Source: an uncultured Muribaculaceae bacterium (GTDB taxonomy: Bacteria > Bacteroidota > Bacteroidia > Bacteroidales > Muribaculaceae). From it: a stretch of DNA of 33,624 nucleotides. The stretch's first letter is position 1. Every line of letters begins with the position of its first letter. The DNA is taken from positions 1-33,624 of the forward strand of contig CANNVE010000028.1 of the NCBI GenBank assembly GCA_947525975.1, written 5' to 3'. Of the stretch, positions 1-33,624 are shown in pieces. The translations under genes were made by a program, and so were the position numbers. The notes beneath the pieces were generated by a model. The model was given only the letters and a program-made list of their open reading frames with translations. It made no database searches and was not told the origin of the DNA.

Positions 1-1292
1 GAAAGGCTGTGATTCAGGCGACCAACGACGGTGATGTTCGTGTCCTGTTCGGCTCTACCTCAATGCTTGGCACCGGAGTCAACGCCCAGAAAAGGTGTGT
101 CACGATTCATCATACCGATACACCTTGGCGCCCAAGTGATCTGGAACAGCGCAACGGTCGAGGAGTCCGTGCAGGCAACGAGATTGCCAAACTATATGCC
201 GACAACAAAGTGGATGTAATCATCTATGCAGTAGAGAAATCGCTGGACTCATACAAGTTCAATCTTCTCCATTGTAAGGCCACTTTCATTGCGCAGTTGA
301 AATCCGGAGCGCTCGGAGCGAGAACCATTGACGAAGGTGCTATGGATGAGAAATCAGGCATGAATTTCTCCGAGTATATGGCTATCCTCTCCGGCAATAC
401 AGACCTGTTGGATAAAGCCAAGTTGGAGAAACGCATCGCGTCACTGGAGAGTGAGCGTAAATCCTTTGGAAAGGGCCGTGCTGATGCCGAGTTCCGTCTG
501 AGTACCATTACCCATGATATTCAGAACAACGAGGCGGCTATGGAGCGGATGAAGGCGGACTATGAAAAATATTCTGCCGTAGTCCAACGAGATAAAGACG
601 GTAATCCGGTCAATAATCTCACCGTAGATGGCTGCAAATTCAAGGATGAGCAGAATATGGGAGTCCACCTGCAAGGACTGGCGCAGCGTACTGACACCCA
701 CGGCCAATATGTCCGTGTCGGCGAAGTATATGGCTTCCCAATCTCCATTATATCAGAGCATACCCTGATTGATGGCAGGGAGGGCGTGCAGAACCGCTTT
801 GTTGTCGAAGGCTCATACAAATACAAGTACAACAACGGCTTCATCGCCATGAGCGACACCCACGCCGCCTGTATGAACTTCGTCAATGCCTTAGAGAAAA
901 TCCCCGGCATAGTTGAGCAATACGAGGAACGCACTGCAAAACTCAAAGCCGATGTTCCAATCTTGGAAGGCATTGTGGCAAAGCAATGGGGCAAGGAGGA
1001 AGAGTTGAAGCAACTCAAATCCGAACTCGTAGCCCTCGACCGCAAGATAACAGCGGAACTGAAGCCGAGCGACGCAGAGGAAGCCGCCCGTGCCAAAGTA
1101 GTCACGCCGACAAAAGGCAATGGAGAGCCACTCGATGAACCTGCACCGTCGCACACCCCTGACACCAAGAAGTCAATGGTTGCGGAGCCAACGGTTTCTT
1201 ATCCCGATAAAGGACAACAAAGTCCCCGGATAGTGGCCTCTGCACCAGTATTTACCCCAAACAGTGGTTTTCGCGCCCATCCTAAGTTCTGA
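1..1292 (+). CDS. C-terminal part of a large mobile-element helicase/methylase-type protein (5' end outside window)
   Basis: The reading frame is open at the left edge, so only the last ~430 residues are present; the GTG at 9 is an internal valine codon, not a start. The visible part begins inside a superfamily 2 helicase C-terminal lobe: GSTSMLGTGVNAQ fits motif V and QRNGRGVRAGN fits motif VI with its arginine finger. A long charged, probably coiled-coil stretch follows (LEKRIASLESERKSF onward), then a low-complexity tail rich in Pro, Ser and Thr ending FRAHPKF. Bacteroidales conjugative and mobilizable elements commonly carry proteins of about 2000 residues with an N-6 DNA methylase domain, SNF2/DEAD-like helicase lobes and a similar tail; I infer that family. 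The methylase part, if any, lies upstream. A likely role in element DNA processing or defence evasion is inference only. Confidence 0.8.
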   Translation, partial: KAVIQATNDGDVRVLFGSTSMLGTGVNAQKRCVTIHHTDTPWRPSDLEQRNGRGVRAGNEIAKLYADNKVDVIIYAVEKSLDSYKFNLLHCKATFIAQLKSGALGARTIDEGAMDEKSGMNFSEYMAILSGNTDLLDKAKLEKRIASLESERKSFGKGRADAEFRLSTITHDIQNNEAAMERMKADYEKYSAVVQRDKDGNPVNNLTVDGCKFKDEQNMGVHLQGLAQRTDTHGQYVRVGEVYGFPISIISEHTLIDGREGVQNRFVVEGSYKYKYNNGFIAMSDTHAACMNFVNALEKIPGIVEQYEERTAKLKADVPILEGIVAKQWGKEEELKQLKSELVALDRKITAELKPSDAEEAARAKVVTPTKGNGEPLDEPAPSHTPDTKKSMVAEPTVSYPDKGQQSPRIVASAPVFTPNSGFRAHPKF

Positions 1293-1401
1293 ATAAGCAT
1301 AGATTATCAGACGATTACACGATTTACCATCCCATTTTAGGCTATTTGTAATTTTTATTTTGCTTGATACCAACAAGATACAACTTTGTAGTGGCCTATA
1401 T

Positions 1402-1426
1402 TGGGATAGTCCACAATAGTATCCCA
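1402..1426. promoter_or_regulatory. Inverted repeat, possible operator upstream of the 1481 gene
   Basis: TGGGATA at 1402-1408 and TATCCCA at 1420-1426 are perfect 7-base inverted copies with 11 bases between, so their centres are 18 bases apart. They lie about 20 bases upstream of the -7-like box at 1447. This looks like a dimeric repressor site; the small DNA-binding-like protein encoded at 1481 would be a natural ligand, but that is inference. Confidence 0.3.
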
Positions 1427-1446
1427 CCGGCCGGTTGAAGTCGCCG

Positions 1447-1454
1447 TAATTTTG
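1447..1454 (+). promoter_or_regulatory. Bacteroidetes -7 box for the 1481-3329 unit
   Basis: TAATTTTG matches the Bacteroidetes -7 consensus TAnnTTTG and lies 26 bases before the ATG at 1481. No TTTG is seen about 20 bases upstream, so the promoter may be weak or activator dependent. Confidence 0.4.
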
Positions 1455-1480
1455 CATCGTAAACATAACACAACGACAAA

Positions 1481-1858
1481 ATGAAGAAAATAGAAATCGA
1501 CTACAACGATGTGGGTACATTCCCCAAATTTTCGAGGGTTGTGATTCGGATTCTGCTTGAAATGCTCAAGTGCATGATGAAGAAGAAAGAACCTCCGATA
1601 CTCACACTGAACGGACACGCGGTGTTTCTGACTGAACACATAATGAAGCTTCTTGGCATCAGTGTCCGCAAGGTGAGGCAACTCCGGTCTGATGATGAGA
1701 TTGAGTACATGATCAACGAAGATGGTACCGGTATCTTTCATCTCGACACCCATGTGCAGGAATATATCGACCGCACATTTGTCAGTTCCCGCACCCCGGA
1801 GGGAGAACGCCGCAAGCGTCTCCGCAATGATAGATTCAATAACCTCGACACTGACTAA
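1481..1858 (+). CDS. Small putative helix-turn-helix protein of the mobile element
   Basis: A 125-residue protein of no family I can name with certainty. Residues ~45-95 (ILTLNGHAVFLTEHIMKLLG, then SVRKVRQLR) have the layout of an excisionase/MerR-like winged helix: a helix-turn-helix, a short wing, then a sentence of residues (GTGIFHLDTHVQEYI) like the 'read a value, then helix' end of HTH_17 domains. The N terminus is rich in Lys and Met, the C terminus in Arg (TPEGERRKRLRNDRF). It opens a two-gene unit with the DUF3945 gene 28 bases downstream, preceded by a -7 box and a perfect inverted repeat. A DNA-binding or regulatory job is inferred from this layout; a hypothetical protein is the safe call. 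Confidence 0.6.
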   Translation: MKKIEIDYNDVGTFPKFSRVVIRILLEMLKCMMKKKEPPILTLNGHAVFLTEHIMKLLGISVRKVRQLRSDDEIEYMINEDGTGIFHLDTHVQEYIDRTFVSSRTPEGERRKRLRNDRFNNLDTD

Positions 1859-1886
1859 GGTGTCATTATCCCCCCAATAACTGTTT

Positions 1887-3329
1887 ATGGAAAATATCCA
1901 AGAACAACCCGAAGTGCTGATTGCCCGTAATAACGAGACGGGACAGGTAGGAGCAGTCGTAGGACAGAATCCTGACGGCACTCCCCGGATGGCTGACGCT
2001 AAGACAGCCAAGTTGAGCGACCTCGTTAAGTTCAACAAACACCAGAACCCTCTTGAAGCCTTCATGTCGAATTTCCTCCGACAGGCCAAGAACCCATCGC
2101 TTTTCGGATTTTTCAAAATCCCGGCAGACCAGTTCGACAAAATCGGCCCCGCGATGTCCGACATGCTCCAAGACCCTGTTGCTAATGCTGATTTGCTGAA
2201 ACCGTTCAAGGTGGATGTGAACGCAACCGCACAGACGCAGGAACAGACTGCACAGCAGGAGCAGAAACCGGCTACAGGTATCAAGTTGGCTCCCGTCAAT
2301 CCCGACAATATCGACTGGGCCACAATTGAGAAGCAGTGGGGCATCAATCGTGAGACTCTCGAACAGTCAGGTGCACTACAGCAGATGGTCTATAACCGCA
2401 AGTCGCCGCAGACTTTCACGCTTCATCCCAACTTCGCCGGTGAGCAGTTTGAAGTTGATGCACGCCTCTCGTTCAAGCAAATGCCTGATGGCAGCTTCAC
2501 CCTCGCGCCTCACTTCATCAAGAATGAGCCTCAGCTCGATGTGCCCTTCAAAGGGTATGAATTTACCAAAGAAGACAAGGAACAGCTTCTGAAAACCGGC
2601 AACCTTGGCAAGGCGGTTGACCTCACCGACCCCAAGACCGGGGAGGTTAAGAAGTCACTCGTCAGCATCGACCGCCTTACCAACGAGGTGGAGTCAGTTC
2701 CGGTGGATAAGGTTTACATCAAGAACCATATCGGCAAGACCGAGCTGTCGATGAAGGAAATAGGCATCCTTAAAGATGGCGGTGTGGTCCACGGCAAGGA
2801 AATCGAGCTGAACAATGGACGCAAGTTCACCAGCGACCTGCAATACAACGCCGACAAGCGCGATGTGGAGTTCGTCCGCACTCAGTCGCTAAAACAGGAG
2901 CAGCCCGGTGACAACACTCAGAAAGAGCAGCGCAATACATGGGTTGATGCTGAGGGTAATCCCAGACGCATCACCAAGTGGAAAGACGCTCATTTCTCTG
3001 AACAGCAGATTGCCGATTATATAGCCGGCAAGAAGATTGAGGTCGCCAATATCACCGACAAGAAAGGTCAGCCATGCACAGTATATCTCCAGTTCGACAA
3101 GGAGAAGCAGCGTCCGGTTACTGAATACAAATACACCGACAATAAAACCGACAATAAAAAGGTGGTCGGTGTGGCCAACGAGAGTGCCACTCAGTATGCC
3201 GTGAACAATCAGGGCAAGACCAACGAGGCTACGAAAAACATCACCGACCCGATTCAGAAGGGTCAGACGGCTCCCAAGAACGAGCAGCAGAAGGCTCAGC
3301 AGAAAAAGCCGAAAGGACCGAAAATTTAA
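1887..3329 (+). CDS. DUF4099/DUF3945 domain protein of mobile element
   Basis: A 480-residue, hydrophilic, Gln- and Lys-rich protein without signal peptide or membrane segment. Residues ~140-185 (IDWATIEKQWGI, then LEQSGALQQMVYNRKSPQTF) match the DUF4099 pattern. Two DUF3945-like units follow: one around FKGYEFTKEDKEQLLKTGNL with its 'tolerates substitution' strand pairs to ~300, and a second around WKDAHFSEQQIADYIAGK to ~420. The tail is a Gln/Lys stretch ending KKPKGPKI. Such proteins are found again and again in Bacteroidales integrative elements between the topoisomerase and the methylase/helicase genes; their biochemical role is not established. It closes the unit started at 1481, since a strong terminator follows at 3382. 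The ATG at 1887 follows an A-rich leader. Confidence 0.85.
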   Translation: MENIQEQPEVLIARNNETGQVGAVVGQNPDGTPRMADAKTAKLSDLVKFNKHQNPLEAFMSNFLRQAKNPSLFGFFKIPADQFDKIGPAMSDMLQDPVANADLLKPFKVDVNATAQTQEQTAQQEQKPATGIKLAPVNPDNIDWATIEKQWGINRETLEQSGALQQMVYNRKSPQTFTLHPNFAGEQFEVDARLSFKQMPDGSFTLAPHFIKNEPQLDVPFKGYEFTKEDKEQLLKTGNLGKAVDLTDPKTGEVKKSLVSIDRLTNEVESVPVDKVYIKNHIGKTELSMKEIGILKDGGVVHGKEIELNNGRKFTSDLQYNADKRDVEFVRTQSLKQEQPGDNTQKEQRNTWVDAEGNPRRITKWKDAHFSEQQIADYIAGKKIEVANITDKKGQPCTVYLQFDKEKQRPVTEYKYTDNKTDNKKVVGVANESATQYAVNNQGKTNEATKNITDPIQKGQTAPKNEQQKAQQKKPKGPKI

Positions 3330-3381
3330 TCCCCATCTGACATAATTCCCTGCCATTTTTTAATGGTGTTCCTCTTCACCC

Positions 3382-3414
3382 GCGTGGGGAGGCAGGTCCT
3401 CCCCACGCTTTTTT
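3382..3414 (+). terminator. Rho-independent terminator after the DUF3945 gene
   Basis: An 11-base perfect stem, GCGTGGGGAGG (3382-3392) with CCTCCCCACGC (3398-3408), a 5-base loop, then six T. It ends the 1481-3329 unit and separates it from the topoisomerase unit that starts at 3469. Confidence 0.9.
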
Positions 3415-3468
3415 AAAACCTCTCCCGAATAAATAAACCCTTTTATAACAATTAAATAAGCAAAAATT

Positions 3469-5433
3469 ATGAATCTCGTAATAGCAACCTCCAACACCAT
3501 CGCGTTCTCCATCTCCCGTACTCTTAACTGCACTGACCGCAACCCCGACGGTGCGTTCACCAACGACACCGGCAGCATCGTCATCACCGCCGTTGATCCG
3601 GAACTCATTGCTCCGCTCCCTCTCCAGAGCTACACCGACGGCAGCGACTTCGTAAAGACGCTCCCGTTCTTCCCTGAAAAACTTAAATACGGTATCCGCA
3701 AGACAGTAGTGGACGGAAAGATGAAGATTTCGGCAGAGGATAAACTCGCCGTCGAAAATCTACTCGCACACATCACCAAAGCTGACGAGGTTATTTTCGC
3801 CTCAGATGGTGGCAGCGAGGCTCAGGCACTCTTTGCTATCGTATGCCAGTGGGCGAAGGTCGGAGTCAAGATAGGCCGCATGTGGCTCACCGCACTCAAC
3901 CACAAGGCTGTCAGCAACGCATATCGTCACCGTCACAATGGCCGTCATGTAACCCGTATCGCCCGTGCCGGAATGGTACAGTTGGGGATGGACTTCCTGC
4001 ACAACACCAATGTGGAACAGGCTTTCGCTCAGGCATACGGCAAAGGAACTTTCAATCTCGGTCGCCCCGACACGGCTCTCCTTTGGACGATCAACAATAT
4101 GATTGATAGCCGCAAGAAAGCAGTAGCCGGTACTCCCAAACAGACCGTTAGTTTGACTTGCACCTACGAAGGTCAGTCATTCATCCTCGCACCGACTGAG
4201 GTCTGGAGCAACCGTGAAATCGCAGAAGGACATTATTATTTTCTGAAAGAAGAGGTTGGCACACCTATCCATGCAACAATTATTGATGTGGAGGACAGGA
4301 TCGAGCGTTCGGAGCCATGCTACTCACTCGCCACACTTCAAGTGGATGCAATCGCCAAACTTGGTATGTTGCCGGGTAAGGTGGAGGCCGTTGCCACCGC
4401 ACTGTTCGAGAAAGGCTATATCTCATCGCACAGAACCTCAACGCCCAATCTGCCTGAGCGTCTTCGCCGCCAAATTGAACGCCGCTATCCCACGGCGAAG
4501 CAATTCGACTTCGTGCCGGACTCGCAGATTCCTTACTGTCACGGTATTGTCGTCACTGAGCGCACACCCATGTTCCTGAGCCATGATGAGGAGCGTCTCT
4601 ACTCTCTTATTAAGGAGCGTATGGAAACGGCACTCGATACACCAATACGCTACACGGAGGTTGCGGTTGAGGTGGAAGCCGGCGGTCTCAAACTCTACGG
4701 AAGTATCAATCTCCCTTATGGAACACGGCCCGAAGATGACATTATCTTTGTCACTCCCACCGGAGCAAGCATACTTGGTTTCTCAGCGAAGAAGCCCGGT
4801 CCACTCAAAGCCGACAACTTCCTTGAGGGCATATACGAGGTAATGGGCATCAACGCCCCCGGTCGTAAGTTGCCTCTTGACGGCATCCACGATATGGGTC
4901 TTGCCCTCCAGCGTCTGATTGACAATGGTTTTGTTAAGGAGCTGTTCGGCGAACTGGAAGTGACTGGCAAAGGTCGTCTGCTGGTCAAGCACACCGAGGA
5001 ACTGGAACTCTCCGACTTGGGTACGCTCATGTCACAGATTCAGGAGGTTGACGATCTCGCCGACAGCACAATCGGCACAAAGGGAACAATGAATGCCTAT
5101 ATGGATTGGATTTACAACCAGATTCGTCCTCTTGTCGCCAACACTTGGCTCTATGCCAACAAGCCCACTGAGTTCAAATGTCCCAAATGCGGCGCCCCGA
5201 TGACATCATTCCCGGCGGTCGTGGTCTGCGACCAATGCGACTTCACCGTGCCGAAATTCTTCAAGGGCTATGAACTGACAGAAACAGACATTCGCCAGTT
5301 GCTCACCTACGGCTACACCTCTCCAATCTACGGCTTCATCGGCAACCAAGGCCGCAAATTCTGCGATGCCCTCGTGCTTGATGCCAAGTTCCGTGTGACC
5401 TTCGCCGCCAAAGCCGCTAAGATTTATTCATGA
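3469..5433 (+). CDS. Type IA topoisomerase (TopB/Exc-like) homologue lacking the catalytic tyrosine
   Basis: A 654-residue protein that follows the topoisomerase III layout end to end. The N-terminal Toprim fold starts MNLVIATSNTIAFSISRTL where active enzymes have a KLVIAEKPSVA-type sequence, so the conserved Glu and Lys are gone. SDGGSEAQ (D113, G115, E117) replaces D-A-G-R-E-G-E. NLGRPDTALL replaces SVGRVQTPTL. Around residues 316-326, GYISSHRTSTP stands where the family has ITYPRTD: the catalytic Tyr position is Ser320, with Arg322 kept. A zinc ribbon follows (C571, C574, C587, C590). In CTnDOT the related Exc protein helps excision, and as I recall its topoisomerase activity is dispensable for that. 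This copy therefore looks like a structural pseudoenzyme kept for excision or replication. It overlaps the next gene by ATGA. Identity as a homologue is firm; loss of activity is inferred from the residues. Confidence 0.8.
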   Translation: MNLVIATSNTIAFSISRTLNCTDRNPDGAFTNDTGSIVITAVDPELIAPLPLQSYTDGSDFVKTLPFFPEKLKYGIRKTVVDGKMKISAEDKLAVENLLAHITKADEVIFASDGGSEAQALFAIVCQWAKVGVKIGRMWLTALNHKAVSNAYRHRHNGRHVTRIARAGMVQLGMDFLHNTNVEQAFAQAYGKGTFNLGRPDTALLWTINNMIDSRKKAVAGTPKQTVSLTCTYEGQSFILAPTEVWSNREIAEGHYYFLKEEVGTPIHATIIDVEDRIERSEPCYSLATLQVDAIAKLGMLPGKVEAVATALFEKGYISSHRTSTPNLPERLRRQIERRYPTAKQFDFVPDSQIPYCHGIVVTERTPMFLSHDEERLYSLIKERMETALDTPIRYTEVAVEVEAGGLKLYGSINLPYGTRPEDDIIFVTPTGASILGFSAKKPGPLKADNFLEGIYEVMGINAPGRKLPLDGIHDMGLALQRLIDNGFVKELFGELEVTGKGRLLVKHTEELELSDLGTLMSQIQEVDDLADSTIGTKGTMNAYMDWIYNQIRPLVANTWLYANKPTEFKCPKCGAPMTSFPAVVVCDQCDFTVPKFFKGYELTETDIRQLLTYGYTSPIYGFIGNQGRKFCDALVLDAKFRVTFAAKAAKIYS

Positions 5434-5717
5434 GGACTGTGGAAATTGATGAGGAGGTTCTCGAAGCGATGTTTGAGAATATTGAATATCTTCATGGCCT
5501 TGTCAATTCAGTTCTGCAACTGCTCAATGCGAAGAAGCCTGATGAATGGCTCACAACCAAAGAGACAGCAAAGATTCTTCGCATAAGCATTTCAACGCTC
5601 CTTAATCTGAGAGTTTATGGTAAGATACCGTTCTCTCAGATTGACGGAAGGATAATGTATTTGGCCGGGGACGTGGCAAAATACCTCCTAAAACAGAAAG
5701 TTGCGCAACCTGAATGA
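5430..5717 (+). CDS. Small excisionase-like helix-turn-helix protein 1
   Basis: A 95-residue protein whose C-terminal half is a clear HTH_17 (excisionase/MerR-like winged helix): WLTTKETAKILRISISTLLN as the helix-turn-helix, LRVYGKIPFSQIDGRIMYLAGD as wing, then a closing helix AKYLLKQ. The N-terminal ~40 residues (acidic, with FENIEYLHGLVNSVLQLLNAK) probably form a dimerising helix. It starts inside the stop of the topoisomerase gene (ATGA overlap) and overlaps the next small gene in the same way, so the three are translated together. In CTnDOT-like elements two such proteins (Xis2c, Xis2d) act as recombination directionality factors beside Exc; I infer the same role here. No membrane or enzymatic feature is seen. 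Confidence 0.8.
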   Translation: MRTVEIDEEVLEAMFENIEYLHGLVNSVLQLLNAKKPDEWLTTKETAKILRISISTLLNLRVYGKIPFSQIDGRIMYLAGDVAKYLLKQKVAQPE

Positions 5718-6010
5718 CAGAAGTAGTATATACAAAGCGGAATGAGCGGATAAAATTATTCTTCTCGCGGTGCAAGGAATTGAAGGAAGCACTCAGTCAT
5801 ATACAAGACAATTGGAGGCCAATATTGAACAATGACACATTCCTCACTGACGCAGAAGTGGCTGAGAAGCTCAGGGTATCAAGAAGAACACTACACGAAT
5901 ATCGCGACCACGGATTGATTCCGTATTATGCCATCGGTGGCAAATACATATATTCCGAACGTGACATAAGCAATGTTCTAATGGCCAACTACCGCAGCAT
6001 TGAAGATTAG
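5714..6010 (+). CDS. Small excisionase-like helix-turn-helix protein 2
   Basis: A 98-residue paralogue-like partner of the preceding gene. Residues ~42-90 form an HTH_17 winged helix: FLTDAEVAEKLRVSRRTLHE, then YRDHGLIPYYAIGGKYIYSE and a last helix ISNVLMANY. The first 40 residues carry a basic start (TKRNERIKLFFSRCKELKE) and a helical linker. It begins with an ATGA overlap at 5714 and is the last gene of the topoisomerase unit; a hairpin shared with the convergent integrase follows. Likely the second excisionase/directionality factor of the element, or a regulator of the integrase. Which of the two small proteins corresponds to which CTnDOT Xis cannot be told from sequence alone. Confidence 0.8.
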   Translation: MTEVVYTKRNERIKLFFSRCKELKEALSHIQDNWRPILNNDTFLTDAEVAEKLRVSRRTLHEYRDHGLIPYYAIGGKYIYSERDISNVLMANYRSIED

Positions 6011-6028
6011 ACATACAGATAAAATAAC

Positions 6029-6062
6029 AGAGGCGAGATTCCTTTTCGGGAGTCTCGCCTCT
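6029..6062. terminator. Bidirectional terminator between excision genes and integrase
   Basis: A perfect 10-base stem, AGAGGCGAGA (6029-6038) with TCTCGCCTCT (6053-6062), extended inward by TTCC/GGGAG pairing around a T-rich loop. On the minus strand it is followed by a T-rich tract (TGTTATTTT), so it should stop integrase transcripts; on the plus strand it ends the 3469-6010 unit. Confidence 0.8.
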
Positions 6063-6077
6063 ATTGCTGTTGGGAGG

Positions 6078-7340
6078 TTACGGGTTACATTTTCTTTTGC
6101 GGCCACCTTTCTTTGTGAAGACATCGCCGGCCATCGCTTCCCGTATGTTCTGCATATCCTCCAAGATTGAGGAGTCAAGGACGCGGGCATAGTGCTGGGT
6201 CATCTTGATACTTGTATGACCAAGCATCTTCGATACATTCTCGATGCGCACACCCTGCGAGAGGGTGACTGTAGCGTAGGTGTGACGGGCAACGTGGGTG
6301 GTGAGTGTTTTCTCTATACCGCACAAAGTGCCAATTTCCTTGAGGTAACGGTTCATCACCTGATTGCAGGGTACCGGAAGCAGTGTCCCTTTCTTCTCAG
6401 CTTTCTTGTTGCCATCATACTTTTTGAGGATGGCTTTTGGGATGTCAAGCAAGGGAATGTTCTGCACAACCTCCGTTTTCTGACGCGGTTTGCGTATCCA
6501 CATGTTGCCGTCATTGTCGGTTACTACATGCTCCTTACGCAGATTGGAGATGTCGATGAACGCCAATCCGGTGAATGCTGCCATGATGAACATGTCGCGC
6601 ACCACATCAAGTGCCCCTGTGAAGGGGTGTTCATATATAAGGTGCAATTCATGGAGCGACAGGAATGTCGGATCGGTCTGAACAGTCTTCACCTTGATCC
6701 CGGCGAATGGATTCTTGGTAATCCATTCGTTTGCGAGGGCGCGGTTGGTGATTTTCTTCACAGCCTTCATGTAACGTGCAACGGTGTTTTGCTGTTGCTC
6801 ACGGTCGATTTTGAGATACATCTCAAAGCCGTGTATGAAATCACGGTCAAGACTGGTAAGGGGGAGGTCGTCAGCCTCATACTTCTTCTTGATGTAGCGT
6901 TGGAGCAAACGAGTGACTGTCTCGTACTTCTTGATGGTTCCCAACTCGAAGTCTCGGCCCATAAGGGCACGACATTCCTGATTATGCTCATGGAATGTGC
7001 CTATAATCATACGCTCCACCTTCTTGTGCGGCCCGATGTTGAAGAATCGGTTGTAGAGTTCTGTTGCAGTGATAACGGAACCGTCCTGCTGCATCTCTTG
7101 GAAGAGTTGAAACATTCTAATCTCCGTGTCATCTATGAAGTTGTTGAGATCAAGTGCCTTCTTGGAGTTGCCTTTGGCTCGCTCCTTGGCTTGATTCCAG
7201 AGATTGGGCTCAATTGTCTTGCCCGTATTTGTCTCTATGCGAGTACCATTACAGATAATTCGCATGAAGATTGCCGCCTCTCCTGATTTCAGGAGTCTGC
7301 TTCTTTTGGCGAAAAACAGATTAAAATTTTCTTTCCTCAT
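6078..7340 (-). CDS. Tyrosine recombinase (integrase) of the mobile element
   Basis: A 420-residue site-specific recombinase. I take the ATG at 7340 (MRKENFNLFFAKRSRLL) rather than an upstream one at 7406, because the arm-binding domain of Bacteroidales integrases begins about there. Layout: arm-binding domain 1-~85, core-binding (SAM-like) domain ~110-205, catalytic domain ~225-400. Catalytic residues visible: Lys288 in the beta hairpin, H349-V-A-R352, H375 (KMLGHTS) and the nucleophile Y384 (TQHYARV). The first conserved Arg is replaced: FTGLAFIDI has Ala260, as in IntDOT-type integrases that also lack it. The C terminus is basic (KKGGRKRKCNP). It converges on the excision genes and is followed on its 5' side by a repeat array and a tRNA gene, which fits integration and excision of this element. 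Confidence 0.93.
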   Translation of the reverse strand: MRKENFNLFFAKRSRLLKSGEAAIFMRIICNGTRIETNTGKTIEPNLWNQAKERAKGNSKKALDLNNFIDDTEIRMFQLFQEMQQDGSVITATELYNRFFNIGPHKKVERMIIGTFHEHNQECRALMGRDFELGTIKKYETVTRLLQRYIKKKYEADDLPLTSLDRDFIHGFEMYLKIDREQQQNTVARYMKAVKKITNRALANEWITKNPFAGIKVKTVQTDPTFLSLHELHLIYEHPFTGALDVVRDMFIMAAFTGLAFIDISNLRKEHVVTDNDGNMWIRKPRQKTEVVQNIPLLDIPKAILKKYDGNKKAEKKGTLLPVPCNQVMNRYLKEIGTLCGIEKTLTTHVARHTYATVTLSQGVRIENVSKMLGHTSIKMTQHYARVLDSSILEDMQNIREAMAGDVFTKKGGRKRKCNP

Positions 7341-7443
7341 CTTATTCCAATGATTTTTGAGGGTTAAATCATTGAAAATTACGTACTCCCAAGGGCTGTA
7401 TTTCATTACTATATCAATCAGTATATTAGATAATTACACCACT

Positions 7444-7518
7444 TTTTGTGTGCAAGAATTCCTAAACATTAGTGTGCAAAACGCTCTGTACACTTTTGCA
7501 CACTCTTTGCACACAAAA
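7444..7518. repeat. Four-copy GTGTGCAA array in two nested inverted pairs
   Basis: Copies at 7448-7455 (+), 7472-7479 (+), 7496-7503 (-) and 7507-7514 (-). The outer pair is a perfect 12-base inverted repeat (TTTTGTGTGCAA at 7444-7455, TTGCACACAAAA at 7507-7518). The inner pair is a perfect 11-base one (AGTGTGCAAAA at 7471-7481, TTTTGCACACT at 7494-7504). Start-to-start spacings are 24, 24 and 11 bases. Placed in the integrase 5' leader, it resembles arm-type integrase sites, excisionase sites or an operator. Confidence 0.75.
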
Positions 7519-7603
7519 TGGATTCACGACCGATTGTAGCGCAGATGAAATTTCAGCTGAATTTGGAGCACAAAAAATTCAATGACCATACTTTTGTTAG
7601 TTG

Positions 7604-7611
7604 CAAAGATA
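7604..7611 (-). promoter_or_regulatory. Possible -7 box of the integrase promoter
   Basis: On the minus strand this reads TATCTTTG, a match to TAnnTTTG. No TTTG is seen about 20 bases upstream. A transcript from here would have a leader of about 250 bases that includes the GTGTGCAA array, and the box lies just inside the 8-base inverted pair CAATGACC/GGTCATTG. Confidence 0.35.
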
Positions 7612-7779
7612 GGTCATTGTCGATGATGGGTCGATACGTAAAATGCTGAGGAATAGTGAAGTAAGATTTATTTTCATGCCATTGCGACCGAGGAGAAGCC
7701 CCTGAGAGGGGTCGGCCACTGCTGGCACACCTATATCATTCACCGTTCTTCACCGCTCTTGGAAACCCCTAAACGCAAC

Positions 7780-7811
7780 AAAGCCTCGATTTTGCTGAAA
7801 ATCAAGGCTTT
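7780..7811 (-). terminator. Hairpin terminator downstream of the tRNA
   Basis: AAAGCCT (7780-7786) pairs with AGGCTTT (7805-7811) and GATTTT (7788-7793) with AAAATC (7798-7803), one mismatch between them and a GCTG loop. On the minus strand it follows the tRNA 3' end by about 25 bases. Confidence 0.6.
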
Positions 7812-7835
7812 GAATACTTCTGAATGTTTTAAAAG

Positions 7836-7909
7836 TGGTCCCACTAGGGCTTGAACCTAGGACTCCCTGATTATGAGTCAGGTGCTCTAACCAACTGAGC
7901 TATAGGACC
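7836..7909 (-). tRNA. tRNA with CAU anticodon (probably tRNA-Ile2, else elongator Met)
   Basis: Reading the minus strand from 7909, all arms fold: acceptor GGTCCTA with TGGGACC, D arm GCTC/GAGC, anticodon stem CCTGA/TCAGG with loop CTCATAA (anticodon CAT), T arm CTAGG/CCTAG with TTCAAGC loop, discriminator A; 74 bases, CCA not encoded. A CAU anticodon is either methionine or the lysidine-modified isoleucine-2 tRNA. The acceptor has C4-G69 and C5-G68, the pairs that in E. coli mark tRNA-Ile2 for the lysidine synthetase TilS, so I favour Ile2. A T-rich tract and hairpin follow. The integrase lies on the 3' side, so the 3' end is a candidate attachment site. Confidence 0.95.
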
Positions 7910-7924
7910 GTGTTTTTGGTGATG

Positions 7925-7956
7925 CAAAGTTAGGATTTATTTTTTAATTGACCAAA
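7925..7956 (-). promoter_or_regulatory. Consensus promoter of the tRNA gene
   Basis: On the minus strand TTTG (7956-7953), 20 bases, then TAACTTTG (7932-7925): a full match to the Bacteroidetes TTTG-N19-21-TAnnTTTG promoter. It would start transcription near 7918, about 9 bases before the mature tRNA 5' end. Confidence 0.85.
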
Positions 7957-8248
7957 TGTTTTTCGTGTTTTTTTGATGACATTGTTGTTTTTGTTTTTTA
8001 TGCGGTTGATGGGCAGAGGATTGCGGATGGCGGCGGGGGATGATTGGCGACTGGGGCGGAGTCGGAGTCTGTCAGTGTTTTGGCTCTGTGAGGGGCTGCT
8101 GTGTCAGTGTTTCTGACTGAATGGTTGCTTATTTTTGCTTTTTTTAGTTTTTTATGTCACGGTTTCAGTTTGGTATGAGGTTTGTAAGGTGTTATTATGA
8201 AGGCGGGGGTGTCCCGCATTGTTTGATAATCTAAATCTAATTATTTAT
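7957..8248. other. Gene-free stretch upstream of htpG
   Basis: No credible gene. TGTCAGTGTTT occurs twice (8070-8080 and 8102-8112), 32 bases apart, the second inside a small inverted pair GTCAG/CTGAC. TATTTTTG at 8130-8137 fits a -7 box that would give htpG a leader of about 105 bases. I see no CIRCE element, the usual HrcA site. Confidence 0.35.
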
Positions 8249-10294
8249 ATGCAACAAGGAAAGATTGGTGTGACCACGGAGAATATTTTCCCGGTCATAA
8301 AGAAGTTTCTCTACAGCGACCATGAGATATTCCTTCGCGAACTCGTGTCGAACGCTGTCGACGCAACGCAGAAGATCAAAACTCTCGCCACTTTCGGCGA
8401 TTTCAAGGGCGAGCTTGGCGAGCTTGATGTGCGCGTGAAGATAGACAAAGAGGCCGGCACCCTCACCATCAGCGACCGCGGCATCGGCATGACCGCCGAG
8501 GACCTCGACAAATACATCAACCAGATAGCATTCTCGGGCGCAGAGGAGTTCCTGGAGAAGTACAAGGATACGGCCAACTCCATCATCGGCCATTTCGGTC
8601 TTGGCTTCTACTCGGCGTTTATGGTGGCAAAGAAGGTAGAGATCAATACTTTGTCATACAAGGAGGATGCCAAGCCTGTGAAGTGGACATGCGATGGCTC
8701 GCCTGAATATTCGATGGAAGAGGGCTCTCGCTCTGACCGAGGCACCGACATCGTGCTCTACATCGATGACGATGACAAGCAATTCCTGGAGCAGAGCACT
8801 ATCGACGGCCTGCTGAAGAAATATTGCCGCTTCCTGCCCGTGCCGGTGATTTCCGGCAAAGTGCAGGAGTGGAAGGACGGCAAGATGCAGGATACCGACA
8901 AAGACAATGTGATCAACAGCTCTGAGCCGCAGTGGATGAAGAAGCCTTCTGACCTCACGAAGGATGACTATCTTAAATTCTACCGCGAGCTCTATCCGGG
9001 CCAGGACGACCCGATGTTCTGGATACACCTCAACGTCGACTATCCGTTCACCCTCACCGGCATTCTTTTCTTCCCGAAGATCCACAATAATTTCGAGCTC
9101 ACCAAAAACCGCATCCAGCTCTATTGCAATCAAGTGTACGTCACCGACTCGGTCGAGGGCGTGGTGCCTGAGTTCATGATGCTGCTGCAAGGCGTAATCG
9201 ACTCGCCCGACATCCCTCTCAATGTCTCGAGGTCATATCTACAGTCTGACACAGCAGTAAAGAAGATTTCCACCTATATCACAAAGAAGGTGGCCTCGCG
9301 CCTCGAGGAGCTCTTCAAGGCTGACCGCGCCGACTATGAGAGCAAGTGGGACGACATAAAGATCTTCATCGAGTACGGTATGCTCACCGACGATAAATTC
9401 CGCGATGCGGCCATGAAGTTCGTGCTTCTCAAGGACACTGAGGGCAAATATTACACTCTCGATGAATACCGCGCTCTCGTAGAGCCCGAGCAGACCGACA
9501 AGGACGGCAACGTGATCTATCTCTATTCTACCAATCCGGTGGAGCAGTACACCTACATCAACGCCGCCAATTCAAAGGGATACAATGTGCTGCTGATGGA
9601 CGGCCAGCTCGACAATCACTTCATCGGCCTGCTTGAGCAGCAGATCGAAAAGACGCAGTGCGTGCGCGTGGACAGCGACGTTGTCGACAATCTCATCCGC
9701 AAGGATGTGACACGCAACGTAGACCTCACGCCTCTGCAGCGCAACATCCTGACCACTGAATTCCGCTCGCAGGTGCCTGCGGTGGAGAAGACCAACTTCC
9801 TGGTGGAATTTGAAGCCCTCTCCCCCACTGCCCTGCCTATCGTGATCACGCAGAATGAATACATGCGCCGCATGAAGGACATGGCCGCCATGCAGCCCGG
9901 CATGAGCTTCTACGGCGAGCTTCCGGATTCCTACAATCTGGTGGTGAACACCGAGCATCCGCTCATCATGCAGATTCGTGATGAAGCACAGAAAGCCGTG
10001 GGCGCTGAAGTTGAGCCTCTGGCCAACGAGATTGACGAGAAAAATAAGCAGGCATCCGACATTCGCTCAGCGGCAAAGGATGGCAAATTGTCGGCCGAGG
10101 AGGAGAAGCAGGTGTCTGACCTTGAGAAGGCAGTGAGCGAATTACGCGAGAAGCAAGATAAGATCGTGACTGACTATGCCGCCACTTGCCCGCAGGTGAA
10201 GCAACTCATCGACCTTGCTCTCCTTGGCAACGGCTTGCTGAAGGGCGCTTCGCTCAACGATTTCATCTCTCGCTCGATTTCATTGATGAAATAA
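8249..10294 (+). CDS. htpG: Molecular chaperone HtpG (Hsp90)
   Basis: Bacterial Hsp90, an ATP-dependent cytosolic dimeric chaperone, 681 residues. The start is the ATG at 8249 (MQQGKIGVTTENIFP), the usual HtpG beginning; a longer frame from TTG at 8219 has no support. The N-terminal GHKL ATPase is complete: ELVSNAVDA (E31, N35), SDRGIGMT (D76), GHFGLGFYSAF lid region (~114-124) and RGTDIVLYI. The middle domain follows (~230-480, with NVSRSYLQSD), then a C-terminal dimerisation domain with a charged insert (EVEPLANEIDEKNKQASD onward), a spacer seen in Bacteroidetes forms. It stands alone between the tRNA and a convergent PspC gene. Family identity is certain. Confidence 0.98.
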   Translation: MQQGKIGVTTENIFPVIKKFLYSDHEIFLRELVSNAVDATQKIKTLATFGDFKGELGELDVRVKIDKEAGTLTISDRGIGMTAEDLDKYINQIAFSGAEEFLEKYKDTANSIIGHFGLGFYSAFMVAKKVEINTLSYKEDAKPVKWTCDGSPEYSMEEGSRSDRGTDIVLYIDDDDKQFLEQSTIDGLLKKYCRFLPVPVISGKVQEWKDGKMQDTDKDNVINSSEPQWMKKPSDLTKDDYLKFYRELYPGQDDPMFWIHLNVDYPFTLTGILFFPKIHNNFELTKNRIQLYCNQVYVTDSVEGVVPEFMMLLQGVIDSPDIPLNVSRSYLQSDTAVKKISTYITKKVASRLEELFKADRADYESKWDDIKIFIEYGMLTDDKFRDAAMKFVLLKDTEGKYYTLDEYRALVEPEQTDKDGNVIYLYSTNPVEQYTYINAANSKGYNVLLMDGQLDNHFIGLLEQQIEKTQCVRVDSDVVDNLIRKDVTRNVDLTPLQRNILTTEFRSQVPAVEKTNFLVEFEALSPTALPIVITQNEYMRRMKDMAAMQPGMSFYGELPDSYNLVVNTEHPLIMQIRDEAQKAVGAEVEPLANEIDEKNKQASDIRSAAKDGKLSAEEEKQVSDLEKAVSELREKQDKIVTDYAATCPQVKQLIDLALLGNGLLKGASLNDFISRSISLMK

Positions 10295-10316
10295 TCGCCG
10301 CCGCCAACACGGCAGG

Positions 10317-10342
10317 CCCGTGCGTTTCGGAGAAACGCACCT
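10317..10342. repeat. Dispersed 26-base palindromic repeat, copy 1
   Basis: The 26 bases are identical to 16026-16051. The core GTGCGTTTC-GGA-GAAACGCAC (10320-10340) folds into a 9-base perfect stem. It sits directly after htpG and resembles bacterial REP elements in size, palindromic form and 3'-intergenic position. Confidence 0.75.
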
Positions 10343-10347
10343 CCACG

Positions 10348-10393
10348 TAATCATTAAAGGCAGTCCCTTTGAAGGGACTGCCTTTAATGATTA
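10348..10393. terminator. 22-base perfect hairpin between convergent genes
   Basis: TAATCATTAAAGGCAGTCCC onward (arm 10348-10369) pairs without mismatch with the arm 10372-10393, leaving a TG turn at 10370-10371. The two arms are flanked by A/T-rich ends. It lies between htpG (+) and the PspC gene (-) and probably ends transcripts from both sides. Confidence 0.75.
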
Positions 10394-10399
10394 TGACGC

Positions 10400-10428
10400 A
10401 ATCTATAGAGGTGCGGACTCTATAGATT
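10400..10428 (-). terminator. Second hairpin overlapping the PspC stop codon
   Basis: AATCTATAGAG (10400-10410) pairs perfectly with CTCTATAGATT (10418-10428) around a 7-base loop. The right arm overlaps the stop codon of the PspC gene (10427-10429). It has no T-run, so a role in RNA stability is as likely as termination. Confidence 0.4.
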
Positions 10429-10627
10429 ATCTGTATAAGTTGGGGTTGAGCGGAATCACTATCCACGCTATCAGATAAGCGAGAACGCCGAAGCCTACCC
10501 AAAGAGCCATGAATGCCCAGGCGAGCCTCACTATGGTGGGGTCGATGTCGAAGTATTCGCCGATGCCTCCACACACGCCTCCGATCATTTTGGAGACGTT
10601 AGACCGATATAATCTTTTTGCTGCCAT
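10427..10627 (-). CDS. PspC domain protein (small inner-membrane protein)
   Basis: A 66-residue protein that is essentially one PspC domain: KRLYRSNVSKMIGGVCGGIG, EYFDIDPTIVRLAWA, then a hydrophobic span (FMALWVGFGVLAYLIAWIVI) ending PLNP. The start is the ATG at 10627 (MAAKRLY), because the seven residues before it in the longer frame have no family support and lie in the promoter. PspC in E. coli is part of the phage-shock response that senses membrane stress; stand-alone PspC proteins are common in Bacteroidetes, where partners are unclear. No pspA or pspB neighbour is seen. It converges on htpG. Confidence 0.93.
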   Translation of the reverse strand: MAAKRLYRSNVSKMIGGVCGGIGEYFDIDPTIVRLAWAFMALWVGFGVLAYLIAWIVIPLNPNLYR

Positions 10628-10645
10628 TTTGATGTGTATTTTTGG

Positions 10646-10653
10646 CAAAGATA
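10646..10653 (-). promoter_or_regulatory. -7 box of the PspC gene
   Basis: TATCTTTG on the minus strand fits TAnnTTTG. Transcription would begin near 10639, about 12 bases before the ATG at 10627. No clear TTTG at -33. Confidence 0.5.
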
Positions 10654-10691
10654 GCGATAATATTTGAATTTGGCGGTTTTTGGTCGCCTCA

Positions 10692-10723
10692 TTTTACGAT
10701 GCGAATTTTTTTAGCTAACTTTG
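10692..10723 (+). promoter_or_regulatory. Promoter of the small membrane protein/ABC-F unit
   Basis: TTTT (10692-10695), 20 bases, then TAACTTTG (10716-10723); one base off the full Bacteroidetes consensus. It gives a leader of about 80 bases before the ATG at 10812. Confidence 0.7.
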
Positions 10724-10811
10724 TATCAAAATATGCGAATGCAATCGTCATCCCTGCGAATGGGTCCGACAAAAAGGATTGCACAAATCTTAAAATACAA
10801 GAAAACGTACA

Positions 10812-11036
10812 ATGCTCAGCAATAAGACCAAACGCAATATCTGGCTGACACTATCAGTGCTGTCGGCTTTGACTGTCATAGACCGATCGATACGCCTGGC
10901 CATGGGAGAAATCGACTGGTGGAAACTCGCTTTCAGCATCATCGTCACTGCATTGTGCGTGAAATTCTACCTCGCATTCAGAAAGCAAGTGAAAAAAGGC
11001 AACCTTTTCGGCCATGTCAACCCGCTTGAAAAGTGA
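10812..11036 (+). CDS. Small two-helix membrane protein, unknown function
   Basis: A 74-residue protein with two hydrophobic spans: ~10-29 (IWLTLSVLSALTVIDRSIRL) and ~38-56 (LAFSIIVTALCVKFYLAF), joined by a short loop (AMGEIDWWK). Both ends are basic (MLSNKTKRN; RKQVKKGNLFGHVNPLEK), suggesting both termini in the cytoplasm. I do not recognise a family. Support for a real gene comes from the near-consensus promoter 90 bases upstream, an uninterrupted frame with good membrane-protein composition, and the ABC-F gene 49 bases downstream on the same strand with no terminator between. It may be co-transcribed with the ABC-F gene, but a shared job is not implied. Confidence 0.7.
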   Translation: MLSNKTKRNIWLTLSVLSALTVIDRSIRLAMGEIDWWKLAFSIIVTALCVKFYLAFRKQVKKGNLFGHVNPLEK

Positions 11037-11085
11037 CCTAACCCCTCTTCATCTTCTTTAAACAAAAAATTCACACTTCCAGACA

Positions 11086-12705
11086 ATGATATCAGTCGAC
11101 GCCCTCGCCGTAGAATTCGGAGGCACCACCCTGTTCAAGGATGTCTCCTTCGTCATCAACCCCAAAGACCGCATAGCCCTGATGGGCAAGAACGGAGCCG
11201 GAAAAAGCACTCTCCTGAAGATTTTGGCCGGAATACGCAATCCAACGCGCGGATCAGTCTCCGTGCCAAAAGACTGCACGGTGTGCTATCTTCCACAGCA
11301 CATGATGACGGAGGATGGCCGCACGGTCTTTGAGGAAGCCTCTCAGGCGTTCGCCCACCTTAAGGAAATGGAGCGCGAAATCGAGGAAATGAACGCCGAA
11401 CTGGCCACCCGCACCGACTATGAGAGCGAATCATACATGGAGCTGATAGAGAAAGTGGCCACAGTCAGCGAGAAATTCTATGCCATCGACATGACCCACT
11501 TTGAGGAGGACGTGGAGAAGGCCCTTCTCGGCCTCGGGTTCAAGCGAGAGGACTTCCACCGGCCAACATCCGACTTCTCCGGCGGATGGCGCATGCGCAT
11601 CGAGCTGGCGAAACTCCTGCTGCAGAAGCCCGACGTGCTGCTGCTCGACGAGCCCACCAACCATCTCGACATCGAGTCGATCGGCTGGCTCGAAGACTTC
11701 GTGATCAACAGCCCCATGGCTGTGGTGGTGATAAGCCACGACCGCAGATTCATCGACACGATCACCACCCGCACCATCGAAGTTACGCTCGGACGCATCT
11801 ATGACTACAAAGCCACCTACAGCCACTATCTCGAACTACGCAAGGACCGCCGCAAACAGCAGCAGAAACAATATGACGATCAGCAGAAGCAGATAGCCGA
11901 GGCAAAGGAATTCATCGAGCGGTTCAAGGGCACGTACTCAAAGACCTATCAGGTGCAGAGCAAGGTGAAATGGCTTGAAAAATTAGAGATCGTGGAGGTA
12001 GATGAGGAAGACACATCAGCCCTTAGGCTGAAATTCCCGCCATGCCCGCGCAGCGGCAACTATCCGGTGATAGCCGAGGGCGTGGGCAAGAGCTATGACG
12101 GTAAGCCGGTGTTCGCCAACGCATCGTTCATCATCAAGCGCGGCGAGAAGGTAGCGTTTTCAGGCCGCAACGGCGAGGGAAAATCCACCATGGTCAAGGC
12201 CATTATGGGTGAGATAGAGCATGACGGCGAGCTGAAACTCGGCCACAACGTGCAGATAGGATACTTCGCCCAGAACAGCGCCTCGCTCCTCGACGAGAAC
12301 CTGACCGTATTCCAGACCATCGACGACATAGCCGTGGGCGACGCCAGGCTGAAGATCAGGGATCTACTCGGCGCATTCATGTTTGGCGGCGAGGAGAACC
12401 AAAAGAAGGTGAAGGTGCTGTCAGGCGGCGAGCGCGTGCGCCTGTGCATGATCAAACTGCTGCTCGAACCCATCAACCTGCTCATACTCGACGAGCCCAC
12501 CAATCATCTCGACCTCAAGACGAAAGACATACTGAAGCAAGCCCTGCGAGACTTCGACGGCACGCTTATACTCGTGAGCCATGACCGCGACTTCCTTGAC
12601 GGACTCGTGACGAAGGTCTACGAATTCGGCGACGGCAAAGTGCGCGAGCACCTATGCGGCATCAACGAATTCCTCGAAAAGAAAAAAGCCGAGAAATTGC
12701 AATAA
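11086..12705 (+). CDS. ABC-F family ATPase (ribosome-associated translation factor type)
   Basis: A 539-residue protein with two ABC ATPase domains and no membrane part, the ABC-F layout. Domain 1: Walker A GKNGAGKST (34-42), signature FSGGWRMR, Walker B LLLDEPTNHLD, switch VISHDRRF. A charged interdomain linker follows (~240-300, YLELRKDRRKQQQKQYDD), the P-site tRNA interaction motif in this family. Domain 2: GRNGEGKST, LSGGERVRL, LILDEPTNHLD, LVSHDRDF. ABC-F proteins bind the ribosome and act in translation (EttA, Uup, YbiT types) or antibiotic protection; the chromosomal setting and lack of a resistance neighbourhood favour a housekeeping role. A strong terminator follows at 12728. Subfamily is not decided here. 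Confidence 0.95.
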   Translation: MISVDALAVEFGGTTLFKDVSFVINPKDRIALMGKNGAGKSTLLKILAGIRNPTRGSVSVPKDCTVCYLPQHMMTEDGRTVFEEASQAFAHLKEMEREIEEMNAELATRTDYESESYMELIEKVATVSEKFYAIDMTHFEEDVEKALLGLGFKREDFHRPTSDFSGGWRMRIELAKLLLQKPDVLLLDEPTNHLDIESIGWLEDFVINSPMAVVVISHDRRFIDTITTRTIEVTLGRIYDYKATYSHYLELRKDRRKQQQKQYDDQQKQIAEAKEFIERFKGTYSKTYQVQSKVKWLEKLEIVEVDEEDTSALRLKFPPCPRSGNYPVIAEGVGKSYDGKPVFANASFIIKRGEKVAFSGRNGEGKSTMVKAIMGEIEHDGELKLGHNVQIGYFAQNSASLLDENLTVFQTIDDIAVGDARLKIRDLLGAFMFGGEENQKKVKVLSGGERVRLCMIKLLLEPINLLILDEPTNHLDLKTKDILKQALRDFDGTLILVSHDRDFLDGLVTKVYEFGDGKVREHLCGINEFLEKKKAEKLQ

Positions 12706-12727
12706 TCTGCTTTCGGAAATCATTACA

Positions 12728-12768
12728 AAATGCAAGCGAAATCTTAACTTCGCTTGCATTTTTATTGT
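12728..12768 (+). terminator. Rho-independent terminator after the ABC-F gene
   Basis: AAATGCAAGCGAA (12728-12740) pairs perfectly with TTCGCTTGCATTT (12749-12761) around an 8-base loop, followed by TTATTGTTT. Confidence 0.88.
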
Positions 12769-12795
12769 TTATCCAAACTTTATTGTATAAATTTG
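12764..12795 (+). promoter_or_regulatory. Promoter of the large secreted protein gene
   Basis: ATTG (12764-12767), 20 bases, then TAAATTTG (12788-12795), one base off consensus. The -33 element overlaps the tail of the preceding terminator. Confidence 0.65.
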
Positions 12796-12832
12796 CACTT
12801 TCATTATTATAACCAATCAAAACCAATAGCCC

Positions 12833-15800
12833 ATGCTGAAATTTTACACATTGATCAGCGCGGCCGCGCTGATGCTGACAGCGTCAGCATCAGCCGCGAA
12901 TCCGGCCACACCGCATCGCTCGACATCCGCCACAAACGGAGCCGGCATGAAAGTGATCAACACCCAACCCCACTTCCCACGCCACGCCGAGACCCTGCGC
13001 GCTCCGATGATGAAAGCGGAGGAAGAAAGCGTCACCGTGCCGTTCACCCACTCGCTCGGATCAAAAGAGAATGCCAATGAAGTATACAACAGCATAATCG
13101 ATGCTAATGGCGATGGCAAGACATGGAAGCCCGGTGGCTTCACAGCATACTCCGTCTGCATGATGCCGACAGAGAAAGAAAAGATGGACGACTGGATGTT
13201 CTCTCCGGCCATCGTGCTCAAGGCCGGAGAGGAGTATGAGTTATCGCTCGACATGCGATGTGTTCTTGCAAAAGGCACGAAAGACGTTCTCGACCTCTGC
13301 ATCGGCAATGCCAAGACCGTCGAAGCCATGACGCAGAAAATCACCACAATCGAAGCCACTAAAAAAGACTGGGCAACATCGAAGGCAAAATTTACGGTGC
13401 CGGCCGACGGCCTATACCACATCGGTTTCCATGCCATTTCAGACAAGGCAACATCAGGCAACCTCGCGGTATGCAATCTTTCAATCAGGAGCTTCGGCGA
13501 CGTGGCTGACGCAGTCGACCCGCCGGCAGCGGGCACGCTGACCTATCAGGTATTCCCAAAAGGCGAACTTAAGGCGCACATAGTCTACACTGCCCCCACC
13601 CTCACCCAATCAGGAGCCGAACTCAAAGAGATAGCCAAGGTGGAGATCATCAACCGCTGGTACGAGAAGTTTGAATACACCGACGTCAAGCCCGGCCAAA
13701 TCATAGAGCGAGACGTGGATCTCTTCGCCGGCATGGCCAACAACCGCCTGCAGGCCACGGCATACGTAGCCGACTCCAAGGGCAACCTGGTGGCAGGCGA
13801 CGAACTGCTTGTGACCGGCATCATGGGCGGCAATGACACGCCTCTGGCGCCAACCAACATCAAGGCCGTGCTGTCGGCTGACCGCAAACACGTCACCGTG
13901 AGCTGGGACGCTGTGGGCGAAGTGGGCGAAAACGGCGGATACGTAGACCCGGCTGCAGTGACATACTACATCTTCGACGCTTTCGGCACATACTATGATC
14001 CCGCGCTTGCCGAGACAGCCCAGACATCGCACACATTCGACTATTCATCGGCCACAGAGCCTGATTTCATCGCCTACCAGGTTACCGCAGGCTATGAAGG
14101 CAACTACTCGCTCGAAGGCGTGAGCGACATCATAACCTACGGCCCCTCCCTCGCAATGCCCTTCAAGGAAAGCTTCTCCGACGGATATTATGAAAGCGTA
14201 TGGGTCACAGACCTTGAAAGCAGCAAAAACGTGATGGTGGGCACGGTCGACGACACAAGCCTGCAGACCAATGCCGACGACCCGGACGCCGAACCCCAAT
14301 ATCTCACATCGCAGGACGGCGACAACGGATTCTTCTACTTCCTGCCCATGAACAAGGACGACATGTACGGCATGATGTCGCTTCCCGTAAGCATCGAAGG
14401 CGCAAAAAATCCCGTGCTTGAATTCTACGCCCAAGGCAAAGGCAGCGTGATCGATGTGATGGTAGGCCCGTCGCTTCCCGAGATGAAAGTAGTGAAGACC
14501 ATTGATTTCAAGCAGACACCCACTGACGGCTGGGAACCCTTCGCCGTGCCTCTCAAAGAATTCGCCGGATACGGAGCCATCAACTTCGAGCTGCGCATGC
14601 GCGCCATCCACAATGACGAAGACCACACATGGAGCCTTCCCATCGACAATATCAGAGTACGCGACCTCGTAGAGAACAACCTCGCCATCTCGGCCTTCAA
14701 AGCGCCGGCATCGATCAAGATTGGCGAAACAGCCACCCTGTCAGCGCGCATCGAGAACCTCGGCTCGGGACGCTCCGATGCCGCAACCGCCATTCTTTAC
14801 CGTGACGGAAAGGAAGTTGCCACAACATCCGTGCCCGCGCTTGCTCCTAACGAAGCGACAGTGGTGACGTTCACGCAATCAGCTTCGATCCTCGACCCCG
14901 AAACCATCGAGTTCAGCCTTGAGCTTGTCAATGAAGGCGACATGAAGCCCGAAGACAACAATGCAGAGGCATCGGTCAATGTAGAATATCCCGCCCACCC
15001 ATCGGTTGAAGGCGTAGAAGCATCTGCAGCAGGCGCAGCCGTGCGGCTCACCTGGAATCATGTATCGATCGAAGGCCTGACCGATGCGAAAACGAGAGAA
15101 GAAGATTTCGAGAATCCCCAATACGCTCCCCTCACCATCAGCGACTTCGGCGGATGGACAATGATCGACATTGACGGAGGCCAAAACTACACATTCCTCA
15201 AAGACGAAAACAACCCCTACCGCACACTCCCCTGCGCATTCCAGCTCTTCAATCCCGAATTGGCAGGAGTGCCTGATGATTATCTGATAGACTGTCAGCC
15301 CCACAGCGGAAACACTATGCTTGTGGGCTGGAGCACGAATGGCCTCAACTCCAACCTGCTGATATCGCCCGAACTCTCCGGCGAAGCACAGACCGCCACA
15401 TTCTGGGCAAAGAGCTTCACGATCTCGTTTGGCGAAGAGTTTTCAGTCTACACTTCGACCACTGGCAATGCTGTCGCTGACTTCACACTGTTCAAAAACG
15501 TGGAAGGAGACTTCATCAACGGATGTGTGCCCGAAGACTGGACCAAGTACACCCTCTCCCTGCCGGAAGGCACCAAGTATTTCGCGATACTCCACAATTC
15601 GTATGATTCATACGCCCTCTATCTCGATGATTTCACCTTTGAGACTTCGCCCGTCCTCGCAGCCGACACCAAGCACTTGGGCTACAACGTATACCGCAAC
15701 GGGGCGAAAATCAACGAGCAGCCCATCGAAAGCAACGACTATGTCGACGAAAGCCCTCTCTCACTCCGCTCAAACGAAATCACATATCATGTGACCGCCC

Positions 15801-16006
15801 TTTACAACAACGCCGAATCTCGCCTGTCGGCGCCTGCCACAATCGATGCCTCCACGCTTGGTATCGAAGACGTTGACATCGACGACATTGACGCAGAAGC
15901 CGAATATTACCGCATCGATGGCGTGAAAGTGCAGCACAAGAACCTCACGCCCGGTATTTACATACGCAAGAAAGGATCGTCAGTCAGCAAAGTAAGCCTA
16001 AAGTGA
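12833..16006 (+). CDS. Large secreted multidomain protein with T9SS-like C-terminal sorting tail
   Basis: A 1057-residue exported protein. It opens with a signal peptide (MLKFYTLISAAALMLTASASA). From the sequence I read a series of beta-sandwich modules: a choice-of-anchor/MAM-like domain (~70-220), a fibronectin III-like module (~335-430, TVSWDAVGEVGENGGYV), a second anchor-type domain (~440-650, PFKESFSDGYYESVWV), a CARDB-like module (~655-765, KIGETATLSARIENLGSGRS), another fibronectin-like module (RLTWNHVSI) and a third anchor-type domain (~790-985, DFGGWTMIDIDGG). It ends YYRIDGVKVQHKNLTPGIYI then RKKGSSVSKVSLK, the Muribaculaceae-type sorting tail. No catalytic domain is recognised; binding or adhesion at the cell surface is inferred. 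It is a single-gene unit with its own promoter and terminator. Confidence 0.85.
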   Translation: MLKFYTLISAAALMLTASASAANPATPHRSTSATNGAGMKVINTQPHFPRHAETLRAPMMKAEEESVTVPFTHSLGSKENANEVYNSIIDANGDGKTWKPGGFTAYSVCMMPTEKEKMDDWMFSPAIVLKAGEEYELSLDMRCVLAKGTKDVLDLCIGNAKTVEAMTQKITTIEATKKDWATSKAKFTVPADGLYHIGFHAISDKATSGNLAVCNLSIRSFGDVADAVDPPAAGTLTYQVFPKGELKAHIVYTAPTLTQSGAELKEIAKVEIINRWYEKFEYTDVKPGQIIERDVDLFAGMANNRLQATAYVADSKGNLVAGDELLVTGIMGGNDTPLAPTNIKAVLSADRKHVTVSWDAVGEVGENGGYVDPAAVTYYIFDAFGTYYDPALAETAQTSHTFDYSSATEPDFIAYQVTAGYEGNYSLEGVSDIITYGPSLAMPFKESFSDGYYESVWVTDLESSKNVMVGTVDDTSLQTNADDPDAEPQYLTSQDGDNGFFYFLPMNKDDMYGMMSLPVSIEGAKNPVLEFYAQGKGSVIDVMVGPSLPEMKVVKTIDFKQTPTDGWEPFAVPLKEFAGYGAINFELRMRAIHNDEDHTWSLPIDNIRVRDLVENNLAISAFKAPASIKIGETATLSARIENLGSGRSDAATAILYRDGKEVATTSVPALAPNEATVVTFTQSASILDPETIEFSLELVNEGDMKPEDNNAEASVNVEYPAHPSVEGVEASAAGAAVRLTWNHVSIEGLTDAKTREEDFENPQYAPLTISDFGGWTMIDIDGGQNYTFLKDENNPYRTLPCAFQLFNPELAGVPDDYLIDCQPHSGNTMLVGWSTNGLNSNLLISPELSGEAQTATFWAKSFTISFGEEFSVYTSTTGNAVADFTLFKNVEGDFINGCVPEDWTKYTLSLPEGTKYFAILHNSYDSYALYLDDFTFETSPVLAADTKHLGYNVYRNGAKINEQPIESNDYVDESPLSLRSNEITYHVTALYNNAESRLSAPATIDASTLGIEDVDIDDIDAEAEYYRIDGVKVQHKNLTPGIYIRKKGSSVSKVSLK

Positions 16007-16025
16007 TTATCGGCAACGCTTGAAA

Positions 16026-16051
16026 CCCGTGCGTTTCGGAGAAACGCACCT
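16026..16051. repeat. Dispersed 26-base palindromic repeat, copy 2
   Basis: Identical to 10317-10342, with the 9-base stem at 16029-16049. It again lies just after a stop codon and before a terminator hairpin, the same placement as copy 1. Confidence 0.75.
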
Positions 16052-16079
16052 ACACCTTTGACTATATTTTATGTGTATT

Positions 16080-16118
16080 GGAGGCAGCCTAAACTTGTTA
16101 GGCTGCCTCCTATTTTAT
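16080..16118 (+). terminator. Rho-independent terminator after the secreted protein gene
   Basis: GGAGGCAGCCTAA (16080-16092) pairs perfectly with TTAGGCTGCCTCC (16098-16110), 5-base loop, followed by TATTTTAT. Confidence 0.88.
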
Positions 16119-16179
16119 ACAGAAGAAAAAAACAATCGTTTTTAAACCTTTCATGACGGAGATTCTCACTATTTTTCGC

Positions 16180-16187
16180 TAATTTTG
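16180..16187 (+). promoter_or_regulatory. -7 box of hppA
   Basis: TAATTTTG fits TAnnTTTG and lies 40 bases before the hppA ATG. No TTTG is found 19-21 bases upstream. Confidence 0.5.
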
Positions 16188-16227
16188 CAGAAACAAAATA
16201 TTTTTATAAAACCATTAAATCTTACCC

Positions 16228-18450
16228 ATGGAACAAACCTATCTTTTTTGGTTCGTGCCCATAGCGTCGGTCATAGCTCTCCTGCTGGCATGGTATTTCT
16301 ACCGCCAGACCATGAAGGAGAGCGAAGGCACAGAGCAGATGGCACGCATCGCCCGCTTCGTGCGCCAAGGCGCGATGTCTTATCTTAAGCAACAGTACAA
16401 GATCGTAGGCATCGTATTCGTATGCCTGGCTATCCTTTTCGCCATCATGGCCTATGGCTTCCAACTCCAGAACAGCTGGGTGCCCGTGGCATTCCTGACC
16501 GGCGGCTTCTTCTCAGGCCTTGCCGGATACCTCGGCATGAAGACAGCCACCAACGCATCGGCGCGCACCGCCAACGCCGCACGCACATCGCTCAACGGCG
16601 GCCTGCGCATAGCATTCCGCAGCGGAGCCGTGATGGGACTGGTGGTGGTTGGCCTCGGCCTTCTCGACATATCTTTCTGGTATCTGCTGCTTGACGCCCT
16701 CGTAGACATGCCCGGCACTGCCAAACTGTGCATGATCACCACCACTATGCTCACATTCGGCATGGGCGCCAGCACCCAGGCGCTCTTCGCCCGCGTTGGC
16801 GGCGGCATCTATACGAAGGCTGCCGACGTAGGCGCTGACCTTGTGGGCAAGGTAGAAGCCGGCATCCCGGAGGATGACCCCCGCAACCCCGCCACCATCG
16901 CCGACAACGTGGGCGACAACGTGGGCGATGTGGCAGGCATGGGAGCCGACCTATATGAATCATACTGCGGATCGATCCTTGCCACATCGGCCCTGGGCGC
17001 CGCAGCCCTGATGACGAGCGGCGACGAGGCGCTCCAATACAAGGTGGTGATAGCCCCGATGCTCATAGCCGCCGTAGGCATCATCCTCTCGATCATTGGC
17101 ATATTCTCGGTGCGCACAAAGGAGAACGCCACGATGAAGGACCTGCTCGGATCGCTTTCGCTCGGCACTAACATCAGCTCGGCCCTCATAGTGGCAGCCA
17201 CATTCGGCATTCTCTACCTGCTTGGCATACCCGGATGGGTCAACATCTCGCTTTCTGTGGTAGTAGGTCTGCTCGTTGGCATCATCATAGGCCGAAGCAC
17301 CGAATATTACACATCGCAGTCATACACCCCCACCAAGAAACTCTCCGAAAGCGGAAAGACAGGCCCGGCCACCGTCATCATCTCAGGCATCGGCCTTGGC
17401 ATGATCTCTACGGCGATTCCGGTGATCGCAGTTGTCGTAGGCATAATCCTCTCCTATTGGTTTGCATCAGGATTCGACTTCAGTAATGTAGGCATGGGCC
17501 TCTACGGCATCGGCATCGCTGCCGTGGGCATGCTCTCCACACTCGGAATCACCCTCGCCACTGACGCCTACGGCCCCATCGCCGACAATGCAGGCGGCAA
17601 CGCCGAGATGAGCGGACTCGGCGAGGGCGTGCGCAAGCGCACAGACGCCCTCGACTCGCTCGGCAACACCACCGCCGCCACCGGCAAGGGATTCGCCATA
17701 GGCTCAGCCGCTCTGACAGGCCTGGCTCTGCTGGCATCATACGTTGAGGAAATCCGCATCGGCCTTGAGCGCCTTGGCACCACCACCATTGACCTCGGCA
17801 CTGCCCTATCGCCCAACCTTGTCAACATCAAAGAGGCGTCGTTCACTGATTTCATGACATATTTTGATGTCACCCTGATGAACCCGAAAGTGCTTTCGGG
17901 CATGTTCATCGGCTCGATGATGGCATTCCTATTCTGCGGCCTGACTATGAATGCCGTGGGCCGCGCCGCCGGTCACATGGTCGACGAAGTGCGCCGCCAA
18001 TTCCGCGAAATCAAGGGCATCCTCACCGGCCAGGCCGAGCCTGACTACGCCCGCTGCGTGCAAATTTCCACCAAGGGCGCACAGCGCGAAATGGTGTTCC
18101 CGTCTCTTCTTGCGATCATCGTGCCCATACTGACGGGTCTCGTATTCGGCGTGCCCGGAGTGATCGGCCTGCTTTGCGGCGGTCTTTCGGCAGGCTTTGT
18201 CCTTGCCATATTCATGGCCAACGCCGGCGGCGCATGGGACAATGCCAAGAAATACGTGGAGGAAGGCAACTTCGGCGGCAAAGGCAGCGAGGTGCACAAA
18301 GCCACTGTGGTTGGCGACACCGTGGGCGACCCCTTCAAGGACACATCCGGCCCGAGCCTCAACATCCTCATAAAGCTCATGTCGATGGTTTCGATTGTGA
18401 TGGCCGGCCTCACAGTGAGCTGGGATCTCTTCAGCTGGCTGGCACAATAG
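16228..18450 (+). CDS. hppA: Membrane-bound K+-dependent ion-pumping pyrophosphatase
   Basis: A 740-residue integral membrane protein with about 16 hydrophobic spans that couples pyrophosphate hydrolysis to H+ and/or Na+ export. The pyrophosphate site is intact: DDPRNPATIADNVGDNVGD (216-234), and the C-terminal KAATVGDTVGDPFKD-type loop (here HKATVVGDTVGDPFKDTSGP). GNTTAATGKG puts Ala483 and Gly486 where K+-independent enzymes have Lys and Thr, so this belongs to the K+-dependent class. That class includes Na+ pumps and the Na+,H+ co-pumping enzyme described from Bacteroides vulgatus; which ion is moved here cannot be settled by eye. The ATG at 16228 follows a -7 box at 16180. It is a single-gene unit ending at a strong hairpin. 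Confidence 0.97.
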   Translation: MEQTYLFWFVPIASVIALLLAWYFYRQTMKESEGTEQMARIARFVRQGAMSYLKQQYKIVGIVFVCLAILFAIMAYGFQLQNSWVPVAFLTGGFFSGLAGYLGMKTATNASARTANAARTSLNGGLRIAFRSGAVMGLVVVGLGLLDISFWYLLLDALVDMPGTAKLCMITTTMLTFGMGASTQALFARVGGGIYTKAADVGADLVGKVEAGIPEDDPRNPATIADNVGDNVGDVAGMGADLYESYCGSILATSALGAAALMTSGDEALQYKVVIAPMLIAAVGIILSIIGIFSVRTKENATMKDLLGSLSLGTNISSALIVAATFGILYLLGIPGWVNISLSVVVGLLVGIIIGRSTEYYTSQSYTPTKKLSESGKTGPATVIISGIGLGMISTAIPVIAVVVGIILSYWFASGFDFSNVGMGLYGIGIAAVGMLSTLGITLATDAYGPIADNAGGNAEMSGLGEGVRKRTDALDSLGNTTAATGKGFAIGSAALTGLALLASYVEEIRIGLERLGTTTIDLGTALSPNLVNIKEASFTDFMTYFDVTLMNPKVLSGMFIGSMMAFLFCGLTMNAVGRAAGHMVDEVRRQFREIKGILTGQAEPDYARCVQISTKGAQREMVFPSLLAIIVPILTGLVFGVPGVIGLLCGGLSAGFVLAIFMANAGGAWDNAKKYVEEGNFGGKGSEVHKATVVGDTVGDPFKDTSGPSLNILIKLMSMVSIVMAGLTVSWDLFSWLAQ

Positions 18451-18474
18451 TACGATCTCCGGCAGATAGTTACG

Positions 18475-18520
18475 ATAAAGCCTCGCGTATCAATTCCTGA
18501 CGCGAGGCTTTATTGTGTTT
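18475..18520. terminator. Bidirectional terminator between hppA and the RIC-LuxR gene
   Basis: ATAAAGCCTCGCGT (18475-18488) pairs perfectly with ACGCGAGGCTTTAT (18500-18513), an 11-base loop, then TGTGTTTATAT. It ends hppA; the minus-strand gene stops 50 bases further on. Confidence 0.88.
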
Positions 18521-18562
18521 ATATTTCATCAAGTGGTCGTTACGGGCAACGGCCACAGTGTG

Positions 18563-19498
18563 CTATTTGAGAGAGTTGATGTCGATGATGTTGTTGAGGA
18601 CTGCGTATATGGCAAGGGCTGCGGGAGAGTGAATCTGCAGTTTTTGAGCAAGGTTGCGGCGGTGAGTCGTCACAGTGTTGACAGAAATGTTAAGGGCGTC
18701 GGCAATCTCCTTGTTTGCCATGCCTTTGGCCACGCAAGCAATTATCTCCTTCTCTCGCTGGCTCAATGGCGTAGAGTAGCCATCTTCCGCATTTTCGGCG
18801 TGCACGGGCTTCGGGCGCGATTCAACATCGGCTTCGATCTTGAGGGCCACCGGCACAAAAAGCTTATCCTCCACCATGCAGTGGGCTATGAGATCCTGCT
18901 CGCAGTTGATAATGTCAAAAAGGACGGCGTTGAGCAGATTATTCTCTTTTTGGGGCAGATATCTGATTATTATATCTTTCAGTTCGTTGAGCTTATTGTG
19001 TATGCTGTGGTGCCCTGACGCGAAGACTGATACGCTGTAGTCGCTTTCTATTTGGCCCTGAAGAAGGGATTTGACGTATTTGAATACCTTCACGTCTTCA
19101 TAATGCATGTGACGGCTGACCTCATCGACATAATCGTCATAAAATTTAAGTATGAGGAGCGCCACTTCGTCACGGCCACTGCAGTCGATGGCTTCAATGA
19201 GCTTGCGCCGTATCAACGGCAGGCAAAAATCAAGGAAATAAGAATGAGCATGCTCAAGATAGTACATCAGCGATGTCAAGTCGACACCGGCTGTGTCAAT
19301 CAGTCCGTGTGATATAAAATTGGCTACCGCAAGAAATGTAGGGCAATCAACTCCTTGATCCTTACATATTTGTTGTACAGTGGCATCACCAAAACCAAGC
19401 GATATGCCAAAACGGCTCATCGCCATCAAGAGCAATGGATTGGCGTTGATGAGCGCGCTCATCTTGTCAGATGACTTATAATGGTGCATTGCTTCCAT
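18563..19498 (-). CDS. YtfE/RIC-like di-iron hemerythrin domain fused to a LuxR-type DNA-binding domain
   Basis: A 311-residue protein that I read as a one-component sensor-regulator. Residues ~14-60 resemble the ScdA/DUF542 N-terminal module (NANPLLLMAMSRFGISLGFG), but the usual Cys-Cys pair is replaced by Gly-Phe. Residues ~75-222 form a hemerythrin-like four-helix bundle with a full set of likely di-iron ligands: H83 or H85, H130 with E134 (HMHYE), H164 (region GHHSIH), H206 with E210 (HCMVE). These spacings follow E. coli YtfE closely. Residues ~243-305 are a LuxR/GerE helix-turn-helix (LSQREKEIIACVAKGMANKE, then IADALNISVNTVTTHRRNLA). No receiver domain or histidine kinase is present. 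It likely senses nitric oxide, oxygen or iron state and controls genes directly. Target genes are unknown; it stands alone with its own promoter. Confidence 0.85.
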   Translation of the reverse strand: MEAMHHYKSSDKMSALINANPLLLMAMSRFGISLGFGDATVQQICKDQGVDCPTFLAVANFISHGLIDTAGVDLTSLMYYLEHAHSYFLDFCLPLIRRKLIEAIDCSGRDEVALLILKFYDDYVDEVSRHMHYEDVKVFKYVKSLLQGQIESDYSVSVFASGHHSIHNKLNELKDIIIRYLPQKENNLLNAVLFDIINCEQDLIAHCMVEDKLFVPVALKIEADVESRPKPVHAENAEDGYSTPLSQREKEIIACVAKGMANKEIADALNISVNTVTTHRRNLAQKLQIHSPAALAIYAVLNNIIDINSLK

Positions 19499-19511
19499 TC
19501 TTTTCTAAATA

Positions 19512-19549
19512 TTTGCGCAAAAATAGCAAATAATGTCCAATATGCCAAT
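19512..19549 (-). promoter_or_regulatory. Promoter with overlapping palindrome, RIC-LuxR gene
   Basis: On the minus strand ATTG (19549-19546), 20 bases, then TATTTTTG (19525-19518). A perfect palindrome TTTGCGCAAA (19512-19521) overlaps the -7 box and the likely start site, and could be an operator, perhaps for autoregulation. Confidence 0.6.
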
Positions 19550-19570
19550 ACTCACTTTTGGTGATTACGC

Positions 19571-20338
19571 CTATTGCAGACTGAAGAAGCCGATGGCATT
19601 ACGAGCCGTAGCCTCCCCCACAGCGCTCACCGACAATCCCATGCAATCGGCTATATGCCCGGCCACCAGCGGAAGATAGGCGCTTTCATTGCGCTTGCCG
19701 CGTTTAGGCACAGGAGCCAGATATGGAGAGTCTGTCTCAAGCATCAGACGATCGAGCGTGATTTCCGGCAGCGTCTCCCTCACCCGGCAATTCTTGAAAG
19801 TGACCACACCGTTGATGCCGAAATAGAAATCACCGACACGGCGTATGCGGTCTACATCAGCAGCAGTGCCGCCGAAACTATGGAACACAGCCTTTGCGCG
19901 GGGATGCCCCTGAAGCACCTCGAGAGCCCTCTCAAGCCCCTCACGGCAATGGATGATCACGGGCAGGTCCATCTCTACGGCTCGCGCCACCTGCATATCG
20001 AATGCACGCATCTGCTCTTCGGCAAAGGTCTTGTCCCAATAAAGATCGATGCCCACCTCTCCGACAGCCACATATCCGCCTTCCGAAAGATGAGCCATGC
20101 ACACGGCCACATCGTCGGCCCATGACTCTTTCACCTCTGTAGGATGGAATCCCATGGCCATGCTGATGTTTTCGGGATATATGGCGGCCAAAGCCTTCAT
20201 CGGCGCAATTGTCGCAAGATCCACATTGGGAAATACCATACGGTCGACTCCGGTATCCAAAGCCCTCCTGACGGCGGCCTCTCCGCCACCGTCCTCGTCA
20301 AAATCTTGCAGATAAAGATGAGTGTGAGTATCTATCAT
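19571..20338 (-). CDS. tatD: TatD family metal-dependent hydrolase
   Basis: A 255-residue TIM-barrel hydrolase; TatD proteins are metal-dependent deoxyribonucleases or related phosphoesterases. I start at the ATG at 20338 (MIDTHTHLYL), since the barrel begins there and the longer frame only covers the end of the upstream gene. Metal ligands are all visible: H5 and H7 (DTHTH), the Glu in AVGEVGIDLYWD, His in VIIHCRE, His in VFHSFGG and Asp in LETDSPYLAP. It lies four bases after the polyprenyl synthetase stop codon, so the two are probably translated from one message. Whether this is the true TatD nuclease or a YcfH/YjjV-type paralogue is not decided. Confidence 0.95.
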   Translation of the reverse strand: MIDTHTHLYLQDFDEDGGGEAAVRRALDTGVDRMVFPNVDLATIAPMKALAAIYPENISMAMGFHPTEVKESWADDVAVCMAHLSEGGYVAVGEVGIDLYWDKTFAEEQMRAFDMQVARAVEMDLPVIIHCREGLERALEVLQGHPRAKAVFHSFGGTAADVDRIRRVGDFYFGINGVVTFKNCRVRETLPEITLDRLMLETDSPYLAPVPKRGKRNESAYLPLVAGHIADCMGLSVSAVGEATARNAIGFFSLQ

Positions 20339-20342
20339 AACG

Positions 20343-21302
20343 TCATTTCCGACGCCCGAGGAGGCTGTGGGCAAAATCTTCAAACCATTGCCTTTCTTCT
20401 GCCTGAAGCGAAGTGCGCAGCAGGCATTCAAGCGCATCAGAGGTGTATTGCCTTATCAGGCGCTCACCCTGCGCTTTCAGGTCAATCGAGTCATAAAGGG
20501 TGATCACCGATGCGATCTTTTCTGCGGCCGGAACATCAGCCTTCGCCGCATCCACAAAGCGGCTACCGAGCCTGTCGGAGGCCATGATGTAGAGCCATGT
20601 CTTCTTGGCATTGAGTATGTCGCCGCCTATCGCCTTGCCGAATGTGGCCGGGTCTCCATAGACATCGAGATAATCGTCCTGCATCTGGAAAGCGATGCCA
20701 AGGTTAAGGCCGAAATTAAACATCATCTCGATGTCATCTTGCGATGCGCCCGCGATTAGAGCGCCAATGGCGCACGGGTAGGCAATCAGAGCTGATGTCT
20801 TGCCGATGATCATCTGCATGTACTGATCAAACGTCACGCCGTCAGAGGTTTCGAAGTCAGCATCTATCTGCTGCCCTTCATATACTTTCATGGTCATAAT
20901 GCCAAACCGGTCGATAACTTCCGGAAGAAACATCGGCGGACAACCTGCCGCGCACTTGTAGGCCATGCTCACCATTGCGTCGCCCGAAAGTATGGCTGTG
21001 TTCATATCCCATTTTTTCCAGACGGTGGGACGTCCTCTGCGCACATCGGCGTTGTCCATCACATCGTCATGCACAAGCGTGAAATTGTGGAAAATCTCCA
21101 CACCCACCGCCGGCCAGATAGCCTGGCCCGCATCGCCGCCGAAAGCGTCATTGCACGCAAGCAGCAGCGTGGGCCTCAACCTCTTGCCGCCGGCCTCCAA
21201 TGCGTATTTGATGGGGTCATAAAGCCCTGAAGGAAATTTCGGATATTGTATCTCCGCAATAGATTGCTCAACGATCTGAGCGTATTCTTTTGCTGTAAGC
21301 AT
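20343..21302 (-). CDS. Polyprenyl (isoprenyl) diphosphate synthase
   Basis: A 319-residue trans-isoprenyl diphosphate synthase, which joins isopentenyl diphosphate to an allylic primer. First aspartate motif HDDVMDNADVRRGRP (D79, D80, D83); second FQMQDDYLD (D209, D210, D213); also GGKRLRP (39-43) and the conserved YEGQQ. The first motif has the short DDxxD spacing rather than the two-residue insertion of typical bacterial farnesyl synthases, and the residues before it (FHNFTLVHDD) are Phe-rich, which fits a C15-C20 product. Exact product length cannot be stated. The ATG at 21302 begins MLTAKEYAQIVEQSI. It leads a two-gene unit with tatD. No consensus -7 box was found in the 58-base gap upstream. 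Confidence 0.93.
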   Translation of the reverse strand: MLTAKEYAQIVEQSIAEIQYPKFPSGLYDPIKYALEAGGKRLRPTLLLACNDAFGGDAGQAIWPAVGVEIFHNFTLVHDDVMDNADVRRGRPTVWKKWDMNTAILSGDAMVSMAYKCAAGCPPMFLPEVIDRFGIMTMKVYEGQQIDADFETSDGVTFDQYMQMIIGKTSALIAYPCAIGALIAGASQDDIEMMFNFGLNLGIAFQMQDDYLDVYGDPATFGKAIGGDILNAKKTWLYIMASDRLGSRFVDAAKADVPAAEKIASVITLYDSIDLKAQGERLIRQYTSDALECLLRTSLQAEERQWFEDFAHSLLGRRK

Positions 21303-21360
21303 TAGTTCTTTAGTTTGATTAGATTATATTTTTGAATGTGTAGGCAAAACTGCCAAACCA

Positions 21361-21690
21361 TTATAAATTTCTCAACTCTTCCACAGACATGCCCGTGGCT
21401 TTGGAAATCAACTCTAAAGCCATGCCCATGTCAAGCATATTTTTCGCTATCGCAATCTTTTCTTCATTCTTACCTTCCTTGCGCCCCAATTCAAGGCCTA
21501 TTTCGCGACCTTCTTCCATGCTTTTGTGAGTGGCATAATCCACTATGGCCTGATCTTCCCAATATTTCAAATTTGACTTCCTGTACTCGACAAAGTCTTC
21601 CTTGGCCAGAGATCCTACCTCACTCTCAAGAAAGAATTCATTGAATTCTCCGCTTAAATATGCTTTCGATTCCTTGTCCATATTGTACAT
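21361..21690 (-). CDS. Stand-alone C-terminal domain of an Rpn-type (PD-(D/E)XK nuclease/transposase) protein
   Basis: A 109-residue protein matching only the C-terminal part of Rpn family recombination-promoting nucleases: MYNMDKESKAYLSGEF, a helical charged region (YRKSNLKYWEDQAIVDYATH), a Gly-Glu-Lys-rich segment (KSMEEGREIGLELGRKEGKN) and the family tail IAKNMLDMGMALELISKATG, SVEELRNL. The nuclease core is absent, and the CotH gene ends only 120 bases upstream, so it cannot be nearby. I chose the ATG at 21690 because a full consensus promoter (21739-21770) would start transcription about 40 bases before it. In E. coli rpn genes, a short product from an internal start, equal to the C-terminal region, neutralises the toxic full-length protein; this may be a free-standing analogue. 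A decayed remnant is the main alternative. Confidence 0.65.
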   Translation of the reverse strand: MYNMDKESKAYLSGEFNEFFLESEVGSLAKEDFVEYRKSNLKYWEDQAIVDYATHKSMEEGREIGLELGRKEGKNEEKIAIAKNMLDMGMALELISKATGMSVEELRNL

Positions 21691-21738
21691 GTTTTTTATT
21701 AGTCCGCTTATCGTGGGGCATAACGATATTCTTTTCCG

Positions 21739-21770
21739 CAAAATTAGCAATCTCGGTGAAGAACAACAAA
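21739..21770 (-). promoter_or_regulatory. Consensus promoter of the short Rpn-type gene
   Basis: On the minus strand TTTG (21770-21767), exactly 20 bases, then TAATTTTG (21746-21739): full consensus. The likely start site is near 21732, giving a leader of about 42 bases. Confidence 0.75.
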
Positions 21771-21809
21771 TAATTCAAGTCAAAAAACAGAACGACAGAT
21801 TTAAATATG

Positions 21810-23093
21810 TCATCCAGCGGTTGATGCCTTTTTGACTTGGGGTAGGTGCGAATCAAACCATTCGATGTTTCTGCGCAAGGCATTCTTCAGCCTCTCCGCC
21901 CTCACGGGAGCTGTTTGCGAGGGATCTTCATCCCATCTTGCGCAATCGTTGCGCCACGCCGATTCGAGCGGCAAAACCGTATCGTCTATAAAGTCGTATA
22001 TTTCCTTGAGTTTGCCAGGGTACACTTCTTTCCAAACATCGCCCACGGCATCGCAGAAATGCGGATACTGTATGATCTCGCCAATCCAATGAGGAATAAA
22101 GCCGTAGTGTACTTTCATGCGGAATGTATAGTCAGTCTTGGCGCGGTTATAGCACACCAGATCCCACACCGGACCGGCCACCCACTTGGCGTCTTCAACC
22201 TTATCTTTATGGAGATAAAAACTGCCATGAAAACCGTCGGGGTTATCCATCACCTCCTGCAATATGAAATATCTCGCCATGCTTTCGACATCGATATGCT
22301 TCTCCCATTCCGTCGATGTCTTGTCGGTCGAATATATGGCAGCGTTAATCGTCTTGAACTCATACGTGAGCCATTGCAGCTGGCCGTCAGACAAGTCCTC
22401 GGGCGAATGATAGCGAATGGTGAGATTCCACTTGTTTCCTTCCGGGATTGAGATCTGGCTCTCGTCGCGGTAATTGTCTACCTCAACAAGCCAGCCGTAG
22501 GGTATCAGGGCGGGATCTGTCTCTTTGTCTTGCTGCTCGTAGATGTTCACGCGGTTTTCGTCGATGCGGATTGTCTCAGTAAGGAAATACAATCCTATGT
22601 AATCGCCGTTGAGCACGACCTCCACCGGACGGAAATCAGGAGTCCACGACATATTCATGAGTTTTCCCAAATGCAATCCGGCCACCGTGTTTTCTGACGG
22701 TTTCAAGAGTGCGAAATGCTTATTTTTCGGCATCCCCAGAATTGAGGTTTTCTTGGCGAATTTAATCTTATAGGGCTTTTTCTCTCCCTTCCATGATGAA
22801 TGGCCTCGTCCTCTTATCTGCAGTGGTAATGGTTCGAGTTCTGATCCTATAGCATCAAATGCTCCGTCACCCATAGGATCGAGCCAATAAACTGCGTCGA
22901 GATATTCGGTCTTAGATGTCACGGGCTGATGCCCATCAGTATTGATATGAATCACAGGAATCGTACCTGAAAATGTGACAGGAACCGATGGCTCCTTTGC
23001 TCCCGTATCGGCATCTTCAGAGCATGACACCGACAGCGCCGTCAATAAGAGAATGATTATTAACCTGATATTTTCCTTAAAAATGCACCCCAT
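21810..23093 (-). CDS. CotH-family protein, probable surface lipoprotein
   Basis: A 427-residue exported protein. The first 25 residues are a lipoprotein signal (basic MGCIFKENIR, hydrophobic LIIILLLTA, lipobox LSVSC), and the following Ser-Glu-Asp resembles the acidic tag that sends Bacteroidetes lipoproteins to the outer surface. The mature part has CotH-kinase features: QIRGRGHSSWKGEKKPYKIK, VLNGDYIGLYFLTETI, MDNPDGFHGSFYLHKD and GPVWDLVCYNR. CotH proteins are atypical protein kinases in spore coats, with homologues of unclear substrate in many bacteria and fungi. No substrate or partner is visible nearby. The stop falls 40 bases before the promoter of the short Rpn-type gene. No clear promoter was seen upstream. 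The ATG at 23093 gives the signal peptide directly. Confidence 0.88.
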   Translation of the reverse strand: MGCIFKENIRLIIILLLTALSVSCSEDADTGAKEPSVPVTFSGTIPVIHINTDGHQPVTSKTEYLDAVYWLDPMGDGAFDAIGSELEPLPLQIRGRGHSSWKGEKKPYKIKFAKKTSILGMPKNKHFALLKPSENTVAGLHLGKLMNMSWTPDFRPVEVVLNGDYIGLYFLTETIRIDENRVNIYEQQDKETDPALIPYGWLVEVDNYRDESQISIPEGNKWNLTIRYHSPEDLSDGQLQWLTYEFKTINAAIYSTDKTSTEWEKHIDVESMARYFILQEVMDNPDGFHGSFYLHKDKVEDAKWVAGPVWDLVCYNRAKTDYTFRMKVHYGFIPHWIGEIIQYPHFCDAVGDVWKEVYPGKLKEIYDFIDDTVLPLESAWRNDCARWDEDPSQTAPVRAERLKNALRRNIEWFDSHLPQVKKASTAG

Positions 23094-23132
23094 AGTTCAA
23101 TTATGATATAGCATCGCTAGATCCTAATAAAT

Positions 23133-23178
23133 AAAAGGCGATAGCGGACGCTCAAATGACAGACCGCTATCGCCTTTT
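23133..23178 (-). terminator. Terminator of the galK-galM unit
   Basis: AAAAGGCGATAGCGG (23133-23147) pairs perfectly with CCGCTATCGCCTTTT (23164-23178); on the minus strand a TTTTATTTATT tract follows. Confidence 0.9.
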
Positions 23179-23183
23179 GATGA

Positions 23184-24233
23184 TTATTCGGCGGTGAATT
23201 TGAATATTATCACACGGTGGTATTCCTCTCCGGCCTTAAGGTAAGGCGAGGGGAAATCAGCGTTATGCACCGAGTCAGGAAAACCCTGGCACTCGAGAGC
23301 CACTGCGTCATAGTCTTCATAGCTGCGGCCAGACTTGCCCTTTGGGCAGCCTGCGAGCCAGTTGCCTGTGTAGACCTGCACGCCGGGCTGGTTAGTGAGC
23401 ACTTCGAGCTTGCGTCCGCTCTTGGCGTCGACAAGCACGGCGGCTTCCTGCACCTTTCCCGGCTCATAGCTGTCGAGCACAAAGCAATGGTCATATCCTT
23501 TGCCAAAGACAAGAGGCTGGAAATCGCTCTTTCCGTTTCCGTCGCGGCCTATCGGGCGCAACTCGGTGAAATCCATCGGCGTTCCGGCCACGGGAGCCTT
23601 TTCGCCTGTAGGAATCAATGTCTCATCTGTGGGTAGGAAGCGCGATGCGTTGAGTTTCAGCAGATGGTCGTTGACGCATCCCGAGCTCTCGCCTGCAAGA
23701 TTGAAATATGCGTGGTTGGTGAGATTGACCACTGTGTCGGCGTCGCTCACAGCATTGAGGTCAAGCGAAAGCACATTGTCATCGCTCCATGTGTATGTGG
23801 CGGTGACAACCATATTGCCGGGATAGTTTTCCTCGCCATCCTTCGCGCGGTATGTGAAGGTCACTTTTCCGTCCTCCGCCTTTGTCTCCCATATCTGATT
23901 CTGGAATCCCTCGGGACCGCCATGCAGCGCATTGGGTCCGTTGTTGATGGCAAGCTGATATTTCTTACCATCTACCACAAGATCGCCCTTAGCTATGCGG
24001 TTGGCGAAGCGTCCGGGCACTTTGCCGGCGCAAGGCCCGTCATAGAAGTATGACTTCGCCTCAGGATATCCAATGACCACATCGGCAAGATTGCCGTCGC
24101 GATCAGGCACAACGACCGACACGATAGCCGCGCCCACGCTGCAGAGCGTGACACTCGCGCCCGATGCGTTGGTGAGGGTCACGAATGCCGCAGGGCCTTT
24201 GGCTGTGGTCTGGGTCTCTATGCTGCTCTTCAT
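23184..24233 (-). CDS. galM: Aldose 1-epimerase (galactose mutarotase)
   Basis: A 349-residue cytoplasmic protein that interconverts alpha- and beta-galactose, feeding galactokinase. No signal peptide. The family motifs are present: NGPNALHGG (H104), TNHAYFNLAG (general acid H174) and LECQGFPDSVHN (general base E314), plus PNRFANRIA-like GKVPGRFANRIAKG at 70-83. Length is usual. It starts one base after the galK stop (TAA-G-ATG), so the two are translated together, and the pair ends at the hairpin at 23133. Confidence 0.97.
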   Translation of the reverse strand: MKSSIETQTTAKGPAAFVTLTNASGASVTLCSVGAAIVSVVVPDRDGNLADVVIGYPEAKSYFYDGPCAGKVPGRFANRIAKGDLVVDGKKYQLAINNGPNALHGGPEGFQNQIWETKAEDGKVTFTYRAKDGEENYPGNMVVTATYTWSDDNVLSLDLNAVSDADTVVNLTNHAYFNLAGESSGCVNDHLLKLNASRFLPTDETLIPTGEKAPVAGTPMDFTELRPIGRDGNGKSDFQPLVFGKGYDHCFVLDSYEPGKVQEAAVLVDAKSGRKLEVLTNQPGVQVYTGNWLAGCPKGKSGRSYEDYDAVALECQGFPDSVHNADFPSPYLKAGEEYHRVIIFKFTAE

Positions 24234-24234
24234 C

Positions 24235-25365
24235 TTAATCTTCGAGTTTGCGTGCGCCGTCAGAGAGAATCACATCGTAGACCTTGGGCTCAACGCCATA
24301 TTTCTCCTGGAATTTCTTCTTGGCGGTTTCGATGAAGTTGTCATGAAGCTCGTTCTTGACAAGGTTGATTGTGCAGCCGCCAAAGCCGCCGCCCATGATG
24401 CGCGAACCGGTCACGCCGCATTCCTTGGCTATGTCGTTGAGATAGTCAAGTTCCTCGCATGACACTTCGTACTCCTTCGAGAGGCCATGGTGAGTGGCGT
24501 ACATGCGGTCGCCCACTGTCTCAAGGTCGCCCTTCACCAGAGCGTCGCAGACATCAAGCACACGCTGCTTCTCTCCGATTACGAAGTGAGCGCGCATATA
24601 GTCCTCAGCCGAAATTTCGGGCTTGATCTTCTCAAGATCCTCAAAAGAGGCGTCGCGCAGGGTGTCGAGACCGAGCTTCTTGGCCACGCGCTCGCATGAT
24701 TCGCGGCGCTTGTTGTAGGGCGAGTCCACGAGCTCATGCTTCACGCAGCTGTTCACGAGCACGAGGCTGTAGCCGTCGAGCTTCATGGGGAAGTATTCGT
24801 ATTCGAGCGAACGGCAGTCGAGACGGATCAGATGATCCTTCTTTCCGAATACTGAAGCGAACTGGTCCATGATGCCGCAGTTCACGCCGCAGTAGTTATG
24901 CTCTGTACTTTGGCCGATCTTGGCGAGCTCCATCTTGTCGAACTTATTGCCGTTGAAGAGATCGTTGATGGCGAATGCGAAGCAGCTTTCGAGAGCGGCC
25001 GATGAAGACAGGCCTGCGCCAAGGGGCACATTGCCGGCGAATACGGTGTCGAAACCTTCCACCTTGCCGCCGCGCTTGACGAACTCGCGGCAAACGCCGA
25101 AGATGTAGCGTGCCCACTGCTGGGCGGGAGCGTCCTCCTCGTTGAGGCCGAATTCGCAGTATTCGTTGATGTCGATCGAGTATACGCGCACCTTGTTGAG
25201 GCCGTTGGGCTTGATTTCGGCCATGATCACCTTGTCGATGGCGCCGGGGAACACGAAGCCGCCGTTGTAGTCGGTGTGCTCGCCTATGAGGTTGATGCGT
25301 CCGGCCGAAGCGTACATCGTGCCGGGGAAGTGTTTGTTGAACTCAGCTTTGATTTGGTTTTCCAT
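24235..25365 (-). CDS. galK: Galactokinase
   Basis: A 376-residue GHMP kinase that phosphorylates alpha-D-galactose at C1 with ATP, the first committed step of the Leloir pathway. Motifs: galactokinase signature GRINLIGEHTDYNGG (22-36), ATP loop PLGAGLSSSAALE (114-126), catalytic Asp in CGIMDQFAS (D167), and the third GHMP motif GSRIMGGGFGGC near the C terminus. Length fits the family. A full consensus promoter lies 57 bases upstream, right beside the stop codon of the TPR gene. No galactose transporter, galE, galT or regulator is within the window. Confidence 0.98.
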   Translation of the reverse strand: MENQIKAEFNKHFPGTMYASAGRINLIGEHTDYNGGFVFPGAIDKVIMAEIKPNGLNKVRVYSIDINEYCEFGLNEEDAPAQQWARYIFGVCREFVKRGGKVEGFDTVFAGNVPLGAGLSSSAALESCFAFAINDLFNGNKFDKMELAKIGQSTEHNYCGVNCGIMDQFASVFGKKDHLIRLDCRSLEYEYFPMKLDGYSLVLVNSCVKHELVDSPYNKRRESCERVAKKLGLDTLRDASFEDLEKIKPEISAEDYMRAHFVIGEKQRVLDVCDALVKGDLETVGDRMYATHHGLSKEYEVSCEELDYLNDIAKECGVTGSRIMGGGFGGCTINLVKNELHDNFIETAKKKFQEKYGVEPKVYDVILSDGARKLED

Positions 25366-25421
25366 TATTCGTATATGTATTTAGGGTAAAAATTGATTAT
25401 AGGCTTTTCACTATATCCGCA

Positions 25422-25453
25422 CAAAATTAGTCAATTTCGCATTAATTCCCAAA
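25422..25453 (-). promoter_or_regulatory. Consensus promoter of galK-galM
   Basis: On the minus strand TTTG (25453-25450), 20 bases, then TAATTTTG (25429-25422). The -33 element abuts the TPR stop codon at 25454-25456. Confidence 0.85.
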
Positions 25454-26353
25454 TTATTCTGCCGAAAAAGCGTTGGCTCTTTCGCGATATTGGGTAGCCT
25501 TAGCCTCGTCGCCCTTCTTTTCCCAGCATGATGCGGCTAAGTTCAGGGCTTTTGCGAAGTCTGATTTATAGGCGGCTGTGGTCTCCTCGCTTTCTATTAG
25601 GGTGTCGAGGAGTTTGAGGGCTGAATCATATTCGCCGAGTTCGTAAAGCACACCGGCCATCTTGCAATTCGCCTTTGTGGTGGTCTCATAGTCATGGCTG
25701 CCGTTAGAGATTGATTTCAGCATCGCTTCATTGTAGAATGCCAAAGCGTTTTTCGGCATATTGGCCATCACCAGGGCGTCGCCAAGCAGGATGAGAAGCT
25801 TGGTGTTGTCGGGATCCACCTCCATGGCCTCGCCACCGAGCTGCACAGCGCCGTTGGGCTGTCCGGCCTCGATGAAGAGGCTGATGGCTTTGTTGTATCC
25901 GGTCATGGCCAGCTTCTTGTTTTTGTTTTTTACCAAACGGGCGAATGACACGTATGGGCGGGCAAAAGTCGGATTTATGTGTATACACATATTATAGGCC
26001 GCGAATGCCTTCGCTTCGTCACCGGCCTGCCCCCATAAGTCACCAAGGGCCTGATAGGCAAGATAGTCAGTGTTGTTGCCGTCAAGGTATGCGTTTAGCC
26101 TGTCGATGCCTTTCTGCAGTTCGCCGGTGGCGGCGAGGGCGTAGGCGTATGTGGCCTCAAGCTCGGAAATGTCGGCTCCGGCGTCGATCAGCTGCTCTAT
26201 GAGCGCTTTTGCCTGTGCATGGTCATTTGACTGGCTTGCCTGCATGATCTGCGGATAAAGTTTGTCTGTCAGCGCTTCCGAGGTGTCATCCTGCGCCGAT
26301 GCCGTCAGAAATGCGGACATGGCGATAGCCGCCATGACGAGAAATTTTTTCAT
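25454..26353 (-). CDS. Secreted/periplasmic TPR-repeat protein
   Basis: A 299-residue exported protein. I start at the ATG at 26353 (MKKFLVMAAIAMSAFLTASA, a type I signal peptide cut before QDD). The mature part is a run of tetratricopeptide-like helical pairs: ATYAYALAATGELQKGIDRL, YLAYQALGDLWGQAGDEAKA, FARPYVSFARLVKNKNKKLA, LLILLGDALVMANMPKNALA, and further copies with CWEKKGDEAKATQYRERANA at the end. TPR arrays hold protein partners; none is identified. It follows the TonB receptor by 30 bases on the same strand and may belong to that unit. Confidence 0.9.
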   Translation of the reverse strand: MKKFLVMAAIAMSAFLTASAQDDTSEALTDKLYPQIMQASQSNDHAQAKALIEQLIDAGADISELEATYAYALAATGELQKGIDRLNAYLDGNNTDYLAYQALGDLWGQAGDEAKAFAAYNMCIHINPTFARPYVSFARLVKNKNKKLAMTGYNKAISLFIEAGQPNGAVQLGGEAMEVDPDNTKLLILLGDALVMANMPKNALAFYNEAMLKSISNGSHDYETTTKANCKMAGVLYELGEYDSALKLLDTLIESEETTAAYKSDFAKALNLAASCWEKKGDEAKATQYRERANAFSAE

Positions 26354-26383
26354 AATATCACAATTAAACATTAATATTTGTTT

Positions 26384-28609
26384 TTAGATTGAAAGCCTCA
26401 ATGTGGCCCCTACGCTCCACGGCGCGGCCTTCTGCACGAAAGCGTGGCCAATGGAGACGAAATAGAATGTGTTATACTTTGTGTTGGTGAGATTCTCGGC
26501 CCATAGCCTCACGCTCCATTTGTCATGCGCGAGAGCCATAGATGCCGACATGGTGGCGTAGAATGGCTGCCGCACAGTGTTGGCCTCATCCCAGAATATC
26601 TCGCCGACGCCCCTTACGGAGACTGTGGCCGATGGCACAGCGCCGAGTATCTTGCCGGGCAGAGTATAGTTGGCCGAGGCGAATAGTGTGTTGCTTGGCG
26701 CGTATGGCAATTTCTTGCCCCGGAAATTTTCTTTGCCGTTGAAATATTTGCGGAATGTGGCGTTGGTGTGCCCGTAACTTGCGCTGATGAGGAGCCTGTC
26801 GGTGGCATGCCAATCGGCTGTCGCCTCCACTCCGTATGAACGGGTGCGTCCGGCATTGGTCATGATGCGTCCGGTGGTCATGCCGTCGGGAAATGTGGTG
26901 AGCTGCTGGTCAGTGCACGATATGTAGAATATGGTGCCGGTGTAGGCAAGGCTCCCTCCAAGGGCAACACCCTTGACGCCTATCTCTCCGTTCCAACTGC
27001 GTTCCGGCTTGTAGCTCACGATCTCATCCACGTCGTATTTCATAGTAAGCCCCATGAATTCCATGATGCGCTGCTGCAGCACATCGCTGAACATCTGCGA
27101 GTTGTATCCTCCGGCCTTGTATGCCTTCGACACATTGGCGTAGATGCGCGTATCGCCGATGTTGTATCCTACCGCGAATTTTGGCAGAAGCTCGCTGAAA
27201 TGCTGCGACAGATGGCCATGGTCATGTATCTCCACCGGCGTATGGCTGTAAAGCTCTTTCGCGCCGTCGGGAAGCAAATGCCAGGTTGAGAACCCGGTGC
27301 TGCAGTCGCTGTCATACATCAGCGATGCCCACTCAACGTCCCATCTCAATCCAAACTCAAAATCCCAGTTTCCCCACCGATATTTGCTTTGCTGATATAT
27401 GGCGACGCCTTTGGTGATGTTGAGGAAGTTGCTTCCGAGCACAAACTGACGCGTGTCCCACGATATAGGGTAAGTGGGATTCATCTGATTGGGATGAGCC
27501 TCTATCAGACGGCTTATGCCTGTGTCCTTGAAAGTCACAGGCGCAAGCATGTCGTTGTGCTTGTAGAAGCCGAATACGCCGGCTAGCCAATTGTAGGCCC
27601 CGCGCCTGCCCTTGGCATATAGGTCTTCGGTCAGAGCCCACTCCTTGCTCTTCTGAGTGAGCACGAAGTATGGCTCCGGGGTGAAATCCTGGTCGAGGGT
27701 CATGTTGTCGTCGATATACTGAAAAGATGTCACGGATGTGATCACCACGCGCTTGCTCGACCATCCGACCGTGAGGCCGTCAGCCACCGAAAAGCGGTGA
27801 TAGAAGCATGTGTCGTCATACGCTATCTTTCCTGTCCCATACTCGGCGTAGGGGTATCCGCCCTGACGGGTGATTCCCGCAGATGCGGCGTTAGTGATCG
27901 AGAGGCGGCTCGACGGATGCCATGACAGTTTCCATCTGAGGCTGCCCGACTTATCGGTATCGAGCCGGCTGTTGTCATGTTCGTTGCGGAAGTATCCGTC
28001 GGTCATGGTGTAATACCCGGTGACGGATGTGGCCAACTCGTCGCTGAGGCGAGCGTAGTATCCGACTGCAGCCTTGGCGCTGTTGGCGCGTCCGTATTCG
28101 GCCATCAGTTTCACCCCTTGGAATGCCCAGGGCGAGAGTGTGCTGATGTTGACTTGCCCGCAAAGCGTGTTGCGGCCATTGAGGATCGACTGCGCTCCTC
28201 TGAATACCTCTATCTTGCCTATGTCGAAGATGTCGAAGTCATAGTTATTTTTGTTGAGGAAGGGCACGCCGTCTACGCTGAGGCCGACTGCGGGCTGGTC
28301 GATGCGCGCACCGAGACCGCGGACGTAGATCGACGATGTCATGCGCGATCCGTAGGCGGGGAGGTAGAAATTCGGCGCGATCTCGCCCACCCCCCTGAGC
28401 GACTGCACGTTTTGCCGCTGCAAAGTGGCTCTGTCAATCAGCGTCACGGCCGACATGTCGGTGTCGGCGTTTTGCTTCTCGCCGACGATGGCCACCTCGT
28501 TGAGCATGGTGGTGACCACGGTGTCTTGCTGCGCCAAGGCAGTGGCATAGGCGAATAGCGCGGTAAGCGCCAGATATGGCTTGATGAGTTTCAAAGGATT
28601 TGATTTCAA
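26384..28609 (-). CDS. TonB-dependent outer-membrane receptor, TTG start
   Basis: A 741-residue outer-membrane transporter. Signal peptide to ~26 (KPYLALTALFAYATALA), plug domain ~35-165 (LNEVAIVGEK, NVQSLRGVGEIAPNFYLPAY, IYVRGLGARIDQPAVGLSVD, IEVFRGAQSILNGRNTLCGQ), then a barrel to the C terminus, whose last residue pattern (GATLRLSI) is typical. It lacks the carboxypeptidase-like domain of SusC proteins and has no SusD neighbour, so it belongs with siderophore/vitamin-type receptors; substrate unknown. No ATG is available: the only start that gives a complete signal peptide is TTG at 28607-28609, which overlaps the folB stop codon (TTGA), suggesting translational coupling. Confidence 0.93.
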   Translation of the reverse strand: MKSNPLKLIKPYLALTALFAYATALAQQDTVVTTMLNEVAIVGEKQNADTDMSAVTLIDRATLQRQNVQSLRGVGEIAPNFYLPAYGSRMTSSIYVRGLGARIDQPAVGLSVDGVPFLNKNNYDFDIFDIGKIEVFRGAQSILNGRNTLCGQVNISTLSPWAFQGVKLMAEYGRANSAKAAVGYYARLSDELATSVTGYYTMTDGYFRNEHDNSRLDTDKSGSLRWKLSWHPSSRLSITNAASAGITRQGGYPYAEYGTGKIAYDDTCFYHRFSVADGLTVGWSSKRVVITSVTSFQYIDDNMTLDQDFTPEPYFVLTQKSKEWALTEDLYAKGRRGAYNWLAGVFGFYKHNDMLAPVTFKDTGISRLIEAHPNQMNPTYPISWDTRQFVLGSNFLNITKGVAIYQQSKYRWGNWDFEFGLRWDVEWASLMYDSDCSTGFSTWHLLPDGAKELYSHTPVEIHDHGHLSQHFSELLPKFAVGYNIGDTRIYANVSKAYKAGGYNSQMFSDVLQQRIMEFMGLTMKYDVDEIVSYKPERSWNGEIGVKGVALGGSLAYTGTIFYISCTDQQLTTFPDGMTTGRIMTNAGRTRSYGVEATADWHATDRLLISASYGHTNATFRKYFNGKENFRGKKLPYAPSNTLFASANYTLPGKILGAVPSATVSVRGVGEIFWDEANTVRQPFYATMSASMALAHDKWSVRLWAENLTNTKYNTFYFVSIGHAFVQKAAPWSVGATLRLSI

Positions 28610-28962
28610 AATGAATGCGTGTATGATACCGAGTCCATTTCAGCCGGAATAGGGGGCGCGAGCTTGGCCACGGTGACTGTGCCGGAAGCTACGACCTCAC
28701 CGTAGCGGCGCTTGATGGCGCAGGCTATGCGCCAAGCCACCGACTCTATCAGCTTCGATGGCTCGCGCATTTCCCGCTTCACTATCTCTACGACTTCTGC
28801 GTAATTCACCGTGAGGTCGAGATTGTCGGTCTCTGCTGCTGAGTCTGCCGAGGGAACATCAATCGATATGCTTATCTCGAATACATTTCCCACCCGGCGC
28901 TCCTGATCGAGCACTCCGTGGCGCCCCATTAGCCGCAGTCCGTTGATTCGTATTATGCCCAT
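28606..28962 (-). CDS. folB: Dihydroneopterin aldolase
   Basis: A 118-residue enzyme of folate synthesis that splits 7,8-dihydroneopterin to 6-hydroxymethyl-dihydropterin and glycolaldehyde. I start at the ATG at 28962 (MGIIRINGLRLMGRHGVLDQ), as the longer frame runs into the rnr end. Family features: GRHGVLDQERRVGN with the conserved Glu, the VNYAEVVEIVKREM helix, LIESVAWRIA with the substrate-binding Glu, and VTVAKLAPPIPAEMDSV with the catalytic Lys. It lies 13 bases after rnr and overlaps the TonB receptor start. Confidence 0.95.
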   Translation of the reverse strand: MGIIRINGLRLMGRHGVLDQERRVGNVFEISISIDVPSADSAAETDNLDLTVNYAEVVEIVKREMREPSKLIESVAWRIACAIKRRYGEVVASGTVTVAKLAPPIPAEMDSVSYTHSF

Positions 28963-28975
28963 GGCTCTGACGCGA

Positions 28976-31231
28976 TCAATGTCCGCGCCCGCGTCGGGCC
29001 TTCTGCTTCGGTCCTCTGCTTCGGGTCTTTTTCTGAGGTTTATTTTCGCTTTCCTTTCGCCGCGCGTTGGCCTGCTCCTGCGGATCACGGCCCTGGTCGT
29101 CGAGAAGGGCGAAGTCGAGCTGCTTCTTGTCGAGGTTGGCCCGCGCCACCTTCACGTGCACGCGGTCGCCGAGGCGATAGCGGTTGTTGCGGCGTCGGCC
29201 TACAAGGCAGTAGTTCTTCTCATCGAATTCATAGTAGTCGTCGGCGAGGTCGCGCACGGGCACGAGGCCTTCGCATTTGTTCTCGTCAAGCTCTACGTAC
29301 AGGCCCCATTCCGTGACACCGGAGATGATGCCGGAATACACCTGCCCGAGCCTTTCTGACATGAATTCCACTTGCTTGAATTTTATCGACGCTCTCTCGG
29401 CGTTGGCGGCGAGCTGCTCCATCTGCGACGAATGCTTGCATTCCTCTTCGAGCTTGGCGCGGTCTACGCTTCGGCCGCCGTTGATATAGCGGTCAAGGAG
29501 GCGATGCACCATCATGTCGGGGTATCGGCGTATAGGCGATGTAAAGTGGGTGTAATAGTCAAATCCCAGGCCGTAGTGGCCGATGTTTTCGGTCGAATAC
29601 GCGGCTTTGGCCATCGATCGGATGGCGAGGGTGGAGAGGAAATTCTCTTCGCCTTTGCCCTTTACGTCGGCAAGCATGCGGTTGAGCGACTTGTTGACTT
29701 CCTTGGCCGAGCCGGAGGGCTTGATCTTGTATCCGAAAGTGCTTGACAGGGAGGCAAGGTCAGAGAGTTTGCCGGGGTCAGGCATATCGTGGATGCGGTA
29801 GACGAAACTTTTGGCCTTCTTGCGGGTGCCCTTGACGTTTCCGATGAACGATGCGACTGTGCGGTTGGCCAGAAGCATGAATTCCTCAATGAGTTTGTTT
29901 GCCTCTTTTGATTCCTTGAAGTATACGGCCACGGGCTTTCCGGTCTCGTCGATGTCAAAGCGCACCTCCACGCGGTCAAACTCTACCGATCCGTTGTCAT
30001 AGCGCTCTTTGCGCAGTATCTGTGCCAGGCGGTTGAGCGTGAGTATCTCTTCGGCGTATTCGCCCTCGCCCTTTTCGATTATTTCCTGAGCTTCTTCGTA
30101 GGTGAAGCGGCGGTTGCTGCGTGTCACGGTGCGCGCTATCTCCGATTCCACCACTTTTCCGGCGGGAGTCATCTCGAAGATGGCCGAGAAGGTGAGTTTG
30201 TCCTCGTCTGGCCTGAGGGAGCAGATGCCGTTGCTCAAATGCTCGGGGAGCATGGGCACCACCCTGTCGACAAGGTAGACCGATGTGGCTCTTTTCTGGG
30301 CTTCGTGGTCGATTATGGTGTTTGGCCTCACATAGTGGGTGACGTCGGCTATGTGCACGCCGATGCGGTAGTTGCCATTGGGCATCTTCTCGAATGAGAG
30401 GGCATCGTCAAAGTCCTTGGCGTCCTTCGGGTCGATGGTGAATGTGGTGACGTCTCTCATATCGATGCGCTTGGCCACTTCCTGGTCGGTGATTCCGGCG
30501 CCAATCTTTTCGGCGGCCTTTTCCACGGCCTCCGGATATCTGTAGGGCAAGCCGAATTCGGCCAGGATGGCGTGGATTTCGGCGGTGTTCTCGCCGGTCT
30601 TGCCAAGGATATCTATAACCTCTCCCTTGGGATTCTTGGCATCGTCAGGCCACTCTGTAATCTGCACCACAGCCTTGTCTCCGGTCTGGCCGCCCTTGAG
30701 CCTTCCTTTGGGTATGAAGATGTCTGTTGCCAGGAATTTCGAATCGGTGAGCAGGTAGGCGAAATGCTTATCGACCTGCAGGGTGCCGATGAAGACCTGA
30801 TCGTTCTTTTCGAGTATCTCGATCACTTCGGCCTCAGGCTCGACTCCCCTGCGGCGCGCGGCGATCGACACCTTCACGCGGTCGCCGTTGAGGGCGTGCA
30901 TAGAGTTGCGCTCGGCCACGGATATCACCTCACCGTCTTCGTCGGTGAGCACACTGTTTTTGCCGTTGCTGCGGCGGGAGAATACGCCGGTGGCCACCAC
31001 GCTGCGCACGATGGCCTTGTAGCGGCCTGGCTGCACCTCTGTCAATTCGCCGTCAAACGCCAACTCGGCCAATGCCATGGCCACAGCCTTCTGCTGCGCA
31101 GGCGATGTATATTGCAGGGCCGCCGCCACCTGATGGTAGTTAAGCACCTTATCTTTCTGGCTCTCTACATAATCCAGCACCTGCGCTCGCATCACCTTGC
31201 CGGGGACTGATTTTCTTGATTGTCTTGCCAT
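28976..31231 (-). CDS. rnr: Ribonuclease R
   Basis: A 751-residue processive 3'-5' exoribonuclease that degrades structured RNA. Start taken at the ATG at 31231 (MARQSRKSVPGKV), since the 13 residues before it have no family match. Layout: N-terminal winged helix (RAQVLDYVESQKDKVLNYHQ), two cold-shock domains (~80-215), RNB catalytic domain (~255-590) with TIDPKDAKDFDDAL carrying the metal-binding Asp residues D267, D273, D275 and D276, and GVHIADVTHYV, then an S1 domain (GIISGVTEWGLYVELDENK) and a basic, disordered tail ending KKTRSRGPKQKARRGRGH. It heads the rnr-folB-TonB receptor-TPR run. Confidence 0.97.
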   Translation of the reverse strand: MARQSRKSVPGKVMRAQVLDYVESQKDKVLNYHQVAAALQYTSPAQQKAVAMALAELAFDGELTEVQPGRYKAIVRSVVATGVFSRRSNGKNSVLTDEDGEVISVAERNSMHALNGDRVKVSIAARRRGVEPEAEVIEILEKNDQVFIGTLQVDKHFAYLLTDSKFLATDIFIPKGRLKGGQTGDKAVVQITEWPDDAKNPKGEVIDILGKTGENTAEIHAILAEFGLPYRYPEAVEKAAEKIGAGITDQEVAKRIDMRDVTTFTIDPKDAKDFDDALSFEKMPNGNYRIGVHIADVTHYVRPNTIIDHEAQKRATSVYLVDRVVPMLPEHLSNGICSLRPDEDKLTFSAIFEMTPAGKVVESEIARTVTRSNRRFTYEEAQEIIEKGEGEYAEEILTLNRLAQILRKERYDNGSVEFDRVEVRFDIDETGKPVAVYFKESKEANKLIEEFMLLANRTVASFIGNVKGTRKKAKSFVYRIHDMPDPGKLSDLASLSSTFGYKIKPSGSAKEVNKSLNRMLADVKGKGEENFLSTLAIRSMAKAAYSTENIGHYGLGFDYYTHFTSPIRRYPDMMVHRLLDRYINGGRSVDRAKLEEECKHSSQMEQLAANAERASIKFKQVEFMSERLGQVYSGIISGVTEWGLYVELDENKCEGLVPVRDLADDYYEFDEKNYCLVGRRRNNRYRLGDRVHVKVARANLDKKQLDFALLDDQGRDPQEQANARRKESENKPQKKTRSRGPKQKARRGRGH

Positions 31232-31306
31232 AATTTCCGAAATGAATTGAATGTTGAAATCAGCGGTCAATAGGCCTGAAACGTGGCCGCCCGCTAATAG
31301 AATTAA

Positions 31307-31341
31307 CGCTTGCCCGATGTTTTTGTTTACTCGGGCAAGCG
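31307..31341 (-). terminator. Terminator of gyrB
   Basis: CGCTTGCCCGA (31307-31317) pairs perfectly with TCGGGCAAGCG (31331-31341) around a 13-base loop, just downstream of the gyrB stop; a short T-rich tract (TTAATTCTATT) follows on the minus strand. Confidence 0.75.
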
Positions 31342-31353
31342 CTGTGGGCTTAT

Positions 31354-33288
31354 TTACGCGTCGATGTTGGCGTAGTTAGCGTTGGCTTCGATGAAGTCGC
31401 GACGCGGCGCCACGTCTTCGCCCATGAGCATCGAGAAAATGCGGTCGGCCTCGGCGGCGTCACTGATGGTGACTTGCTTGAGCATGCGCTGCTCTTTGTC
31501 CATAGTGGTGTCGCGCAATTCCTGGAAGCTCATCTCGCCAAGACCTTTGTATCGCTGCACCGTGGTGCCCTGTTGGCCGAAGCGGAGCATGAACTGCTGC
31601 ACCTGCTGGTCGGTCCAGCAATATTCCTCGTTCTTGCCCTTCTTGCATTTGTAGAGAGGCGGAGTGGCCAGGTAGAGGTATCCTTGCTCGATCACGGGTC
31701 GGATGCGGCGGAAGAAGAATGTCATCAGCAGGGTGGCGATGTGGGCGCCGTCGACGTCGGCATCGGTCATGATGATGATCTTGTGGTATGCCAGGCGGCT
31801 GAGGTTTGCCTCCTTGGGGTCGTCCTCGGTGCCGATGGTCACGCGCAGGGCTCGGAAGAGGTTTGAGATCTCTTCGTTGTCGAGTATCTTGTGCTCCATG
31901 GCCTTCTCCACGTTGAGGATCTTGCCTCGCAGCGGGAGCACCGCCTGATGCTCGCGGTCGCGGGCCTGCTTGGCTGTTCCGCCTGCAGAGTCACCCTCGA
32001 CTATGAAGAGTTCGCAATCCTCGGCTGTGCGGCTTGAGCAGTCGGCGAGCTTCCCGGGGAGTCCGCCTCCGCCGAGGGGCGATTTGCGCAGCACCTGCTT
32101 GCGGGCGTTGTAGGCGGCGTGACGGGCCTGGGCGGCAAGTATCACCTTCTCCACGATGGTGCGGGCCTCCTTGGGATGCTCTTCAAGGTATGTGCCCAGG
32201 GCGTCGCTGACCGATGTCTGCACGGCGCCGATCACCTCGTTGTTGCCGAGTTTGGTCTTTGTCTGGCCTTCGAACTGAGGCTCCATCACCTTCACCGACA
32301 CCACGGCTGTGAGGCCTTCGCGGAAGTCGTCGCTCGAGATCTCGACCTTGGCGTTTTTCAGCAGGTTGTTGTCTTCGGCGTATTTCTTGAGGGTAGATGT
32401 GAGGCCACGGCGGAAGCCGGTGAGGTGGGTGCCTCCTTCGATGGTGTTGATGTTGTTGACGAAGGAATACACGTTTTCGTTGAACGTGGTGTTGTACGTC
32501 AGGGCCACCTCCACAGGTATGCCGCCCTTCTCGGTGTCCAGGTGGATTACGTCGTCGATGAGCGGCTCTTTGTTTGAGTCGATGTATTTCACAAACTCGT
32601 TGAGGCCTTCCTTCGAGTAGAATGTCTCGGTGCGGGGAGCGCCGTCCTCTCCTATCTCGCGCATGTCGGTCAGGGTCAGAGTGATGCCGGCGTTGAGGTA
32701 GGCCAGGTCGCGCAGGCGGTTGGCCAGGATCGAGTATTGGTATTTGGTTACCGTGAATATCTCGGGGTCGGGCCTGAAGGTGATGCTTGTGCCGGTGCGG
32801 TCGCTCTCGCCCACCACCGTAAGTTCAGTCGTAGGCTTGCCGCATGAGTATTCCTGCACGTAGGCGAGGCCATTGCGGTGCACTTCGGCGCGCAGATAGG
32901 TCGAAAGTGCGTTGACGCACGACACGCCTACGCCATGCAGGCCGCCCGACACCTTGTATGAGCCTTTGTCGAATTTGCCGCCCGCGTGAAGCACCGTGAG
33001 CACCACCTCAAGGGCGCTCTTGTGCTCTTTCTCGTGCATGTCTACGGGGATGCCGCGCCCGTCGTCGACCACCGTGATGGAGTCGTCTTCGTTGATCGTC
33101 ACGCGGATATGCTTGGCGAAGCCGGCCAGGGCCTCGTCGATGGAGTTGTCTACGACTTCATAGACCAGATGGTGCAGTCCCTTCTCCGAAATGTCGCCGA
33201 TGTACATGGCCGGGCGCTTGCGCACGGCCTCCAGGCCTTCGAGCACCTGGATGTTACTGGCGCTGTATTCTTCTTCTTTTTCTGCCAT
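31354..33288 (-). CDS. gyrB: DNA gyrase subunit B
   Basis: A 644-residue ATPase subunit of DNA gyrase, which with GyrA introduces negative supercoils. N-terminal GHKL ATPase: EVVDNSIDEALAG, VVDDGRGIPVD, GGLHGVGVSCVNAL, and the transducer with QTKTK. C-terminal Toprim: FIVEGDSAGG, PLRGKILNVEKA, MTDADVDGAHIATLL, then the closing tail (QRYKGLGEMSFQEL) found in all GyrB/ParE proteins. Size and the PLRGKILNVEKA sequence favour GyrB over ParE. It is the last gene before the right edge, with a promoter at 33357 and a leader of about 60 bases. Confidence 0.96.
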   Translation of the reverse strand: MAEKEEEYSASNIQVLEGLEAVRKRPAMYIGDISEKGLHHLVYEVVDNSIDEALAGFAKHIRVTINEDDSITVVDDGRGIPVDMHEKEHKSALEVVLTVLHAGGKFDKGSYKVSGGLHGVGVSCVNALSTYLRAEVHRNGLAYVQEYSCGKPTTELTVVGESDRTGTSITFRPDPEIFTVTKYQYSILANRLRDLAYLNAGITLTLTDMREIGEDGAPRTETFYSKEGLNEFVKYIDSNKEPLIDDVIHLDTEKGGIPVEVALTYNTTFNENVYSFVNNINTIEGGTHLTGFRRGLTSTLKKYAEDNNLLKNAKVEISSDDFREGLTAVVSVKVMEPQFEGQTKTKLGNNEVIGAVQTSVSDALGTYLEEHPKEARTIVEKVILAAQARHAAYNARKQVLRKSPLGGGGLPGKLADCSSRTAEDCELFIVEGDSAGGTAKQARDREHQAVLPLRGKILNVEKAMEHKILDNEEISNLFRALRVTIGTEDDPKEANLSRLAYHKIIIMTDADVDGAHIATLLMTFFFRRIRPVIEQGYLYLATPPLYKCKKGKNEEYCWTDQQVQQFMLRFGQQGTTVQRYKGLGEMSFQELRDTTMDKEQRMLKQVTISDAAEADRIFSMLMGEDVAPRRDFIEANANYANIDA

Positions 33289-33356
33289 ATTGCAATTATA
33301 TTCTACTGATTGTCAATTATAAGAATCCCAAGGACGGAAATCCCCGAAATATCGTA

Positions 33357-33387
33357 CAAAGTTACGAATTTTTTCCCGAACCACAAA
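33357..33387 (-). promoter_or_regulatory. Consensus promoter of gyrB
   Basis: On the minus strand TTTG (33387-33384), 19 bases, then TAACTTTG (33364-33357). Transcription would begin near 33350, about 60 bases before the ATG at 33288. Confidence 0.85.
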
Positions 33388-33409
33388 ATCTTTGTCCGGA
33401 TAGTTGTAG

Positions 33410-33624
33410 GGGCGCGATAAATCGCGCCCGCACCCGCATGGAGGACCCCGAAAACGCCAACCTTGACTCAACAACACGGATTAGCACGGAACAACACGAA
33501 TTTCACGGACGTATTTTCCTTTGATGCCGAAAAGCCCGCGTATCCTGCATGGAGGGGCGATATCTGATCGCCCGATAGCGCCAATTTTGGCCCAATAACA
33601 CGGATTAGCACGGAACAACACGGA
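33410..33624. repeat. Composite palindrome plus CACGGA-rich repeat, two units
   Basis: Unit 1 has the palindrome GGGCGCGAT-AA-ATCGCGCCC (33410-33429), GCATGGAGG (33436-33444) and a CACGGA-rich block. Unit 2 has GCATGGAGG (33548-33556), a looser palindrome GGGCGAT/ATCGCCC (33555-33561, 33567-33573) and the same block. The blocks share 26 identical bases (33473-33498 and 33597-33622), beginning AACACGGATTAGCACGG. It runs off the window and holds no gene. Confidence 0.7.

Follow-up and report, generated by a model that had tools for sequence, protein, structure and literature searches.

A putative iron-responsive hemerythrin–LuxR one-component regulator of Muribaculaceae with a predicted operator at its own, feoAB and other promoters

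We report a hemerythrin–LuxR protein encoded in the window (the whole 33,624-nt stretch of DNA analyzed here) that is probably an autoregulated iron-uptake transcription factor, one that would read iron through a di-iron site and be active at low iron. The protein is predicted to act on a 20-nt palindromic operator, which was found before the regulator gene, feoAB, TonB receptor genes and others in the family, often at a fixed distance from the -7 box. The hemerythrin–LuxR fusion itself is already known; what is new here is the regulon, comprising the operator and its targets. The features of the locus are collected in Table 1.

Table 1 Features annotated at the regulator locus of the window.
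Feature	Coordinates	Strand	Remarks
Hemerythrin–LuxR one-component regulator CDS	18563..19498	minus	311 aa
ScdA_N/DUF542-like N-terminal region, about aa 12–70, without Cys-Cys, Cys45 invariant	19289..19465	minus	assigned by position
Hemerythrin domain, aa 80–217, predicted di-iron ligands H85, H130, E134, H163, H206, E210	18848..19261	minus	PF01814, conservation, YtfE alignment
LuxR/GerE helix-turn-helix, aa 244–299	18602..18769	minus	PF00196, E = 6.7e-20
Predicted -7 box TATTTTTG (consensus TAnnTTTG)	19518..19525	minus	21 nt past the operator
Predicted operator AATCACCAAAAGTGAGTATT	19547..19566	minus	two mismatches to AATACYYA-N4-TRRGTATT; right end at the -33 position

Results

A hemerythrin domain and a LuxR domain in one ORF

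Pfam searches of the 311-aa protein returned PF01814 (Hemerythrin; E = 2e-8, 35.2 bits against a cut-off of 25.3) and PF00196 (GerE; 70.9 bits against a cut-off of 23.5) in a single ORF, which bears out the view of an earlier note on this DNA that a YtfE/RIC-like hemerythrin domain is fused directly to a LuxR helix-turn-helix. The note had also stated that there is no receiver domain; no match to PF00072, by which a two-component response regulator would be recognized, was obtained in the 311-aa protein, and its description as a one-component regulator of gut Bacteroidales was supported. A hemerythrin domain together with a LuxR regulator, fused or adjacent, is one mark of the Hemerythrin-CdhR regulators of Bacteroidales, and this protein has it in the fused form. 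The ScdA_N label given to the N-terminal region is positional; the region has no Pfam match of its own, and the alignment with TIGR03652 begins at aa 37.

Within the 2.9-Mb genome of the window (99.9% complete, 56 contigs), this ORF gave the only PF01814 match, and three GerE matches were found, two of them above the cut-off. Pfam recognized no iron gene beside the regulator in the window, its neighbors being TatD (upstream), a pyrophosphatase (downstream) and a polyprenyl synthetase; this speaks against an iron regulator.

Conservation of the predicted iron ligands

The conservation of the ligands was assessed in 76 distinct fused sequences, including that of the window, to which the other members are 44%–85% identical. 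These were obtained by translating ORFs in 111 loci, which gave 86 full-length fused proteins (the window's counted twice) and, after removal of duplicates, the 76 sequences. H85, H130, E134, H206 and E210 are each present in 76/76 and H163 in 74/76, whereas H164 and H83, both named as ligands in the earlier note, are kept in only 9/76 and 5/76, respectively. The remaining ligands of the note were thus retained, while these two are poorly conserved and need correcting, with H163 taking the place of H164. All six ligands were also found in 9/9 split relatives, in which the two parts are encoded by separate genes.

E. coli YtfE was the top PDB match both for a profile of the nine split relatives (E = 2.3e-5) and for a profile built from 17 hemerythrin parts (E = 0.0017). 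In the latter alignment H130, E134, H163, H206 and E210 correspond to YtfE H129, E133, H160, H204 and E208, and through the split relatives' profile H85 corresponds to YtfE H84, in a column common to the split and fused forms. The iron ligands of YtfE are H84, H129, E133, H160, H204 and E208 (PMC9268430). E126, the counterpart of YtfE E125, is kept in 70/76 sequences; at position 162, which corresponds to the second-shell E159 of YtfE, Glu is not retained, and His, Lys or Gly stands there in 57/76. Judged by ligand conservation and alignment, the hemerythrin domain of the fused regulator most likely holds a di-iron site.

The similarity to the RIC family is distant. TIGR03652 aligned with aa 37–216 at 28.6–29.4 bits, far under the cut-off of 204.7, so that by score the 311-aa protein is not a RIC member. 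An N-terminal DfCCgG motif is named for RIC/YtfE proteins (PMC9268430), and no Cys-Cys was found in the first 70 aa of any of the 76 fused sequences, so the loss of the pair remarked on in the earlier note extends to the whole set. Other cysteines are retained despite this loss: Cys45 (codon 19364–19366) in 76/76, Cys106 in 62/76, Cys199 in 56/76 and Cys207, which adjoins the ligand H206, in 67/76.

Fused and split relatives

A match of any kind was found in 186 of 198 genomes of the same family, and by hand count both parts lie in one frame in about 93 of the 198; the relatives with the gene include Muribaculum caecicola and Muribaculaceae MAGs. The split form was seen in all nine loci L056–L064, where a LuxR gene comes after a hemerythrin gene that encodes about 238 aa. 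Hemerythrin genes with an adjacent LuxR gene were likewise present in 20/20 hand-chosen split loci of the window's family (L221–L240) and in eight of the nine phylum-level loci L112–L120, which have near full-length hemerythrin matches. The ninth, L119 (1483–2562), encodes a 359-aa hemerythrin–LuxR fusion with a longer middle that lies outside the main fused clade and is apparently an independent fusion.

In the alignment of the LuxR partners from L056–L064 (without L056, whose frame is over-long), read by eye, the N-terminal half is receiver-like and the usual phospho-acceptor motif is absent; PF00072 fell under the cut-off in one of two partners tested. A more distant split pair, type B (L227–L240), is about 35%–38% identical and occurs in the same family, and 13 of its 14 rows form a clade of their own. 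A simple history of one fusion event was not borne out: the tree requires two changes for the fused state, with split type A nested inside, and its topology is compatible both with one fusion followed by splitting and with two fusions.

A few sequences stand apart. A further fused copy, G130:C1:231904-232839, has an in-frame TAA and possibly reflects decay. L002 and L036, whose MAGs are labeled Clostridium sp. and Roseburia sp., carry a Bacteroidales-type gene; apparently the titles are wrong or the bins mixed.

A predicted palindromic operator upstream of the fused genes

Motif discovery by expectation maximization was run on 71 of the 75 upstream regions of the fused family, four near-copies having been dropped. 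A width-20 palindrome was obtained with a log-likelihood of 367, compared with 130 for one shuffled set. The symmetric matrix derived from 44 sites reads AATACtCA-N4-TGaGTATT, and 44/71 of the upstream regions, which are the same regions as the training data, score at least 10 with it. We take the half-site TACYYA(T), in a 7-2-7-like array, to resemble the NarL heptamer.

The copy in the window departs from the pattern AATACYYANNNNTRRGTATT at two positions. Since a shuffled window would by chance give about 0.5 matches at up to three mismatches, the support for this copy comes from its placement and conservation. At up to two mismatches the window's own genome has 11 such places against 7 for the control, and a lone match there is therefore weak by itself. 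Across 147 family genomes, the exact operator was found at 35 sites and the reversed pattern at 1. The hemerythrin–LuxR protein is predicted to bind the AATACYYA-N4-TRRGTATT palindrome.

The earlier note had pointed to another palindrome, TTTGCGCAAA at 19512–19521, as the DNA target. That sequence exists, but the window contains 30 palindromes of this kind, and this one recurs in 2/75 family upstream regions and overlaps the -7 box; it was rejected as the operator in favor of the conserved 19547–19566 element.

Fixed spacing between the operator and the -7 box

Bacteroides promoters have TAnnTTTG at -7 and TTTG near -33 (PMC7366714). The TTTG of a -7 box begins exactly 25 nt past the operator in 31 of the 44 regulator promoters, where other offsets average 0.45. 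The same spacing was found in 15/25 feoAB promoters with a site scoring at least 8 (other offsets average 0.36), in seven of the eight split-operon promoters that have a site among 37 tested (0.04) and in 6/15 other hand-picked promoters (0.18); two of the misses in this last group, L142 and L155, fit the spacing in the opposite direction. With this fixed distance to the -7 box the operator extends to the -33 position, and its center is estimated to lie near -42. This is the promoter position of class II activators, which keep a constant spacing from the -7 box from gene to gene. The placement of the predicted operator over the -33 position suits an activator, but it could also suit a repressor.

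The operator precedes feoAB in part of the family

The first hint of a target outside the regulator gene came from the window's own genome, where one of the 11 places with at most two mismatches precedes a gene with both FeoA and FeoB domains by 62 nt. FeoA loci were sought in 59 family genomes; 58 matched and 57 were used; the partial match of G083 was omitted, as was an additional weak one in G007. Scored with a matrix made from the 44 regulator-promoter sites only, 25/57 genomes had a site of at least 8 in the 200 bp preceding feoA, compared with 0/57 in the distal upstream region and 0/57 in the coding region (Fisher P = 2e-9, proximal versus distal upstream), and 23/57 had one of at least 10. 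In the other 32/57, the feoAB promoter has no site of at least 8, which counts against the iron-regulator reading.

A comparison was also made over 51 FeoA loci, 30 of the earlier set and a further 21 in whose genomes no regulator was found. Here 11.2 kb of promoter DNA contained 17 sites of at least 10 and the remaining 151.6 kb contained 4; of these four, three lie in the feoA coding sequence of regulator-less genomes (3/21 loci) and were counted against the association. A feoAB site of at least 10 occurs in 23/54 genomes with a hemerythrin regulator and in 3/24 without one (P = 0.0099), "without" meaning none found, as several of these genomes are incomplete. The 24 consist of 21 among 27 fetched genomes that had a FeoA gene, plus three from the first FeoA set. 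By regulator, and with the type A, type B or none sorting made from best E-values read by eye, the site was found in 15/34 type A genomes and 8/20 genomes with type B only. The own promoters of type B pairs score at least 8 in 0/14 (L227–L240), yet these 8/20 type-B-only genomes have a feoAB site, and other regulators may thus share the operator. Several upstream stretches in L227–L240 look coding, as within an operon. We regard the operator–feoAB association as real but not universal.

Other candidate targets and gene neighborhoods

Of the 35 exact-operator loci, 32 were inspected. The operator stood before feoAB in four, the regulator gene in five and TonB receptors in seven (six by Pfam, L265 by likeness to L264); PepSY_TM, FMN_bind and secreted protein genes followed it once each, and a porin-like protein without a Pfam match twice. 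One locus was assigned to an Asp-Al_Ex permease/ABC transporter region by likeness to L142, three to a Rex-like/SurA-like intergenic region (one by Pfam), and in seven the operator lay inside a frame or was unassigned. The Rex-like (PF06971, CoA_binding)/SurA-like loci, L252–L254, belong to one genus, and the exact palindrome between these genes may be a site of another regulator.

In the window's own genome, a site with the box at the usual spacing was found at the regulator gene, feoAB, a gene for a 589-aa secreted protein (C13:69263) and an ABC transporter gene (C2:94132). The secreted protein is homologous to others that bear the operator (L154, 38%; L255, 27% over 227 aa). This secreted family, which has no Pfam match, lies beside the operator in three genomes (L289:5426-7195, L154:1583-3019 and L255:2-1390) and is a candidate iron-related surface protein. 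The own genome and a genus mate (L142 and L155) have in common a divergent Asp-Al_Ex permease/ABC transporter region with an operator-like site; the ABC transporter side has a -7 box at the usual spacing, and the permease side has none.

Synteny was compared over 56 loci, some of them belonging to close relatives, with flanks that reach 5 kb at most and in places stop earlier at a contig end, and with gene identities from Pfam on representatives and from BLAST for the remainder. In 10/56 loci feoAB lies next to the fused gene in divergent orientation, and in 11/56 the divergent neighbor is a porin-like/imelysin (PF09375)/di-heme oxidoreductase (PF06537) operon, with a small ORF between them in L004. 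In the feoAB loci, L032, L041 and eight more, one divergent intergenic region is common to feoAB and the fused regulator; in L032 and L041 it contains two strong operator copies, which makes it a short, naturally occurring test construct. Outer-membrane proteins of a porin-like type (GGYGEA...), which Pfam does not recognize, recur beside the operator or regulator (L017:3517-4962, L004:2850-4178, L152, L262 and L031).

Among other iron regulators, the window's genome has one FUR match, weak at 27.9 bits though above the cut-off, the best matches of relatives being mostly 50–96 bits, and no DtxR-type match was found in it. HmuY promoters were tried as operator targets, hmu being the published target of CdhR, and were rejected: a site of at least 10 was present in 0/18 tested at the order level (30 loci fetched), and one site of 8.5 had a spaced box.

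Discussion

In the mechanism that we favor, the occupancy of the di-iron site, and perhaps its oxidation state, would report cellular iron. When iron falls, the site would empty or change, and the LuxR helix-turn-helix would then bind AATACYYA-N4-TRRGTATT 21 nt upstream of the -7 box, where it would activate its own gene, feoAB, TonB-dependent receptor genes and other genes. The domains, ligand set, operator, promoter spacing, targets and synteny in this scheme are read from sequence; the low-iron induction of homologous operons and the regulation of hmu by CdhR come from published papers. We infer the binding of the operator by the protein, the binding of metal, the sign of regulation and the switch.

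The identity of the signal is the first point to be weighed. The earlier note had proposed a nitric oxide, oxygen or redox switch, in which the di-iron centre reacts, DNA binding changes and the iron genes follow the demand set by stress. In favor of this view, the di-iron site of YtfE reacts with NO (PMC9268430), plant hemerythrin-like iron sensors are oxidized by O2 and H2O2 (PMC12022348), and cdhR is said to be down under microaerophilic conditions (PMC10101095). The regulon, however, gave this signal no support: no NO or O2 defense gene (Hcp, NO reductase, rubrerythrin, catalase or peroxiredoxin) was recognized among the target and neighbor proteins run through Pfam, several of which had no match at all, and those that were recognized point to iron uptake. 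Iron is the better signal because the operator lies before feoAB, TonB receptor, PepSY_TM and FMN_bind genes and because induction at low iron has been published for operons of a hemerythrin and a DNA-binding regulator, with BT_0519-20 of Bacteroides thetaiotaomicron up 16–20-fold and PG1236-37 (CdhR) of Porphyromonas gingivalis up about 7-fold (PMC10434189). A primary NO, oxygen or redox switch is on these grounds unlikely; O2 or NO could still act on the same di-iron site of an iron reader.

The sign of regulation and the role of the metal admit other readings as well. An iron-loaded repressor sitting over the -33 element would block the feoAB promoter and its own, and loss of iron would release them. 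The operator does reach the -33 position at a fixed spacing, and FeoAB is usually repressed in high iron, which we counted for repression; the unchanging spacing between operator and -7 box, seen at different genes, nevertheless resembles that of class II activators. Published descriptions of PG1237 differ, as it has been called a repressor (PMC2671838) and CdhR an activator of hmu (PMC10101095, citing Wu 2009). Taking these points together, we consider repression rather unlikely, though a reading to be kept in view. A hemerythrin domain that is metal-free and non-sensing, serving for dimerization or protein interaction while regulation follows protein level only, would fit the loss of the YtfE second-shell E159 and the very weak RIC similarity, but the retention of six ligands in 74–76 of the 76 fused sequences and in 9/9 split relatives speaks against it, and we hold it to be improbable. 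We prefer a regulator that is active at low iron, probably as an activator, and would read iron through its di-iron site.

A broader proposal, which we put forward tentatively, is that the protein reads iron directly through its hemerythrin-type di-iron site, which would make it, among prokaryotes, the counterpart of BRUTUS and FBXL5. It would then be in charge of the iron response (feoAB, TonB receptors, imelysin/di-heme oxidoreductase) in gut Bacteroidales, including genomes with only a weak Fur-family match like that of the window. Should the sensor be the hemerythrin domain, one fold would serve iron sensing in bacteria, animals and plants, and here it would be wired straight to DNA. With the operator, its promoter geometry and its targets defined, the proposal can be tested directly.

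Comparison with known systems

The closest published systems are the operons PG1236-PG1237 of P. gingivalis and BT_0519-0520 of B. thetaiotaomicron, which have the same two parts and are induced by low iron, CdhR of P. gingivalis being said to regulate hmuYR (PMC10434189); they consist of two genes, compared with one here. The split pairs examined in this work, which are other than these two operons, have a LuxR protein with a receiver-like N-terminal region, and the fused form has none. For Prevotella intermedia the same report states that "the operon is fused", naming PIN17_RS10465 in a figure legend, so the fusion is not new. PIN17_RS10465, compared here by description only, likewise joins a hemerythrin and a DNA-binding regulator in one Bacteroidales protein, and the consulted sections give no operator, regulon or ligand analysis with it (PMC10434189). 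No mention of the operator, or of feoAB as a target of a hemerythrin–LuxR protein, was found in the literature searched, a search in which the operator sequence was not a query and whose coverage leaves out most subscription papers.

With NarL/FixJ-type regulators the fused protein has the GerE helix-turn-helix in common, but it is without a receiver. With YtfE/ScdA/RIC proteins it shares the ligand set of four His and two Glu, spaced almost identically; unlike them it has no Cys-Cys, scores far below the family cut-off and carries a DNA-binding domain. Mammalian FBXL5 and plant BRUTUS/HRZ likewise link a hemerythrin-like domain to an effector in iron homeostasis: FBXL5 uses the domain for iron sensing, and plant BRUTUS holds di-iron centers in its hemerythrin-like domains that are partly labile when reduced (PMC12022348). 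These eukaryotic proteins, likened to the fused regulator by description and not by homology, have a ubiquitin ligase as their effector, in place of a DNA-binding domain.
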